Positions 1 to 64,000 of a stretch of 64,000 nucleotides of DNA are shown here, in pieces. The DNA comes from Saccharopolyspora aridisoli (GTDB lineage: Bacteria; Actinomycetota; Actinomycetes; Mycobacteriales; Pseudonocardiaceae): positions 1 through 64,000 of the forward strand of contig NZ_SMKV01000009.1 in NCBI RefSeq assembly GCF_004348445.1, given 5' to 3'. The first letter of the stretch is position 1, and each line of letters opens with the position of its first letter. The notes under the pieces are model-generated. The model did no database searches, was not told the origin of the DNA, and saw nothing but the letters and a program-made list of their open reading frames with translations. The position numbers were made by a program, and so were the translations under genes.

Positions 1-73
1 GCCCCCGGTCAACACCCCCCACCACACTCGAGAACCGACCCGGCGGACCATGATCCAGTTCCGTCAGGCCCGG

Positions 74-631
74 TCAGCCCAGCCCCGAGCCGCCCTGCTC
101 CCGGGAGGAGCCTCCGAGGGGAAGCCCCACGAAGACGACGTCCTCCGCACGACCGTCGAGATCGGCCACTGCCGGAAGACGTCCCCACTCCCGGAAACCG
201 TGAGACCGGAAGAGGCGGAGGCTCCGCTCGTTCGAGGCGAAGATCGTGGTCGCGATGGTCCGAAAGCCCAGTGCGGACGCCCGCGCGACGGCCTGGCTCA
301 GCAGGTACGCGCCCTGGCCGCTGCCCCGATGCTCGGGATGCAGGTACAGCGCCAGATCGGCGGTGACGTCGTAGCCCCGGCGCCCGTTGAGGAACGGCTC
401 CAACGACACGTAACCGGTCACGACCTCCGGCCTCCCGGACTCGTGGCCGACCCAGATCGGATGGCGCTGCGGATCGGACTCCGCGAACCACGCCTCCCGG
501 GAGGCGACCGTGACCGGTTCCAGATCGCAGGTCGCCGAGCGCTCCGGGATCACCGAGTTGTAGATGTCCACGATCGCGGGCAAGTCCTCGCGCGTGGCGA
601 GCCGGTGCTGGTAGGTCACGACGTCGCCCAC
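74..631 (-). CDS. GNAT N-acetyltransferase (phosphinothricin acetyltransferase-like)
   Basis: Probably an acetyl-CoA-dependent N-acetyltransferase of 185 aa, the normal length for Pat-type GNAT enzymes. Visible features are the N-terminal DLPAIVDIYN segment, a GYVSLEPF strand, an acetyl-CoA loop (HPEHRGSGQGAYLL, a variant of RGxGxG/A) and the late NERSLRLFRSHGF segment typical of the family. The substrate cannot be told from sequence. GTG at 631 gives the full frame, but a second GTG at 619 has better spacing from a GAAGGG Shine-Dalgarno. It is host DNA just left of the tRNA-Lys gene and is transcribed away from it. Confidence 0.85.
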   Translation of the reverse strand: MGDVVTYQHRLATREDLPAIVDIYNSVIPERSATCDLEPVTVASREAWFAESDPQRHPIWVGHESGRPEVVTGYVSLEPFLNGRRGYDVTADLALYLHPEHRGSGQGAYLLSQAVARASALGFRTIATTIFASNERSLRLFRSHGFREWGRLPAVADLDGRAEDVVFVGLPLGGSSREQGGSGLG

Positions 632-767
632 CCTTCGAGTTCAGCGGAAGCGCACGCACCCGGACAGCCCGGCTGCGCGGCCCCTAGGATGCTTCGTGCG
701 ACTTCGGTCCGGATTGCCGCCACCACGAGCCGCGAAGATCATCCGGACCTTGTAACCTTGGGCACGC

Positions 768-843
768 GGGCCGTTAGCTCAACTGGCAGAGCAGCGGACT
801 TTTAATCCGCGGGTTCAGGGTTCGATCCCCTGGCGGCCCACCA
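768..843 (+). tRNA. tRNA-Lys (anticodon TTT)
   Basis: A cloverleaf can be folded: the acceptor strand GGGCCGT (768-774) pairs with GCGGCCC near 833-839, the D-arm is TAGCTCAACTGGCAGAGCA, the anticodon loop CTTTTAA carries TTT, and the T-arm is GGTTCAGGGTTCGATCC. CCA is encoded at 841-843. Its 3' half (804-841) is the left attachment repeat of the integrated element, so the intact gene is maintained at the left junction. Confidence 0.95.
804..841 (+). repeat. attL core repeat (38 bp, 3' half of tRNA-Lys)
   Basis: This 38-bp segment runs from AATCCGCGGG to GGCGGCCCAC and recurs without mismatch at 14209-14246. It spans the 3' anticodon stem, T-arm and acceptor end of the tRNA, the usual core of AICE attachment sites. 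The integrase gene ends 56 bp inside the element. Confidence 0.93.
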
Positions 844-845
844 AA

Positions 846-875
846 AACCCCAGGTCATAGGCCTGGGGTTCTTTG
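846..875 (+). terminator. tRNA-Lys rho-independent terminator (left copy)
   Basis: The 9-bp stem AACCCCAGG/CCTGGGGTT with a 7-nt loop is followed by TTCTTTG. A near copy lies beyond attR (14251-14278), so the element appears to bring its own tRNA 3' end together with the terminator, leaving tRNA expression undisturbed. Confidence 0.8.
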
Positions 876-896
876 TTGCCGAGGCCCGGTTGCCAA

Positions 897-2093
897 TCAA
901 TTGCCAACTTTCCCCGGCCCCTCGATGGGTACCACGAAGGCCAGGGCTTCGGCACTGGCTCGGGACTGCTGCCCCCGGCCGAAGTACACGTCTTGGGTCA
1001 TCGACACCCGCGAGTGGCCCAGCAGGTCGGCCACCTGGCGAGCGGTCAGGCCAGCTTCGTCCAGCAGGGTCGCGACCGTCTTGCGCAGCGTGTGGAAGGT
1101 CACCCACTCGTAGCCAGCGCGGCTCCGGAACGGCGCCCACGTCCGGTTGTAGACGTTCGACGCGTTGAGGTACCCACCCTTCGTGTTGACGAAGATCGGA
1201 TTACCAGGATCAACCTCACCCAGTTGCTCGGCACGTTCCCGGAGCATGTTCACCGCCCAATCGGGGAGCGCGATGTCTCGCGCCGATCCGTCCGTCTTCC
1301 CATCGTTGCGCAGCGCACCCTTGCCGCGTGCACGGATCAGGTTGCCGCTCATCCGCAGCTTCTTGGACTCCGGATCGAAGTCCTCCCAGTGAGCACCCAG
1401 AGCCTCACCCGCTCGTTCGCCCGTCGCGATGAAGAAGCGCACGAGGTCAGGCAGGTCCTGCTTCTTCGCCTTCTCATCCTGGTCAAGGATCTTGAGCAGG
1501 TCGCTCAGTTCGTCCTTGGTCAAAGCCCGCGGCTTCTTCCGCTTAATCTTGGCTCTCCGCTCGGACAGGGCAGCGATGCCCTTCGTTGGGTTGGTCTCGA
1601 CAGCCCCAGCCTGAATCGCAAAGATCATGACGTTGCTGATCACCGCTTTGACGAGCTTCGCCAGAGTCAGGCTGTTGCCCTTGAGCTTCGACTGACAGAG
1701 CTTGTTGACCACCGGTGTCTTCACCTCGTACAGGCGCAGCTCACCGAGACTCGGCTTGACGTGGTTCTCGTAGACGTTCTCGTACGTGTCCAACGAAGTC
1801 AGCGAGTATGTGCCGTTCTCGGCGTCCTTCCTGAACTGGTCGAACCAGGCATTAGCAGCATCCGCGAACAGCGATGTGGCCGTGAGGTCGATACCGTCAG
1901 ACACCGGCACCAGGTCTTTGATCGCATCCCGGACAGCCTGCCGAGCCAGCTCCTTGGTCCGGCCGCGGCGACGCACGTCGGCATAAGTCCCGTCCTCACG
2001 CCGGTACCAGGCCCTTGCCGACCAGGACTTCCCGACCTGCTTGACCGAGACCTCCCCCATCGTTCCCAGCGGGAGCGGCAAACGACCCGCCAC
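897..2093 (-). CDS. int: Tyrosine site-specific integrase
   Basis: Catalyses integration and, with Xis, excision of the element at the tRNA-Lys site. The 398-aa protein has an N-terminal arm-binding/SAM-like region (about 1-185) and a C-terminal catalytic domain with Arg227 in TGERAGE, the HTLR box (His334, Arg337), His360 in LLGHS and the nucleophile Tyr370 in DVYF. GTG 2093 follows the xis stop by one base, implying translational coupling; ATG 2060 is an alternative start. The stop at 897 lies 56 bp from the attL core, the classic int-att arrangement. Confidence 0.95.
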   Translation of the reverse strand: MAGRLPLPLGTMGEVSVKQVGKSWSARAWYRREDGTYADVRRRGRTKELARQAVRDAIKDLVPVSDGIDLTATSLFADAANAWFDQFRKDAENGTYSLTSLDTYENVYENHVKPSLGELRLYEVKTPVVNKLCQSKLKGNSLTLAKLVKAVISNVMIFAIQAGAVETNPTKGIAALSERRAKIKRKKPRALTKDELSDLLKILDQDEKAKKQDLPDLVRFFIATGERAGEALGAHWEDFDPESKKLRMSGNLIRARGKGALRNDGKTDGSARDIALPDWAVNMLRERAEQLGEVDPGNPIFVNTKGGYLNASNVYNRTWAPFRSRAGYEWVTFHTLRKTVATLLDEAGLTARQVADLLGHSRVSMTQDVYFGRGQQSRASAEALAFVVPIEGPGKVGN

Positions 2094-2094
2094 C

Positions 2095-2274
2095 TCAAAT
2101 CACCCCCGCAGCTTGGGACTCGAACCAGTCCTCGACGTCCTCGGGCTTGAACCTGACGTACTTTCCGATCTTGCGCCCAGTCGGGCCGTATCCACGGCTG
2201 CGCCACTGGTAGAGCGTGCCGACCGGCACACCCAGGTAGCTGGCAACGTCGTCGATTCCCCACAGGTTGCGCAT
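2095..2274 (-). CDS. xis: Excisionase / MerR-like HTH (59 aa)
   Basis: A short winged-HTH protein beginning MRNLWGIDDVASYLGVP, with YQWRSRGYGPTGRKIGKY and FKPEDVEDWFES. This is the standard AlpA/Xis fold found between rep and int in pSAM2-type elements, where it acts as recombination directionality factor. ATG 2274 lies two bases past the rep stop, and its TGA is one base from the int GTG, giving a tight rep-xis-int array. Confidence 0.9.
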   Translation of the reverse strand: MRNLWGIDDVASYLGVPVGTLYQWRSRGYGPTGRKIGKYVRFKPEDVEDWFESQAAGVI

Positions 2275-2276
2275 GG

Positions 2277-3803
2277 TCAGTCCTTCCTTTCGATGCTTTG
2301 GCGGTGTTTGCGTGCCTCGCGTTGCCGTTCGGCGATCGCCGCGGCGAGTTCGCGTTCTTCAGGGGTGCGGTGACCGACACTGACCAGCGACCAGTCGTTG
2401 ATGACGGTGATCGAGTCGTCGGTGACCCCGAGCTCGTCGAGTACTTCCTCGTGCCGGTACTGGCGGCGGTCGTCGCGGATCTGCCGGAACGGCACGGAGT
2501 AGTACTGCGACTTGGTGAGGAAGTGGCCTCGGAAGGCGAGCATGTGCGCCCAGTGCCGGGGTTTGAGTGCGTCCAGCGGGTCCGGCTTGTCGCCCTGCTC
2601 GGGGTGGAGCCGGTGCCACAGCACGGTGCGGGTGACTTCGCCGCCGTTGTTGCAGGTCGTGCAGTACTGGGCGTGCTCACAGCCGCAGCCCTCAGGGGCG
2701 TGGAAGCCCTCGGAGTGGCAGTCCGGGCACGGGACCGGGGCAACGAGGTCCCAGGCGGTCTGGATGATCCGCCGGTGGTGCTCGGTGACGCGGAGGCGGT
2801 CGATGTCGGCTTGGGTGCGGATGCGCCGGTCGACGGCTTCGCTCTTGCCGGTGCCCTTGGTGGCGTATTTGGCCACATAGGACGCAAGGCGATCGTCAGT
2901 GATCACGCCCTGGTCGTCTTCGACCTGTCCGGCGTCGGCGGGCCGGATGGGGCGGATGTCGATCTGCTTTCCGAACGCCAGCTCCCACGTGCGGCCGTCA
3001 ACCTTGGGCGAGGTGAGCATTGTGTTGGCGTGGGCGAGGCGGATGGCGTCGGTGAGCACATCGGAGGTGGCCCACCTCGGGGTCGCATCGCCCGCACCAT
3101 TAGGCCCGTCCAGGCGCAGGACGGCGTGGAAGTGGATCACGCCGCGTCGCTGGAACTCGGCGACCTTGGCGAACGACAGGCGAGCGTGTTCGGCGAACAG
3201 GCGCTGCGGGAGCCCGGCGGCTTGGGCGAGGTAGCGCTTGAGGTAGGTGGTGAAGCGGTGCCACAGGTCCCCGGCGTGGGCCTGCCACAAGACGTGGCCG
3301 GTGTAGTCGTAGCCCTCGGGGTCGAGGGGCTGTCCGATGCGGGGGTCGTCGGGGTGGTGGTACTCGCCGCAGCGGCACGGGATGGCCTTGCCGTGCGGTG
3401 CCCGGCGGTTGTGGACCGGCCCGAACGACGGGGCGGTCAGCGTCAGGAACAGGCGGGGCTTGTCCGCGACCGAGGCCGGAATGCCCTTGGTGTCGCCGGT
3501 GAGTCCGGCTTTGAGGAGGTGGAAGGCGTCGGCGGCGTAGCGATCCGAGCAGGCCACGCACACCGATTCACGGCGGTTACCGCACGGGACGGACACGTGT
3601 CCGGAACGGGAACCGAGAACCTGTCCGCTGGCGGTGTCCTGGATGGCCCACTGTCCGGACAGGCGGATCGGGTGAGTGCAGCCGCCGGTCATAGCGGCCT
3701 CGGTGCGCCACTGCTGAAAACCTGCGGCGCGGGCGCGGCGTTGGAAGCCGTCAGCGACCAGCGCACGGTAATCGTCGGCGGTCATGAACGTAGTCGGTGA
3801 CAT
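2277..3803 (-). CDS. RepSA-type replication initiator
   Basis: Likely starts rolling-circle replication of the excised circle. The 508-aa protein carries a Cys-rich segment (C74, C82, C85), initiator motif I (FLTLTAPSFG, about 119-128), the HUH metal motif (GVIHFHAVLRLDG, His224 and His226) and a YVAKYATKGT segment matching the tyrosine motif. Further CxxC/H zinc clusters lie near the C-terminus. ATG 3803 is chosen because AGGAGG sits 5 nt upstream; a GTG at 3839 also opens the frame. Rep, xis and int follow each other with gaps of one or two bases. Confidence 0.92.
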   Translation of the reverse strand: MSPTTFMTADDYRALVADGFQRRARAAGFQQWRTEAAMTGGCTHPIRLSGQWAIQDTASGQVLGSRSGHVSVPCGNRRESVCVACSDRYAADAFHLLKAGLTGDTKGIPASVADKPRLFLTLTAPSFGPVHNRRAPHGKAIPCRCGEYHHPDDPRIGQPLDPEGYDYTGHVLWQAHAGDLWHRFTTYLKRYLAQAAGLPQRLFAEHARLSFAKVAEFQRRGVIHFHAVLRLDGPNGAGDATPRWATSDVLTDAIRLAHANTMLTSPKVDGRTWELAFGKQIDIRPIRPADAGQVEDDQGVITDDRLASYVAKYATKGTGKSEAVDRRIRTQADIDRLRVTEHHRRIIQTAWDLVAPVPCPDCHSEGFHAPEGCGCEHAQYCTTCNNGGEVTRTVLWHRLHPEQGDKPDPLDALKPRHWAHMLAFRGHFLTKSQYYSVPFRQIRDDRRQYRHEEVLDELGVTDDSITVINDWSLVSVGHRTPEERELAAAIAERQREARKHRQSIERKD

Positions 3804-3903
3804 CTCCACCTCCTGACAAGGTGAGAGGCGGGACACCACCTGACCGATCTGCCCGGTGGTGTCCCGCCGAGCGATCGGTGCTTTTCAGTTGTGCGGCAAC
3901 GGC

Positions 3904-4764
3904 TTACGCGAGGGCGTGTCCGTTGGTGGTGCTGTAGCTGGCCGCGATCTGTTCCGCCTTGTCGGCTGGGACCTTGATTACGGCGTGAACGTCATCAGCG
4001 GTGAACTCCCGGCCTTTATCCCGGGCACGGGTATAAGCGGCCTGAACGGCCTTGACCATCGGGGGCGGAAGTTTCGGGCCCCTGCTGACGGCCTTCGGAA
4101 TCTCGGTGGTCGGCGTGGCCGTCACGGGCGGTGCCGGTGGCGCGGGTGGGGTGGCCAGACTCGGTTCGGGAGCCGCTGCGGGTGCCGATGCCGTTTCCGG
4201 TGCCGCGGTCTCCGCTGGGGTGGCTTGCCCGATGAGCTGGTGGACAGGCACGGCGGTGATCTGGGCGCGGAACGCGGCGGTGGTGCCGGTGCGGTCGACC
4301 AGCCAGCGCAGGACCAGCAGGACCGGGCGGAGCCGGAACTTGGTGCGGCCGGTGCGGGCTTCGTAGTCGGCCCGCATTTCCAGCAGGACGATGTCGAAGA
4401 CCGCGACCGCCGCGACCGGCAGCCCTGCGGCCACGAGGCGGGTTTCGAGGGTGGGTTGGTGGATCCAGTTGATCCACGAGCTCACCGCGGTGAATCCCCA
4501 CATCAGCAGCCGTGCCCGGAGGGCGGAGCGGCCGTGGATGGAGGCCCGGTAGGTCATCAGGGTGCAGGCGAACGCGGCCCCGTCGAAGGTGGCCGGCACG
4601 AGCCACGCGGTCCAGTAGCTGAAGCCGGTCATGGAGGTCATGCCGTATTCGTGCAGTCCGACGAAGCTCGCAGCCCAGCCCATCACCGCAGCCAGCGCCA
4701 CCAAACCGAGCGCGACACCCGAGAGCCACGCATGCGCTTTGCTCTGGGGCGTGTCCTGGTCCAT
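3904..4764 (-). CDS. DUF2637 membrane protein (spread-associated)
   Basis: A 286-aa protein with an N-terminal bundle of four probable membrane helices (ALGLVALAAVMGWAASFVG; WTAWLVPATFDGAAFACTL; LMWGFTAVSSWINWI; AAGLPVAAVAVFDIVLL), then a Pro/Ala/Thr-rich linker and a basic C-terminal segment. DUF2637 proteins are regular AICE components and are suspected to aid intra-mycelial spread, but the biochemical role is unknown. ATG 4764 has AAGGGG 8 nt upstream. A truncated paralogue lies at 12726-12833. Confidence 0.85.
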   Translation of the reverse strand: MDQDTPQSKAHAWLSGVALGLVALAAVMGWAASFVGLHEYGMTSMTGFSYWTAWLVPATFDGAAFACTLMTYRASIHGRSALRARLLMWGFTAVSSWINWIHQPTLETRLVAAGLPVAAVAVFDIVLLEMRADYEARTGRTKFRLRPVLLVLRWLVDRTGTTAAFRAQITAVPVHQLIGQATPAETAAPETASAPAAAPEPSLATPPAPPAPPVTATPTTEIPKAVSRGPKLPPPMVKAVQAAYTRARDKGREFTADDVHAVIKVPADKAEQIAASYSTTNGHALA

Positions 4765-4776
4765 CGCAATCACCCC

Positions 4777-4968
4777 TTACTCGGTGCTGGGGGTGAATAG
4801 GGCGTACAGGCCCCGCACGATCAGGATCACGCCGATGCCTCCGGCGATGGCGTAGGCGGGGCTGATCAGCAGCCACACCAGCGCGAGGATCGCGGAGATG
4901 AAGGCCAGTAACACCAGGACGGTCTTGATGGCCTTGCCGGTCAGTTCCACGTGGACAACGGGCTTCAT
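4777..4968 (-). CDS. Small membrane protein (63 aa), Spd-like
   Basis: Two adjacent hydrophobic helices (TVLVLLAFISAILALVWLLI and AIAGGIGVILIVRGLYALF) follow a short polar start. Its ATG overlaps the upstream stop as ATGA, so it is translated with its neighbours in the tra operon. The position between tra and the DUF2637 gene suggests a spread (Spd) function; nothing in the sequence proves it. Confidence 0.75.
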   Translation of the reverse strand: MKPVVHVELTGKAIKTVLVLLAFISAILALVWLLISPAYAIAGGIGVILIVRGLYALFTPSTE

Positions 4969-5216
4969 GACTTCGTTCCTTCCTCATCGGTGAACAGTGC
5001 GTACTGATTCGGGTCTCGGGTGGTTCCGGCGTGCAGTGAGGTGAGGTCGTTGAGGACCTCCCAGAACGCGGCGAGGCTGACCACGCGAAGCGGTTCTGGT
5101 CTCGCGGCGCTGCCGGGCCAGGTGATGGCCACCTCGAAACCCTCCGCGTGCGGGCGGGCGATGACGATCGGGCGCTGATCACCCGGTGTTGGGTCGAAAA
5201 GCTGTGTGCGGTGCAC
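4965..5216 (-). CDS. AICE-associated hypothetical protein (83 aa)
   Basis: A small soluble protein (MHRTQLFDPTPGDQRP start) with a GFEVAITWPG strand-like segment and a DRDPNQ/ALFTDEEG-like acidic tail. No recognised family. Located 16 bp downstream of tra and overlapping the next gene by 4 bp, so it belongs to the tra operon. Confidence 0.65.
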   Translation of the reverse strand: MHRTQLFDPTPGDQRPIVIARPHAEGFEVAITWPGSAARPEPLRVVSLAAFWEVLNDLTSLHAGTTRDPNQYALFTDEEGTKS

Positions 5217-5232
5217 GGTTTCCTTCCTTGGG

Positions 5233-6621
5233 TCAGGCGGCCTCTTCGTCTTCGTCGCGGTTGAACGGGACGACGTTGGGGGTGTCTTCGGTGGGTGCCG
5301 GGCAGGTGCGCACGAGTTCCTCGATGTCGTCGTCGGTGACGTTTCCGGCGCGCACTCGGATTGGCTTGCGGGTGTACTGGTCGACGCGGAAGCCGATCCC
5401 GGCGTGGTCTTCGTCGGCGGGGATCTCGTCGGTGAGGGCGCCCTTGACGCGCATGCCGTCGCCGAGGGTCATGTCGGCGTGGTTTTCGGCGGTGGTGCGC
5501 AGGCAGATCCGGCGGGTGAACAGGTCGCGGACCGGGAGGATGTCCTTGGTCGGTTCCTGCAAGTACGCGCAGACCGCGAAGCCGGAGGCGCGTCCTTGGG
5601 TCATGATCTCGGCCAGCAGCTTCACAGCGGCACGGGTGACGCTGGAGCTGCCGAGGGCGGTCATCATGGCCAGCTCGTCGATCATCAGCACCCGCATTGG
5701 CGTCTCGGTGCTGACGCGGACCTTGCGCAACTTCTCGTCCTTGAGGAAGCGCTGCGTGGTCTTCATGTCGTTGCGGAAGGCCTCGATGACCTGCAGGGCC
5801 TTGTCCGGGTCGTCGGCGTACTTGTTGAACAGCGGTCGGGCGTTGCCCGCTTCCATGCCGCCCTTGAGGTCGCACATGTCGACCCGCACCAGGCCGTCGC
5901 GGATCGCCGGGCCCATCGCTCGAAGCGGGTTCCACATCAGCGTGCTCTTGCCCGCTCCAGCAGCGCCGACACCGAGGAGGTGGTTGCCGAGGATGGGCTC
6001 GGTCCAGTCGTTGCCGTACTCGTCCTCGCCGAAGTACAGCGCGGACAGATCGACGTCGGAGGAGTCCGCGGGAATCTCGGCGGGGTCGATGAACTGCTCG
6101 AACGGGTTGCCCCGCACGACGGTCAAGGCGATGAGGCCGGGTTTGACCTTCACGATGCCCAGGGCGTCGGCTCGCAGTGCCATCGAGAGCTCGTCGGCGG
6201 CGTCCTGGAACTTCTTCAGCGACTGGCCCCGCAGGACCTTCACATACAGCGTGTCGATCGACGGGGAAGCTGAGCGGACGCGGACCAGGCGGGGGACCTC
6301 GATGTGGCCGGTGCGGCGGTTCTCCCGGCCGAACTCGCAATCGATCATTAGCCCACGCCAGCGGCGGCCGACGTAGCGCAGCCATCTGCGGCGGAACGAG
6401 CGCAGCACGGGGGCGCCGAAGCGGTCGAAGGTCTCGGGGTGTCCGCGATACCACGACAGCCCAGCCGCCCCTACTCCGGCCAGGGCGGTTCCGGTGGTGA
6501 CCGGTCCGAGCTCGACCACGCTGGCGGCCAGTGCGGCGGGTGTGCCGGTCATGCCGGGGTGGCGGGCCATCCAGGCAGCCGCGCGAAACTCGATGCCCTT
6601 GCGTCGGTTCACCAAAGCCAT
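5233..6621 (-). CDS. tra: FtsK/SpoIIIE-like conjugative DNA translocase (TraSA/TraB type)
   Basis: The single protein that moves double-stranded plasmid DNA between mycelia in this element class. The 462-aa protein has an N-terminal hydrophobic segment (about 28-60), a Walker A loop (GVGAAGAGKST), a Walker B strand (VLMIDELAMM) and a downstream RRICLRT segment as in other Tra ATPases. An acidic tail (DEDEEAA) ends the protein. AAGGAGT precedes ATG 6621. A terminator hairpin lies directly upstream (6645-6690), suggesting controlled read-through. Confidence 0.9.
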   Translation of the reverse strand: MALVNRRKGIEFRAAAWMARHPGMTGTPAALAASVVELGPVTTGTALAGVGAAGLSWYRGHPETFDRFGAPVLRSFRRRWLRYVGRRWRGLMIDCEFGRENRRTGHIEVPRLVRVRSASPSIDTLYVKVLRGQSLKKFQDAADELSMALRADALGIVKVKPGLIALTVVRGNPFEQFIDPAEIPADSSDVDLSALYFGEDEYGNDWTEPILGNHLLGVGAAGAGKSTLMWNPLRAMGPAIRDGLVRVDMCDLKGGMEAGNARPLFNKYADDPDKALQVIEAFRNDMKTTQRFLKDEKLRKVRVSTETPMRVLMIDELAMMTALGSSSVTRAAVKLLAEIMTQGRASGFAVCAYLQEPTKDILPVRDLFTRRICLRTTAENHADMTLGDGMRVKGALTDEIPADEDHAGIGFRVDQYTRKPIRVRAGNVTDDDIEELVRTCPAPTEDTPNVVPFNRDEDEEAA

Positions 6622-6644
6622 TGCGGATCCACTCCTTTAAGAGC

Positions 6645-6690
6645 AAAAAAGGGGCTCGACCACCAGCGCGAAGCCAGTAGCCGAGCCCCT
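6645..6690 (-). terminator. Terminator/attenuator immediately upstream of tra
   Basis: On the minus strand the 9-bp stem AGGGGCTCG/CGAGCCCCT with a loop of about 23 nt is followed by TTTTTT (6645-6650). Only about 23 bp separate it from the tra start, enough for the ribosome binding site but not a promoter. It therefore separates the small-gene block (6712-8593) from tra-rep-xis-int. Confidence 0.75.
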
Positions 6691-6711
6691 CGGGGGACAT
6701 GCGTATTCGGG

Positions 6712-6903
6712 TTACTTCGAATTGTTGATCTGGGCGTCTTCGAGGTCGACCTTGTAGTTCGCGACCGTCCGCGCCAGCTCGTCGTGGTCCTTCTTGAACC
6801 CCGCCGTGCGCACCTGCAAGCCCTTCATGGCCTCGCGAAGCTTGCTCATGGCCTTGTCGATGTCCTCGATCACTGCGGTGACCTGATAGCTGTTGTTGCT
6901 CAT
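6712..6903 (-). CDS. AICE-associated coiled-coil protein (63 aa)
   Basis: A small, charged, helical protein (start MSNNSYQVTAVIEDIDKAMS) with heptad-like spacing through LREAMKGLQV and DELARTVANYKVDLED. No family recognised. ATG 6903 follows GGAGGG at good spacing, and the gene starts two bases after the preceding stop. It may work with the helical product of 6906-7166. Confidence 0.7.
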   Translation of the reverse strand: MSNNSYQVTAVIEDIDKAMSKLREAMKGLQVRTAGFKKDHDELARTVANYKVDLEDAQINNSK

Positions 6904-6905
6904 GC

Positions 6906-7166
6906 TCAGACCCTCCAACCCTTCGAGACGAGTTCCTTTTCCCACTTGACCGTCGCCGCGTGGAACGACGTCAACTGCACGGCCGCCTTCGCGTGCGCGC
7001 CGTCGACCTCATCGCGACCGGGAACCCGCCAGTCAGTCTCGCCGGGCTCTTGGATCTTCTTGTGGAGCTTCTTGGCCTCATCCAGCGCCGTGCGAACCAA
7101 AGCAACAGCGGCCATCAGGTCGCGGTACTTGTTCATGGCGTGGCGATTCGCAGCCTGAACCTGCAC
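6906..7166 (-). CDS. AICE-associated helical protein (86 aa)
   Basis: Predominantly helical and charged (MAAVALVRTALDEAKKLHKK), ending in KWEKELVSKGWRV. Size and helicity resemble WXG100-like small proteins, but no clear WxG turn is present, so this stays a hypothetical protein. GTG 7166 has AAAGGGAG upstream; an internal ATG (7136) is an alternative. Confidence 0.65.
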   Translation of the reverse strand: MQVQAANRHAMNKYRDLMAAVALVRTALDEAKKLHKKIQEPGETDWRVPGRDEVDGAHAKAAVQLTSFHAATVKWEKELVSKGWRV

Positions 7167-7251
7167 GATCTATCACACTCCCTTTCATAGGTTGGAAACT
7201 GCATGCGGCCCGGTTCTTTTCCCGGGTCGAATGGTGGTGCACGTGCTGAAT

Positions 7252-7341
7252 TCACTTGACCGTCCATGAATGCGGGCAGTCCTGGCACTGCGCGGTGCCG
7301 TTGGGGCTGACGAAGTAGAACCAGTGCGCACACGCACTCAC
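7252..7341 (-). CDS. Cys-rich micro-protein (29 aa)
   Basis: GTG 7341 overlaps the TGA of the preceding gene (GTGA). The frame encodes MSACAHWFYFVSPNGTAQCQ then DCPHSWTVK, with a C..H and CxxCxH pattern able to bind zinc. It is one of three comparable micro-proteins in this operon. The start is inferred from overlap, not from a strong Shine-Dalgarno. Confidence 0.5.
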   Translation of the reverse strand: MSACAHWFYFVSPNGTAQCQDCPHSWTVK

Positions 7342-7736
7342 GCCACCCGCCCCCTTTCCGTCTCGACGGTGTTCCAGGGATTTGCCAGTGCCTCCCATCG
7401 GTAGGAGGCCTGCTTCGACCTGCGCGGCACCAGCACCGACCGGGCGGAGCCTTGGTATCGGCCGTAGCGCACGTGGTGCGTGCTGCCGATCTCCAACCAG
7501 CGAGCCTCGATCAGCTGGTGCACGGCCACGTCGACGTGGTCGGGGACCTTCTCCACCTCGTCATTGCTCAGGCGCTTGTAGACGTCCTCCCGGATGCCCA
7601 CCAGCACAAACCCGATGCGCGAGGCGGATCGAAGGACCTTCTCGATCAGATCCATGTCATTGATCGGCGGCCGGGACTCTTCCCGCTTCGGAAGCGGGGC
7701 CACGGGGTTTCCGAACAGGTCCGTTTCACCGTCCAT
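7338..7736 (-). CDS. AICE hypothetical protein (132 aa), winged-helix-like
   Basis: Begins MDGETDLFGNPVAPLPKREE, a DLFGN-type start common in mobile-element proteins. It continues with a helical core (DLIEKVLRSASRIGFVLVGI; VDVAVHQLIEARWLEIGS) that could be a winged helix, and ends in a basic, aromatic tail. Function unknown. ATG 7736 follows a possible 17-aa leader by 6 bp. Confidence 0.65.
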   Translation of the reverse strand: MDGETDLFGNPVAPLPKREESRPPINDMDLIEKVLRSASRIGFVLVGIREDVYKRLSNDEVEKVPDHVDVAVHQLIEARWLEIGSTHHVRYGRYQGSARSVLVPRRSKQASYRWEALANPWNTVETERGRVA

Positions 7737-7742
7737 ACCCGC

Positions 7743-7796
7743 TCACCCCTTGTCGGAGCCCAGGCAGCCGGAGCCGTGGAAATCAAACCCACCCAT
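7743..7796 (-). CDS. Possible 17-aa leader peptide ORF
   Basis: ATG 7796 lies 4 bases after the near-perfect Shine-Dalgarno GGAGGTGA and encodes MGGFDFHGSGCLGSDKG before TGA. It overlaps the end of the 7783-7896 gene and stops 6 bp before the 7736 start, so it may couple translation of the two genes. Too short to call on content. Confidence 0.3.
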   Translation of the reverse strand: MGGFDFHGSGCLGSDKG

Positions 7797-7896
7797 GACC
7801 CTCACCTCCGTTCGCCTCGTGGCTGCAGAATTGGTCGCCGGAGTGCCGGTACCGCATCGAGTCGATGTGGCACGCCGGGCAGTAGCACAAAGACAC
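7783..7896 (-). CDS. Cys/His-rich micro-protein (37 aa)
   Basis: GTG 7896 with AAGGAAG upstream encodes MSLCYCPACHIDSMRYRHSG followed by DQFCSHEANGG. C4, C6, C9, H10, C24 and H26 give a plausible zinc knuckle. Small proteins of this type recur in AICE operons and may be DNA- or protein-binding adaptors; no specific family assigned. Confidence 0.5.
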   Translation of the reverse strand: MSLCYCPACHIDSMRYRHSGDQFCSHEANGGEGHGWV

Positions 7897-7924
7897 ACAA
7901 ACCACTTCCTTCTTCAATGGTTGA

Positions 7925-8026
7925 TCACTTCGTGGCACATGACGTGCACATCACCTGCGAACCCCACACGGGCATTCCGCAACCATTCGCACACGACGCG
8001 GTGCTGCTCTCTCGATAAGGCGACAT
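7925..8026 (-). CDS. Zinc-ribbon-like micro-protein (33 aa)
   Basis: ATG 8026 is preceded by AGGAGGTGA, the strongest Shine-Dalgarno in the element. The product has SCANGCGMPVWGSQVMCTSC, two CxxxC/CxxC knuckles typical of a zinc ribbon. The hairpin 8074-8098 lies just upstream, so expression may be attenuated. Confidence 0.6.
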   Translation of the reverse strand: MSPYRESSTASCANGCGMPVWGSQVMCTSCATK

Positions 8027-8073
8027 CGAAGTCACCTCCTTTCTCGCTATCCCTTCGCGAGAGTCCATAAAGA

Positions 8074-8098
8074 CCCCGGGAAACTGCTCTTCCCGGGG
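8074..8098 (-). terminator. Hairpin upstream of zinc-ribbon gene
   Basis: A perfect 9-bp inverted repeat CCCCGGGAA/TTCCCGGGG with a 7-nt loop is followed on the minus strand by TCTTTAT. It lies between the SCO3933-like gene and the micro-protein cluster; a weaker dyad (TCTCGC/GCGAGA) follows. Probably a partial terminator or attenuator. Confidence 0.6.
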
Positions 8099-8233
8099 CC
8101 AATAAGGCCTCTCCGGCGCACGATTTCGCGCCAAAAAAGGCATGGCTCGGCCCACTATGTAATTCTCAAGGAACAACAGCCCAAATTAGGCTTAGTGAAA
8201 AGTCAGATTGGAATGGTCAGAATGTAGATCCGG

Positions 8234-8593
8234 TCAGGCGGCGGCCGGGATCTGGGCGTTGGCCGGGGCGAGGCCGCCTGCCTTGAACGACAAGCCCGAG
8301 CCGTTGTCGTTCTCCCAGTGGCTGACCGTCGCGTCGATCAGCTGGACGTAGACGCCCTCCTCGAAGCCCTCACCGGGGTCGGCGGTCAAGGTCACCTTGA
8401 TCTCCTCGCCCTTGCCCGCGAACTCGCCCGGCTGAACTCGACGCTTCGCGAACAGCGACACCACGAACTGTTGCACGCCCTCGCGGTCCTTCACGAACTC
8501 CTGCACGCCGTCCTTCTCTCGGGTCTTCTCCTGCGGTGCCTCGGTGATCATCAGCTTGTAGCCCTGCATGTTGACCGGGATGTTCCTAAGCAT
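8234..8593 (-). CDS. SCO3933-family-like AICE regulatory protein (119 aa)
   Basis: Starts MLRNIPVNMQGYKLMITEAP and continues with acidic and basic repeats (EKTREKDGVQEFVKDREG), then a beta-rich half with an EIKVTLTADPGEGFEEGVYV segment. The start and the 'predicted value' layout resemble SCO3933-family proteins of Streptomyces elements, annotated as regulatory on slender evidence. ATG 8593 follows GGAGG. It is first in the minus-strand operon and diverges from the HTH gene across the operator region. Confidence 0.65.
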   Translation of the reverse strand: MLRNIPVNMQGYKLMITEAPQEKTREKDGVQEFVKDREGVQQFVVSLFAKRRVQPGEFAGKGEEIKVTLTADPGEGFEEGVYVQLIDATVSHWENDNGSGLSFKAGGLAPANAQIPAAA

Positions 8594-8621
8594 CTCTGCC
8601 TCCAGCTAGATCTTCTCGGCT

Positions 8622-8725
8622 GTGTTTACCCCTCTAAACACCTGCGGCGCGATCTGTTGTTGAGGGGGTCTAAACAACAAGGTAGGGCGTTGGCCCTCGG
8701 CTGTCAAGGGGTCTAAACTCCGGGT
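8622..8725. promoter_or_regulatory. Divergent promoter with triple CTAAAC operator
   Basis: The 132-bp gap between divergent starts contains the dyad GTGTTTAcccctcTAAACAC (8622-8641) and two direct copies of GGGGTCTAAAC (8665-8675 and 8708-8718). The last copy contains TAAACT (8714-8719), placed 6 nt before GTG 8726 as a leaderless -10 box. Binding there would block transcription of the HTH gene; the other copies can serve the SCO3933-like operon. The regulator is probably encoded in the element. Confidence 0.65.
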
Positions 8726-9553
8726 GTGACCACCAAGGACGAGTTCGAAGCCGTGCGGAGGGAGACTGACCCCATCCGCCGAGGTCAGCGCGCCACAGAT
8801 CTCATCACGATCTATCAGCAGCGTGCTACGGAGCTCGCCCGGCTGCGCAAGGCAGCGATCGAAGAGGCCCACCGTGAGCTGGGGATGAGCTACACGGAGA
8901 TTGCAGCGGGTCTCGGCATCACCAAGGGCCGTGTCACACAGATCAAGCAGTCGGCTGCGGCTGCTCAGCGCGCCTTCTTCGGTGTGGGGCCAGTGAGCAT
9001 CGGTATTCCGTACCGGTACCAGGTCACCGACCGCGAACGCCCGCTCATTGCCGCCGAGGACGCGGAGACGGGGGAGCAGCTGGAATCGCTGCTGGCCGCA
9101 CTGTCATTCACGGTCGATCGATACCAGATCGGTCCGGAAACCGAAGCCGCGCCGGAAGGCGACGGTGTCGTGGTCTGCGGCCCGAAGTCCGCCCCAATCG
9201 GTGCCGAACTCCTTGATGAAGACCCCGTCGCGACGCTTATCAAGGACGGCGGTCGGTGGTGGTTCGAACACCGCGATTCAGGGGAGCGGTTCGGCTCGCC
9301 TGCAGATGACGAGACGCCGCAGCACGCAGACCTCGGGTACTTCGCGCGTCATCGTTATGACGGTCGGGTCGTCGTGCACATCGCCGGCATCCACGCTATC
9401 GGGTCGCTTGGAGTCGCTCACTACCTCACGGGCAACCTCGCCGACCTCTACCGCCGGGTCGGCGACGTGTCCTTCAGCGGAGCTGTGCGCGCAGCCTACG
9501 ACGGCCTCACCATCACCAAGAGCGAACTCGTAGGAGGCCCTTATGCCTGGTGA
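8726..9553 (+). CDS. HTH DNA-binding protein with C-terminal sensor-like domain
   Basis: A 275-aa protein. Residues about 30-78 form a sigma-region-4-like HTH (MSYTEIAAGLGITKGRVTQI). After a linker comes a globular domain with VVVCGPKSAP (about 150), a RWWFEHRDSGERFGSPADD strand-turn and VVVHIAGIHAIGSLG (about 222-236). I remember similar C-terminal domains after HTHs in other actinobacteria, but cannot name a ligand. The start is leaderless GTG. Its end overlaps the PP2C start by 11 bases, so the two are translated together and probably function as a pair. Confidence 0.7.
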   Translation: MTTKDEFEAVRRETDPIRRGQRATDLITIYQQRATELARLRKAAIEEAHRELGMSYTEIAAGLGITKGRVTQIKQSAAAAQRAFFGVGPVSIGIPYRYQVTDRERPLIAAEDAETGEQLESLLAALSFTVDRYQIGPETEAAPEGDGVVVCGPKSAPIGAELLDEDPVATLIKDGGRWWFEHRDSGERFGSPADDETPQHADLGYFARHRYDGRVVVHIAGIHAIGSLGVAHYLTGNLADLYRRVGDVSFSGAVRAAYDGLTITKSELVGGPYAW

Positions 9554-10349
9554 GGTCGCATCTGTAGCGACCGCCCAACTTCCTGGTTCCGAGAACAGCG
9601 ACGACAAGATCTTCGTGACCAGGAATGCCGTCCTCGTCCTAGACGGAGCATCTGCGTTCATACCGGTTCCGGTCTCGGCGAGCAGGTATGCGGCGACCCT
9701 GGGCAGCCGCCTCAGCCGTTCCCTGGAGGAAGCCCCCGAGGCAGACCTCTCCAATCATCTGGCGGTCGCGATCGAAGAGGCGGCAGCGGAACTGAACCTG
9801 AGTGCTGGGGAATCTCCATCAAGCACGGTGGCCATCGTTCGTCAGCGCGGTGATCTGGTCGACACGCTCGTGCTCGGTGACAGCGCGATCGTGCTTCCGA
9901 GCGGAATTGTCACCGATGGGCGGATCGACGCCCTGAACCTGGAGGAGCGGAGCCGGTACCAAGAGCGATTGGCCCAAGGGACTGGCTACGACGAAGATCA
10001 CACGCAGCTGTTGCGTGAACTCCAGGATCAACAGGCGAAGCATCGAAACCAGTCCGGGGGATACTGGATCGCCGAAGCCGACCCCGCCGCAGCAGCGCAC
10101 GCTCTCACTGCGACTCACCCGGTCCAGTCGACGCCCTGGGCGATTCTCCTGACCGACGGTGCTCTAAACACGGCGCGTCATACTGGCCTCGACAACTGGC
10201 CGGACCTAGCGGCAGCCGGTCAGTCCGCGCTGCTGGCATTGCTTGATCGCCTGCACGAATGGGAAGAGACCGATGATCCGGACGGGAAGCTCTTTCCGCG
10301 CTCTAAGCGGCATGACGACAAGGCCATCGCTACTGTCCGCTTCAGGTAA
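9543..10349 (+). CDS. PP2C-family protein phosphatase
   Basis: A 268-aa stand-alone phosphatase domain without membrane or sensor additions. Metal-site motifs are present in order: LVLDGAS (Asp34), LGDSAIVL (112-119), ILLTDGAL (Asp205) and KRHDDKAIATVRF (Asp258, Asp259). Mn/Mg-dependent dephosphorylation of Ser/Thr phosphoproteins is the family activity. The overlap with the HTH gene suggests the phosphatase acts on the regulator or its pathway. No kinase gene lies inside the element; a broken one lies just outside attR. Confidence 0.8.
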   Translation: MPGEVASVATAQLPGSENSDDKIFVTRNAVLVLDGASAFIPVPVSASRYAATLGSRLSRSLEEAPEADLSNHLAVAIEEAAAELNLSAGESPSSTVAIVRQRGDLVDTLVLGDSAIVLPSGIVTDGRIDALNLEERSRYQERLAQGTGYDEDHTQLLRELQDQQAKHRNQSGGYWIAEADPAAAAHALTATHPVQSTPWAILLTDGALNTARHTGLDNWPDLAAAGQSALLALLDRLHEWEETDDPDGKLFPRSKRHDDKAIATVRFR

Positions 10350-10377
10350 GCCCCCGGCCAGTACGCCCCACGACCGC

Positions 10378-10515
10378 ATGCTGGCACTGAACCCCGACGC
10401 AGTCGTCGACCGGATCGAGGACCCGACCCCAGATCTTGATTTTGATGCACTGCGTGTGATCCGTCAGGTGATCTGCGACATCGGTCTGCCACCTGATTTG
10501 CGTCACTCGGCCTAG
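10378..10515 (+). CDS. Small acidic protein (45 aa), uncertain
   Basis: ATG 10378 opens MLALNPDAVVDRIEDPTPDL, then DFDALRVIRQVICDIGLPPD. Coding-like composition and position 28 bp after the PP2C stop suggest a third gene of the cargo unit, but no good Shine-Dalgarno is visible. The 16-bp stretch ATTTTGATGCACTGCG inside it recurs at 13290-13305. Confidence 0.4.
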   Translation: MLALNPDAVVDRIEDPTPDLDFDALRVIRQVICDIGLPPDLRHSA

Positions 10516-11023
10516 GAAATTGAGGGGGTAGCGGTCCGTGGCCGTTGGCCTTTGGTGCTCCGGACCGGTTAATCTTTGGTGCGGCCAATGCCCGGCTGCC
10601 TGGCCCGCCTCTGAATGTGACCGGTTCGGGCCCGGGGGATCGCGCGTGCGAGGCGAGGGTGGCGAGGTCGCTGGTGGTGAACCGCGACGGAGGCGACTTT
10701 ACCCGCTGCCCACCGACCGACAGGTGAATTCACTCGCAACCGAGCTGAAAACCGCACGACTTGCCCACAACGGGCAGGGCCGAGCCAGAACTGCCGGCCG
10801 CGGACCACAGGTTGCCCGAGGGCGGCATCACCCGGTCCAGCTCGATCGCATCCCCGGGGCTGACGCTGCGGCACTGAGGGCTCGACCATCGACTCCGGCA
10901 CGGATTCACGCTCGGCGCACACTCAACGACCCTCCACAGCGGTGGTCGCCTTGCCCCCTTCCGTTGACACCGGAGTTTGCGATGTCGGCAGGGTGCCCTC
11001 TCGTGGCTCCTTAACGACCTTGG
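10516..11023. other. 508-bp spacer without a convincing gene
   Basis: Frames are open on both strands but none has a credible start, Shine-Dalgarno or protein-like composition. I see no terminator, tRNA or recognisable repeat. It separates the PP2C unit from the minus-strand accretion genes. Confidence 0.5.
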
Positions 11024-11215
11024 CTACGAGCGTGAGGCTTCCGATTTTGGCGTTGCATGCTCTTTTTCGAGCCGTGTGAGCGCCCTGCGGACAGCGGTAC
11101 AGCCGCGTTTGTCCACAAGTGCATGGAATGCGGAGAGCGCGGCGCTATCCTCGTGTCCGGCGAGCTTTAGAAGAGCGCGCAGCTCGAACAGGCAAGCAGC
11201 CTCGCTAGCTATCAC
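11024..11215 (-). CDS. Hypothetical protein (63 aa), lower GC
   Basis: GTG 11215 follows AAGGAAGG by 8 nt and encodes MIASEAACLFELRALLKLAG, then HEDSAALSAFHALVDKRG and a basic tail. Third codon positions are visibly less G/C-rich (ATA, CTT, CTA, GAT, GCA) than in neighbouring genes, suggesting foreign origin. No family recognised. Confidence 0.5.
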   Translation of the reverse strand: MIASEAACLFELRALLKLAGHEDSAALSAFHALVDKRGCTAVRRALTRLEKEHATPKSEASRS

Positions 11216-11255
11216 GGTCTCAACCTTCCTTGAAACGATGCTTTTCGCGCTGTAA

Positions 11256-11624
11256 TTATGTTCTTCGGATCGGCAGAACGCGGGTCCGTGCCGCGGCTTG
11301 CGGGAGGTACCTGGTTGCTTCGCCACGTTGCGCCTCGGCGGGTTTTGCGGCAGGCAGAACGCGGGTCCGTGCCGCGGCTTGCGGGAGGTACCTGGTTGCT
11401 TCGCCACGTTGCGCCTCGGCGGGTTTTGCGGCAGGCAGGGCGCCTTGAGATCGAAGCGATCGCGGAACCCGTTGGTGAGGGATGCGCAGCCTGTTTGTGT
11501 CTGGATCCGCGAAGCGGCGGGCGGGGGCGTCGGGGTCCTCGGTAGGCCACTGGGATACGGCAGAGGCCGCCGTCGTGATCTGCCCCAAGGGCGCAACAAA
11601 GCGCGTCATCTCGTAGTAGCTCAT
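11256..11624 (-). CDS. Doubtful ORF with duplicated 27-aa unit
   Basis: ATG 11624 with GGAGA upstream opens MSYYEMTRFVAPLGQ and runs 122 aa. Residues about 64-117 are two identical 27-aa units (ALPAAKPAEAQRGEATRY...) because an 81-bp DNA unit is duplicated in frame. A second minus frame is also open across the repeat, so the repeat itself may be non-coding DNA inserted into a former gene. Confidence 0.3.
   Translation of the reverse strand: MSYYEMTRFVAPLGQITTAASAVSQWPTEDPDAPARRFADPDTNRLRIPHQRVPRSLRSQGALPAAKPAEAQRGEATRYLPQAAARTRVLPAAKPAEAQRGEATRYLPQAAARTRVLPIRRT
11272..11438. repeat. Perfect tandem duplication of 81 bp
   Basis: Unit 1 is 11272-11352 and unit 2 is 11353-11433, identical throughout and beginning GGCAGAACGCGGGTCC; a 5-bp third start (GGCAG) follows. 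The period is 27 codons, so it stays in frame in any reading frame. Absence of mismatches implies a recent event or active homogenisation. Confidence 0.95.
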
Positions 11625-11657
11625 CTCGGGCTTTCTCCACAGTTAGATTGAATTGGG

Positions 11658-11698
11658 CCTTGGGGCCAGAGCGGTGGTGAATGGCCCTGGCCCCAAGG
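11658..11698 (-). terminator. Hairpin downstream of SSI gene
   Basis: A perfect 12-bp stem CCTTGGGGCCAG/CTGGCCCCAAGG with a 17-nt loop begins 38 bp after the SSI stop on the minus strand. There is no U-run, as is common for actinomycete terminators. Confidence 0.6.
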
Positions 11699-11735
11699 TC
11701 AGCGAGAGTTCCAGCTGAATTCAGGTGGAGGTCGG

Positions 11736-12152
11736 TCAGAAGTCGAACACCACACCTGTTTCCACGCGCAAGGCACACATGTTGGAATACGTCTCTTCGA
11801 ACCGGATTTCGGATCCACGCCAGGTGCCTGTAGCGCTGACCATAACGGGGGCGTACTGCAGCGTGCACGCACGGGGTTCTTCTGCCTGCAACGATGTGAA
11901 AGATCCACCGACTTGGTCGAGTTGAGCACAGGCTTTCACCGTGTGTTTGTGGTTGCCGCCCGTCGGGTGGCAGCGCAACACGACCATGCGGTTCACGCCC
12001 GAACCGTCGCTGGAAACAGAAAGCCTAACGGTACTTGCGACACTGTTCTTCGGTGCGGCCGACGTCTCCGTAGCGACCGCGGCAGGCGCCAGCATCGCAC
12101 CGATCAGCGCGGCGCCAACAATCAAAGCGCGACGCATCGATTTAGCAAACAT
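11736..12152 (-). CDS. Secreted SSI-family (subtilisin inhibitor-like) protein
   Basis: A 138-aa preprotein. The signal peptide (MRRALIVGAALIGAMLAPAA, cleaved near ATETSA) is followed by an SSI domain with VVLRCHPTGG, the reactive loop CTLQYAPV and the terminal GVVFDF. Four cysteines (61, 75, 96, 126) sit at the two expected disulfides. By alignment with CPMVYDPV of Streptomyces SSI, P1 is Leu98 and P1' Gln99, predicting inhibition of subtilisin/chymotrypsin-like proteases. ATG 12152 has GGAGG 8 nt upstream. It lies inside the AICE with its own terminator; its upstream DNA is duplicated at 12376. Confidence 0.88.
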   Translation of the reverse strand: MFAKSMRRALIVGAALIGAMLAPAAVATETSAAPKNSVASTVRLSVSSDGSGVNRMVVLRCHPTGGNHKHTVKACAQLDQVGGSFTSLQAEEPRACTLQYAPVMVSATGTWRGSEIRFEETYSNMCALRVETGVVFDF

Positions 12153-12186
12153 TCGTCTTCCTCCAGGGAAGGGAAGAGCCACAACT

Positions 12187-12475
12187 TTAAGGACAAGGGG
12201 TTCAGATGTCGATCAACTGTTGCCGAAGCGTTGCGCAAGCAGTTTTCGTGCCGGGTTACTCATTGTGCAACCTCTGAGTTTGCGCCAGTGGTGACGCAGA
12301 GGTAGCGCGCGAGTCCACGCCCACGGCCAATGCGGGCGGGGACGTTCTCTACGAACGCGCGCAACGCTATCTCCCTTAAGGACAAGGGGTTCAGATGTCG
12401 ATCAACTGTTGCCGAAGCGTTGCGCAAGCAGTTTTCGTGCCGGGTTACTCATTGTGCAACCTCTGAGTTCGCGCC
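12187..12475. repeat. 94-bp direct repeat upstream of SSI gene (two copies)
   Basis: 12187-12280 and 12376-12469 are identical (start TTAAGGACAAGGGGTTCAGA), and similarity continues through five further bases after one mismatch. The copies are offset by 189 bp. The inner copy lies 35 bp before the SSI start and likely includes its promoter or 5' region, so the outer copy is a duplicated control region without a gene. Confidence 0.93.
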
Positions 12476-12725
12476 TCGACGCTGACGAATGTCGGACGCT
12501 GGCAGTTAGCCTTCCCGCCACTGGTGACCGCTGGTTTCCCCGGCCGACGCTCACCAGGGCCGGGTCGCAGCGCCCCTGAACTCCCCCTCCGGGCGGCGCG
12601 CGATACCTTCACCGCAAGCAGTAGATACGCGGCGACTGGGAAGCACCCGCACCTGTGGTGTCGGGGTCCGAGAACAGGTGCGGACGCTTCACGAAACGGG
12701 AGGCACCACGCCAAGCGGCTGCCAG

Positions 12726-12833
12726 GGCCTCGGCCTATGGGCGCTGGGGATGGCGGCGCTGGCGGCGGTGATGGGCTGGGCCGCGAGCTTCCTCGGGGTG
12801 CACGAATACGGCATGACCTCCATGACCAAGTGA
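12726..12833 (+). pseudogene. Truncated DUF2637 (Spd-like) gene fragment
   Basis: The plus strand encodes GLGLWALGMAALAAVMGWAA and then SFLGVHEYGMTSMTK before TGA. This is near-identical to helix 1 and the following loop of the intact DUF2637 protein at 3904-4764 (VALAAVMGWAASFVGLHEYG). Everything after TSMT is missing. It sits in opposite orientation to the intact copy, pointing to a remnant of a second AICE rather than simple duplication. Confidence 0.85.
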
Positions 12834-12859
12834 TAACGCTGCTCCACAAACGCTCAACT

Positions 12860-13173
12860 CCACGAGCATTGGCCCCGGCCCTCTACGCGACGACGACCCA
12901 TCGCCCGAAATGAACCCCACCGCGGATGCTCGCGACGCATCTCGGTGACCACGACCTCCACGGCCTCGTCGACCTGGTGCGGACACGACACCGCGCGATG
13001 CGAGCGATCCGCCAACCCCGCAAACTGACCCGACAAATACCGCGCGTCCATCAATGCACTGTTGACCGATGCACCCCGAGCTGGGCCGCGATCTCAGTAA
13101 CCTCTGCGCCCGCCAACACGGCCCGAACCGCGTCCAGACGCTGCTCCACCACAGACAAGACGACCAGTGCCAA
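12860..13173 (-). pseudogene. Degenerate IS481-family transposase remnant
   Basis: From TTG 13173 the minus strand reads LALVVLSVVEQRLDAVRAVL, then AGAEVTEIAAQLGVHRSTVH before a stop at 13051. The next frame continues ARYLSGQFAGLADRSHRAVS and CPHQVDEAVEVVVTEMRREH, ending in PRWGS-like sequence. This is the HTH and start of an IS481-type transposase with one frameshift; the DDE catalytic core is absent. Confidence 0.8.
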
Positions 13174-13338
13174 TCCCGGCCTCCCAGCACTGGGGACGCT
13201 CCACGGAAACGTCCTGAACGAGGAAGCCGATCATGGCCGTGTCGCACATCAGCTGGCGGACGCCTGTCGCACATCACCCGACGGAGCACATTTTGATGCA
13301 CTGCGCGTGTGTTCAGAGTTTCTTTTCTTCATCAAGGG

Positions 13339-13359
13339 CGGCCCCTGCGGGGCCGCCTA
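13339..13359. terminator. Strong GC hairpin
   Basis: GGCGGCCCC-TGC-GGGGCCGCC is a perfect 9-bp stem with a 3-nt loop, followed on the plus strand by TACCTGCTGTTTCT. It may be the terminator of a lost plus-strand gene ending near FDALRV (13290-13310). Confidence 0.5.
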
Positions 13360-13568
13360 CCTGCTGTTTCTCTGGCCGGGGCAGCGGGACCCCGGGCATG
13401 CGGCCTGGCGGCCGGTCCCGGCGCCCGCGCCCCGGCCAAACGGGAAGGCAGACGGCCCCGCACCGCCAGAACGGGCCCACGCTCAGGCACAAAAAGATGT
13501 CCTCGCCGGACGGGCAGGCCAACAGGGTGAGGGGGACAGGCACATCGGCTGCGGTTCGGTCGTGGCTG

Positions 13569-13717
13569 CTCTGTCCTCACCCCATCGACCTCCACAAGGG
13601 CTATCAGCCCGCGTCAAGGGGGCAAGCTTCATGCCGGCATGCCCAGCTGGCCTCGGCGGTTGCCCCCTTGACACGGCCTGATGAGGGCTACGCCAGGTCG
13701 ACGGGGTGAGGACAGAG
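13569..13717. repeat. 149-bp imperfect inverted repeat (candidate sso/clt or MITE-like)
   Basis: Outer arms starting CTCTGTCCTCACCCC (13569) match the reverse complement ending at 13717 with one mismatch over 23 bp. Inner arms GTCAAGGGGGCAA (13613-13625) and TTGCCCCCTTGAC (13660-13672) match perfectly, and the intervening sequence is partly complementary. The whole can fold into one long branched hairpin. No coding frame is credible here. Such structures act as single-strand origins or transfer loci in rolling-circle plasmids; a MITE is the alternative. Confidence 0.7.
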
Positions 13718-13747
13718 GCCCTCCCTTGCAGGTAAGTACGCAGGCCC

Positions 13748-13846
13748 TCAATCCTTCTTCTCGGGCGCGGGAGGCCAAGGCTTCTTTTCGGGCTCGGGCA
13801 CAGGCTTTTTCTCTGGCTGCTTGCTGTTGCGATCGTCGCTGCTCAT
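13748..13846 (-). CDS. Pro/Lys/Glu-rich micro-protein (32 aa)
   Basis: ATG 13846 follows ACGGAGG by 5 nt. The peptide MSSDDRNSKQPEKKPVPEPE, then KKPWPPAPEKKD, has three PEKK-like units and no hydrophobic core, so it is expected to be disordered. No family recognised. It is the last gene-like feature before attR. Confidence 0.5.
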   Translation of the reverse strand: MSSDDRNSKQPEKKPVPEPEKKPWPPAPEKKD

Positions 13847-14208
13847 AGCGCCTCCGTAAGTAGTACTCATGACTGTGCGCCCATCCACGTGGGCACGGAG
13901 GGGCCTTATGTCCTTCGGCCGACGGGGTGCTCGGCACCTGGCAATCTTTCGCACACAGGTTCTATGCTCTGGAGGTCGAGCTGGAGGATGGGGAAGATCC
14001 GGAGGCCCGGCCTGGTGGTCACACAGCTGGCCCCCGCGAAGGCCGTCCAACCACGGCAGGGGACAGCAGAAGTCGCCGATTAATTGCCAAGAATCAGCCG
14101 CAGATTACAGCAGATAACACCAGGCAAGGCGAACTTCCCGGTAGCTGTCTACGCAGCTAACCAAAGGTGCTGTCAGACAACGGCAAGCACTGTCCATCAT
14201 GGATCGGC

Positions 14209-14246
14209 AATCCGCGGGTTCAGGGTTCGATCCCCTGGCGGCCCAC
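14209..14246 (+). repeat. attR core repeat (38 bp)
   Basis: Identical to 804-841 and contains only the 3' part of tRNA-Lys; the bases 5' of it (ATGGATCGGC) do not match a tRNA. It marks the right end of the element. Confidence 0.93.
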
Positions 14247-14250
14247 AAGA

Positions 14251-14278
14251 AACCCCAGGTCACACGGCCTGGGGTTTT
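14251..14278 (+). terminator. Original tRNA-Lys terminator (right copy)
   Basis: AACCCCAGG/CCTGGGGTT with an 8-nt loop and TTTT. The loop differs slightly from the copy at 846-870, so the tRNA-proximal copy came with the element and this one is the ancestral host copy. Confidence 0.75.
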
Positions 14279-14690
14279 ACATTTTCCGTGTCTTCACGGG
14301 AGCGGGAGCCCTCCACGGCGGTGTGGAGGGTGGCGCCGAGGGAGTGCAGGGCCGAGCCCGGGTCCGGGTCGTCGCCTCGGGCGATCTCGGGGGCGAGGTA
14401 GGCCGGGATACCTGACAGGATTCCGGTTCTAGCATCGTCGGCAGCGTGCGAGATCCCGAAAATCGGTGATCTTCGCTGTGCCGTCGTCACCGAGCAGCAC
14501 GTTGGCTGGTTCGATGTCGCGGTGCACGATGCTGACCTGGTGCTGCAACCGCGACGGGGCGTTGCAGGTGTTCGTCAGTGGCCACCTGCCGTTCACGACG
14601 GTGGCTGGCCAGCAGCGTGCCGATCCCGCTCACTCGTCGTCCTTCGTGCTCGACTGCGCCCCGATCCACACCCACTGCGGCTGGTTGCGG
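14260..14690 (-). pseudogene. Broken Ser/Thr protein kinase (Hanks type)
   Basis: The minus strand encodes a catalytic loop [20 protein letters not shown] followed by TDF. An extra T near 14459-14463 then shifts the frame, after which [20 protein letters not shown] and LAPEIARGDDPDPGSALHSL continue in the next frame to a stop at 14260. HRDxxPAN, DFG and APE motifs identify the family. The Gly-rich loop and catalytic Lys are not recognisable upstream, and the C-lobe ends inside the tRNA terminator region. Confidence 0.8.
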
Positions 14691-15003
14691 GGGCACGAAG
14701 GCTGGTGCCGACGCCCGCTTCGAGATGGTGTGTGACCGCCATCCGCGAGCGGGCGTCAGCCCGGCCGATCCTACGTAGCCCGATCAGATTGGTGAAGGTC
14801 GTCCTCAATGGCCGATCTGCGGTGCTCGCCCGGTCTCGGTGAGCACTTGCACCGCGGAGACCTCGCGCTGCCCTCGGCAGTGCTCGCGTCTGGGCCGGGG
14901 CCAGCAGATGCTCGGCAGCGCCTCGGCTCGGGCGATCACAACGCCCCCTCCACATCGCCTCCGATGCCGCCCAGTCGCGTTTCCCGCATCGCCCCTGCTC
15001 GGC

Positions 15004-16029
15004 TCAGCCGCCCATGGACTCGGCGGTGGTGATGACCTCGGGCGGAACCGGGGAGTCTGATGCCAGCGCCTCGAAGAGGGTCTGGGACTTCTGCTTGTCC
15101 CACTTGACCACCGACCCGCCTGCGTCGGTCTCACCGAAACCGCCGAAGGGCACGGTCGTGGTGATCCCGTCCCCGGACGCGATGCCGTTCATGGCGAACG
15201 CCAGACCGCCCAGGTGCCACACGTGGTCGTCGCGGTTGACCAGGAACGTGCTGGAGGTGTTGAGGATCAGCGGGAAGAGCCGCAGCGGGTTGAGGAACAC
15301 CTCCGGGCTGGAGGCCTTCTCGGACAGCGCGCTGAGGAACTCGCGCTGCCGCTCCACGCGGTCGAGGTCACCGCGCGCGGTGGCGCGGGTGCGCACGTAG
15401 CCCAGCGCCTGCGGGCCGGTCAGCGTCTGGCAGCCCGGCTGCAGGTCCAGGTTGGCCTTGGGGTCCTGCATCGGCTCCTCCACGCACAGGTCCACACCGC
15501 CGACCGCGTCGGTCATGTCGGCGAACCCGCCGAGGCCGACCTCGGCGTAGTGGTCCACGCGCAGCCCAGTGTTGGCCTCGATCGTCTTGACCAGCAACTG
15601 CGACCCGCCGTGGGCGAACGCGGAGTTGAGCTTGTCCTTGCCCTGCCCGGGAATCGACACGTAGGAGTCGCGCGGCAGGCTGACCATCGTCGGCTTGCCA
15701 CCAGCAGCCGGAACGTGCACCAGCATCATCGTGTCGGTGCGGCGGCCCGCGGTGTCGCCGGTACCGAGCTCGGCCTGCCGTTCGGAGTCCAGGCCCTCGC
15801 GTGAGTCCGAGCCCACCAGCAACCAGTTCGTCCCCGGCCCATCGGCCGGCCGTTCGCCGTCGGTCCGGATGGCGTCCTCGCGCTTGAGCGAGAAGTCCAC
15901 GTAGACCAGGAACCCCACCAGGACCAGCAGGAAGACCGCGATGACCGCCAGGATCTTGCGGCCCGGACGGCGACGCGGACGGTGGTTCTGCGGCGGTCCG
16001 TAGGGATGCTGTCGCTGTGCGTAGGTCAT
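15004..16029 (-). CDS. LytR-CpsA-Psr (LCP) family cell-wall ligase
   Basis: LCP enzymes attach polymers such as arabinogalactan or teichoic acid to peptidoglycan at the outer face of the membrane. The 341-aa protein has a basic cytoplasmic N-terminus, one membrane helix (ILAVIAVFLLVLVGFLVYV, about 26-44) and an extracellular LCP domain: WLLVGSDSREG, RRTDTMMLVHV, SLPRDSYVSIPG, DKLNSAFAHGG, and LGYVRTRATARGDLDRVERQ with catalytic-site arginines. Monocistronic; upstream space is AT-richer than average. A larger paralogue is at 26813-29128. Confidence 0.92.
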   Translation of the reverse strand: MTYAQRQHPYGPPQNHRPRRRPGRKILAVIAVFLLVLVGFLVYVDFSLKREDAIRTDGERPADGPGTNWLLVGSDSREGLDSERQAELGTGDTAGRRTDTMMLVHVPAAGGKPTMVSLPRDSYVSIPGQGKDKLNSAFAHGGSQLLVKTIEANTGLRVDHYAEVGLGGFADMTDAVGGVDLCVEEPMQDPKANLDLQPGCQTLTGPQALGYVRTRATARGDLDRVERQREFLSALSEKASSPEVFLNPLRLFPLILNTSSTFLVNRDDHVWHLGGLAFAMNGIASGDGITTTVPFGGFGETDAGGSVVKWDKQKSQTLFEALASDSPVPPEVITTAESMGG

Positions 16030-16346
16030 ATCGCCTTCCGAAACAATTGCCGGGCACGTGTCCGCCCCCCGACGGCACGGCGCGAAGCATCGCAGAGCGA
16101 TACCGACGAAAGTAGGGTGTAGCCCACATGGGTGACCTACGGTCTGAACACAGAGTCATCACGCGGCGGTAACCATCCGCGCAAGATGCAATTTAGTTGC
16201 ACAAGGCAATTTGATATATCAGCTGCGCACGTCGGCGAAGCGACGCAGATTCAGGTTTGGCGCAAGGTCTCGTGAACCTTCTCTCGCCTCACCCAGATGA
16301 GGGCTGGGTTGTTTCAGCCGGGTCAAGACGGACACAATCCGCAGCC
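16030..16346. promoter_or_regulatory. Divergent intergenic region with TGCAA/TTGCA dyad
   Basis: This 317-bp region separates the LCP gene from a plus-strand membrane gene. It includes an AT-rich pocket and the palindrome TGCAATTTAGTTGCA (16187-16201), a plausible operator, followed by a further TTGCACAAGGCAA. No gene seen. Confidence 0.5.
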
Positions 16347-16778
16347 ATGAACTACGACCCGCGCTACGGTCCGCCGCCTCAGCAGGGCTACCCCCACCCG
16401 CAGCAGCCAGGCCCGTACCAGCAGCCGCCGCCGGGCCAGTACCCACAGCAGCCGCCTCACCAGGGCGGGTACTACGGCGAGCCGCCGCACGACCGGCGCC
16501 GAGACGACAGCAGCGAGACCATCGCCCACATCGTCCGCGTCGTCGTGGGCGTGGTCATCGCGATCTTCACGCTGCACGTGCTGTTCGTCGTCTTCGACGC
16601 CAATCAGGGCAACGGCTTCGTCTCCTTCATCTACGCGATGGCGCAGGTCTTCGTGCTCGGCCTCGGCGACGTCTTCACGCCCGACGACGAACTTCTCGGC
16701 GTTGTCCTCAACTACGCCCTCGCCGCCCTCGTCTGGGCCGTCGGCGGCAAGCTCATCATCAAGGCGCTCCGCCGCTGA
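16347..16778 (+). CDS. Pro/Gln-rich N-terminus membrane protein (143 aa)
   Basis: Residues 1-50 are a disordered PPPQQGYPHPQQ-type tail. Two membrane helices follow (VVVGVVIAIFTLHVLFVVF and LNYALAALVWAVGGKLII) flanking a FIYAMAQVFVLGLGDVF amphipathic segment. ATG 16347 is the first start giving this pattern. Conserved actinobacterial architecture of unknown function. Confidence 0.75.
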   Translation: MNYDPRYGPPPQQGYPHPQQPGPYQQPPPGQYPQQPPHQGGYYGEPPHDRRRDDSSETIAHIVRVVVGVVIAIFTLHVLFVVFDANQGNGFVSFIYAMAQVFVLGLGDVFTPDDELLGVVLNYALAALVWAVGGKLIIKALRR

Positions 16779-17404
16779 CGCTTGCAAGGCCGGAAGGCCT
16801 ACGGCAGAAGTGGTATGACGAATTCCGCTCAACTGCTTCTGCTCGCCAGGACCATTCTGGAATTGAAATCTCCGCCTGGGCGGACTGGTGGTCAATTGCT
16901 GCACCGCCGGTCCGCCTTCGGTGCTTCGGGACAGCCTGTGAAGCGCCACCGCCTCACCGCACCTTGAGTTGAAGCGCCGGGGACCTCTGTTCGCTGCCCG
17001 AACGGGTGGCTGCGCGCCGTGGCGGGAGCCAGGCTGGCGACCATTCGCGCTCGTGTTCTCGCCTCGAGTTGTCGAGCTGGAGGAGGGGCAAGCTCGACGG
17101 CGCGGCGCGGGTCGGTTGCTGCACCTCTCTGGCCGACCCGCCCCATACTCCACGTCGGAACGGGCACCAGGTGGCGAACGAGGGTGGCGATGGCTGTGCG
17201 CTGTGGGTCGCGCTCATGAGCCTGCGGGCCAACGTCGCTGCGCATTGACGGCCTGGCAAGCCAGCAGAGCCGAGGCCAAACAGGACCCGTGATCAGCCAA
17301 GGCCCGGGTGGCGCGAAAACCGACGATCGAGGGCCGAAAGACCCTGTGAGGATTATCGGAGGTTCGGATCCTTGCTAGTAACCGTCGAACCTTCCGAGGC
17401 CCCA
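16779..17404. other. 626-bp spacer, no gene recognised
   Basis: Open frames exist on both strands but read as low-information Arg/Ala/Pro-rich translations. A small GGCC-GGAA-GGCC hairpin follows the upstream gene. It may be decayed DNA; no transposase or RNA signature was found. Confidence 0.5.
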
Positions 17405-17644
17405 ATGCAGCGCACCATCCCCCTTGGCGACGGCGCATGCCTGGGCATCACCCGGCATCGCAACGGCGCGTGGACCCTCAGCTACACCGCCCCCGGACAC
17501 GAGGACATCACCGTCACCCTCGCCGATGAAGCCGAGGCACGACAGACCATCACGTTGCTACTGGCCCGGGCCATGCAACCGGAGATCGACCTCGGGGAGT
17601 GGAATCAGAACGCGCAGGGTGACACTTCTGGGCGAGACCGGTGA
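17405..17644 (+). CDS. Hypothetical protein (79 aa)
   Basis: ATG 17405 starts MQRTIPLGDGACLGITRHRN, then GAWTLSYTAPGHEDITVTLA, an alternating beta-like pattern, and a helical DEAEARQTITLLLARAM. Composition is protein-like, but the Shine-Dalgarno (GAGG) is weak and no family is recognised. The next 298 bp to 17942 hold no convincing gene. Confidence 0.45.
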   Translation: MQRTIPLGDGACLGITRHRNGAWTLSYTAPGHEDITVTLADEAEARQTITLLLARAMQPEIDLGEWNQNAQGDTSGRDR

Positions 17645-17942
17645 CATCTTCTCGGTCGTGAGGCACATCGTCTGTTGCAGACCGAGTCACCACCGGTGGC
17701 CAGACGTGGGTGTTCAACACAGCGCGGATCAGCTCGACCCGACCGGCGAAGAAGGGTGCGAAACGGCGGTCACCGAACCTGCTGCCAGGTCGCGAACCTG
17801 TGCGGCGCTGCACGACCGAACGGCGAGCGCGCCGAGTCCACCTCGTGGACGAGGTCGCCGCGACCACGCACGGCGAGGCCGTCGTCGTGACGACCACCCC
17901 GGGGTTCCAGGCAGACGACGTGGGGTTTCGCTCTGGTCGTGG

Positions 17943-18833
17943 TCAGGAGATCCACTGCTGCTCTCGGACCGGGGGCCGCATGCCTCGGATGCAGGCCACC
18001 ATCTCCAGCGTGCGCCGGGTGGGCAGGACCTGCTGGGAGCGGAACATGATGGCTCCCGCGTGGGCCGCGACCGCGGTGGCCGCCAAGGTCCCGGTGAGGA
18101 GCTCGTCCTTGTCGGCGGCGTCCAGGTCCAGGCTTTCGCGGACGAAGGTCTTGTTCGACAGCGCCATCAGCACCGGCCATCCCGCGGAGACGATCTCCTC
18201 CACGCGTGCCACCAGGTCCAGGTGGTCGACCGTGTTCTTCCCGTAGCCGGTGCCGTCGATGAGGATGCCTTCGCGGGGCACGCCCTTGGATTCGGCGCGT
18301 TCGGCCAAGCGCGTGGTCTCCTCGACCACTGTGGAGACGACGTCGTCGTAGTCCGAGCGGACCGGCTCGGCGCGGGGGTCGCGGTTGGCGTCGGTGCACA
18401 GGTACCCGGCGCCGTGGTTCGCCGCCACGTCGAGGATCTGCGGGTCAGCCGCGCCCCAGGCGTCGTTGATGATGTCCGCGCCCGCTCGGCAGACCGCGTC
18501 AGCCACCTCGTGCCGCCAGGTGTCGACGCTGATCAGCACGTCCGGGTAGTTCTGGTGGGTCCATTCCACCGTCGGGAGCACGCGCCGGATCTCCTCGTCG
18601 GAGTCGACCTCCGCACCGGGGCTCGCGGTCACCCCGCCGATGTCGATCACGTCGGCGCCCTCCGAGACGGCGCGCTTCACAGCAGCCTTGGCCGCGTCTT
18701 CCTCGAAGGTTAAGCCCCGGTCGTAGAACGAATCCGGCGTCCGGTTGACGATCGCCATCACCAACGCCCGGTCCCGAACGACTCGGCGACCGCGGAACAC
18801 CAGGTCAACCGCGCTGGAGCCAAGATCTCGCAA
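17943..18833 (-). CDS. FolP2-like dihydropteroate synthase homologue (diverged copy)
   Basis: A TIM-barrel pterin-binding protein of about 296 aa: MAIVNRTPDSFYDRG, VIDIGGVTASPG, LISVDTWRHEVADAV, INDAWG and WPVLMALSNKTFV. The loop that reads IDPAIDFGKN in its paralogue is IDGTGYGKN here, and CSHTGG is replaced by CTDANRD, so pterin/pABA chemistry may be altered. The start is TTG 18833, 8 nt after AGGAAGGA; TTG 18878 would add 15 residues. Last gene of a three-gene operon with a RibD-like reductase. Confidence 0.85.
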   Translation of the reverse strand: MRDLGSSAVDLVFRGRRVVRDRALVMAIVNRTPDSFYDRGLTFEEDAAKAAVKRAVSEGADVIDIGGVTASPGAEVDSDEEIRRVLPTVEWTHQNYPDVLISVDTWRHEVADAVCRAGADIINDAWGAADPQILDVAANHGAGYLCTDANRDPRAEPVRSDYDDVVSTVVEETTRLAERAESKGVPREGILIDGTGYGKNTVDHLDLVARVEEIVSAGWPVLMALSNKTFVRESLDLDAADKDELLTGTLAATAVAAHAGAIMFRSQQVLPTRRTLEMVACIRGMRPPVREQQWIS

Positions 18834-18909
18834 TGCCCGTTCCTTCCTGAGAGGGCCTCGGAGGCCCGATGCGGGCAAGTCTGCCAGAGCGACCGAGCCG
18901 CGAGGAGCG

Positions 18910-19656
18910 TCAGCTGTTCGAGACCAGGTAGCGGACCAGCAGGGTGTCGTCCTGCGCGAGCACCGAGGCGAGGCTGAGCCTTGCGGGGTCGATGCCGGCG
19001 CCCTTGGCGATACGACCCGCCGTCCCGGACACCAGCAGCGGCGAGATCGTCAGGCGCAGCTCGTCGACGGCACCCGCTTCGAGCAGCGAGCCGAAGAGCC
19101 TCGGCCCGCCGTCGCAGTGGATCCGCCGGAGGCCGCGCTGCTCCAGAGCCGCTGTCGCCGCGGCGAGGTCGACCTCGGATCCACCGGCCAGCACGACTTC
19201 GGCACCGGCCGCTTCCCACTGCTCCCGCAGTTCGCGAGGTGCTGAACCGCTGGTGATCACGATCGTCGGGACCTGGGCATCGGAGATGACCGGCGCGTCC
19301 GGCGGAAGGGTTCGGCCGGACGTCACTACCGCGATGCGGGGGATCGGCGCCAAACCGTGGCGCTCGCGGAGTTCGGCCTGGTCCTCGTCGGGTTCGATGC
19401 CGCGGAACTCCTCGATGACCGCGGTGTTCGACCCGACCAGGATGACGTCGGCCAAATCGCTCCCCAGCGGGTACACCTCGCGGTCGGCCGCGTTCGTCAG
19501 CCCACCGGAGCGTCCGGCGACCTCGACGGCGCCATCCGCGCTCGACACGAAGTTCACCGCCAGCCACTTGGACTCGCCATCGGGGTAGCCGTAGAGGCGT
19601 TCGAGCTCCGCGCGATCGACGTTCCCCGCCTCGTCGGGCGGCCACAACCGGTACAT
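18910..19656 (-). CDS. RibD C-terminal-domain (pyrimidine/dihydrofolate-like) reductase
   Basis: A 248-aa NADPH-dependent reductase of the RibD_C/DHFR-like fold: WLAVNFVSSADGAVEVAGRS, LRSDLADVILVGSNT-like core (SDLADVILVGSNTAVIEE), VVTSGRTLPPD and IHCDGGPRLFGSLLEAG. It lacks the N-terminal deaminase domain. The M. tuberculosis relative Rv2671 is known to supply dihydrofolate reductase activity when overproduced. ATG 19656 overlaps the upstream gene's TGA by one base, and its partners are two FolP2-like proteins. Confidence 0.88.
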   Translation of the reverse strand: MYRLWPPDEAGNVDRAELERLYGYPDGESKWLAVNFVSSADGAVEVAGRSGGLTNAADREVYPLGSDLADVILVGSNTAVIEEFRGIEPDEDQAELRERHGLAPIPRIAVVTSGRTLPPDAPVISDAQVPTIVITSGSAPRELREQWEAAGAEVVLAGGSEVDLAAATAALEQRGLRRIHCDGGPRLFGSLLEAGAVDELRLTISPLLVSGTAGRIAKGAGIDPARLSLASVLAQDDTLLVRYLVSNS

Positions 19657-20522
19657 CAGTCCAGATACCTCACGACGTTCGAGGGCTCGCGCCCGCCGGC
19701 GATGCTCGCGACCATTTCCAAGGTGTGCCGGGTCTGCCGAACTTGGTGCGCGCGGAACATGACCGCCCCGGCCTGCGCAGCGAGCGCGGTCGCGGCGAGC
19801 GTGCCGGTCACGCGGTCGTCGAGCTCCACGTCGAGCGTTTCGCCCACGACGTTCTTGTTGCTCATCGCCATCAGCACCGGCCAGCCGGTGTCGATCAGTT
19901 CCGGCAGCCGGCGGAGGACCTCCAGCGACTGGTAGGTGTTCTTGCCGAAGTCGATCGCGGGGTCGATCAGCACGCCTTCGCGAGGAACACCGAGCGAAAC
20001 CGCTTTCTCCGCAAGCCTCGTCGTCTGGTCGATGACGTCCGCGACGACGTCGTCGTAGTGGGGGCGCGTCGGGTCCGTGCGCGGTTCCAGTCCGCCGGTG
20101 TGGGAGCAGACGTAGCCGACGCCGTGCTGAGCGGCCACGTCGAGCATCTCCGGGTCGTAGCCCTGCCACGTGTCGTTGAGCAGGTCGGCGCCGGCCTGGC
20201 ACACGCGGTCGGCGACCTCGTGCCGGTAGGTGTCGATGCTGATGATCAGGTCGGGGTACTCCGCGCGGGCCCACTCCAGAATCGGGAGCACGCGGCGGAT
20301 CTCCTCCTCGACCGTCACCTCCGGCCCCGGGCTCGCCGGGATGCCGCCGATGTCCAGGACGTCGGCGCCTTCGGCGACCGCGTCGGAGATGGCTGCCCGT
20401 GCCCGGCCTTCCTCGAAGGTGGCGCCGTGGTCGTAGAACGAGTCCGGCGTGCGGTTGACGATCGCCATGATCAAGGCGCGATCGCTGACCACCGCTCGAC
20501 CCCGGAAGACCAACTCAGGCAT
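19656..20522 (-). CDS. FolP2-type dihydropteroate synthase homologue
   Basis: A 288-aa TIM barrel with LIMAIVNRTPDSFYDHG, VLDIGGIPASPGPEV, ISIDTYRHEVADRV, LLNDTWQG, GVLIDPAIDFGKNTYQS and MAMSNKNVVGETL. The RTPDSFYD start resembles mycobacterial FolP2 (Rv1207) rather than the canonical FolP1 (NVTxDSFSD); FolP2 is reported not to be an efficient DHPS. First gene of the operon; the 270 bp upstream should hold the promoter. Confidence 0.88.
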   Translation of the reverse strand: MPELVFRGRAVVSDRALIMAIVNRTPDSFYDHGATFEEGRARAAISDAVAEGADVLDIGGIPASPGPEVTVEEEIRRVLPILEWARAEYPDLIISIDTYRHEVADRVCQAGADLLNDTWQGYDPEMLDVAAQHGVGYVCSHTGGLEPRTDPTRPHYDDVVADVIDQTTRLAEKAVSLGVPREGVLIDPAIDFGKNTYQSLEVLRRLPELIDTGWPVLMAMSNKNVVGETLDVELDDRVTGTLAATALAAQAGAVMFRAHQVRQTRHTLEMVASIAGGREPSNVVRYLD

Positions 20523-20794
20523 CCAGCCCCCTAACTGGGAAAACTCGGCGCGTACCGCTCCTCGCCGAGCCTACCGAACCACGACCGATCGACGGTCCGC
20601 TCACCCACCGCCTCCCCGTTGGCATCGGGCTGTACTGGTCCGCACCGTCCGCGCTCGATGTCGGTGCAGCCCGGTCGGTTCGGGCCAGGAGTGCCCACCG
20701 GTGGAGGGCGCATGTGCTTCGATCGGGGTCGTGGCGGAGCTGAGCGCGACCGTGCTGACCGAGTCCGGGGTCGCGCAGCCGCCGACCGTGGTCG

Positions 20795-21409
20795 TCAACC
20801 GCGCGATGTCAGGTGGGCCACCGCCATGTCCGCGGTCCGGTCGGCCCAGGTCGTCCAGGTCAGGTCGTCCGGCCAGGAATGGCAGCTGGCGGCTCGGTGA
20901 ACGCAGGCACCGATGATGGTGCGAGCGGTGAACCGCGCGGCAGCACGCGGTTCGGGCAGCGCGATGTCGTTCAGGTGCGGCTCGACGGCGTCGACGAGAG
21001 CGCTTTGGACGGTGTCGAGCGCCCGCAAGCCGCGCTCGGCCCCGTCCGCCGACTGCCCGCTGAGCAGCTCGGGGAAGGCGCGGGTGTGCCCCGAGAAGGC
21101 GCCCGCCATCGCGCTGGTGAAGGCTTCGATGGCCCCGCGCAGACCAGGACGCGCCGACCGGAGAGCTTCGGCCACAGCGGATTCCAGCTGTTCGAGGAGC
21201 TGGTCCTTCACGGCGTCGAGCAGCCGCTCCTTGCCGCTGAAGCGGCGGTAGATCGCACCCACCGACACGCCCGCGTGCTCGGCGACCGCCGCGACGGTGA
21301 AGTCGTCGATGCCACCGGTGCTGAGGACGTGCTCAGCCGAGGTCAGCAGTTTCTGCAAGGACTCTCGGCTGCGGGCTTGCTGCGGCGGCCGGAAGTGCGG
21401 GGCGGTCAT
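20795..21409 (-). CDS. TetR-family transcriptional regulator
   Basis: The 204-aa protein has an N-terminal TetR HTH (about 10-60; FTVAAVAEHAGVSVGAIYRR FSGKERLLDAV) and a helical ligand/dimer domain with EAFTSAMAGAFSGHTRAFPE. Divergent from the ABC ATPase gene with about 85 bp between them, which is the likely target. ATG 21409 gives the usual TetR length; ATG 21472 would add 21 residues. Confidence 0.88.
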   Translation of the reverse strand: MTAPHFRPPQQARSRESLQKLLTSAEHVLSTGGIDDFTVAAVAEHAGVSVGAIYRRFSGKERLLDAVKDQLLEQLESAVAEALRSARPGLRGAIEAFTSAMAGAFSGHTRAFPELLSGQSADGAERGLRALDTVQSALVDAVEPHLNDIALPEPRAAARFTARTIIGACVHRAASCHSWPDDLTWTTWADRTADMAVAHLTSRG

Positions 21410-21493
21410 CTCCACGACGCTACCGCCCGCCTCTGAACCCCTCCAGAAGCGAATGGTAATTTTCGTTCTCATCCGCGAAAGCGAGGTCGGACC

Positions 21494-22270
21494 GTGGTGA
21501 ACATCGAGGTGCGCGACGCCTACGTCGACTTCCCGATCTTCGACGCCAGAACGCGCTCGCTGAAGGAGGAGGTCTTCGGCAAGGTCGGAGGCAGAATCGG
21601 CGCCGGAGCCAAGGTGCCGATCATCGAAGCGCTGCGCGGCATCACGCTGTCGCTGCGCGACGGCGACCGCGTGGCGCTCGTCGGGCACAACGGAGCGGGC
21701 AAGTCAACGCTGCTGCGGCTGCTGTCGGGCATCCACGAACCCACCCGCGGCACCGCCCGCATCCGCGGCAGGGTCGCCCCGGTCCTCGACCTCGGCGTCG
21801 GGATGGACCCAGAGGTATCGGGCTACGAGAACATCATCATCCGCGGCCTGTTCCTCGGCATGACCCGCGCGCAGATGCGGGAACGCGCCGACGACATCGC
21901 GGAGTTCACCGAGCTCGGCGACTACCTGCACATGCCGCTGCGCACCTACTCCGCCGGCATGCGGGTGCGCTTGGCGCTCGGGGTGGTCACCACGATCGAC
22001 CCGGAGATCCTCATCCTCGACGAGGGCCTGGGCGCGGTCGACGCGGCGTTCATCGCGAGAGCCCGTCAGCGCATGGTGGACCTGGTCGAGCGCTCGGGAG
22101 TGCTGGTGTTCGCCTCGCACTCCGACGAACTCCTGCAGGAGCTGTGCACCACGGCGATCTGGATGGACGGGTGCACGATCCGCGAAACCGGGGCCGTGCG
22201 GGACGTTCTCGCTGCGCACAAGGGGCATCAGCCGATATCGACGGGCGGCGTGGGTACTGTGGAGCAGTGA
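21494..22270 (+). CDS. ABC transporter ATPase, polysaccharide/teichoic-acid export type
   Basis: 258 aa with Walker A GHNGAGKST, a Q-loop-region PVLDLGVGMDPEVSGYENI, signature YSAGMRVRLAL and Walker B LILDEGLGAVD, then the His switch FASHS. VDFPIFDARTRSLKEE at the N-terminus and the VLDLG..SGYENI variant are typical of Wzt/RfbE-like exporters. No permease gene is adjacent, so it must pair with a distant one. The ArsC-like gene starts inside its stop codon. Confidence 0.88.
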   Translation: MVNIEVRDAYVDFPIFDARTRSLKEEVFGKVGGRIGAGAKVPIIEALRGITLSLRDGDRVALVGHNGAGKSTLLRLLSGIHEPTRGTARIRGRVAPVLDLGVGMDPEVSGYENIIIRGLFLGMTRAQMRERADDIAEFTELGDYLHMPLRTYSAGMRVRLALGVVTTIDPEILILDEGLGAVDAAFIARARQRMVDLVERSGVLVFASHSDELLQELCTTAIWMDGCTIRETGAVRDVLAAHKGHQPISTGGVGTVEQ

Positions 22271-22641
22271 TGGAGATCTGGGTCAACCCGCAGTGCTCGA
22301 AGTGCCGTTCCGCTGTTGGCGAGCTCGACGCCGCCGGAGCCGGCTACACCGTGCGGCGGTACCTCGAAGATCCCCCGTCCGTCGCGGAACTCGAAGCAGT
22401 GCTGGGGCGACTCGGCCTGGAACCGTGGGAGATCGCGCGGACCGGCGAGGCCGTGGCGAAGGAGCTCGGGCTCCGCGAGCTGCCGAGGGACGCCGCGCAC
22501 CGGGACGACTGGGTGCGGTTGATGAGCGAGAACCCGAAGCTGATCCAGCGGCCGATCATCACCGCGTCCGAGGGCACCACCGTCGTCGGCCGCGACCCGG
22601 AATCGGTGAACCGCGCCCTCGACGCCGAGAAGAACGCCTGA
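22270..22641 (+). CDS. ArsC/Spx-family thioredoxin-fold protein
   Basis: 123 aa starting MEIWVNPQCSKCRSAVGELD, a CxxC at the N-terminal helix cap where ArsC has one catalytic Cys, then VRRYLEDPPSVAELEAVLGRL and LIQRPIITASEGTTVVGRDP. Function may be arsenate reduction or a thiol-regulatory role; no ars genes are nearby. The ATG shares its A with the preceding TGA (TGATG), implying coupled translation. Confidence 0.85.
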   Translation: MEIWVNPQCSKCRSAVGELDAAGAGYTVRRYLEDPPSVAELEAVLGRLGLEPWEIARTGEAVAKELGLRELPRDAAHRDDWVRLMSENPKLIQRPIITASEGTTVVGRDPESVNRALDAEKNA

Positions 22642-23115
22642 GCCCGGGATTTCCGGCTTCGAGAGCGCGTCGGGAACCGGCACCGCGACCTCCTCCGGAG
22701 ACGTCGGAACGAACCTGCTGCTTCGGGTAACACATCAGGTGCATCACACCCCGCCCGCAACGCCCTCCGCAGCGAGCCGCGCCGGTGGGCCAACGGAGCA
22801 CTGAGGCGGCGTTGGCCGGAGTCCGCCGGGACGTCGAGTCGTGTCCAATGTGGAGTGTCCGCGCCGAGCGTGACGAGGTTCGCCCCAGAGGGGGACTTGA
22901 TCGTTCCGACCTGCGGCTATGCCTTCGCGCAACCGGACGCTGTGGTTCCACGTGGCCTGGCCGATGCCGAACCGCAACCTTGGGCGCATAGGATCGAATC
23001 CCAGGGAAGGGTTGCCCGCACGGCCGCTGAGCAGGCATGAGACTGACCATGCCAAAAGCGTTCGTGCGGGCAGAAACGGCGCCGATTCGTCGGCAACCAC
23101 TAAGGACAGATACCT
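22642..23115. other. 474-bp intergenic region
   Basis: No credible gene on either strand. The last part should carry the promoter of the SodC-like gene (TACCTATG just before ATG 23116 is AT-rich). I saw no hairpin strong enough to call a terminator for the upstream operon. Confidence 0.5.
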
Positions 23116-23751
23116 ATGCTTCAGCAGCGGACGCGACTGTTCGGTTCCATCGCGGGCCTGTGCACCGCCGGCGCACTGCTCGCCGGCTGCGGCGGCGGGG
23201 GCGGGGGCGATTCAGCCGAGCACGCGCAGCACCAGCCCGCGCCGCAGGCGCCCGTCCAGGGACAGTCCGCTGCGGGCAAGCAGACCTCCGGGACGTTCGA
23301 GAACTTCTCGCCGGCCGCCAAGGCCATCACCTACAAGCCGGACCAGGTGCCGGTGGGTGGGCAGATCAACGTGTCCTCCTCCAACGCCGACGGCAAGAGC
23401 AAGGTGACCGTCGAGGTCAAGGGCCTGCAGCCGAACCGCTCCTACGGTGCGCACGTGCACGTCAAGTCGTGCGGCCCGACCGGCGAGGACGCCGGCTCGC
23501 ACTACCAGGAGAAGGCCGACCCCGTGAAGCCATCGGTCGACCCGGCCTTCGCCAATCCGCAGAACGAGGTCTGGCTGGACTTCCACACCGACGCCCAGGG
23601 CAACGGCACGGCCACCGCCGAGGGAGCCTGGGCGCTGGCCACCCGCGATGACGCCCAGTCGGTCGTCATCCACGAGACCCACACCCACTCCGAACCTGGC
23701 AAGGCCGGCTCCGCGGGCAGCCGCCTGGCCTGCATCTCCTCGGACTTCTGA
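23116..23751 (+). CDS. sodC: Cu/Zn superoxide dismutase-like lipoprotein
   Basis: 211 aa with a lipoprotein signal (AGALLAGC, lipidated Cys), a Gly/Gln/Pro spacer and a SodC domain. Putative ligands are in HVHVKSCG, DAGSHYQE, LDFHTDAQGNG and VVIHETHTHSEPGKAGSAGS; a conserved Cys pair may form the usual disulfide. The terminal part reads RLACISSD as in other SodC. Extracytoplasmic protection from superoxide is expected. A strong terminator follows. Confidence 0.85.
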   Translation: MLQQRTRLFGSIAGLCTAGALLAGCGGGGGGDSAEHAQHQPAPQAPVQGQSAAGKQTSGTFENFSPAAKAITYKPDQVPVGGQINVSSSNADGKSKVTVEVKGLQPNRSYGAHVHVKSCGPTGEDAGSHYQEKADPVKPSVDPAFANPQNEVWLDFHTDAQGNGTATAEGAWALATRDDAQSVVIHETHTHSEPGKAGSAGSRLACISSDF

Positions 23752-23768
23752 GCCGCCTGAAGCGCGTG

Positions 23769-23800
23769 GGAGGGCACTCGCCGACAGGCGGGTGCCCTCC
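23769..23800 (+). terminator. Terminator of sodC-like gene
   Basis: GGAGGGCACTCGCC and GGCGGGTGCCCTCC form a 14-bp stem (one T-G pair) with a 4-nt loop, 17 bp after the stop. Confidence 0.8.
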
Positions 23801-23877
23801 TGCTCCTCCGAGTGCGGGAACCACCCGCGACGCAGGTCACGGGTGATCGAGGTTCGGCATCAGGGACAATGGGGGCG

Positions 23878-25032
23878 ATGACCGCTCTGGACCTGCCCGC
23901 CGCGACGGGCGCCAAGACGCTGCGGATCGGACCCCACGAGGTCGATCCGCCGGTGGTGCTCGCGCCCATGGCCGGCATCACCAACGTCGCGTTCCGGCGG
24001 TTGTGCCGTGAGTACGGCGCCGGGTTGTACGTGTGCGAGATGATCACCAGCCGCGCGCTGGTCGAACGGCACCCGAAGACGCTGGAAATGATCACCTTCG
24101 ACGCCGACGAGCACCCGCGCTCGATGCAGCTCTACGGCGTCGACCCGGTGACCATGGGCAAGGCCGTGCGCATGATCGTCGAGGAGGACCTCGCCGATCA
24201 CGTCGACATGAACTTCGGCTGCCCGGTGCCGAAGGTGACCCGCAAGGGCGGCGGATCGGCCCTGCCGTACAAGCGGCGGCTGTTCGCCGACATCGTGCGC
24301 GCCGCCGTCGAAGCCGCCGAGCCCGCCGGGATCCCGGTCACCGTGAAGTTCCGCATCGGCATCGACGACGAGCACATCACCTACCTCGACGCCGGTCGCA
24401 TCGCCGAGGACAACGGTGCCGCCGCCGTCGCGCTGCACGGCCGGACCGCCTCGCAACGCTACTCCGGCACGGCCGACTGGTCGGCGATCCGCACCCTGAA
24501 GGAACACGTCACCTCCATCCCGGTGCTCGGCAACGGCGACATCTTCAGCGCCGACGACGCGCTGCGGATGGTGGCCGGAACCGGCTGCGACGGCGTGGTC
24601 GTCGGCCGCGGCTGCCTCGGACGCCCGTGGCTGTTCCGCGACCTGCAGGCCGCGTTCACCGGACGGCCCGTCCCGGAAGGCCCGAACCTGGGCGAGGTCT
24701 CGCGCGTGCTGCGACGTCACGCCGAGCTGCTCGCCGACCACATGGGCGAGGAGAAGGGCCTTCGGGACCTCCGCAAGCACATGTCGCAATACCTGCGGGG
24801 ATTCCCCGTGGGATCGGACCTGCGGCACGGCTTCGGACTCGTCTCCAGCCTCGCGCAGCTCGACGACCTGCTGGCCCAGCTCGACCCGGACGTCCCGTTC
24901 CCGGTCGACGCCGAAGGCCCGCGCGGACGGCAGGGATCGGCGGGCAAGGTCGTGCTGCCGGAGGGCTGGCTGGACGACCCCGACGACCTCACCGTGCCCG
25001 CGGGCGCGGAGGTCGACTCCAGCGGCGGCTGA
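23878..25032 (+). CDS. dus: tRNA-dihydrouridine synthase (DusB-type)
   Basis: FMN-dependent reduction of tRNA uridines. About 384 aa: the TIM barrel has VVLAPMAGITNVAFRRLCRE, MNFGCPVPKVTRKGGGSAL (catalytic Cys), VTVKFRIGID, HGRTASQRYSGTADW and VLGNGDIFSADDALRM with VVVGRGCLGRPW. GACAAT 7 nt before ATG 23878 fits a leaderless promoter; ATG 23869 is an alternative. Orthologous to Rv0823c by synteny. Confidence 0.93.
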   Translation: MTALDLPAATGAKTLRIGPHEVDPPVVLAPMAGITNVAFRRLCREYGAGLYVCEMITSRALVERHPKTLEMITFDADEHPRSMQLYGVDPVTMGKAVRMIVEEDLADHVDMNFGCPVPKVTRKGGGSALPYKRRLFADIVRAAVEAAEPAGIPVTVKFRIGIDDEHITYLDAGRIAEDNGAAAVALHGRTASQRYSGTADWSAIRTLKEHVTSIPVLGNGDIFSADDALRMVAGTGCDGVVVGRGCLGRPWLFRDLQAAFTGRPVPEGPNLGEVSRVLRRHAELLADHMGEEKGLRDLRKHMSQYLRGFPVGSDLRHGFGLVSSLAQLDDLLAQLDPDVPFPVDAEGPRGRQGSAGKVVLPEGWLDDPDDLTVPAGAEVDSSGG

Positions 25033-25035
25033 CCC

Positions 25036-25437
25036 GTGCGAGTGGTCTGGCCGCTTCTCGTCGCGCTGTGCGCGACCGGGTGTGCGACGGCCCCGCAGCA
25101 GCCGGACTTCCGCGGCTACTTCGCGGACAACAACGCCGCCGCGGCAGCGGGCCCGCAGGCGCAGCAGGACTTCTTCCGCCGCTCGCAGCACCCCGACTTC
25201 TCCGACAGCACGTGCGAACTCGGCGATCTCACGGTCCAGCTGGACCCCGCCTGGAGCACGCTGCGGCCCGATCCCGGGTTCAGCGCCGACGGCGTGGTTC
25301 CGCGCGGCGAGATCTGGGCGATCGGCGTCGAAGTCACCACCCGCGTGAACGGCAGCGCCACCGGTCATCAGATCGGGTCACAACACCTCGTAGTCCTGGA
25401 CGGGCGGACCTTCGGGTTCGCACCCTGCCCCCAATGA
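25036..25437 (+). CDS. Small lipoprotein of unknown function (133 aa)
   Basis: GTG 25036 is 3 bp after the dus stop. The signal MRVVWPLLVALCATGCA contains a lipobox-like ATGC; the mature part has two further cysteines (C62 region STCELGDLTVQLDPAW and the terminal FAPCPQ) that could form a disulfide. No family recognised. Confidence 0.7.
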   Translation: MRVVWPLLVALCATGCATAPQQPDFRGYFADNNAAAAAGPQAQQDFFRRSQHPDFSDSTCELGDLTVQLDPAWSTLRPDPGFSADGVVPRGEIWAIGVEVTTRVNGSATGHQIGSQHLVVLDGRTFGFAPCPQ

Positions 25438-25705
25438 CCGAAAACCACGCAGTGCGGCCAAGATCACGTCGAAGTGGTCGCAGGGCGGTGGTATGAAACC
25501 GACACTGGTTTGCTCGTCCGTGCGGGTGGGTCCGAACCGATTCGCTTCCACATCCGCCCCTCCGCCCGGTACACACCTAGGAGCTGAGGACTCGGTGTCC
25601 GATCGTCGGCGTTGTCACCCGACTGCGCGGATCGAGACGTGGGGCGAGTCCAACCGGCATGATCGTTCCGTCAGATGACGACAGCGCGGACGGGAGGTGG
25701 TCGAC

Positions 25706-26560
25706 GTGATCCGCAACAGGTGCGCCGGGCAAGATCCGCACTCCGGTGGCGGTGACGTGCCGCAACCGCCCACGCCTCGCAGCCGTGAGGAAGTCGCCAA
25801 CGGCACGGGCATGGCGGAGCTGCACGAGTCCATAGCGCGCCTGCTGGCCTCCCGGGGCCAGTGGCGGCAGGCGTACCACCACCTGCGGTCGGCGCTGGAC
25901 ATGATGTCCTCGGACAAGCCCGCGGTGCCCGAACAGCTGCGCAGCGAGGTCGAACTGCTGCGCAAGGAGCACGCCAAAGCACGCGAGGAGAGCCTGCGCG
26001 ACAGCCTCACGGCCAGCTACAACCGTCGCTACCTCGACGAACGGCTCGCGAACCTGGTCACCGAGAACTCCATGACCGGCGAGGGCATGGCCGTGGCGCT
26101 GATCGACCTGGACTGGTTCAAGCTGATCAACGACACCTACGGGCACCTGTTCGGGGACCGGGTGTTGCAGCGCGTCGTGGACCTCTTGCAGGAAGCGCTG
26201 CCGGACGGCGCGTTCTGCGCCCGCTACGGCGGCGAGGAGTTCGTGCTGGTGCTGCCGCACATCCTGCCCAACTCGGCGGTGCAGGTCTGCGAAGCGGCCC
26301 GGCAGCGCGTGGAGCACTTCCCGTGGGAGACCATGACGCCCGGCCTCGGCGTGACCATCAGCATCGGCGTCGTGCACGAGCAGGGCACAGGCGGGCACGT
26401 ATCCGGCGAGCAGCAGCTGATCTCGGCCGACGCGCTGCTGTACGCGGCGAAGCGGGCCGGCAGGAACGCAGTCGCGTACCGGAAGGGCGCGGAAATCCGG
26501 TTGGCCGGGGCCGCAGCCGAGCGCGTCACCGAACCGGGGAGAAGAGCCGCCGGTTACTGA
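25706..26560 (+). CDS. Diguanylate cyclase (GGDEF domain)
   Basis: A soluble 284-aa protein. Residues 30-95 are helical and TPR-like (LHESIARLLASRGQWRQAYHHL), followed by a GGDEF domain with DSLTASYNRRYL, LIDLDWFKLINDTYGHLFGD and the active loop RYGGEEFVLVLP (GGEEF, competent). No RxxD inhibitory site sits five residues before GGEEF. The start is GTG 25706, 8 nt after GGGAGG. It should make c-di-GMP; an RsiG-like effector and a PAS-GGDEF-EAL protein are in the same window. Confidence 0.9.
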   Translation: MIRNRCAGQDPHSGGGDVPQPPTPRSREEVANGTGMAELHESIARLLASRGQWRQAYHHLRSALDMMSSDKPAVPEQLRSEVELLRKEHAKAREESLRDSLTASYNRRYLDERLANLVTENSMTGEGMAVALIDLDWFKLINDTYGHLFGDRVLQRVVDLLQEALPDGAFCARYGGEEFVLVLPHILPNSAVQVCEAARQRVEHFPWETMTPGLGVTISIGVVHEQGTGGHVSGEQQLISADALLYAAKRAGRNAVAYRKGAEIRLAGAAAERVTEPGRRAAGY

Positions 26561-26812
26561 TGGCGATCAATCAAGGACACAGGGTGCTTTCGGATTTGCG
26601 CATACGGGTCATCTGGCTTAGCACGGCTAGTCGTAACAGACCAGTGGACCGATAGCATCGTGCACTGATTGTGAAGAAACTGTCGGCGCTATCGTCAGTT
26701 CGGGCGATCAGCCGTACTATCTTTGAGGCGCAAGGCGATACATGTCGGGGAGTGTCGAGCGCGTCAAGATCCGCACAGAACGATGACTGAGGCAGGTTGG
26801 GAGGGAACACGC

Positions 26813-29128
26813 GTGCCGCAAGACCCCCGGCATGGCGACTTCGGGCACCGGCGTACCCGCCCCGACGAAAACGCCGATGCCACCGGTTCGGCAAGTGGTT
26901 CCGGACGTCGCCGACGCGCGTTGTCCGAGGACGGCTCGGGCGGCACCCGCGTGATCGACCTGCTGTCCAAGCACGGCAAGGGCCCGGGCACCTCCGGCCG
27001 CCGCCGCGCCGCTGAACCGCAGCCGCCGTCGGCACCGCAAGCTCCGCAAGAACCTCCGCAGACCGGCCCGCGTCGGGTCGCTCCGCAGGCACCGCCGGAA
27101 CCCCCGCAGGCCTGGACCTCGCCCGAGCCGACCGGCAGGCGCCCCCGGCAGGCACCGCCGAGCCGCCCGATGCCCACGCCGCCCGCCCCGCCGAACAACC
27201 CGGCGCCCCCGGTCGGCTGGACGCCGCCGAGCACCGCCCCGCGGCCCGTGCAGCAGCCGCCGGCAGTCCCGGTGTCCCCGCCCTCCGGCCGCAACCAGCG
27301 GCCCACACCGCCACCGCCCGCCGCTCCGGGTGCCGCCGCCGCGTTCGCCGGTGGCGCCGCCGCACGTCCCGCCCGGCGCAGCCCCGAGCCGCCCGCGGAC
27401 CAGGCCACCCGGATCAGCCAGGCGCTGAGCACCGACGCCCCGCAGCGCGTCTCTCCTCCGTCCGGCCGCAACCCGCGCCCGAACCCCACGCGCCCCCCTG
27501 CCGACATGGAAGCCACCACGCAGCACCCGCGCGTGCCGGCGGCCCCGCAGCAGGAGCGGCCCGCGCGGCCCGCCAGACCCACTCCGCCGCCGGTCGAGCG
27601 AGCCGAGGAGACGGCGATCGTGGCGCCCGCCGACGGCTACTCCGAACTCGACGAGTTCGACCAGTTCGACGAGTTCGATGAGTTCGATGAGTTCGATGAG
27701 TTCGACGACGGTGCTGACGCCGCCGAGGACTTCGGCGACGACGACCGCAAGAACGACATCGAGCAGATCGACCTCACGCTCGCCCGGTTCTCCGCGGTGC
27801 ACGACGAGATCGCCGCCGAGGAGGCCAAGCGCCGCAAGCGCTACGCGTGGCTGCCCGGCAACAAGAAGGAACCCGAGCTCGGCAGCGACATGCCCTTCGA
27901 CTTCCGCAACGACCGCGGTGGCGGGTCGCGCATGGAGTGGAAGAAGAAGCAGCGCAAGCGCCGCACGCACCTCATCGTCATGGCTGTGGCGGTCGCCGCG
28001 TCGCTGACGGTGTTCCTGTCGCTGGGCTTCGCCTGGGGCGCGACCGCGCTGTTCGGGCCGTCGGCCGTGCTGGCGCTGGACCCGAACTCCTCCGACATCA
28101 AGGACGCCGCGGGGCAGGCGGGCGACCAGAACTTCCTCATGATCGGTTCCGACACCCGCGCTGGGGCCAGTGCGTCCGACGGCGTCGGCGACGAGAACGA
28201 CGAGCCGGGTGCGCGCTCGGACACCACGATGGTCGCCCACATCCCCGCCGACCGGAGCCGGGTCGAGCTGGTGTCATTCCCGCGCGACCTGCAGGTGGAC
28301 AGGCCCGACTGCCAGCGCTGGGACCCCAAGACCGGCAGGTACAGCGAAGAGATCGTCCCGGGCAAGAAGGGCGCGCGCCTCAACGAGGCGTACGCCGTCG
28401 GCGGCCCGCTGTGCACCACCAAGGTCATCCAGCAGATCTCCGGCCTGCGGATGGACAGCTTCCTCGGCATCGACTTCAACGGCTTCAAGTCCATGGTCGA
28501 CGCCGTGCACGGTGTCGAGATCTGCACCGAGAGGCCCGTCGTGGACTCCACGCTCGGCACGGTCATCCCCGAGGCAGGACGGCACAACCTCACCGGCGAC
28601 CAGGCCTTGACCTACGTCCGCGCCCGGCACGTCGAGGGCGACCCGACCTCGGACTACGGCCGGATGCAGCGCCAGCAGATGTTCCTGTCGTCGCTGCTGC
28701 GCAAGACCATGTCCAGCCAGGTGCTGCTGGACCCGCGCAAGCTCAGCGATTTCGTCAAGGCCGTCAGCGCCAACACCTTCGGCGACAACATCGGTGCCGA
28801 CCGGTTGATGGACCTGGGCCAGCAGCTGCAGGGCCTGGACCCGAACAAGGTCACCTTCATGACGGTCCCGACCACCGGCTACGCCAACGAAGAAGGCATG
28901 GAGGTCCTGCGCGACGACGACGCGAGGGCGCTGTTCCAGTCGATGATCGACGACGCGCCGGTGACCACCGACGGCACTCCGCAGAAGGCCGCCCAGTCCA
29001 CGCCGACCGGCGGTTCGGGCGGTTCCGGTGGCGCGGCCGGTGTCGGCCGGGTGCTGCACCAGCAGCCCGCCCAGCCGTCCCCGCCGGGCGACTCCACCGT
29101 GGGCGCTGGAACCGGAATCTGCGGCTGA
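26813..29128 (+). CDS. LCP-family cell-wall ligase with long Pro-rich cytoplasmic tail
   Basis: 771 aa. Residues 1-260 are Pro/Arg-rich and disordered, followed by an acidic block of repeated D-E-F triplets (about 280-300). One membrane helix follows ([20 protein letters not shown]), then an extracellular LCP domain: [63 protein letters not shown]. Gly/Pro-rich tail. GTG 26813 has GGGAGG upstream; ATG 26783 is possible. Syntenic with Rv0822c. Confidence 0.9.
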
Positions 29129-29169
29129 CCTGCGGTTATCGTCGGAGCCGAGCTGGTCGATCACGGCGA

Positions 29170-29200
29170 TTTCACCTTTGGTTCACCACAGGTCATTCTG
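29170..29200 (+). promoter_or_regulatory. PHO-box-like direct repeats upstream of phoU
   Basis: TTTCACCTTTG, GTTCACCACAG and GTCATTCTGTC lie as consecutive 11-bp units, matching the direct-repeat PhoP operator of actinomycetes (GTTCACC core). TACGCT, 7 nt before ATG 29232, is a good leaderless -10. Confidence 0.7.
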
Positions 29201-29231
29201 TCCGATTCCGCGGGGAAGTACGCTGGGTGAC

Positions 29232-29879
29232 ATGCGCGAGGTCTACCAGGAACAACTAGGCATGCTCACCGACGTTCTCGCCTCGATGTCGGCGATGGTC
29301 GGCACTGCGATGGAGCGCGCCACCAAGTCGCTCCTGGAGACCGACCTGAGCTTGGCCGAGCAGGTCATCGACGAGGACGCGCTGGTCGACGAGGCGCGCT
29401 CCCGGGCCGAGGAGTACGCCTTCGGGTTGCTGGCCCTGCAGGCCCCGGTGGCCGGTGACCTGCGCAGCGTCATCGCCACCATCCACGCCGCCGAGGACAT
29501 GGAGCGGATGGGCGATCTCGCCCTGCACGTGGCCAAGGCCGCGCGGCGCCGGCACCCGAACGCGGTGCTGCCGGACGACGTCGCCGCCTACTTCGCCGAG
29601 ATGGGCCGCATCGCCGTGAAGTTGGCCCACCAGGTCAGCACCGTGATCCGCACCCAGGACGTCGAGGCCGCCCGGCTGCTGGACGAGGTCGACGACGAGA
29701 TGGACGACCTGCACCGCCACCTGTTCACCGTGCTGATGAGCCCGGACTGGGAGCACGGCGTGGCCACGGCCGTCGACGTGACGCTGCTGGGCCGCTTCTA
29801 CGAGCGCTTCGCCGACCACGCGGTCGCGGTCGCTCGCCGGGTCGAGTTCATCGTGACCGGGAAGATGCCGTCCCGTTGA
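29232..29879 (+). CDS. phoU: PhoU phosphate-signalling protein
   Basis: 215 aa, two repeats of the three-helix PhoU fold with the metal-binding ExxxD clusters: [40 protein letters not shown] and [35 protein letters not shown]. PhoU links the Pst transporter to the phosphate two-component system. Leaderless start with a PHO box upstream; the pst genes lie 1.3 kb away on the opposite strand. Confidence 0.93.
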
Positions 29880-30012
29880 TCGGCTTCCGCAGGTCAGTGA
29901 CGATCTCACTCGGGACGTATTAATAGTCGGTCTCAGCACTCGATGTTGTGATCATCGTGTGCCATCCTCCTTGGAGTGAGAAGCGACCGAACTCGTACCG
30001 ATGAGGTGCTCG

Positions 30013-30870
30013 GTGGGTAAGAGTCCGACCGTGCACCGACGTCGACTGGGCAGTGAACTCCGACGCCTCCGCGAGATCGCCGGCCGCACGCACCGCGAGG
30101 TCGCCGCCCACCTGGACTGCTCGCAGGGCAAGATCAGCCAGATCGAGCTGGGCCGGGTACCGGTGCGCACCTCCGACGTGCGCCTGATGGCCGAGTTCTA
30201 CGGCGCCGCAGGCGACCAGCTCGAAGCGCTCATCGACCTGGCCCAGGACTCCAAGCAGCGCGGCTGGTGGCAGCAGTACCCCAGCACAGCGCTGCGTCCC
30301 GGCCTGCAGACCTACCTCGGGCTGGAGACCTCGGCGAAGGCCGTCAGCTGCTTCGGCAGCGACCCGCTGCCCGAGCTGCTGCAGACCACCGACTACACGC
30401 GCGCGCTGCTGACCTCTGACTCCCAGGTGCTCACCGACGACGAGATCGCCGAACGCCTCAAGGTGGTCTCCACCCGCCAGCAGCGGCTGCTGGGCGAACA
30501 GCCCCTGGAACTGTGGGCGGTCCTCGACGAGTCGGCCCTGCGGCGCCGCGTGGGCGGTCCCGCGGTGATGCGGCAGCAGCTGGAGCACCTGGTCCTGCTG
30601 GGATACCGCCGCAACGTCACCATCCAGGTCCTGCCGTTCCGCAACGGCGGCCACCCGCTGATGGGCGACCGCGCAGCGGTGTTCTCCTTCGCCGACGAGG
30701 CCGACCCCCAGGTCGTGCACCTCGGTGACTCCGCCAACTCCCGCTTCCTCGACAAGGCCGCCGACGCAGCCGACTACCTCAAAGCCTTCGAGCAGGTCTG
30801 CACCAGCGCACTCACCCCCAAGGACTCCAGCGCCTTCATCTCATCGGTGGCCGACGAACTGCCGGTGTGA
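30013..30870 (+). CDS. XRE-family regulator with DUF5753 domain
   Basis: 285 aa. N-terminal HTH (about 5-60: LGSELRRLREIAGRTHREVA, CSQGKISQIELGRVPVRTSD) followed by the DUF5753 domain (AKAVSCFGSDPLPELLQTTD, RQQRLLGEQPLELWAVLDES, VTIQVLPFRNGGHP). Typical streptomycete/pseudonocardial regulator, often paired with a small DUF397 protein, which I do not find here. GTG 30013 is preferred over ATG 30001. Confidence 0.9.
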   Translation: MGKSPTVHRRRLGSELRRLREIAGRTHREVAAHLDCSQGKISQIELGRVPVRTSDVRLMAEFYGAAGDQLEALIDLAQDSKQRGWWQQYPSTALRPGLQTYLGLETSAKAVSCFGSDPLPELLQTTDYTRALLTSDSQVLTDDEIAERLKVVSTRQQRLLGEQPLELWAVLDESALRRRVGGPAVMRQQLEHLVLLGYRRNVTIQVLPFRNGGHPLMGDRAAVFSFADEADPQVVHLGDSANSRFLDKAADAADYLKAFEQVCTSALTPKDSSAFISSVADELPV

Positions 30871-30880
30871 GGAAGAGCAG

Positions 30881-30922
30881 AAAGGGCGGGGCCTCCCAAA
30901 AAGAGGGAGGCCCCGCCCTTTT
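30881..30922 (+). terminator. Strong rho-independent terminator
   Basis: AAAGGGCGGGGCCTCCC and GGGAGGCCCCGCCCTTT form a 17-bp perfect stem with a 7-nt loop, ending in TTTT, 10 bp after the XRE stop. Confidence 0.93.
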
Positions 30923-30934
30923 CGCACAACCAAC

Positions 30935-31110
30935 GAGCGTCAGGCAAGCGCCGAAGGTGCTTTCGCCACTACCCCGAGCACGCAGCCGGCACCGCCGCGG
31001 GTTCTGAGCGGCTCTCTGGGGAGGACAGCCGTAGCGCCGTGTACTGGTCATACATCAGTCTCGGATCCCGAAGCCAGAGAGCCGCTCAGGTTCCGCTTCT
31101 GGCACCGCCC
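30935..31110. repeat. Intergenic repeat element, copy D
   Basis: Contains GCACCGCCGCGGGTTCTGAG, which on the other strand reads AACCCGCGGCGGTGCC as in copies A-C and E. It also has a perfect 16-bp inverted repeat CTGAGCGGCTCTCTGG (31004-31019) and CCAGAGAGCCGCTCAG (31074-31089). Lies between convergent XRE and pstB genes. Confidence 0.65.
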
Positions 31111-31210
31111 GGCAAAGAGACCACTGAGCAGTGTCAGTGAAGGCGAGTCGGACACTCCCGCCAACACCTACCAAGCAGCGCGACCACCGAGCGGCAGACC
31201 AACCAAAAGA

Positions 31211-31987
31211 TCAGCCGAAGCGGCCGGAGATGTAGTCCTCCGTGGCCTTCTGGGTGGGGTTGGAGAAGATCTTGCCGGTTTCGTCGATCTCCACGAGCTG
31301 ACCGGGCTCACCGACCGCGCGCAGGTTGAAGAACGCGGTCTGGTCGCTGACGCGAGCGGCCTGCTGCATGTTGTGGGTGACGATGACGATCGTGTAGTCC
31401 TGCTTGAGGTGCGAGATCAGGTCTTCGATCGCCAGGGTCGAGATCGGGTCCAGCGCCGAGCAGGGCTCGTCCATCAGCAGCACGTCGGGACGCACGGCGA
31501 TGGCGCGGGCGATGCACAGCCGCTGCTGCTGACCACCGGAGAGGCCGCCGCCCGGCTTGTTCAGCCGGTCCTTGACCTCTTCCCACAGGTTCGCGCCGCG
31601 CAGCGCCTGCTCGGCGACCTCGTCGAGGTGCGACTTGTTCTTCTCACCCGCGAGCTTCAGCCCGGCCACCACGTTGTCCCGGATGGACATGGTGGGGAAC
31701 GGGTTGGCCCGCTGGAAGACCATGCCGATGGTCTTGCGGACCTGCACCGGGTCGACGTTGTCGGCGTAGATGTCCTCACCGTCGAGCATCACCTTGCCCT
31801 CGACGCGGGCACCTGGGATGACCTCGTGCATCCGGTTGAGCGACCGCAGCACGGTGGACTTGCCGCAACCGGAGGGACCGATGAACGCGGTGACGCTGCG
31901 GGCAGGCACCTGCAGGGTCACGTCCTGCACCGCGTGGAACTTGCCGTAGTGCAGGTTCAGGTCTTTGATGTCGAGACGCTTGGCCAT
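31211..31987 (-). CDS. pstB: Phosphate ABC transporter ATPase PstB
   Basis: 258 aa with [11 protein letters not shown] (Walker A), the PstB-specific [14 protein letters not shown]-loop, signature [14 protein letters not shown] and Walker [13 protein letters not shown], followed by [15 protein letters not shown]. Energises phosphate uptake by PstCA. ATG 31987 lies 11 bp after the pstA stop; last gene of the operon. Orthologue of phoT (Rv0820) by context. Confidence 0.96.
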
Positions 31988-31998
31988 GTCGAATGTCC

Positions 31999-32913
31999 CT
32001 ACTTGGTCTTGATCGCGAAGATCTTGGACAGACCGGTCGCGGCAAGGTTGATCAGCATGATGACGATCACGAGAGTCAGCGCCGCTCCCCACATCCGGTA
32101 CTCGCCGGCGATGGTTCCGGTGCTGCGCTCCATGAAGATGGTCAGCGGCAGCGACGCCATCTCCCCGCGGAAGAGGTCGAAGTTGATCGACGAGGAGTAG
32201 CCGACCAGGATCAGCAGCGGGGCGGTCTCGCCGAGCACGCGCGCCAGGCCGAGCATGACACCGGTGACGATGCCCGACAGCGCGGTCGGAAGCACGATCC
32301 GCACGATGGTCTTCCACTTCGGCAGGCCGAGCGCGTAGGCCGCCTCGCGCAGCTCGTTCGGCACGATCAGCAGCATCGTCTCGGTGACCCGGACGACGAC
32401 CGGCAACATCAGCAGCAGCAGCGACAGCGCCACCGCGAACCCGCTGCGGGTCATGCCGAAGGTGGTGATCCACAGCGCGTAGATGAACAGACCGGCCACG
32501 ATCGAGGGCAGACCGCTGAGGATGTCCACCATGAAGGTGGCGGCCTTGGCCAGCTTCGACTGCTGGCCGTACTCGACCAGGTAGACCGCGACCATCACGC
32601 CCAGCGGCACCGCGAAGACCAGGCAGACCAGGCCTTCGAAGACCGTGCCGACCAGGGCGTGGTAAATGCCGCCACCGAAGTCGGTGGGCAGCAGGCCCTT
32701 GAAGGAGTGCGACCACCAGTCGGCGCTGAGGACGGGCTTGAGACCGCGTTCCAGCAGCGTCCACAGCACCCACAGCAGCGGGACGACCGCGATCGCGAAG
32801 GCCGCCGCGAACAGGACGGTGGCCAGGTTGTCCTTGAACTTCCGGCCTAAGCCGATGCTCTGGAAGGCCGGCGCGGTTGCGAGCTGCTCCACGTCGGCAG
32901 CGTCGGTCCTCAT
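31999..32913 (-). CDS. pstA: Phosphate transporter permease PstA
   Basis: 304 aa with about six membrane helices ([20 protein letters not shown] first) and the EAA-type cytoplasmic loop [20 protein letters not shown] that contacts PstB. ATG overlaps the pstC stop by four bases (ATGA). Confidence 0.94.
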
Positions 32914-33968
32914 GACTTCCCCTTAGCGCCGGCCGCACTCTCGATCCAGCGCGCGATCGCGTTGACTGCGAAGGTGATGACGAACAGCACCAGACCGGCC
33001 GAGATGTAGGCCCCGACCTGCAGGTTGTTGTTGAACTCCGCGGACCCGAGGGCGATCTTGGAGGCGAAGGTCGCCCCGCTGTCGAAGATGCTGTACCCGG
33101 GGGGCGCGGTGGTCGCGCTCAGGATGATGGTCAGCGCCATCGTCTCGCCCAGCGCGCGACCGAGGCCGAGCATCGAGCCGCCGACGAAGCCGTTGCGGCC
33201 GAAGGGCCACACCGTGGTCTTGATGACCTCCCAGCGGGTGGCGCCGAGCGCCAGCGCGCCTTCGACCTGGGCGTCCGGGGTGCGGGCGAAGACCTCGCGG
33301 GTCACACCGGTGATCGTCGGGATGATCATCACCGCGAGCACGATCCCGGCGGTGAACACGTTCGCCCCGGAGTCGACCTGGGCGATGTTGCCCTGGCCGA
33401 AGATCGGGATCCAGCCCAGCGTCTCGTTCAGCCACGTCGACACCGGCTTGAGGAACGGCCCCAGCACCAGGAAGCCCCAGAGGCCGTAGACGACCGAGGG
33501 CACCGCGGCCAGCAGGTCGACGATGTAGGCGAACGGGCGGGCCAGGCTCTTCGGCGCGTAGCGGGTGAGGAACAGGGCGATCCCGCCGGACAGCGGCATC
33601 GCGATCACCAGCGCGACCACGGAGCTGGCGACGGTGATCCACGCGATGTCGAAGATCCCGAAGCTCATGTTCGCCGGATCCCCGGTGTCCCACTCCCGGC
33701 TGAACAGGAAGTTCACGTGGTTCACCTGCAGCGCCGGAACCGCCCGGATGAGCAGGAAGATTGCGATCGCGGCGATCACCGCCACCACGAATGCGCCGGA
33801 CGCGGTGGCGAGCGAGGAGAACACCTTGTCGCCGACGCGGGAGGACTTGCCCGCTGTCTTCTCTGGAGCGGAAATGGGAGCCTCCGGTCCGGAACTGGGC
33901 GCCGAAGCGCCCCGCTGGGCACCGGTGGTGCCCGCGGGGCGCGTGGCGGCTCTCGTCGAGTCGGTCAC
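32910..33968 (-). CDS. pstC: Phosphate transporter permease PstC
   Basis: 352 aa. A polar 50-residue N-terminal extension precedes helices including [20 protein letters not shown]; the [20 protein letters not shown] loop is the ATPase-coupling motif. GTG start at 33968, 73 bp after pstS with an intervening hairpin. Confidence 0.94.
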
Positions 33969-34005
33969 TGCTGTTTGCAGCCTCTCATCTAATCCGTTGG
34001 ACCAG

Positions 34006-34032
34006 GGGCCCGCCCGAGGTGCGGGCGGGCCC
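34006..34032 (-). terminator. Attenuator hairpin between pstS and pstC
   Basis: GGGCCCGCCCG/CGGGCGGGCCC is an 11-bp stem with a 5-nt loop directly after the pstS stop and without a U-run. Likely stabilises pstS mRNA and lowers pstCAB expression, a common arrangement for binding-protein operons. Confidence 0.7.
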
Positions 34033-34040
34033 GGTCACTC

Positions 34041-35156
34041 TCACGAGATGGCGTTAACGGCCTGGAGGACCTTGCCCTTGAAAGCCTCGGGCAGCGGGAC
34101 ATAACCCGCCTTCTCCAGCTCCTGCGGGTTGGCGTTGGCCGCCACGGTCAGGAACGCCTTGACCGCCTTGGCGGTCTCCGGGTCGTAGCCCTTCGAGCAA
34201 ACGATCTCGTAGGTGTTCAGCACGATCGGGTAGACGCCCGCGGACTTGTTGCCGTAGATCGACTCGAGGTCGACCTTGAGGTCGTTGCCCTCGCCCTCGA
34301 TCTTGGCGCTCTCGATGGCCTTGCCGACGTTGGCGGTGTTGAGCTCGACCGGGCCGGCGCCGCTGTCGATCTTGGCGATGCCCAGGCCCAGGTTCTTCGG
34401 GAAGGACCACTCGACGTAGGTGATGCTGCCCTCGGTGGCCTTGACCGACTGCGCCACCTGGTCAGAGCCGTCGCGGCCCTGGCCGACGCCCTGGCCGCCC
34501 TGGAGGGTCTTGCCCTCACCGGTGAACGCGCCACCGGTGGCGGTCTTCAGGTACTTCTGGAAGTTCTCGGTGGTGCCCGACTCGTCCGAGCGGAAGAACG
34601 GAACGATGTCGATCGCCGGCAGCTGCGCGTTGGGGTTCAGCGCCTTGATCGCCGGGTCGTCCCACTTCTTGATCTCGCCCTTGTAGATCTTGCTGATCAC
34701 GTCGGGGTTGAGGGTCAGGTCGCTCACGCCCGGGATGTTGTAGGACATCGCGATGGGGCCGAACACCATCGGGACGTTCCAGGCCGGGTTGCCCTGGCAG
34801 CGCTCGGCGGCCTTGGCGACCTCGCCCTTCTCCTCCTTGAGGGCGGAGTCGGAGCCACCGAAGTCGACCTGACCGGCGGTGAAGGCGGCGACGCCCTTGC
34901 CGGATCCGGACTTGGTGTAGTTCACCGTCTGGTTGGCGCACTTGAGGCCGTAGTCGCGCGCGAAGACGTCGACCGCGTTCTTCTGCGCCGACGAGCCCTC
35001 GCCGGAGATCGGCTTGGTGCCGCACTGGACCTGCACGCTGTCGAGAGCCGGGTTGCCACCACCCTGCGGGACGTTCTGGTCCGTTCCGCAGCCGGCGAGC
35101 ACGAGCGCGCCCGCGGCGACGACGGCCATCGCAGCGCTGTGCCGCTTGATTCTCAC
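34041..35156 (-). CDS. pstS: Phosphate-binding lipoprotein PstS
   Basis: 371 aa with lipobox LVLAGCGTDQ. The phosphate-binding fold shows SGEGSSAQKNAVDVFARDYG, NYTKSGSGKGVAAFTAGQVD, FGGSDSALKEE, PFFRSDESGTTENFQKYL and ITYVEWSFPKNLGLG. GTG 35156 with GGAGG upstream gives a clean signal peptide. PHO-box repeats lie 104 bp upstream. Confidence 0.95.
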   Translation of the reverse strand: MRIKRHSAAMAVVAAGALVLAGCGTDQNVPQGGGNPALDSVQVQCGTKPISGEGSSAQKNAVDVFARDYGLKCANQTVNYTKSGSGKGVAAFTAGQVDFGGSDSALKEEKGEVAKAAERCQGNPAWNVPMVFGPIAMSYNIPGVSDLTLNPDVISKIYKGEIKKWDDPAIKALNPNAQLPAIDIVPFFRSDESGTTENFQKYLKTATGGAFTGEGKTLQGGQGVGQGRDGSDQVAQSVKATEGSITYVEWSFPKNLGLGIAKIDSGAGPVELNTANVGKAIESAKIEGEGNDLKVDLESIYGNKSAGVYPIVLNTYEIVCSKGYDPETAKAVKAFLTVAANANPQELEKAGYVPLPEAFKGKVLQAVNAIS

Positions 35157-35259
35157 TTCGTTCCTCCACCCAAGGGACAAACTGCCGGGCGCGGCGGAGC
35201 CACGCAGGCTCGTGCTTCATGCCGCTTGGGTCTGACGCTAAGCAGCGCGGATGGACTGC

Positions 35260-35289
35260 CCTCACCATCCAAGTGAACGCGAAGTGAAC
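35260..35289 (-). promoter_or_regulatory. PHO-box-like direct repeats upstream of pstS
   Basis: On the minus strand GTTCACTTCGC and GTTCACTTGGA are adjacent 11-bp units followed by a weaker TGGTGAGG unit, the typical PhoP-binding arrangement. Predicts phosphate-starvation induction of pstSCAB. Confidence 0.75.
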
Positions 35290-35376
35290 AAGGCACGCTT
35301 AGTAAGCGGGGACACACCCCAACGGGCGAGAGGGACGCGGATCTTCCGCTCACACGTGACTCACAGCATTCTCGGC

Positions 35377-36330
35377 TCAGCGTCCGAATTGCACGTCGCT
35401 GTCCAACTTCGCGAAGCCCAACCGCTGGTAGACCTTCACCGCCGGAACGTTGTCGGCTTCGACGTAGAGCATCACGCGACTACGCCCGGTATCCCGGAGG
35501 TGTCGCAAACCGACCACGGTCAGTGACCTTCCCAGACCACCGCCCTGCGCGTGCGGGTCGACCCCGACGACGTAGACCTCACCGGTCCCGTCGGGGTGCA
35601 CCTTCGTCCAGTGGAACCCCAGCAGCTCACCGGACTCGTCGACCGCCAGGAAGAAGCCCTCCGGGTCGAACCAGTCCTCCCGCTCCTTGGCGCGCACGTC
35701 CTGCTCGGTCATGTCTCCCTGCTCCGGGTGCCAGACGAACGCGCGGTGGTTGACCCGGACCACGTCGGCCTCGTCATGGCCCGGCCGGAAGGTGCGGATG
35801 GTCACGCCCTGCGGTGGCTGCGCCTCGGGCAGCTCCGGCTCGGCCAGCTCGCGGCCCATCCGCCACAGCTCGCGCGGCCGGTGGAAGCCGTAGCGCTCGG
35901 ACAGCCGCAGCGCGCCCGGGTGCTCGCCGTGCGACCAGATCCGCAGCCGCCCGGTGTCGGCGTCGGGCTCGGCACCCAGATCGGCGCGCTCCAGCAGCGC
36001 CTCGACGAGCCGGGTGCCCGCACCCAGCCTCCGGTGCTCGGGGTGGACGGCGAGCTCGGCGACCAGCTGGCCCGAACCGGCCTCGTGCTCGGTGTCCAGG
36101 TGCGCGTACCCGGTCAGCGCGCCGCCGGAATTGCGAACGATGAAGTGCTCGGACCGCACGTCGGCCTGCACCGGCTCGATCTGGTGCACGACGTCGCTGT
36201 GGGCCTTGAGCCGCAGGATCACGTGCTCGCCGACCGGAGCGACACCGTCGGCCTTCTCCGTCTCGTCGAGCAGGCCCATCACCTCGGCCGTCTCGCTGTC
36301 GTCCAGTCCATTGCGCCAAGTCAGTTGCAC
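35377..36330 (-). CDS. mshD: Mycothiol synthase MshD
   Basis: Acetylates Cys-GlcN-Ins in the last step of mycothiol synthesis. About 317 aa with two GNAT domains: N-terminal LVAELAVHPEHRRLGAGTRL and C-terminal VYVVGVDPHAQGGGLGRSLT, linked by the RIWSHGEHPGALRLSERYGF segment typical of MshD. Follows glnR as in mycobacteria. GTG 36330 is preferred; a longer frame to 36354 is open. Confidence 0.93.
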   Translation of the reverse strand: MQLTWRNGLDDSETAEVMGLLDETEKADGVAPVGEHVILRLKAHSDVVHQIEPVQADVRSEHFIVRNSGGALTGYAHLDTEHEAGSGQLVAELAVHPEHRRLGAGTRLVEALLERADLGAEPDADTGRLRIWSHGEHPGALRLSERYGFHRPRELWRMGRELAEPELPEAQPPQGVTIRTFRPGHDEADVVRVNHRAFVWHPEQGDMTEQDVRAKEREDWFDPEGFFLAVDESGELLGFHWTKVHPDGTGEVYVVGVDPHAQGGGLGRSLTVVGLRHLRDTGRSRVMLYVEADNVPAVKVYQRLGFAKLDSDVQFGR

Positions 36331-36355
36331 ACCCGCAACCCTACCCACGCGCACG

Positions 36356-36394
36356 CGACGAAGCCCCCGATCCCGAAGATCGAGGGCTTCGTCG
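36356..36394 (-). terminator. Terminator between glnR and mshD
   Basis: CGACGAAGCCC and GGGCTTCGTCG form the base of a long stem continued by CCGATC/GATCG pairing; it begins 12 bp past the glnR stop. Confidence 0.8.
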
Positions 36395-36406
36395 TTGATC
36401 TCGCGG

Positions 36407-37180
36407 TTACGCGTTGATGCCGCGGAAGTCCGCCGCTTCCACGGTTTCCGCCGCAGCGGACTCGATCTCGGCGGCCTCCGCGACCTCGGCGGCCAGCGGG
36501 GAGGACGAACCGCTGCGGTTCGGGCGGACGAACTTGTAGCCCACGTTGCGCACGGTGCCGATCATCGAGTCGTGCTCCGGGCCGAGCTTGGCGCGCAGCC
36601 GCCGGACGTGCACGTCGACGGTGCGGGTGCCGCCGAAGAAGTCGTAGCCCCAGACCTCCTGCAGCAGCTGGGCGCGGGTGAACACCCGGCCGGCGTGCCC
36701 GGCCAGGTACTTCAGCAGCTCGAACTCCTTGTAGGTCAGTTCGAGCGCCCGGCCGCGCAGCCGGGCGGTGTAGGTGGCCTCCTCGATGACCAGGTCGCCG
36801 ACGCTCAGCGAACCGTCTCCGCTGGAGGAGGTTTCGCTGCGGCGGGAGACCAGCAGGCGCAGCCGAGCGTCGATCTCGGCCGGCCCAGTGGTGGGCAGCA
36901 GGAGGTCGTCGACCCCCCACTCGGCGTTGACGGTCACCAGACCACCCTCGTTGACCAGGGCGATCACCGGGGCGTCACCTGCGGCGAGCAGGCGGCACAG
37001 GTCGCGGGCACCGGCGAGGTCGGTGCGGGCGTCGACGATGACCACGTCGTGCGCGCCACCCGAGAGGATGGCCCCGGGGTCCGGGGGCAGGACTCGCACC
37101 CGGTGCGGCAGCAGTGCCAGCGACGGAAGGACCGCGTCGCAATCGGATTCACTGGTCAGCAGGAGCAGCTCGGAGCTCAT
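36407..37180 (-). CDS. glnR: GlnR-type OmpR-family global nitrogen regulator
   Basis: 257 aa. Receiver-like domain with the single conserved Asp in [17 protein letters not shown] and an atypical, phosphorylation-independent pocket. The winged-helix domain is very close to known Gln[41 protein letters not shown] and [14 protein letters not shown]. Ala/Glu-rich tail. GGAGG precedes ATG 37180. Divergent from an alpha/beta hydrolase gene. Confidence 0.94.
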
Positions 37181-37292
37181 CTGGGGCCTCCATCTCCAGG
37201 CGAGAACGACCGACGGCCGTGAAGTGGCCATCACCCGCAGTCATCGGATGACTTGGCGTCGTTGCCTGTGGATGGCAAGGAGAATAACCGAC

Positions 37293-38159
37293 ATGCGGCG
37301 GAAAAACCCAGGTCCAACCGAGGGCATCACATTTGTGAACAGCAGCGCACCGCATGTTTCACGGGTGTTTCGAGATCACCCCATCACGTTGCGCGCTGAA
37401 GACGGAACCCGGCTGCGCGGCGTTCTGCACCCCGGGCCGGGGCTTCCCGCGCCCCTGGGTTTCGTCGTCGGTCACGGCTTCACCAACCACATCCGCAAAC
37501 CCAGCGTGCGCAGCGTCCTGCAACGGTTCGCCACGCACGGGCCGGTGCTGGCGACGGATTTCCGCGGCCACGGCCGCTCCGGCGGCCGGACCACCGTCGG
37601 CCCGAACGAGGCCATGGACATCGACGTGGCCGTCGCGCACCTGCGCGCGGCCGGATGCGAGCGCGTCGTCACGGTCGGGTTCTCCCTGGGCGGCTCCGTC
37701 GTGCTCCGGCAGGCGGCCCTGGGGACGCCGCCGGACGCGGTGATCTCGGTGAGCAGCCCCGCGCGCTGGTTCGTGCGCGACACCCCCGCGATGCGCAGGG
37801 TCCACTGGCTGCTCGAACAGCCCCACGGGCGGTTGAGCGCCCGCCTGCTCGGCGTGCGGCTGGCCGGTCCGTGGCCCCGGGTCCCGGTGTCCCCGATCGA
37901 ACTCGCCACCCGCATCGAGGTGCCGCAGCTGATCGTGCACGGTGCCGAGGATCACTACTTCCCCCCAGCCGACGCGCGCGCCCTCAGCGAGGCGGGCGGA
38001 GCGGAGTTCTGGCTGGTCGAGGGCATGCGGCACGCGGAGAGCTCGACCAATCCGGAACTGGTGGACCGGATCGCGGCGTGGGCGGTCGATACAGTGGGAC
38101 CACCCGATCGAGCCCGGTTGGGCTCCCGGCGCCCCGACAGAACGGAACGCGCGGAGTGA
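37293..38159 (+). CDS. Alpha/beta hydrolase
   Basis: 288 aa. Oxyanion region GFVVGHGFTNHIRKP, nucleophile elbow TVGFSLGGSVVLR (Ser), acid region LIVHGAEDHYFP (Asp) and GMRHAES (His). Lysophospholipase/esterase-like; substrate unknown. ATG 37293 follows AAGGAG. Its TGA overlaps the next GTG. Confidence 0.88.
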   Translation: MRRKNPGPTEGITFVNSSAPHVSRVFRDHPITLRAEDGTRLRGVLHPGPGLPAPLGFVVGHGFTNHIRKPSVRSVLQRFATHGPVLATDFRGHGRSGGRTTVGPNEAMDIDVAVAHLRAAGCERVVTVGFSLGGSVVLRQAALGTPPDAVISVSSPARWFVRDTPAMRRVHWLLEQPHGRLSARLLGVRLAGPWPRVPVSPIELATRIEVPQLIVHGAEDHYFPPADARALSEAGGAEFWLVEGMRHAESSTNPELVDRIAAWAVDTVGPPDRARLGSRRPDRTERAE

Positions 38160-38959
38160 AGAAGCTCGCGATCACCCTCGTCCTCGTCATCGGCCTCCTG
38201 GTCGCCGCCGACTTCGGCTCGGCCGCGTTCGCCGAGTACCAGGTGTCGAAGAGGGTCGCTCAGCAGCTCAAGTTGCCGGAGCAGCCCGAAGTCTCGATCA
38301 ACGGCTTCCCGTTCCTGACCCAGGTCGCCGCGGGCAACTTCCGCGACGTGCAGCTGGTGGCCAACGCGGTGCCGGTCGAGCCGTTCAACGAGGTGGGCAT
38401 CGAGGCCGACCTGCACGGCGTGAAGGTCGCGACCTCCGAGGTCATCGCGGGCACCGCCGAGCAGTTCACGGTCGACCAGCTGGTGGGCCGGGTGAAGCTG
38501 AAGGCCTCCGACGTCGCGCGCCTGATCGGCGTCCAGGACCTGACCATCGAACCCGCGGCCCCGGACGCGCTCGCCGACGACGACGGCAACATCAGCGAAT
38601 CCGACAAGCGGCTGGCCGAGGGCGGCGACGACCAGCGCGCGCCGGTCCAGCTCGACGGCACCGTCAACATCGCCGGCTCCGACAACAAGGTGCGCGTGAT
38701 CGCGGTGCTGTCGCTGGTCAACGGCAAGATGGAGATCGAGCCGCGCGAGCTGGAGCTGAACAACAGCGCGCTGGGACCGATCGACCTGCCGCCGATCTTC
38801 GAGCAGTCGGTGCTCAAGCAGTTCAACACCACCCTCGACCCGGGGATGCTGCCGTTCGAGGTGCAGCCCACGGCGGTGCGCGCCGAGCGCGGCGCGCTGG
38901 TCATCGAGGGCACCGCGGAGAACGTCACGATCAACGGCACCGGGGTGACCACGGGATGA
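38156..38959 (+). CDS. LmeA-like (DUF2993) lipid-binding secreted/anchored protein
   Basis: 267 aa. N-terminal helix KLAITLVLVIGLLVAADFGS, then a DUF2993 core with INGFPFLTQVAAGNFRDVQL, a repeated motif of the family. The M. tuberculosis orthologue by position (Rv0817c) and the related LmeA have been linked to mannan/lipomannan maturation in the periplasm. GTG start overlaps the hydrolase stop (GTGA). Confidence 0.85.
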   Translation: MKKLAITLVLVIGLLVAADFGSAAFAEYQVSKRVAQQLKLPEQPEVSINGFPFLTQVAAGNFRDVQLVANAVPVEPFNEVGIEADLHGVKVATSEVIAGTAEQFTVDQLVGRVKLKASDVARLIGVQDLTIEPAAPDALADDDGNISESDKRLAEGGDDQRAPVQLDGTVNIAGSDNKVRVIAVLSLVNGKMEIEPRELELNNSALGPIDLPPIFEQSVLKQFNTTLDPGMLPFEVQPTAVRAERGALVIEGTAENVTINGTGVTTG

Positions 38960-39393
38960 GCCCGGGTGTGATCGCACTGCTGATCGTCGTGCCGGTGGTT
39001 CTCGTGCTGGGACTGGCCTGGCAGGCCCGGCAGGGCAAGGTGCGCAACAGCGGCGGCGAGGAGATCGTGACCGACAACTTCCCGGACGGGCTCAAGCAGC
39101 GGCTCGCGGACGCCCCGGAACCGGACGCGAAGGTGACCCTGCTCCAGCTGTCGACCACCTTCTGCCAGCCGTGCCGGCACGCCCGCATCCTGCTGGCCGA
39201 CTTCGCGGGCAAGAACTCCGACGTCCGCCACGTCGAGGTCGACCTCACCAACCACCCCGAGTGGTCCACGCCGCTGCGCGTCCACAGCACCCCGACCACC
39301 CTGGTCCTGGACCGCGCGGGCCGCGAGCTCTTCCGCGTCGGCGGTGTCCCCCGCCCCCAGGCCCTCTCCGAGGTGATCCAGCCGCACCTGTGA
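38956..39393 (+). CDS. Membrane-anchored thioredoxin-like protein
   Basis: 145 aa: N-terminal helix VIALLIVVPVVLVLGLAW and a thioredoxin fold with active site TTFCQPCRHAR, the cis-Pro HSTPTTLVLD and a terminal VGGVPRP. ATG overlaps the previous stop (ATGA). Corresponds to thiX (Rv0816c) by order, upstream of sulfurtransferase genes. Confidence 0.88.
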   Translation: MSPGVIALLIVVPVVLVLGLAWQARQGKVRNSGGEEIVTDNFPDGLKQRLADAPEPDAKVTLLQLSTTFCQPCRHARILLADFAGKNSDVRHVEVDLTNHPEWSTPLRVHSTPTTLVLDRAGRELFRVGGVPRPQALSEVIQPHL

Positions 39394-39834
39394 CCTGCTG
39401 ATCGCGCAGCCGTCACCTCGTTCACACCTGAGCGGCTCGCACCGCCGCGGGTTCCGACACGTCGTCTGGCGAGGACCCAGCGACGACGTGCACCGGCGCG
39501 CACGACTAGCGGCGCCCGGAGTTCAGGCGGCGTGTCGTTCCGCTAGCCGACCGCAGGGGAGCGAGCAGCACCGTGGAATCCGTCCCACTGTATGAACGTT
39601 CTTCCCGGCGATCGGTCGATCCGGGTAATCTCCGGGTCGTGCATGTGCTGCTGACCCGAAGGCGCGCGGTTGATCTCTGCCGCGTGGGTAGCAGCCTGTG
39701 TTGATGGCACTGACCGGGCGGTAGTACGCGTTCCGAGCACGGCCTCGTCATGTCCTCATGACCCTCGCCGGCGCGCGCCCACCGCCTGACGGACTCGGCA
39801 GACCCAGTCCACATCGTCAGGAGGCCCTCGAAGG
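39394..39834. other. 441-bp intergenic region with repeat copy E (39425-39495)
   Basis: Copy E has GCACCGCCGCGGGTTCCGAC, followed by GTCGTCTGGCGAGGACCCAG, which parallels copy D (CTCTCTGGGGAGGAC). No gene recognised. The last 100 bp should contain the promoter of the DUF4395-sulfurtransferase genes; I looked for a SAM riboswitch and did not find a convincing one. Confidence 0.55.
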
Positions 39835-40272
39835 ATGTCTGTCACGACGCTCGACCCACGCGGGGTCAGGTTCACCGCAGCGATGACCAGCGCGATCCTC
39901 GCGTTGGGCCTGATCACCACGAGCTGGCGCGTCATGGCGGCCCAGATGGTCCTGTTCGGTCTGTGCACGTTCATCGGGATGCAGCTCAACCCGTGGGGCG
40001 CGCTGTACCGGACCACCGTGCAGCCCAAGCTCGCACCGGTCGCACCGGAAGAGCGCGAGGACCCCGCACCCGTTCGCTTCTCGCAAGGAGTGGGCTTCGT
40101 CTTCACCCTCGTGGCCACCATCGGCTACGCGGCGGGCCTGACCACTCTCGGCATCGCGGCAAACGCCTTAGCCCTCGTGGCGGCACTGCTCAACGCGGTG
40201 TTCGGCTACTGCCTCGGCTGCCAGATGTACCTGGTGCTCCGCCGGTTCGCGCCGGCCGGGGTACCCAACTGA
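39835..40272 (+). CDS. DUF4395 membrane protein
   Basis: 145 aa with four probable membrane helices and the family signature GMQLNPWGALYRTTVQPKL, then GYCLGCQMYLVLRRF with a CxxC near the end of the last helix. DUF4395 genes regularly neighbour sulfurtransferases and thioredoxins, so a role in sulfur transfer across the membrane is suspected. GGAGG precedes ATG 39835. Confidence 0.85.
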   Translation: MSVTTLDPRGVRFTAAMTSAILALGLITTSWRVMAAQMVLFGLCTFIGMQLNPWGALYRTTVQPKLAPVAPEEREDPAPVRFSQGVGFVFTLVATIGYAAGLTTLGIAANALALVAALLNAVFGYCLGCQMYLVLRRFAPAGVPN

Positions 40273-40308
40273 CTGACCAAGTTCGAAGATCAACGAAGGA
40301 GTCGCTCG

Positions 40309-41148
40309 ATGAGCCGCGCAGAGGTCCTGGTCTCCACCGAGTGGGCCGAAGAGAACCTGAACACCGCCGGGGTGGTGTTCGCCGAGGTGGACGAGGACAC
40401 CACAGCCTACGACGGCGGCCACATCCCCGGGGCCATCAAGCTGGACTGGAAGAACGACCTGCAGGACCCGGTCCGTCGTGACTTCGTCGACCGCGAGGGC
40501 TTCGAGGAGCTGCTGTCCGCCAAGGGCATCGGCAACGACGACACCGTGGTGCTCTACGGCGGCAACAACAACTGGTTCGCCGCCTACGCCTACTGGTACT
40601 TCAAGCTCTACGGCCACAGCGACGTCAAGCTGATCGACGGTGGCCGCAAGAAGTGGGAGCTCGACGGCCGCGAGCTGACCAAGGACGAGCCGACCAAGGC
40701 CGCGACCACCTACAAGGCCCAGGAGCCGGACACCTCGATCCGCGCCTTCCGGGACGAGGTCGTCGACGCCATCGGCACCAAGAACCTGGTCGACGTGCGC
40801 TCGCCCGACGAGTTCTCCGGCAAGCTGCTGGCCCCGGCGCACCTGCCGCAGGAGGCCGCGCAGCGCGGTGGCCACATCCCCAGCGCGATCAACGTGCCGT
40901 GGAGCAAGGCCGCGAACGAGGACGGCACCTTCCGCTCCGACGAGGAGCTCAAGGAGATCTACGGCGAGGCCGGGCTGGACACCAGCAAGGACACCATCGC
41001 CTACTGCCGCATCGGCGAGCGCTCCTCGCACACCTGGTTCGTGCTGCGCGAGCTGCTCGGCCACCAGAACGTGAAGAACTACGACGGTTCCTGGACCGAG
41101 TACGGCTCGCTGATCGGCGTGCCGATCGAGAACCCGTCCGGCGCCTGA
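40309..41148 (+). CDS. Thiosulfate sulfurtransferase (rhodanese, CysA2/SseA-type)
   Basis: 279 aa, two rhodanese domains. The N-terminal domain (VSTEWAEENLNTAGVVFAEV, GHIPGAIKLDWKNDL) is catalytically inactive as usual; the C-terminal active loop is YCRIGERSSHTW with catalytic Cys. AAGGAG lies before ATG. Followed by sseC as in mycobacteria (Rv0815c-Rv0814c). Confidence 0.93.
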   Translation: MSRAEVLVSTEWAEENLNTAGVVFAEVDEDTTAYDGGHIPGAIKLDWKNDLQDPVRRDFVDREGFEELLSAKGIGNDDTVVLYGGNNNWFAAYAYWYFKLYGHSDVKLIDGGRKKWELDGRELTKDEPTKAATTYKAQEPDTSIRAFRDEVVDAIGTKNLVDVRSPDEFSGKLLAPAHLPQEAAQRGGHIPSAINVPWSKAANEDGTFRSDEELKEIYGEAGLDTSKDTIAYCRIGERSSHTWFVLRELLGHQNVKNYDGSWTEYGSLIGVPIENPSGA

Positions 41149-41182
41149 TCACCCCGGTAACACCGAGCAAGGAGTTTGTGTC

Positions 41183-41482
41183 ATGAGTGGATGCGGAGCG
41201 CCGCAGCAGTCGGCAACCGCGGTCGACGAGGCCACTGACCAGGTCGTCGTGGCCGGCAAGGTGCGGGCCGGGGAGTCGCCCGTCGGCGGGGCTTTCGTCC
41301 GCCTGCTGGACTCCTCCGGCGAGTTCACCGCCGAGGTCGTCACCTCCGAGGAGGGCGACTTCCGGTTCTACGCGGCTCCGGGTGACTGGACCGTCCGCGC
41401 GCTGCACCGCAGCGGCAAGGGCGAGTCCAAGGTCTCCCCGACGGGCACCGGCGTCCACGCCGTGGACATCGCGGTCGCCTGA
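41183..41482 (+). CDS. sseC: SseC-like DUF1416 protein
   Basis: 99 aa with a Cys near the start (SGCGAPQQ) and a transthyretin/CarboxypepD_reg-like beta fold (VAGKVRAGESPVGGAFVRLL, FRFYAAPGDWTVRALHRSGK). Encoded 34 bp after the sulfurtransferase with AAGGAG; a partner in sulfur metabolism by context. Confidence 0.9.
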   Translation: MSGCGAPQQSATAVDEATDQVVVAGKVRAGESPVGGAFVRLLDSSGEFTAEVVTSEEGDFRFYAAPGDWTVRALHRSGKGESKVSPTGTGVHAVDIAVA

Positions 41483-41492
41483 CCTGCGCAGT

Positions 41493-41524
41493 AAGGGCCG
41501 GCACCTCGCGAGGTGCCGGCCCTT
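41493..41524. terminator. Bidirectional terminator (perfect 32-bp palindrome)
   Basis: AAGGGCCGGCACCTCG and its exact complement CGAGGTGCCGGCCCTT meet with no unpaired bases, between the convergent sseC and methyltransferase genes (7 bp from the latter's stop). Confidence 0.93.
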
Positions 41525-41531
41525 CGCCGTG

Positions 41532-42275
41532 TCAGGCCTTGCGGGAGCGCAGCAGCGCGAAGGCCCGCTCGTCGCGGTCCGGGGCCCGGGGGTCGGAGTT
41601 CTCCTGGCAGCCGACCGTGGTGAAGTCGACGACGTCCCAGCCGGTCCGGTCGAAGATCCGGCGTAGACCGGTCTCGCTGAAGATCCAGAAGTTGGTCGCG
41701 TCGTCGTTGGCCTCGGCCGGGTCAAGCAGGTAGGCGACGGGCTGGTCCGCGATGCGCGTGCCGTCCGGGGTGACCTGGGCGATGCGGGTCGAGATGAAGC
41801 ACAGCTCCGCGCGCTCGGCCAGGCGCTCCAGCACCAGGAACGGGTTCTTCAGGTGGTAGAGCAGGCCGAGGAAGAACACCGCGCCGTAGTGCTCGGCGGG
41901 CAGCCGGAACTGGGCGTCCAGGTCGATCTCGTGCACCTGCGCGAGCGAGGGCAGCTCCTCGACCAGGCGCCGGGCGCCGCGCAAGCCGTTGAAGTTGGTG
42001 GGCGCGTTGTCGACCAGGTCGACCTCGCAGCCCAGCTCGTCCTCCAGGAAGAACCCGAAGTCGCCGTCGGCGGCCCCGATGTCGGCGATGCGGGTGCCCG
42101 CGATGCTGTCGAACACCTGCCGCTGCGGCCCGCTGAGCAGGGCGTCCAGGTGGAAGATGTTGGCCATGGTGTCGTACGGGTACCAACTGAAGTCGGCCGG
42201 CGCGATCTTGTCCTTGCGGGCCAGCAGCTCCTCGCGGTAGGCCAGCGCGCGCTCGCGCAGCGTCTCGAAGTCCAT
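41532..42275 (-). CDS. SAM-dependent methyltransferase (CmoB/DUF1698-like)
   Basis: 247 aa. WYPYDTMANIFHLDALL at the N-terminus and the SAM motif IADIGAADGDFGFFLEDELG, followed by AVFFLGLLYHLKNPFLVLER, resemble DUF1698 methyltransferases. Substrate unknown (sugar or tRNA modification in relatives). Convergent with sseC. Confidence 0.85.
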   Translation of the reverse strand: MDFETLRERALAYREELLARKDKIAPADFSWYPYDTMANIFHLDALLSGPQRQVFDSIAGTRIADIGAADGDFGFFLEDELGCEVDLVDNAPTNFNGLRGARRLVEELPSLAQVHEIDLDAQFRLPAEHYGAVFFLGLLYHLKNPFLVLERLAERAELCFISTRIAQVTPDGTRIADQPVAYLLDPAEANDDATNFWIFSETGLRRIFDRTGWDVVDFTTVGCQENSDPRAPDRDERAFALLRSRKA

Positions 42276-42393
42276 GTGATCCTCGTCCCGGCTCTGACGT
42301 TCCTGGTGTTCAGCGGATGTTCTCGCCGCTCACCACGCCGATCATGCCGCACGCCACACTCCGCCGGGACGTCGCCGTGGTTATCCTTCACCC

Positions 42394-42504
42394 GTGGAAC
42401 TCCTCGACTTTCTGCACTACGGCCTCGTCACGCTCGTCGGACTCGCTGCGGTCGCGACCATCTGGTTCGCCTTCTACGTGGTGTACCGCCTGTTCAACGA
42501 CTGA
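42394..42504 (+). CDS. Single-pass membrane micro-protein (36 aa)
   Basis: GTG 42394 encodes MELLDFLHYGLVTLVGLAAV, then ATIWFAFYVVYRLFND, one membrane helix with an acidic start. TATCCT lies 6 nt upstream, giving a leaderless promoter. It precedes the nitrobindin gene by 27 bp and may share its transcript. Confidence 0.65.
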   Translation: MELLDFLHYGLVTLVGLAAVATIWFAFYVVYRLFND

Positions 42505-42531
42505 TGACGGCCTCGTTGTAGCCTCGATGCG

Positions 42532-43173
42532 ATGACTGCAACGCCGAACGAACCGCAGCCGGGCAGCGGCGATGCCGCAGTTGCCGCGGCAGCGGAACGA
42601 GCCAAGACCACCCGGGAACTCAACGTCCCGGAGTTCGACGACCTCCCCGGCGAGGGCGACACCGCGAACCTGCGGCTGGGCCCCTCGCTCGACGACGCCT
42701 GCCTGTCGCTGCTGCCGCTGGTCGGCGTGTGGCGCGGCGAGGGCGAGGCTTCGCACCCGTCGCTGGAGGAGACCTTCCGGTTCATCCAGCAGGTGACGAT
42801 CTCGCACGACGGCCGCCCGTTCCTCATGTACTCCAGCCGCGCGTGGCGGCTGGACGGCGAGGGCGGCAACGTCGTGGCACCCGCGTTCCGCGAGACCGGC
42901 TTCCTGCGCCCGCAGCCCGACGACACCATCGAGCTCATGCTGATGCACTCGACGGGCGTCTCGGAGCTGTTCATCGGGCAGCCGCGCAACACCACGACCT
43001 GGGAGTTCGGCACCGACGCGGTGTTGCGCACCCCGACGGGCGAGGACGTCACCGCCGCCAGCCGCCTCTACGGCGTCGTCGACGGAGCCCTCGCGTACGT
43101 GGAGGAACGAGCCACCTCGGAGCACGAGCTGCAGCCGCGCCTCTCGGCGAAGCTCGACCGAATCGCAGGATGA
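42532..43173 (+). CDS. Nitrobindin-like heme-binding FABP-fold protein
   Basis: 213 aa with the diagnostic GVWRGEGEASHP motif near residue 67, then a ten-stranded barrel pattern (FRFIQQVTISHDGRPFLMYS, FLRPQPDDTIELMLMHSTGV). The orthologous Rv0813c protein binds heme and isomerises peroxynitrite. The expected proximal His lies near the C-terminus (EERATSEHELQPRLSAKLDR). Confidence 0.9.
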   Translation: MTATPNEPQPGSGDAAVAAAAERAKTTRELNVPEFDDLPGEGDTANLRLGPSLDDACLSLLPLVGVWRGEGEASHPSLEETFRFIQQVTISHDGRPFLMYSSRAWRLDGEGGNVVAPAFRETGFLRPQPDDTIELMLMHSTGVSELFIGQPRNTTTWEFGTDAVLRTPTGEDVTAASRLYGVVDGALAYVEERATSEHELQPRLSAKLDRIAG

Positions 43174-43205
43174 TGTCGACCTGCACAGCGGTGCAGCAGG
43201 GGAAC

Positions 43206-43268
43206 CTGACCCGCGGTGCCAGCTGCTCAGGCGGTGGAGGCGAGAGCGCCTGCTGCGCTTGCCCGACG
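43206..43268. repeat. Intergenic repeat element, copy A
   Basis: ACCCGCGGTGCCAGCTGCTC followed by AGGCGGTGGAGGCGAGAGCG and CGCTTGCCCGACG parallels copy B at 50395-50460 almost base for base. Lies between convergent nitrobindin and pabC-like genes. Confidence 0.7.
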
Positions 43269-43270
43269 CC

Positions 43271-44119
43271 TCAGTAGTTCGACTCGTAGAGGCCGACGAC
43301 CTCGGTGTGCAGCGCGTCGTCGGCCTTCACGGACGTGCCGTTGATGGCGCGGACCTGGGTCAAGCGGCGGATGCTGGAGGCGAGCCAGACGCCGTCGGAT
43401 TCGAAGAGCGCTGAGGTGGGGAAGTCCACCACCTCGGTCTCCCAGCCCGCCTGCTCGGCCGCGCGGAACAGCGCGCCCTGGGTGGTCCCCGCCAGGACCC
43501 CCGAGGCGGGTGGTGTGGTCAGCAGCTTGCGGCCCTGGGCCAGCACGACCGTCGAGGTCGGGCCCTCCAGCACGGTGCCCTCGCTGGCGGTGAAGATGAC
43601 GTCGTCGGCGCCCCGCGACTCGGCCTCGCGGAGCGCGGCCATGTTCACCGCGTAGGACAGCGTCTTGGCCGACAGCAGCAGCCACGGGGCCCGGTCCATC
43701 AGGTCAGGCGCGTAGCCGCGGTCCAGGGTCACGACCTCGACTCCGCTGTCGCGCTTGCGCTTGGTGTCGGAGCCGACGTCCATGCCCATCGCGAACCCGT
43801 GCGGCGTGCCGTCCCCACCGTCTATGCCTCGGGTGCAGACGAGCTTCAGGGCCATCTCAGGCTCGGAATCCCACGGCCAGGCGTCGATGACCGCCTGCCC
43901 GGCGCGCTCCCAGGCCGCCCGCTCGGGAAGCCGCATCTGCAGCAGCCGCGCGGACCGCTCCATGCGGTCGAGGTGCGGCCCGAGCTCACGCGGCTTCCGG
44001 TCGACGACCAGGATCGTCTCGAAGCAGCCGTCACCTCGCATCACACCGAGGTCATCGGCCCGGAACAGCGGAGCTTCGGGGTCGGCGAGGGTCCCGTCCA
44101 GAAGTGCCAGTACGCGCAT
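43271..44119 (-). CDS. pabC: Class IV aminotransferase (aminodeoxychorismate lyase-like)
   Basis: 282 aa PLP enzyme: DLGVMRGDGCFETILV, the PLP lysine in LLLSAKTLSYAVNMAALREA, and VLEGPTSTVVLAQGRKLLTT with PASGVLAGTTQGAL. Likely releases 4-aminobenzoate for folate synthesis; branched-chain or D-amino-acid transamination is an alternative. TACCCT sits 6 nt before ATG 44119 (leaderless). Corresponds to Rv0812. Confidence 0.88.
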   Translation of the reverse strand: MRVLALLDGTLADPEAPLFRADDLGVMRGDGCFETILVVDRKPRELGPHLDRMERSARLLQMRLPERAAWERAGQAVIDAWPWDSEPEMALKLVCTRGIDGGDGTPHGFAMGMDVGSDTKRKRDSGVEVVTLDRGYAPDLMDRAPWLLLSAKTLSYAVNMAALREAESRGADDVIFTASEGTVLEGPTSTVVLAQGRKLLTTPPASGVLAGTTQGALFRAAEQAGWETEVVDFPTSALFESDGVWLASSIRRLTQVRAINGTSVKADDALHTEVVGLYESNY

Positions 44120-44215
44120 GCCGGAAGGGTAGAGCGTCCAGGTCCCGGAGTCGGACCGGAGGTTACGATCGAGGTGGGTTTCCCCATCCGAGCGCGTCGA
44201 GCACGGGAGCGGGCA

Positions 44216-44644
44216 TTGAGCGACCAGGGATCGCTGCGCAGCACTCTGCACCAACGGGGCATGCGCATGACGCCGCAGCGCCAGCTGGTGCTCGACGCCG
44301 TGCGCGAGCTGGGCCACGCCACGCCGGAGCAGGCGTGCAAGAAGGTGCAGGAGATCGCCCCGACGATCAACATCACCACCATCTACCGGGCGCTCGACCT
44401 GCTCGAACAGCTCGGGCTGGTGCGGCACACCCACCTCGGCCACGGTGCGCCGACCTACTCCGCCGAAGAGCACGAGCACGTCCACCTCGCCTGCCACCGA
44501 TGCGGCCGGATCGACGAGGTGCCCATCGAGACGATGGACGAGCTGGCCGACAAGCTGCGCGCCGAGCACGGCTTCGCCCTCGACGCGACGCACCTGGCGC
44601 TGTCCGGCACCTGCCGGGAATGCCAGGCCGCCGACATCGGCTGA
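44216..44644 (+). CDS. Fur-family metalloregulator
   Basis: 142 aa. Winged HTH (MRMTPQRQLVLDAVRELGHA, INITTIYRALDLLEQLGLVR) and metal-binding dimer domain with EEHEHVHLACHRCGRIDEV and a second pair in GTCRECQAADIG, forming a structural Cys4 zinc site. Fe, Zn or peroxide sensing cannot be distinguished. TTG 44216 follows GGGAG; a GTG at 44174 could extend it. Confidence 0.9.
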   Translation: MSDQGSLRSTLHQRGMRMTPQRQLVLDAVRELGHATPEQACKKVQEIAPTINITTIYRALDLLEQLGLVRHTHLGHGAPTYSAEEHEHVHLACHRCGRIDEVPIETMDELADKLRAEHGFALDATHLALSGTCRECQAADIG

Positions 44645-44681
44645 ACCCGGTGTCGCACGAGCACGACTCAAGGAGCGTTAA

Positions 44682-45824
44682 ATGAGTTCACCCACGCTGG
44701 ATCTGCCGGGTGCGGTACCCGCGCCGGAAGACTCGGTGGACCGGGGCGTTCCCTGGCACTTCGGCGACCCGTTCGCCGAGCAGCGCTCGGCAGCGCGTGC
44801 GGCCGTCCTGGTCGACCGCTCGCACCGCGAGGTCATCGCGGTTCCCGGTGAAGAACGGCTGAGCTGGTTGCACCTGGTGCTCTCGCAGCACCTCACGGAA
44901 CTGCCCGACGGGCAGGGCACCGAGGCGCTCGTGCTCGACACCCACGGCCGGGTGGACAGCCACATGCTGGTCGCCCACCACGAGGGCGTCGTGTACCTCG
45001 ACACCGACGCGGCCTCGGAGGTCACCAGCGCGCTGCCGTCGATCGGTGTCAACGGCAGGCAGTCGCTGCCGGACTACCTGGACGCGATGCGGTTCTGGTC
45101 GAAGGTCGAGCCGCGCGACGCCACCTCGGAGTTCGCGGTGCTGACGGCGATGGGCCCCGACGCCGGCGGCATCCTCGCCGGGTTCACCGAGGTCCCCTCC
45201 GATGCTTACGAGGTGCGCGGACTGCCGGGCGGCGGGTTCGTGCGCAACGTGCCGTTCCGCGCGTTGCAGACCTACGACCTGCTGGTTCCGCGCGAGTCGC
45301 TGGTGGACTGGTGGCTCAAGCTCACCGACGCCGGCATCCGCCCGTCGGGGACGATGGCCTTCGAGGCGCTGCGCGTGGAGGCGCTGCGGCCTCGGGTCGG
45401 GATGGACACCGACGACCGCTCGATCCCGCACGAGCTGGGCTGGATCCACCTCGCCGCGCACGTGGCCAAGGGCTGCTACCGCGGGCAGGAGACGGTCGCG
45501 AAGGTCCACAACGTCGGCAAGCCCCCGCGCAGGATGGTGCTGCTGCACCTGGACGGTTCGGTGGAGGTCTCGCCGGAGATCGGCGACCCGGTGTTCCACG
45601 GCGACCGCAAGGTCGGCCGGGTGGGCAGCGTCGTGCAGCACCACGAGCTCGGACCGGTGGCGTTGGCACTGCTCAAGCGCACGGCTCCGGTGGACGGAGA
45701 GCTGATGGCCGGTGATCCGGAGGAGGACCGCGCGGTGGCCGCGGCGGTCGACCCGGACTCGGTGCCGCCGGACAGCGGTGAGCCGCCCGGCCGGGTGGCC
45801 GTCGACCGGCTTCGCGGCCGGTGA
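44682..45824 (+). CDS. ygfZ: YgfZ/GcvT-like folate-binding Fe-S cluster protein
   Basis: 380 aa with the YgfZ signature KGCYRGQETVAKVHNVGKPP near residue 265, needed for folate-dependent Fe-S cluster maintenance in homologues. The N-terminal segment (VLVDRSHREVIAVPGEERLS) matches the GcvT_N domain. AAGGAG precedes ATG 44682, 37 bp after the Fur gene, so they are probably co-transcribed. Confidence 0.92.
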   Translation: MSSPTLDLPGAVPAPEDSVDRGVPWHFGDPFAEQRSAARAAVLVDRSHREVIAVPGEERLSWLHLVLSQHLTELPDGQGTEALVLDTHGRVDSHMLVAHHEGVVYLDTDAASEVTSALPSIGVNGRQSLPDYLDAMRFWSKVEPRDATSEFAVLTAMGPDAGGILAGFTEVPSDAYEVRGLPGGGFVRNVPFRALQTYDLLVPRESLVDWWLKLTDAGIRPSGTMAFEALRVEALRPRVGMDTDDRSIPHELGWIHLAAHVAKGCYRGQETVAKVHNVGKPPRRMVLLHLDGSVEVSPEIGDPVFHGDRKVGRVGSVVQHHELGPVALALLKRTAPVDGELMAGDPEEDRAVAAAVDPDSVPPDSGEPPGRVAVDRLRGR

Positions 45825-46036
45825 CCGGTTAGCTTCGGTAACGGTCCTCAAGTTCTGCGCGCCAAGTGACGTCGGTGTTTGACAAGGCGGGTATGCCTTG
45901 AGGCATGCCGGTCGCCCGATCAGGGGTCGTTTCGAACACCGAGGAGCGCTGATCGAAGGCCCGGCGTCACACTGTTGCCGTAACGACATCACCCGAACTG
46001 TTGGCGAGCTCGACCGAATTGCCGGAGGATGGCCAC

Positions 46037-46597
46037 GTGATCGAAGTCCGCCCGGGTGGACGCCGTCGTATCGACAGGGTCCTGTCCCCGGACTACACCA
46101 GTGGCATCGAACAACACGTGCTGGGTGATGTGCGCGCGTTGCGGGACGAGGCCGCCCAGGAGGAGACGGACCTGTCCTACCTGCGACGGGTGCTGCACGC
46201 GCGCATCGACATCGTGCGCGCTGAGCAGCGCCGCCGGCGCGAGGACGGTTCGCGGTCCGTGGTCGAGCAGCTGGTGAACATCCTGTCCGACAACGCGGTC
46301 GGCCCGGCCACCGGTTCGGGCCGCTACCAGACCACCGAGCCCTCGCGGGCCGAGGCGCACCGCAGGCACGTGGAAGCGCTGGTCTCGGACGTGGACCTCT
46401 CCGACGTCATGTCGCTGTCCGATGAGAAACTGGACCGGGCGCTGAGCGCCTACACCGCCGAGGAGAACTCGGTCTCCCGGCGCCGCCGCGAGGTCCAGCA
46501 GGTCGTGGATCGACTCAACGCAGAGATCGCACGCCGCTACCGGGAGGGCGCCGCGTCGGTGGATGACCTTCTGGCAGAGGAGCGAGACCGGCGTTGA
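46037..46597 (+). CDS. RsiG/AmfC-like c-di-GMP-responsive anti-sigma factor
   Basis: 186-aa helical protein. RsiG holds the sporulation sigma factor WhiG using c-di-GMP bound at two E-x3-S-x2-R-x3-Q-x3-D motifs. Here the second motif is exact (ENSVSRRRREVQQVVD). The first reads ETDLSYLRRVLHARID with His in the Gln position. GTG 46037 is 8 nt after GGAGG; a TTG at 46001 adds 12 residues. Its TGA overlaps the asparaginase TTG. Confidence 0.85.
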   Translation: MIEVRPGGRRRIDRVLSPDYTSGIEQHVLGDVRALRDEAAQEETDLSYLRRVLHARIDIVRAEQRRRREDGSRSVVEQLVNILSDNAVGPATGSGRYQTTEPSRAEAHRRHVEALVSDVDLSDVMSLSDEKLDRALSAYTAEENSVSRRRREVQQVVDRLNAEIARRYREGAASVDDLLAEERDRR

Positions 46598-47511
46598 TCC
46601 CCCCTGTTCCACTCATCGAGATCGTCCGAAGTGGACTTCGGGAAGGTGTGCACCACGCTTCGGTGGTGGTGATCGGCCCGGACGGCGCGCCCCTGATCAC
46701 GCGGGGTGACGCGACCGCTCCGATGTACCCGCGGTCGTCGCTCAAACCCGCGCAGGCGGTCGGGATGCTGCGCTGCGGGCTCGAACTCCCCTCCGCCGAC
46801 CTGGCGCTCGCCGCCGCTTCGCACAGCGGCGAGCATGACCACATCGCTCGCGTCTCGGAGATGCTGGAGCGGTTCTCGCTGACCGAGGACGACCTGCGCT
46901 GCCCGCCGGACCTGCCGCTGGGCCAGGCCGCGCGCCGGGGCGTCTCCGAGGAGCGGCGGATCACCATGAACTGCTCCGGCAAGCACGCCGCGATGCTCGC
47001 CACCTGCGTGATCAACGGCTGGTCCACCGCCGACTACCTGGATCCGAAGCACAGGCTGCAGGTCGCGATCGCCGACACCGTCGTGGAACTGGCCGGCGAG
47101 CCGCTGGCCAACACCGCGGTCGACGGCTGCGGTGCCCCGCTGTTCGCGATCTCGCTGACCGGGCTCGCCCGTGTGTTCCAGCGGCTGGTCAACTCCCCGG
47201 TCGGGGAAGCGATGCACGAGCACCCGTGGCTGGTCTCGGGAACCGGCCGCGAGGACGTCCGGTTGATGGGTGCGGTCCCTGGGCTGATCAGCAAGATCGG
47301 GGCGGAAGGCGTCTTCGCCTTCGCCCTGCCGGACGGCCGCGCCGCGGCGATCAAGATCGCCGACGGCGGTGACCGCGCCCGGCTGCCGATCGCTGTCGGC
47401 ATCCTCTCCGCTCTCGGCGTCACGGGCTTGGACGAGCTCGCCGAGGAACCGGTCTTCGGCGGAGGCCACCGCGTCGGGTCGATCCGCCTCATCCCCAACG
47501 CCCTGGACTGA
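46594..47511 (+). CDS. Asparaginase (R. etli-type / asparaginase_II family)
   Basis: 305 aa. Conserved blocks are YPRSSLKPAQAVGMLRCGLE, AAASHSGEHDHIARVSEMLE, ITMNCSGKHAAMLATCVING and VDGCGAPLFAISLTGLARVF; Cys and Lys in CSGKHA and the SS-LK motif are family hallmarks. Converts asparagine to aspartate and ammonia. TTG start overlaps the RsiG-like stop (TTGA). Confidence 0.88.
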   Translation: MIPPVPLIEIVRSGLREGVHHASVVVIGPDGAPLITRGDATAPMYPRSSLKPAQAVGMLRCGLELPSADLALAAASHSGEHDHIARVSEMLERFSLTEDDLRCPPDLPLGQAARRGVSEERRITMNCSGKHAAMLATCVINGWSTADYLDPKHRLQVAIADTVVELAGEPLANTAVDGCGAPLFAISLTGLARVFQRLVNSPVGEAMHEHPWLVSGTGREDVRLMGAVPGLISKIGAEGVFAFALPDGRAAAIKIADGGDRARLPIAVGILSALGVTGLDELAEEPVFGGGHRVGSIRLIPNALD

Positions 47512-47611
47512 CCTCCCGGCTCCCGGTCCAGGTCGAACGCTTCTCATCAGCACCTGGCCCGCGATACGCTCATATCTCGGAACAGATTTCCCACATCCCG
47601 GGAAGGTGAGC

Positions 47612-48418
47612 ATGGGCGCGCAGGACACCTACACGCACGGGCACCACGAGAGCGTGCTGCGGTCGCCCCAGTGGCGGACGGCTGAGAACTCGGCCCCGCA
47701 CCTGCTCGGAGACCTGCGCCCCGGTGTCCAGGTGCTCGACGTCGGCTGCGGTCCGGGGACGATCACCCTCGACTTCGCCGAACGGGTCGCGCCGGGCCAG
47801 GTGCTGGGCATCGACAACGTCGAAGAGCCGCTGGCGATCTCGCGCACCGCCGCAGCCGAGCGCGGAGTGGACAACGCACGGTTCGAGGTCGCCGACGTCT
47901 ACCGCCTGCCCCACGCCGATGACTCCTTCGACGTCGTGCACGCCCACCAGGTCCTGCAGCACCTCACCGACCCGGTCGCCGCGCTCCGCGAGATGCGCCG
48001 CGTGTGCAAGCCCGGCGGGGTCGTCGCCGCCCGCGACGCCGACTACGGCGGCATGCGCTGGTCACCCGATCACCCGGGGCTGGACCGATGGCTGGAGCTC
48101 TACCGCGCGGTCGCCCGCAGCAACCACGCCTACCCCGACGGCGGCAAGCTCCTCAAGACCTGGGCCCTGGAGGCGGGTTTCACCGACGTCGAGTGCACCG
48201 CCTCGGCCTGGTGCTTCGCCACGCCCGAGGAACGCGCCTGGTGGGGCGACCTCTGGGCGGACCGGATCCGCCAGTCCTCCTTCGCCCACCAGGCCATCGC
48301 CCACGGCCTGACCACGCAGGACGAACTGGAGTCCCTCGCCCAGGCCTGGCACGCCTGGCGCGACGCCGACACCGGCTGGTTCGCCGTCCTCAACGGCGAA
48401 GTCCGCTGCCGCACCTGA
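47612..48418 (+). CDS. SAM-dependent methyltransferase (UbiE/Methyltransf_11 type)
   Basis: 268 aa: motif I VLDVGCGPGTITLDFAERVA, acidic motif QVLGIDNVEEPL, motif DVYRLPHADDSFDVVHAHQV and post-motif MRRVCKPGGVVAARDADYGG. A C-terminal extension of about 100 residues is Trp-rich (WGDLWADRIRQSSFAHQAIA). Small-molecule substrate unknown. GGAAGGTGAG precedes ATG. Confidence 0.87.
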   Translation: MGAQDTYTHGHHESVLRSPQWRTAENSAPHLLGDLRPGVQVLDVGCGPGTITLDFAERVAPGQVLGIDNVEEPLAISRTAAAERGVDNARFEVADVYRLPHADDSFDVVHAHQVLQHLTDPVAALREMRRVCKPGGVVAARDADYGGMRWSPDHPGLDRWLELYRAVARSNHAYPDGGKLLKTWALEAGFTDVECTASAWCFATPEERAWWGDLWADRIRQSSFAHQAIAHGLTTQDELESLAQAWHAWRDADTGWFAVLNGEVRCRT

Positions 48419-48443
48419 CCCACCGCCCCTGCAGCGGACATCC

Positions 48444-48507
48444 GATTCCAGTGGAGATCAGGGCTCTGATTTCCACTGAAGTCGGGACCCTGATTTCCAC
48501 TGGAATC
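48444..48507. repeat. Palindromic 18-bp repeat cluster
   Basis: GATTCCAGTGGAGATCAG (48444-48461) is followed by CTGATTTCCACTGAAGTC (48466-48483) and CTGATTTCCACTGGAATC (48490-48507). The latter two are direct repeats of period 24 and both are reverse complements of the first with one or two mismatches. Could act as terminator or protein-binding array between the convergent genes. Confidence 0.8.
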
Positions 48508-48555
48508 GGGAAGACCACCCGCGGGGTGGCCTCAGAGCAGTGGTCGAGCGGGGAC

Positions 48556-49443
48556 TTAGTTGTGGTGTTCGCGGGCGGCGAACTCCGACCAGAAGTCTCG
48601 GAGCTGCTCGTAGCGGGTGGCGACCTCTTCGGCGTCGTCGGCCTCCATGGCGTCGACGATGGCGTGGACGTCCTCGGCCGAGGTGTCGGCGTCGAGATCC
48701 GACTGGGTCATCAGCTGGACGAGGCCGCCGTAGTCGAGCTCGACGGCGCTGTGCGGGTGGAAGCGCTCCAGCCAGCGTCCGGTCTCCTTGAGGATCTGGG
48801 TTGGACCGTCGTCACCGATCGACTGCTTGGACACCGAGTGCGCACGAGCCACCCGTCGGCGAGCATCGGCCATCGCGACCCGCCAGCAGACGCGGCGGCG
48901 ATCAGGTTCGGTGAACACGCAGCGCTCGGTCGGATCCACCACGACGAACCAGGGCAGCGGAACGGTCCAGGTCGACGACAGCACGTGCACGGCGCCGCCG
49001 GAGAGCTCGCTGACCACCGCGCCGGCGCGAGTGCGGGCCTTGTCCACCGACTCCGGCAGAGCCGCCGTGCGCAACGGGACGTCCGCGTCGCCCAGGAACC
49101 CCACCAGAGCCGCCGCAGCGCGCCCGTGCACGTCCAGCGGGCACACCAGCGGTCCCGGGCCGACCGTGGCGGCAGGGGCCGTGGGCACGTCCTCGGGGGC
49201 CAGCACGAGGACACCGCCCACGCCTTGTACTTCGCCGTCGGCGTTCTCGCCCGGCAGCAACCGCGGGGGCGCGGCGAGTTGACTGCGCAGCCACAGGTGC
49301 TGCTCCCACAGCCCCGCGTCGAACGGGTCCACGGACCCGCGCTCCACCGCGGCGTCGACTTCCTCGCGCAGCGGTGGTTCGAACGACGACAGGGGCTCGT
49401 AAACCCTCAGGTAGGCGACGAACGGCTCTGGCACAGCGAGCAT
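48556..49443 (-). CDS. Conserved actinobacterial hypothetical protein (295 aa)
   Basis: Soluble; begins MLAVPEPFVAYLRVYEPLSS, has beta-rich middle segments (WFVVVDPTERCVFTEPDRRR, VCWRVAMADARRRVARAHSV) and an acidic helical end (DLDADTSAEDVHAIVDAMEA). Neither domain nor catalytic motif recognised. ATG 49443 follows GAGG. The gene diverges from the DUF3073 gene. Confidence 0.75.
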   Translation of the reverse strand: MLAVPEPFVAYLRVYEPLSSFEPPLREEVDAAVERGSVDPFDAGLWEQHLWLRSQLAAPPRLLPGENADGEVQGVGGVLVLAPEDVPTAPAATVGPGPLVCPLDVHGRAAAALVGFLGDADVPLRTAALPESVDKARTRAGAVVSELSGGAVHVLSSTWTVPLPWFVVVDPTERCVFTEPDRRRVCWRVAMADARRRVARAHSVSKQSIGDDGPTQILKETGRWLERFHPHSAVELDYGGLVQLMTQSDLDADTSAEDVHAIVDAMEADDAEEVATRYEQLRDFWSEFAAREHHN

Positions 49444-49680
49444 GGTGTCATGCCTCCGACGAGCCGGTTCGCGCGACTCACGGCCCTCCGCGAGCCGCGC
49501 CGAGCGGTTGATCGAATCGGGCGAGGGCGAGGTCACCCAAGACACGGCGGCCAACTCCTGGCACCACGTCGCGTTGAACCGCCTCGACACGGTACGGTAG
49601 TTACAGGAAAAGTTGTCGAGATCATGCGGGGCCGGCTTTCCCCTGTCCGCCCCGCACACCCTGTGCGAGGGGGTCGAGCC

Positions 49681-49869
49681 ATGGGGCGCGGCCGGGCTAA
49701 GGCCAAGCAGACGAAGGTGGCCCGCGAGCTTAAGTACAGTTCCCCGTCCATGGACATAGAGGCGTTGCAGCGAGAGCTGTCGACCTCGGAGTCCGGCGAG
49801 TGGTCCAGCGAAGACCGCGATGACTCGCACGACGACGGGTACGACGACTACGACTACGGTCGACGTTGA
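49681..49869 (+). CDS. DUF3073 protein (62 aa)
   Basis: MGRGRAKAKQTKVARELKYS followed by a SPSMDIEAL segment and an acidic, Tyr/Asp-rich tail (DDGYDDYDYGRR) is the DUF3073 pattern of actinobacteria (Rv0810c). Function unknown; possibly nucleic-acid binding given the basic start. Confidence 0.88.
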   Translation: MGRGRAKAKQTKVARELKYSSPSMDIEALQRELSTSESGEWSSEDRDDSHDDGYDDYDYGRR

Positions 49870-50520
49870 CGCACTCCTCCGGTGAGAACAGCGGTTCCAA
49901 CGCTGTTCGCTCGATGGCGGAGTGCGTCGCTTAGCTCGCAGGACCCACTAGAGGAACAACGACGTGGATGGCGCCGCCGGTCACGACCGGCGGCGCCACT
50001 CACGTCTGAGAAACACCCGGGAACGGGGCTGAACACCGAGAGCGCGTCAGGGGCGGTGCGGGGATCAACTCCCGCACCGCCCCTGGTGCTGCGCGCTTGA
50101 GGACCCTCCAACGGGTGATCGTCACCATGCCGGGAATCCTCGGCGGGGTCTGTTCGTTGTACGGGGTGCCGGCGTCGTGCGCGTGCCCCCGGGCTCCAAC
50201 TATCGCCTGCTGGGAATACCGTTCGGCTGGAGCCCATCAGTGCCACCCGCCGAGAGGCGGCCCGCACGACCCGGCTCCTCTTCCCCCAGTCCCGGGTGGT
50301 CCCCCTGCTCAGCGGTGCGGGCGGCGGCCCTGAGCGACTCCTCGAGCATGCGAAGACGCGCGTCGCGGTGCGCTCGTCACGAAGCCGCCTTAGAAACCGC
50401 CGGTGCCAGCTGCTCAGGTCAGGGCGATGAGGAAGCGCCTGCGTCGCTTGCCTGACGGACGTGCGGAGAAGCGAGAAGCCGCAGCGCCCTGCGCGGGCGC
50501 TGCGGCTTCTCGTGCGCTCG
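49870..50520. other. 651-bp intergenic region: two hairpins and repeat copy B
   Basis: TGGCGCCGCCGGT/ACCGGCGGCGCCA (49969-49998) and AGGGGCGGTGCGGG/CCCGCACCGCCCCT (50049-50084) are probable terminators for DUF3073. Copy B of the dispersed repeat (50350-50463) has ACCGCCGGTGCCAGCTGCTC and CGCTTGCCTGACG. No gene recognised. Confidence 0.65.
50473..50511 (-). terminator. purM terminator
   Basis: GAGAAGCCGCAGCGCC and GGCGCTGCGGCTTCTC form a 16-bp perfect stem with a 7-nt loop, 10 bp after the purM stop. Confidence 0.9.
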
Positions 50521-51645
<1,125 letters not shown>

Positions 51646-51715
51646 ATCTAGTGCGATTTGCGATTCGCCGGACGCGCAATCCTGGCACGGCCCACGCTAC
51701 GCGGCGACGGTGAGG

Positions 51716-53320
51716 TCAAGGACGTTGCAGCGCGTCTTCCGCCCCGTAACCGCTGGGCAGCAAGGGCTCGGCGGGACCGGTCACGCCGCGCTCACCACCG
51801 AGTCCCTCCAGCAGGTACTTGCCGATCCGCGCGTCGTCCGGCAGCGGGATCGGGTACTCGCCGTCGAAGCACGCCGCGCACAGCCGGTTGCGGGGCTGCT
51901 CGGTGGCGGCGATCAGGCCGTCCAGAGAGACGTACCCGAGGCTGTCGGCGCCGATCGAGCGCCGCACGCCGTCGTCGTCGAGACCGTTGGCGACCAGTTC
52001 GGCGCGGGAGGCGAAGTCGATGCCGTAGAAGCACGGCCACTTCACCGGCGGTGAGGCGATCCGCACGTGCACCTCGACGGCTCCGGCCTCGCGCAGCATC
52101 CGCACCAGCGCGCGCTGGGTGTTGCCGCGCACGATGGAGTCGTCGACCACGACCAGCCGCTTGCCGCGGATGACCTCGCGGAGCGGGTTGAGCTTGAGCC
52201 GGATGCCCAGCTGGCGGATCGTCTGCGAGGGCTGGATGAACGTCCGGCCCACGTAGGAGTTCTTCACCAGGCCGTTGCCGTAGGGGATGCCGGACGCCTG
52301 CGCGTACCCGACCGCGGCCGGGGTGCCCGACTCCGGAACGGGGATGACCAGGTCGGCGTCGACCGGGTGTTCCTTGGCCAGCTTGCGGCCGATCTCCACA
52401 CGGGTGCCGTGCACCGTGCGGCCGGAGATCGTGGTGTCCGGGCGCGCCAGGTAGACGTACTCGAACACGCAACCCTTGGGCTTGGGACTGGCGAAGGACT
52501 GCGAACGCAGCCCGTCGGCGTCGATGGCCAGCAGCTCACCGGGCTCGACCTCGCGGACGAACGACGCGCCGACGATGTCCAGCGCGGCGGTCTCGCTGGC
52601 CACGACCCAGCCGCGTTCGAGGCGACCGAGCACCAGCGGGCGCACGCCCTGCGGGTCGCGGACCGCGTAGAGGGTGTCCTCGTCGCAGAAGACCATCGAG
52701 AAGGCGCCCGAAACGGTCGGGAACAGCTCCATCGCGGCCTGCTCGAGGCCGATGTCCGCGGCATTGGCCGCGAGCATGCCGGTGACCAGGTCGGAGTCGC
52801 TGGTGGCGCGTTCGCAGCCGTTGGCGGGCGACGACAGGTTGCCGCCGTCGACCTTGCCGAAGTCGCGCGCGCGTTCGAGCAGTTCGGCGGTGTTGACGAG
52901 GTTGCCGTTGTGGCCGAGCGCGAGGCCGCTGCCAGCACCGGTGGTGCGGAAGGTCGGCTGCGCGTTCTCCCAAGAGCCTCCACCGGTGGTGGAGTACCGG
53001 CAGTGCCCGACCGCGACGTGACCGTGCAGCGAAGCGAGCGTCTGCTCGGTGAACACCTGGCTGACCAAGCCCAGATCCTTGTAAACGACCACCTGAGAAC
53101 CGTCACCGACGGCGATGCCGGCGGCTTCCTGGCCTCGGTGCTGGAGGGCGTAGAGCCCGTAGAACGAGAGCTTGGCGACTTCTTCGCCAGGGGCCCAGAC
53201 GCCGAACACACCGCACTCTTCGCGGGGGATGTCCCGCTCCAACGCGTCGGCGGAGGTGTCGAAGGTCGGAAAGGGCAGGTCCGTTGTCGTGCTGGCACTA
53301 GCCGGACGGTCGGTGACCAC
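51716..53320 (-). CDS. purF: Amidophosphoribosyltransferase PurF
   Basis: First committed step of purine synthesis. 534 aa: a propeptide of about 35 residues precedes the Ntn nucleophile Cys in REECGVFGVWAPGEEVAKLS; glutaminase motifs HRGQEAAGIAVGDG and HNGNLVN; PRPP loop RLVVVDDSIVRGNTQRALVR; Fe-S cysteines in KWPCFYGIDF and CAACFDG. GTG start at 53320. Confidence 0.96.
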   Translation of the reverse strand: MVTDRPASASTTTDLPFPTFDTSADALERDIPREECGVFGVWAPGEEVAKLSFYGLYALQHRGQEAAGIAVGDGSQVVVYKDLGLVSQVFTEQTLASLHGHVAVGHCRYSTTGGGSWENAQPTFRTTGAGSGLALGHNGNLVNTAELLERARDFGKVDGGNLSSPANGCERATSDSDLVTGMLAANAADIGLEQAAMELFPTVSGAFSMVFCDEDTLYAVRDPQGVRPLVLGRLERGWVVASETAALDIVGASFVREVEPGELLAIDADGLRSQSFASPKPKGCVFEYVYLARPDTTISGRTVHGTRVEIGRKLAKEHPVDADLVIPVPESGTPAAVGYAQASGIPYGNGLVKNSYVGRTFIQPSQTIRQLGIRLKLNPLREVIRGKRLVVVDDSIVRGNTQRALVRMLREAGAVEVHVRIASPPVKWPCFYGIDFASRAELVANGLDDDGVRRSIGADSLGYVSLDGLIAATEQPRNRLCAACFDGEYPIPLPDDARIGKYLLEGLGGERGVTGPAEPLLPSGYGAEDALQRP

Positions 53321-53441
53321 CGAGAACTCCCTGGATGACGGAGTCGGAGTTACACCTCAGTGTAAGGCGCCGGAAACCTGGGCGAACCCCGCACGAAGCG
53401 TGTCGGCCATCTCATCACAACACGTAGCAGGCCCGAAGCCC

Positions 53442-53831
53442 TCAGCCCTGCTCCACGCGCACGATGGGGAGCCACTGGGAGACGTCGGAGCGCGGACCCG
53501 AAGCGCTCAGCGTGCCGCCTTCGACGGCTTCCGCCCAGTTCAGGCGCCCGGTTGCGAGCAGCAGCCAGGTTCGCGGATCGGTCTCGACGACGTTCGGCGG
53601 GGTGCCGCGGGTGTGCCGGGGGCCTTCGACGCACTGCACGGCCGCGAACGGTGGGACCCGCACCTCGACGCTGTTGCCGGGCGCGACCTGCTCCAGGGTT
53701 CGCAGGCTCAGCCGCACGGCCTTGGCCAGCTCCGGCCTGGCCGGACGACGTTCGGCGTCGTCGAGCCACTCGCGCACGGCGGTGACCGCCTCGCGCACCT
53801 CCCCGGGGTCCACCGCACCGCGCTTCGGCAT
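53442..53831 (-). CDS. Sterol-carrier-protein-like (SCP_3) protein
   Basis: 129 aa: REAVTAVREWLDDAERRPAR, VRVPPFAAVQCVEGPRHTRG, TPPNVVETDPRTWLLLATGR and LNWAEAVEGGTLSASGPRSD, a pattern of bacterial SCP-2-like proteins conserved upstream of purF (Rv0807 position). Possibly lipid binding. ATG 53831 chosen. Confidence 0.85.
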   Translation of the reverse strand: MPKRGAVDPGEVREAVTAVREWLDDAERRPARPELAKAVRLSLRTLEQVAPGNSVEVRVPPFAAVQCVEGPRHTRGTPPNVVETDPRTWLLLATGRLNWAEAVEGGTLSASGPRSDVSQWLPIVRVEQG

Positions 53832-53981
53832 GGCGCGGAGTTTAGTGCGGGCGGTCCTGGTCCGAGCTGACCGGGCAAAAGAGATTTCGTTCAAGAGCTC
53901 CTCGGACTCTGGAACGCCCGATCGTGCGCCTCGGTGCCGGTGCTCACATGTGCAGGACCGGCACCGAGACGCCTGATCGAT

Positions 53982-54770
53982 TCACAGCCAGCCGAGCTTG
54001 ACCGCCTGCATCCCGGCTTGGAACCGCGTCTCGACGCCGAGCCGCGAGATCAGCTCACGCACCCGGCGGTGCGCGGTGCGAGCGCTGAAGCCCATCAGCC
54101 GGCCGATGGTGTCATCGGTGGCGCCCGAGGCCAGCAACGACAGGATCCACCGCTCCTCCTCGGTGGGCCGCAGCTCGTTGCCGTCGAGGTCCTGGTTGGC
54201 CGTGAACGGCGCCGCGCAGCGCCACAGGTCCTCGAAGATGCGTGCGATCGCCGCCAGCATCGCCGAGCTGCGCACGACGACCGCGCTCTCCACCGAGGTC
54301 TCGGTGACGGTCAGCGGCATCAACGCGATCTCGTTGTCCACCATGATCAGCTTGGTGGGCGCCACGTGGATCACCCGCGCCTGCTCGCCCAGTGCCACGA
54401 GTTTGGTCGTGATGTCCAGCTGCGGCGGACGAGCCAGCGCGGAGCGGTCGTAGAGCACCTGGTAGCGCACGCCTTCGGCGAGCTTGCGCGACTCCAGCGA
54501 GTCCAGCGTGCCGGTCTGCGCGTAGGGCGGCTTGGCGACGCCCTGCACCAGGTGCGTGGCGCTGGCCTGCAGCTCGTAAGCCGCCCAGCCGACCCGCTTG
54601 GCCCCGTGCACGACCTGCAGCACTCCGCCGCTGCCCGCCTGCGTCCGAGCCGCTCGGGTGACCGATGCGACCTGCGCCTGCACGGCGCGCTGGCTGAGCT
54701 GTTCCGGTGCGCCCGGCTCGGCCACCCCGGTCGGCGGCTTGGTCAGTTCCTCGGTGTATCCGGGTAACAC
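53982..54770 (-). CDS. LuxR-type HTH regulator with helical sensor domain
   Basis: 262 aa. The C-terminal HTH (EERWILSLLASGATDDTIGR, LMGFSARTAHRRVRELISRL) is LuxR/GerE-like. The N-terminal 190 residues begin with coiled-coil-like helices and contain RYQVLYDRSALARPPQ and AVVVRSSAMLAAIARIFEDL, resembling TrmB-like effector modules. GTG 54770 follows a GAGGAGG. Near the subtilase gene on the same strand, downstream of its terminator. Confidence 0.8.
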   Translation of the reverse strand: MLPGYTEELTKPPTGVAEPGAPEQLSQRAVQAQVASVTRAARTQAGSGGVLQVVHGAKRVGWAAYELQASATHLVQGVAKPPYAQTGTLDSLESRKLAEGVRYQVLYDRSALARPPQLDITTKLVALGEQARVIHVAPTKLIMVDNEIALMPLTVTETSVESAVVVRSSAMLAAIARIFEDLWRCAAPFTANQDLDGNELRPTEEERWILSLLASGATDDTIGRLMGFSARTAHRRVRELISRLGVETRFQAGMQAVKLGWL

Positions 54771-54979
54771 GGCACATCCCTCCTCGATGTGCCCCGGCGA
54801 CGCCCGCCTCGCGATCAGGCACGGGCACCGCAATGGACACTGAGCTCCCCCTGTTGTGGGCAACGTATCTACCGGGAACAACCGCCGGAACCGACTTTCG
54901 CCGGACAAGTTGGGCGACGAACGTGCTTGCGCCCGATCAGCGGAGCCCCGATACCCCCGGAAGCAGCGCCTCCACGCAG

Positions 54980-55016
54980 CGCGGGCCCTCCCTGAAGCGC
55001 TCAGGAAGGGCCCGCG
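54980..55016 (-). terminator. Subtilase terminator
   Basis: CGCGGGCCCTCCCT and AGGAAGGGCCCGCG form a 14-bp stem with one mismatch and a 9-nt loop, 25 bp past the protease stop. Confidence 0.85.
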
Positions 55017-55040
55017 ATGGCGCTCTACCGCGTCAGGCGA

Positions 55041-56213
<1,173 letters not shown>

Positions 56214-56500
56214 GCGTTCCCCTCCTTCGAGCGGTTCCGCTCGGGTGGGGCCGAGCGGAGGTGTTTCAGAGCGGAACGTAACCAGCGAGTGCACTCGTAT
56301 GGGCGACGTTGGCGATTTTGCGCCAAACAATCGGACGTTGGGGTTAACGCGTTCCCAACCGGACCGGGCTTACCGGGAATGAGCAGCTGAAACTCCCGCA
56401 AGCGCAAGGGGCTGAACGGCCCGGCGATCGCCGGATTTCCCAGTTGTTACCCACAGGTAGCCATAACGCTGAGTACTCAACATAACGGAGGGCGGCCGCT

Positions 56501-56917
56501 CTAGCGGGTGGTGGCTACCCAGCGCCGCAACCGCAGCCGCACCGACTCGACGTACTCGTCGGACTGCTCGGAATCGCCGTCGGCCGACTCGGGATCCACG
56601 CCGTAGGTCATCCCGTAGTAGCGGTACAGCGCCCGTTCTGTCGCCAGCGGCAGGTCGCCCTTGTCCAGATCCACCCGAGGCGCCTGGCGGACGGCCTCCT
56701 TGCCGACCGAGACGGTGACCGTGTCGCCGTCGAAAGCGGCGCCGTCGAGCGGCACGAAGCTCTCGTTCGTGCCGAACAGACCGGTTTGAACCGTGATCCA
56801 CGCGGGTTGTTCGGTGTCGTCGTCGATGAACAGCTGCCCCACGATGCCGATTCGCTGCCCCGCCGGATCGAAGACCTCGCACCCGAACATGCGCAACGCT
56901 TCCCGCTGACCGATCAT
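56501..56917 (-). CDS. PRC-barrel domain protein
   Basis: 138 aa beginning MIGQREALRMFGCEVFDPAG with PRC strands IGIVGQLFIDDDTEQPAWIT and VQTGLFGTNESFVPLDGAAF, then the DLPLATERALYRYYGMTYG end common in actinobacterial stress-related PRC proteins. Acidic tail. GGAGG before ATG 56917. The 290 bp between it and the protease gene carry no other gene. Confidence 0.88.
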   Translation of the reverse strand: MIGQREALRMFGCEVFDPAGQRIGIVGQLFIDDDTEQPAWITVQTGLFGTNESFVPLDGAAFDGDTVTVSVGKEAVRQAPRVDLDKGDLPLATERALYRYYGMTYGVDPESADGDSEQSDEYVESVRLRLRRWVATTR

Positions 56918-57100
56918 CGAGCACCCCTCCCGCAAAGCCCGGGAACCAAGTTTCCCCCTTCCTCGCGCGGGGCGGCACCTCAGAACGGCGGACTGACCTC
57001 TTCGGACCACGCCCGGCGAAGAATGGGACCCTTCAACGGGAACGCTCGGCAGTCGCGGGGCGTGTTCTTGTCCAGCCGAGCTAACGGAGCCTCGATCCTC

Positions 57101-57676
57101 ATGACCGAACCCACGCCGCCGATCACCGACGAGATGCGGGCGCACGCCCAGGAGAACCCGAACACCTGGCTGTACATCGCCGACCCGGGCTACGCCCAGG
57201 ACGAAGAGGGCGACATGCCGCCGGAGGGCGTCGTCGGTGCTTACCGGATCGATGAGAACGGCGTGATCGACGAGGAATTCCAGTTCAACGAGCAGTACGT
57301 CCCCTCGGACCTGATGCTGCACCGGCCGGAGCCGAGCAACGACCTGGAGCGCGTGCTCGACGAGATCGCCGACGGCGAGCGCCCGGAGGACGACCTGCCG
57401 CAGGCCGTGCTGGACGGCGAGGTGATGCTCTACGCGCCGTCGGCCGACGACCGCAACGTCTACACCGCCGAGATGTCCGACGGCACCACGCTGGTCCCGG
57501 CCTGCACCTCCGCCGCGCGGGTTCCCGAAGACTGGCCGGGCTACCGCACTGTTCCCGGCTCCTGGCTCCCCGACGTCCTCGGCGGCTACGACCTCGGCCT
57601 CAACCTGCACGAAGCCGTCCAGGCCGTGATCCCCAACGGCGTACTCGTCCAGTTCGCCGAAGAACGAGGTCGATGA
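57101..57676 (+). CDS. Acidic hypothetical protein, possibly T7SS-associated
   Basis: 191 aa starting MTEPTPPITDEMRAHAQENP, then NTWLYIADPGYAQDEEGDMP. It contains GVVGAYRIDENGVIDEEFQF, resembling proteins annotated as type VII secretion-associated (SseB-like), and ends QAVIPNGVLVQFAEERGR. No Esx genes are adjacent, so the role is doubtful. The start is likely leaderless or poorly initiated. Confidence 0.65.
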   Translation: MTEPTPPITDEMRAHAQENPNTWLYIADPGYAQDEEGDMPPEGVVGAYRIDENGVIDEEFQFNEQYVPSDLMLHRPEPSNDLERVLDEIADGERPEDDLPQAVLDGEVMLYAPSADDRNVYTAEMSDGTTLVPACTSAARVPEDWPGYRTVPGSWLPDVLGGYDLGLNLHEAVQAVIPNGVLVQFAEERGR

Positions 57677-57779
57677 GGCCACTCACCTCGCTCGGGGGTG
57701 CGGGCAGGGGAACGTGAGCGGCTTCGTGGGCTCCGCGCGCCACCCTTGATGTCCTCCGCTCACCCCCGAGGTGGGCACG

Positions 57780-57890
57780 CGCGGCGTTCGCGGTGTGCTC
57801 GCCACGAAGGCGCTCAGAACCCGCGGTGCCCGCTACGAGGGTGGGGTGAGGAGGGACCGGCTTCGCCGGTTGCCGTCGAGACTCGATCGG
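57780..57890. repeat. Intergenic repeat element, copy C
   Basis: CGCTCAGAACCCGCGGTGCC after GGTGTGCTCGCCACGAAGG parallels copy B (GGTGCGCTCGTCACGAAGC ... AACCGCCGGTGCC). Located between two plus-strand genes. Confidence 0.65.
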
Positions 57891-57930
57891 CGGATGGCCG
57901 GTCGCTCTAGTCGAACCTAGGGTCGGCGGA

Positions 57931-59780
57931 ATGACCGGACCGGGCCTGATCGAGGACTACGCGCTCCTGTCCGACCTGCGGACGGCCGCGCTCATCGGCA
58001 AGGACGGATCCCTCGACTGGTTGTGCCTGCCGCGCTTCGACGCCCCCGCCTGCTTCGCGCGACTGCTGGGCGGTGAGGGCCGCTGGTCGATCGCCCCGAC
58101 CGAGCCGGTGCGCGAGGTGCGCCGCCGGTACCGGGACAACTCCCTGGTGCTGGAAACCGAGTTCCGCACCGACTCCGGCGTGCTGCGGCTGATCGACTTC
58201 ATGCCGCCGCACGAGGTGAACCAGCACGACGAGCCGTGCGTGGTGCGGATCGTCGAGGGCGTGTCCGGGGAGGTCGGCTTCCAGCTCGACTGGGTGCTGC
58301 GCTTCGACTACGGCGATTCGGTGCCGTGGGTGCGGCGGGTCAGCGAGACCGAGCCGGTGCTCGACGAGTACGTCCTGGGCATCGCCGGTCCGAACACCGT
58401 CGTGCTGCGCGGCGAAGAACTGCCCACCCGGGTCGACGGCGAACGAGCCCACCGCCACACCGGAACCATCTCCGCCGGTCAGCGCATGTCCTGGGTGCTG
58501 CAGTGGGCGTCGGACCCCGACGAACTGCCAGCGCCGATGGACCCGGAGCAGGAACTGCTGGAGTGCGAGGGGTTCTGGCGGGACTGGTCCGCCAAGATCG
58601 TCTACGACGGGCCCTACCCGAAGGCCGTGCGCCGCTCGCTGGCCACGCTCAAGGCGCTGATCTACGCCCCGACCGGGGGCATCGTCGCCGCCCCCACCAC
58701 CTCGCTGCCGGAAGCCGTTCCCGGCAAGCGCAATTGGGACTACCGCTACTGCTGGCTCCGCGACGCGACGCTGGTGCTGCTCGCCCTCGACGACCTCGGC
58801 TGCACCTCCGAAGCCGAGGCGTGGCGACGCTGGCTGGTCCGCTCCGTGGCCGGCGACCCCGCCGACCTGCAGATCATGTACGGCGTCGGCGGCGAACGGC
58901 ACCTGATCGAGTGGGAAGCGGACTGGCTGCGCGGGTACCGGGACACGAGCCCCGTCCGGGTCGGCAACGCCGCCTACCGGCAGCGGCAGCTGGACGTCTA
59001 CGGCGAGGTGATGGACGCGCTGCACCTGGCCCGCGAACGCGGATTGGTGGAGAGCGAGGACTCGTGGGCGTTGCAGCGCGGCATGCTCGCCCACCTGGAG
59101 CGGATCTGGCGGGAACCCGATCGCGGCCTGTGGGAGGTGCGCGGGCCGGACCGGCACTTCACGCACTCGCAGGTGATGGTGTGGGTCGCCTTCGACCGCG
59201 CGGTGCGCGGCGCCGAGGAGGACGGGCTGCCGGGACCGGTCGAGCACTGGCGGGAGCTGCGCGACGAGGTCCGCGAGGAGGTGCTGCGGCGCGCGTGGAA
59301 CCCCGAGATCCGCGCGTTACCCAGTTCTACGGCGGAACCTCGCTGGACGCCTCGGTGCTGCTGCTGCCCGCGGTCGGTTTCCTCTCCGGCGACGACGAGC
59401 GGATGCGCAGCACCGTCGAGGCCATCCAGCGCGAGCTCCAGCACGGTGTGCTGGTCGACCGCTACACGACCACCGACGAGGCGAACGAGGTCGACGGCTT
59501 GGCCGGGCGGGAGGGTTCGTTCCTGGCCTGCTCGTTCTGGATGGTCGACGCGCTGGTCTACTGCGGTCGGCGCGAGGAGGCGGAGCGGATGTTCACCGAA
59601 CTCGTCGAGATGGCCAACGACGTCGGTCTCTACTCCGAGGAGTTCGACGCCGAGAGCGGCTGCTTCACCGGCAACTTCCCGCAGGCGTTCAGCCACCTCG
59701 CGCTGGTCAACTCGGCGGCGGTCCTCTACGGCGGACGCACGCGGGAGCAGAAGTCCCGCCGCAACGGGGACGGCACCTGA
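57931..59780 (+). pseudogene. GH15 glucoamylase/trehalase-like gene split by one frameshift
   Basis: The first part (ATG 57931 to about 59318) encodes the GH15 start IEDYALLSDLRTAALIGKDG, SLDWLCLPRFDAPACFARLL and the catalytic-domain block KRNWDYRYCWLRDATLVLLA. At 59317-59320 (TTAC) one base appears missing relative to the expected TTCACC. The remainder continues one frame over as TQFYGGTSLDASVLLLPAVG, YTTTDEANEVDGLAGREGSF and NFPQAFSHLALVNSAAVLYG to TGA 59780. Full length would be about 616 aa, normal for actinobacterial GH15. Either a recent mutation or a sequencing error. Confidence 0.88.
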
Positions 59781-59792
59781 CGCCTCGGCCGC

Positions 59793-61958
59793 TCAGTCCA
59801 GGTGGGAGGAGATGTAGTCGGTGACGGTCTGGGGATCACCGGGTTTGGCCCAGAGGTAGCCCTGACCGGTCTCGCAGCCGATCTCGGCCATGCGGCGGGC
59901 CTGGGCCTGGGTCTCCACGCCCTCGGCGGTGACCGTGAGGCCGAGCGTGTGGGCGAGGTCGACGAGGGTGCCGACGATGCGGGCGTCGACCGGGTCGGCG
60001 CGCTCGGCGTCCCGCAGGCCCTCCATGAACGAGCCGGCGATCTTGAGCTCGTGCACCGGGAGGTGCCGCAGGTAGGCGAGGTTGGAGTAGCCGGTGCCGA
60101 AGTCGTCGATGGCGATGCGCACGCCCATCCGCGACAGCGCGCGCAGCTTGTCCAGCGGCTCGTCGGCAGTGGACATGATCGTGCTCTCGGTCAGCTCCAG
60201 CTGGAGCCGATGCGGGGCGAGACCCGTCTCCTCCAGGATCTCGGCGACGTCGCGGACCAGTTCCGGGTCGCGCGACTGCCGGACCGCGAGGTTCACGCTG
60301 ACGAACGGTGCCGAGTCGCCGAACCGGTCCTGCCACCTCTTGGCCTGCTCGCACGCCTCGTGCAGCACCCACCGGCCGAGCGGGACGATCAGCCCGGTCT
60401 CCTCGGCGAGCCCGATGAACTTGTCCGGCCCGAGCCTGCCGAGATCCGGATGCGCCCAGCGCACCAGCGCCTCGACCCCGACCACTGAGCTGTCCCGCAG
60501 CCCGATGAGCGGCTGGTAGTCCACGTAGAACTCGTCGCGTTCCAGCGCTGCGGGCATCGACGCCCCCAGCCGCAGCCTGGCGACCTCGTTGGCATTGCGC
60601 TCCGCGTCGAACTGCGCCCATCGGCCCTTGCCGTCGGACTTCGCCCAGTACAGCGTCACGTCGGCGTCGCGCATCAGCTCGGCGGCGGTCTGCCCGTCGA
60701 CGTTCCGCTCGACGATGCCGACGCTGGCCGAGACGGTCAGCTCGTGGCCGTCGATGCGGATCGGCTCATCGATGACCGACAGCACCTTCTCCGCGACCTC
60801 GACCGCCTGCTCGGTTCCAGTGGACTCCTGCAGCAGGATGACGAACTCGTCCCCGCCCATCCGCGCGACCAGCCGGTCGTCGCCGTGCACCGCCGCGGCG
60901 AGCCGCTCGGCGACGGTCACCAGCAGTTCGTCGCCGACGTGGTGGCCGAGGCTGTCGTTGATGACCTTGAAGCCGTCGAGGTCCATGTAGCACAGCGCGA
61001 TCCGGTCGTCGGGGTCGTACCGCCTGAGGACCGACCCCAGGCGGTCGAGGAACAGAGCCCTGTTCGGCAACGCCGTCAGCGGATCGTGCATCGCCTGGTA
61101 CCGCAGCCGTTCCTGCAGCTCGCGACGGTCGGTGACGTCCTCGATCAGGGCGACCTGGTAGAGCGGCTTGCCTTCGTCATCGCGGATCAGGGAGACGAAC
61201 AGCTCGGTCCACACCGTCTTGCCGCTGGGCCGGGAGAACTGCTTCTCCACCCTGAAGTGCTCGCGCTCGCCACGCAACAGCTCGTCGTAGAGCCGCCACA
61301 TCCGCTCCGAGTCGGCGGGGTGCACCATGTCCGGGACGTGCATCCGGCGGATGTCGTCGGAGGAGCGGCCCAGGATGCGCGCCAGCGACGCGTTGACCTC
61401 CAGGATCCGGCCGTCGATGTCGGCGATGCCGATGCCGATGGCGGCCTCGGAGAAGATCGCGCGGAAGCGGGCCTCGCTGGTGCGCAACGCCAGCTCGACG
61501 GCGTCGCGCGCGTCGAGCACGGCCTGCCGGATGGCTTCCTGCTCGTCGAGCGTGCGCTTGCGCGCGGCCTGCACGAACCCGGAGCACAGCGCCGCTTGCA
61601 GCGCGGCCACGCGCTTGCGCCACACCGGGTCGTCGCCGAGCCGCAGCACGTCGAGCATCTCGTCTCCGATGAGCTCGACGGTGCGGGCCAGCGACTCGGA
61701 GCTGGTGAAGTGCACGCCGACCAGGTCTGCGCCCACCGAGCGGGCGGGCGAGGCGTCGAAGGGTTCGCCGACCAGCGCGTCGACCAGGCGGTCGGTGTAA
61801 CCCTGCAGACGGCCTTCGACCTCGGCGCTGGTCATCGGCACGTAGCTGGTTCCCATCAGCGCCTGCGCCCAGACCGCGGCGAAGCGTCGTCGGTCCGTTC
61901 GGTTCACCTCGGCGACCACCTCATGAGCGCTGGGCACCGGCGCGGTCCAGCCAGTCAT
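59793..61958 (-). CDS. PAS-GGDEF-EAL c-di-GMP turnover protein
   Basis: 721 aa. N-terminal helical region (1-165), PAS domain (SEARFRAIFSEAAIGIGIAD to VALIEDVTDRRELQERLRYQ), GGDEF domain with intact MGGDEFVILL, and EAL domain with VGVEALVRWAHPDLGRLGPD, LQLELTESTIMSTADE, VRIAIDDFGTGYSNLAYLRH, TAEGVETQAQARRMAEIGC and GQGYLWAKP. The loop usually LKIDRSF is LKIAGSF. Resembles streptomycete RmdA-type proteins. ATG 61958 chosen. Confidence 0.93.
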   Translation of the reverse strand: MTGWTAPVPSAHEVVAEVNRTDRRRFAAVWAQALMGTSYVPMTSAEVEGRLQGYTDRLVDALVGEPFDASPARSVGADLVGVHFTSSESLARTVELIGDEMLDVLRLGDDPVWRKRVAALQAALCSGFVQAARKRTLDEQEAIRQAVLDARDAVELALRTSEARFRAIFSEAAIGIGIADIDGRILEVNASLARILGRSSDDIRRMHVPDMVHPADSERMWRLYDELLRGEREHFRVEKQFSRPSGKTVWTELFVSLIRDDEGKPLYQVALIEDVTDRRELQERLRYQAMHDPLTALPNRALFLDRLGSVLRRYDPDDRIALCYMDLDGFKVINDSLGHHVGDELLVTVAERLAAAVHGDDRLVARMGGDEFVILLQESTGTEQAVEVAEKVLSVIDEPIRIDGHELTVSASVGIVERNVDGQTAAELMRDADVTLYWAKSDGKGRWAQFDAERNANEVARLRLGASMPAALERDEFYVDYQPLIGLRDSSVVGVEALVRWAHPDLGRLGPDKFIGLAEETGLIVPLGRWVLHEACEQAKRWQDRFGDSAPFVSVNLAVRQSRDPELVRDVAEILEETGLAPHRLQLELTESTIMSTADEPLDKLRALSRMGVRIAIDDFGTGYSNLAYLRHLPVHELKIAGSFMEGLRDAERADPVDARIVGTLVDLAHTLGLTVTAEGVETQAQARRMAEIGCETGQGYLWAKPGDPQTVTDYISSHLD

Positions 61959-62397
61959 GCCTGGGCGCCCTCCACTCGTCGTCCTAGCCTGGGCCGTTCC
62001 TCGTCGGAGCATACGACCGGTTGAGCTCGGCGGTCGAACATCATGTACGGCACCCGGAGCAGTCGCGACACCTGTGTCGGGCGGCCATCCGCGTGGCCGG
62101 TGGACGAAGTACCGCTACCGTACGCGATCAGTTCGTCGATGAACCGCGACGGAGTTCGAACCCTCCGCTGTTGGACGCTCAACCCACCCCTAGAGGTTGC
62201 GCTGGCAATTCTTCGCCATAACCCCTGTTCGGTGCCCCGCAGCTGTACGGATTGAGCCGATCCGGTCAAAAGCTAACACAGCACCTACAGCCATCGAAAA
62301 GCGTTCGCCACACTTCCGGGGCACCGATGCGTAGTCGCTCGACATGCTCCACGACCATTCGTGAATGCGAGGCCACGATGACTGCACGCGGTCGCTC
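61959..62397. other. 439-bp intergenic region
   Basis: No gene recognised; moderately AT-rich near 62130-62290. It should hold the promoter of the GGDEF-EAL gene at its left end. Confidence 0.45.
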
Positions 62398-62755
62398 AGC
62401 CTGGTCATGGTGGTTGCACCGGCGTGCTCGGTGCTCACCGCTCCGGCTCAGGCGCGTCCTGCCGTCGAGGGCAACGCGACGCTGGGATCGCAGATCCGCA
62501 GCGACACCTACCACGCGCGCACCGGCCGCTACCCGGTCATCTGCACGAGGACGAACTGGTGGAACCAGTGCGTCTCCGGATCCTTCGGCACCACCAACCC
62601 GCTGTGCACGGCCCGCTACGCCGACAGCCCCGGCGAACTCCCCCCCCCCGCGGCTGGCTGCTGTGGACCTTCTGGCAGCACAGCTCAGACCCCCTGGACA
62701 GAACACCTCCAACGGCCCCATGGCAGGCCTCCAAGCCCTGGCCCACGGCTGACCC
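62398..62755 (+). pseudogene. Decayed GH25 lysozyme-like gene
   Basis: A secretion-signal-like start (LSLVMVVAPACSVLTAPAQA) is followed by SQIRSDTYHARTGRYPVICT and RTNWWNQCVSGSFGTTNPLC with TARYADSPGELPP, the C-terminal half of a GH25 muramidase. A C8 run (62641-62648) then shifts frame to GWLLWTFWQHSSDPLD, and a second shift gives QNTSNGPMAGLQALAHG before TGA. The first catalytic half is deleted, so no active enzyme is expected. Confidence 0.75.
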
Positions 62756-62869
62756 GCCCCGAAGGGAACCCCGAACACGGTCGTGATCGGGGGCGGAACA
62801 CGGGGAAGCCGGTCAGCGCGGCGCGGGAGGAGGTCGTCCGGTGATCGCGATTCGGGGAGGATCACTGAC

Positions 62870-63853
62870 ATGGGTGAACGCAGGGTCGGGTTGGTTCTGA
62901 CGATCGCGCTCGCGATCCTCGTGCTGTGCGGGGTGAGCGTGGCGTTGTTGGTGTTCGACCCGCGCACCACCGGGGCGGACGCTCTGCGGACCGGTGGGCT
63001 TGCGGCTGGATCGGTGGTCGCGCTGTACGCGCTGTGGCTCAACGATCGGCGGCGGCGAGTCGAGGAGCAGCGGCAGTCCCTGGAGAGCCGCCGCGCCGAC
63101 CTGGACCGCGACCGCGTCGCCGATGAGCGATTCGCCCGCGCGGTCGAGCTGCTGGGGCACGAGACCGACCAGGTCAGGGTGGGTGCGCTGCACGCGCTGG
63201 CAGGCCTGGCGCGCAGCAATCGCGACTACACCCAGACCGTCCTCGACGTGCTCTGCTCCTACCTGCGCCGCCCCTTCCAGCACCCGCGCTACTCGTCGTC
63301 GCAGCGCTGGGAGCCGGAGGAGGCAGACGACGCCGAGCGGCAGCTGCAGGTGCGGCTGACCGCGCAGCGGCTGATCACCGAGCTGCTGCCCGGCGCGGAC
63401 GACGCCGACGAACCGGCCTTCGACCTCGATCTGACCGGGGCGACGCTGGAGTACTTCGAGCTGTCCGACCGCAAGGTCGGCACCGTCCTGCTGCGCCACG
63501 CGCACCTGTTCAGCAGCAACAACCTCAGCCGCAGCGCCTTCCACGGCAACGTCTACTTCACCGGCAGCGCCTTCGGCACCGGAAGGCTCAGCGGCAGGTT
63601 CCGCTGCGACGACGCGGTGTTCCACCGCCGCGCGTGGTTCAGCGGCGTGCACTTCGGCGGCCCGGTGCGCTGCCAGCGAAGCACGTTCCACGGGCCCGTG
63701 AAGTTCTCCGGCAGCACCTTCACCGACGAGGTGACGCTGGCCGGTTCGACGTTCGAAGGGCGGTCGGACTTCGACGGCGTCGTCTTCGAGCAGGCTCCAG
63801 ACCTGACCGGAACGACAGGAGCCCCGACCATCGCGGTCGGGGCTCCTGAGTGA
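62870..63853 (+). CDS. Membrane protein with pentapeptide-like C-terminus
   Basis: 327 aa: two N-terminal membrane helices (LVLTIALAILVLCGVSVALL; GGLAAGSVVALYALWL), a charged segment with the ERFARAVELLGHETDQVRVG block, and a C-terminal run of A(D/N)LxF-like units (ATLEYFELSDRK, FTGSAFGTGRLSGRFRCDDA). GGGAGG precedes ATG 62870. Such proteins are common in actinobacteria; function unknown. Confidence 0.8.
   Translation: MGERRVGLVLTIALAILVLCGVSVALLVFDPRTTGADALRTGGLAAGSVVALYALWLNDRRRRVEEQRQSLESRRADLDRDRVADERFARAVELLGHETDQVRVGALHALAGLARSNRDYTQTVLDVLCSYLRRPFQHPRYSSSQRWEPEEADDAERQLQVRLTAQRLITELLPGADDADEPAFDLDLTGATLEYFELSDRKVGTVLLRHAHLFSSNNLSRSAFHGNVYFTGSAFGTGRLSGRFRCDDAVFHRRAWFSGVHFGGPVRCQRSTFHGPVKFSGSTFTDEVTLAGSTFEGRSDFDGVVFEQAPDLTGTTGAPTIAVGAPE
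63817..63847. terminator. Bidirectional terminator at purL-like gene end
   Basis: AGGAGCCCCGACC/GGTCGGGGCTCCT, a 13-bp stem with loop ATCGC, lies inside the last codons of the pentapeptide-like gene and 22 bp past the purL-like stop. Confidence 0.8.
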
Positions 63854-63868
63854 GCGGACTTCCGGTCC

Positions 63869-64000
63869 TCAGCCGAACAGCTTGGGCAGGGTTCCTTCCC
63901 AGGCCTCGCGCAGCTCCGGCAGCGGGATCTCGGTGACGTCCTGGATGTCCAGGGAGTTCGAGCCCGCGTCGGCGACGCCGACCTTGGCCCACGGCAGGCT
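63869..64000 (-). CDS. purL: Probable PurL C-terminus (partial)
   Basis: The minus strand encodes SLPWAKVGVADAGSNSLDIQ, then DVTEIPLPELREAWEGTLPK and LFG before TGA at 63869. The LPELR...GTLPKLFG ending matches FGAM synthase subunit II (PurL) of actinobacteria, and purL lies close to purF in mycobacteria. The rest of the gene is beyond the window. Confidence 0.75.
   Translation of the reverse strand, partial: SLPWAKVGVADAGSNSLDIQDVTEIPLPELREAWEGTLPKLFG

Follow-up and report, generated by a model that had tools for sequence, protein, structure and literature searches.

Known switches of conjugative elements

In ICEBs1, the genes of ImmR and ImmA are described as being transcribed against the transfer genes, and ImmR to bind at six places in the regulatory DNA of the two ICEBs1 promoters (PMC8960796, PMC10233336), and the protease ImmA is reported to inactivate ImmR (PMC8960796). 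In the AICE pSAM2, replication and transfer are described as repressed by KorSA (PMC3218068). The survey of AICEs reporting this mentions the proteins Pra and KorSA as well as XRE and NUDIX proteins, while the word phosphatase is absent from its main text (PMC3218068); in their accessible text, this survey and a review of conjugation (PMC6540685) present repressors and proteases as switches and name no phosphatase.

The locus described here lies in the window, the whole stretch of 64,000 nucleotides of Saccharopolyspora aridisoli DNA that was analysed, and consists of a gene for an HTH regulator (A) followed by a gene for a PP2C phosphatase (B). As in ImmR/ImmA of ICEBs1 and its relatives (e.g. 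TnSmu1), according to the available accounts, an HTH regulator and an enzyme are encoded together, the HTH gene comes first, both are divergent from the transfer genes, and operator sites lie between. ImmA cleaves the repressor as a metalloprotease, whereas the partner here is a PP2C and not an ImmA/IrrE-type metalloprotease, so the pair is not a member of that system, although it may work alike. The element is of the same AICE kind as pSAM2 (KorSA/Pra/Pif), with RepSA, an FtsK-type transfer protein and a tyrosine integrase; KorSA, however, is a GntR protein, while A matches no GntR family, and an assignment of A to GntR/KorSA repressors was rejected since neither a GntR nor a UTRA match was found in it with Pfam and NCBIfam. 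A repressor switch on a mobile element is of a known kind, and the novelty would lie in the type of enzyme partner. No description of the pair was found in the literature searched, whose coverage excluded most subscription papers and the bioRxiv preprints, which agrees with the earlier note on this DNA, where no described function was known.

The host element

The window contains a 13.4-kb element bounded by two 70-nt repeats that are 87% identical:

804-873, left att repeat, starting in the 3' part of tRNA-Lys
897-2093, minus strand, tyrosine integrase (Phage_integrase, Pfam)
2277-3839, minus strand, RepSA-type replication initiator (PF20199, 468 bits)
3904-4773, minus strand, DUF2637 protein (Pfam)
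5233-6621, minus strand, FtsK/SpoIIIE-type transfer protein, TraB-like (Pfam)
8234-8593, minus strand, gene of 119 aa that opens the divergent operon, present in related AICEs
14209-14278, right att repeat, 70 nt, 87% identity to the left one

The tyrosine integrase, RepSA, the FtsK-type transfer protein and the att repeats at a tRNA gene were all found, and judged by this gene content and these repeats the element is an AICE. Genes A and B are located on the plus strand, facing the minus-strand AICE genes, which also include small genes; the nearest of these to A is the 119-aa gene, for which no Pfam family was found.

The pair had been regarded as the only clear cargo of the element. A gene for an SSI-type (subtilisin-inhibitor-like) protease inhibitor (11736-12182, minus strand) is also located within the att borders and is the better candidate for true cargo, while the pair, by its placement and its operator, looks like a control module. 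The right part of the AICE also contains a perfect 81-nt tandem duplication (11272-11433) and a 100-nt direct repeat of 99% identity (12187-12475). An 87-nt inverted repeat of 90% identity (4627-4713 and 12741-12827) brings a segment of the DUF2637 gene back in the right arm, where it is likely a remnant of a second copy. Just beyond the right att repeat, a Pkinase-like fragment of 28 positions (14459-14542, minus strand; 24 bits, below the cut-off) is probably a remnant as well.

The gene pair

8726-9553, plus strand, gene A, HTH regulator, 275 aa, GTG start
9543-10349, plus strand, gene B, stand-alone PP2C/PPM Ser/Thr phosphatase with metal aspartates, 268 aa, ATG start

The end of A and the beginning of B overlap by 11 nt, in accordance with the overlapping plus-strand genes already noticed in this sequence; the right end of the unit, placed at 10515, should be 10349, as the ORF at 10243-10515 starts with TTG and runs across the end of B in a different frame.

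The product of B scored above the curated cut-off for Pfam PP2C_2 (PF13672; 26.6 bits against 24) and has a generic PPM fold. It carries D21, D34-G35, D113, D205-G206 and D258-D259 at positions showing no variation across 41 aligned relatives; the metal aspartates D34, D113, D205 and D258 were found in 111 of 111 proteins, and D21 in 110 of 111 (one gap). The earlier description of a metal-complete, stand-alone PP2C is therefore borne out, and from these residues B is probably an active PP2C-type Ser/Thr phosphatase. Identity to the PPM/PP2C phosphatases tPphA, MsPP and PstP is 12-19%, and, unlike these, B adjoins an HTH gene on mobile elements. Nothing was found for B in PHROGs, and a PDB sequence search gave two meaningless rows. 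Neither a HATPase kinase nor a STAS antagonist of the RsbU/RsbW/RsbV type was found among the element proteins run in Pfam, which represent part of the ORFs.

In 2 of the 41 aligned members, both on plasmids, the PP2C carries a C-terminal UTRA domain (L077, 6839-8167; L084, 6839-8170) and is followed by the gene of an ATP-binding protein, assigned to AAA_33 by Pfam in L077 and taken from the annotation in L084. Such an extension and such a neighbour would fit a ligand-regulated phosphatase.

The product of A consists of an HTH at about residues 37-77, where its weak HTH matches fall, and an unnamed alpha/beta C-terminal domain at about residues 79-275; both motifs quoted for the HTH protein in the earlier note were located in it. 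No Pfam or NCBIfam family was found above the cut-off, the best being Sigma70_r4 (18.8 bits against 24.1). The PHROGs search led to HTH families, and the better matches in a PDB sequence search spanned the HTH part only. The C-terminal domain had been proposed for comparison with characterised regulator families, and none matched by Pfam, NCBIfam or a structural model. The model resembles the N-terminal domain of glycosidases GH67/GH84/GH115, a BcsB domain and an S-layer anchor domain, with 8-15% identity among the matches listed; unlike in these counterparts, the domain in A is fused to an HTH. This fold is usually named hexosaminidase domain-2-like, zincin-like. The sensor role given to the HTH protein in the earlier note is a possibility.

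Operator and promoters

Three inverted repeats with the half-sites GTTTA and TAAAC, having 10, 9 and 8 of 10 matches, lie between 8594 and 8725:

8624-8639, operator site 1, GTTTA-N6-TAAAC (10 of 10), before the divergent gene 8234-8593
8659-8675, operator site 2, GTTGA-N7-TAAAC (9 of 10 half-site matches)
8703-8718, operator site 3, GTCAA-N6-TAAAC (8 of 10), sharing nucleotides with the probable -10 box of A
8714-8719, plus strand, probable -10 box TAAACT of A, GTG start 6 nt downstream

In 132 loci with full-length A, a stretch of 250 nt preceding the A profile match was scanned for sites that match at 9 or more of 10 positions and have a spacer of 5-8. At least one GTTTA site was present in 87 loci, 160 sites in total, against 0.9 in first-order Markov shuffles and 1 in all A genes together, and 45 loci were without it; the claim that the pair has an operator of its own thus holds. 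In 51 long loci, the 13.3 kb preceding A contained 57 sites, compared with 7 in the remaining 834 kb. Within the genome of the window, the 6-spaced form, when no more than one mismatch is allowed, was found at 3 places and is perfect only at this locus; a reversed control pattern gave 4 matches per strand, and an isolated copy with a mismatch therefore carries no meaning. If it is A that reads the GTTTA site, A is a local regulator.

The TAAACT search pattern before A was fitted by 59 of the 132 loci, with an in-frame start codon 4-8 nt later in 43; in the other 16, including the window with its true GTG 6 nt away, the pattern took an out-of-frame NTG first. It is therefore likely, from this spacing, that the A mRNA is leaderless and that its -10 box lies beneath the operator. 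Site 1 is about 30 nt before the start codon of the divergent gene and probably covers the divergent promoter; a scan of this region of the window found no consensus promoter, and a terminator scan gave two terminator-like sites against 1.2 expected.

These positions bear on whether A represses. A role as an activator or sigma-like factor might be suggested by the weak Sigma70_r4 similarity and by the 'sigma-70 family' annotation of A on plasmids, but the similarity is a 25-residue match below the cut-off, regions 2 and 4 are otherwise absent with no other sigma region present, and site 3 coincides in part with the probable -10 box, where a repressor usually sits. The annotation as a sigma-70 factor was rejected on these grounds, and activation by A is scarcely probable.

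The GTTTA operator accompanies 78 of the 84 A proteins in which KGR opens the recognition helix and 9 of the 48 others. Another repeat, CAA-[GC]-TTG, which was picked after viewing the sequences, was found with 13 of the 33 A proteins having R at that place in the helix and with 2 of the 99 others. When kinship was controlled for, 5 and 9 independent pairs gave median p values of 1 and 0.5 and no support for the link; the KGR comparison was even, the operator following the helix in 0.9 of the pairs and running opposite to it in 1.0. The link between helix and operator is thus suggestive, not proof, that A reads the operator via its recognition helix.

Distribution and co-inheritance

Gene A was found in 24 plasmid records, 17 of them of Streptomyces and including linear plasmids. 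Twenty-one were opened (H4, H9 and H10 were left out): B was present in 19 of these, the gene preceding A was divergent in 20 of the 20 annotated records, 8 of which also have a WhiB-family gene annotated close by on the divergent strand. No match to A was found in phage records; a search of viral contigs with three sub-alignments found none with two and six loci with the third. Whole or partial A occurs in 97 of the 390 genomes of the family (E up to 1e-8) and, partial matches being counted, in 35 of the 298 genomes of the order (E up to 1e-3) and 11 of the 396 of the phylum; the family search also listed 20 further genomes of the same genus, all of which lack it.

Family-search matches above approximately 246 bits were retrieved. 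From 188 sequences, 46 were dropped before counting: 42 shorter copies of loci kept in a longer form and four without a longer copy, namely L029 (B with a partial A), the HTH fragments L031 and L033, and L104, which has a full-length A with downstream sequence too short to judge B. Of the 142 loci that remained, 10 did not qualify as full-length A, including L037, L062, L063, L181 and L187, where A is broken or partial; 132 have a full-length A, and 128 of these, with 126 different A sequences, have at least 1200 nt downstream. B is within 200 nt of A in 110 of the 128. Over 111 loci, the pairwise distances among A proteins match those among B proteins with a Pearson coefficient of 0.906, whereas the highest value in 999 permutations was 0.08. 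Similar pairs in other actinobacteria, mentioned in the earlier note, are thus found by this neighbourhood survey as a conserved arrangement outside the element.

In 18 of the 128 loci, corresponding to at least 8 changes on the tree, A stands without an intact B (L146, with a 26-bit B remnant, was scored here), indicating that A can act alone. In L054 and L056, two AICEs, the B slot directly after A is occupied by an NAD-dependent epimerase (Pfam on L054), followed in L056 by a glycosyltransferase-like ORF as judged by eye. Five homologues without B (L057, L058, L059, L060 and L071) form one clade, in which a TatB-like LGPERLP motif lies a few hundred bases upstream and A is close downstream of the gene carrying it; this clade looks like a domesticated chromosomal version.

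These losses bear on what B acts upon. The main rival to A as the substrate is a separate target: A would be the element repressor and set the amount of B, while B would act on another phosphoprotein of the host or element, e.g. a transfer, division or replication protein. Such a target would explain the loss of B in at least 8 tree changes while A stayed, the operator kept without B in L045, L047, L048, L152, L165 and L167, and the epimerase in the B slot of two AICEs, and the losses and this replacement indicate that A does not need B; the generic PPM fold of B also fits. On the other hand, B adjoins A across very divergent elements with its metal residues kept, and a freely separable effector would be expected elsewhere too, although the genome searches here were made for A. 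We regard a separate target as rather unlikely.

Some pairs are at apparently chromosomal sites (L044 and L050; translated ORFs judged by eye), which means that its range extends beyond conjugative elements. This argues against a conflict module in which B would reverse a kinase-based host defence, or the pair would serve as an addiction or exclusion system. Carriage on a mobile element, the kinases of the host and an AICE precedent, the NUDIX protein Pif of pSAM2, described as an immunity enzyme (PMC3218068), would be in its favour; however, neither A nor B had a PADLOC match at E up to 10, and the pair adjoins the promoter that probably controls the transfer operon and is not among variable cargo. 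Such a module is very improbable. The earlier note had left the choice between a signalling switch and a conflict module: the former is the best supported of the readings, and the latter, with no PADLOC match and no kinase motif in the 38 loci scanned, is unsupported.

Kinases and candidate phosphorylation sites

The genome of the window has 13 Pkinase matches above the cut-off. A kinase gene beside the pair was considered and rejected, as a motif scan of 38 loci (the element of the window and 37 other neighbourhoods), which unusual kinases would escape, found none; thus the kinase must be the host's, or none exists.

Residue 66 of A, just before the recognition helix, is S or T in 128 of 128 proteins and is a candidate phosphosite, for which a helix cap is an equally good explanation. 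S191, another candidate from conservation, is S in 108 of the 110 proteins with B against 11 of the 18 without it; five of the seven losses without B belong to one clade. S251 was rejected as a B-specific phosphosite, being invariant both with and without B.

Proposed switch

With modest confidence, we favour a reading in which A and B form a control switch of the conjugative element, a host kinase modifying A and B resetting it. Weighing against this reading are the lack of a kinase motif in the loci scanned, the loci where A stands alone or is followed by an epimerase, the 45 loci lacking the GTTTA operator, the kinship-controlled comparison of helix and operator, the other readings of residues 66, 191 and 251, the pairs at apparently chromosomal sites and the failure to find a consensus promoter. 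A would bind the GTTTA...TAAAC inverted repeat in the interval that separates its gene from the divergent transfer operon, where two to three sites lie, and, as the outer sites are on or near both promoters, would probably repress its own operon and the transfer operon. A Hanks-type kinase of the host might phosphorylate A and so alter its grip on the operator; B, co-translated with A, would dephosphorylate A or a partner of A, resetting the phosphorylated form. That A is phosphorylated, and that it is the substrate of B, is put forward purely as conjecture.

It may tentatively be proposed that the pair represents a widespread, undescribed actinobacterial switch, in which host Hanks-type kinases and the PP2C of the element set the hold of the repressor on the transfer promoter. 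This would be a repressor/enzyme switch with a phosphatase replacing the protease, and it raises the testable question of whether host Ser/Thr phosphorylation gates conjugation. If true, conjugation would be coupled to the Ser/Thr phosphorylation state of the host, and with it to growth, cell wall and dormancy.
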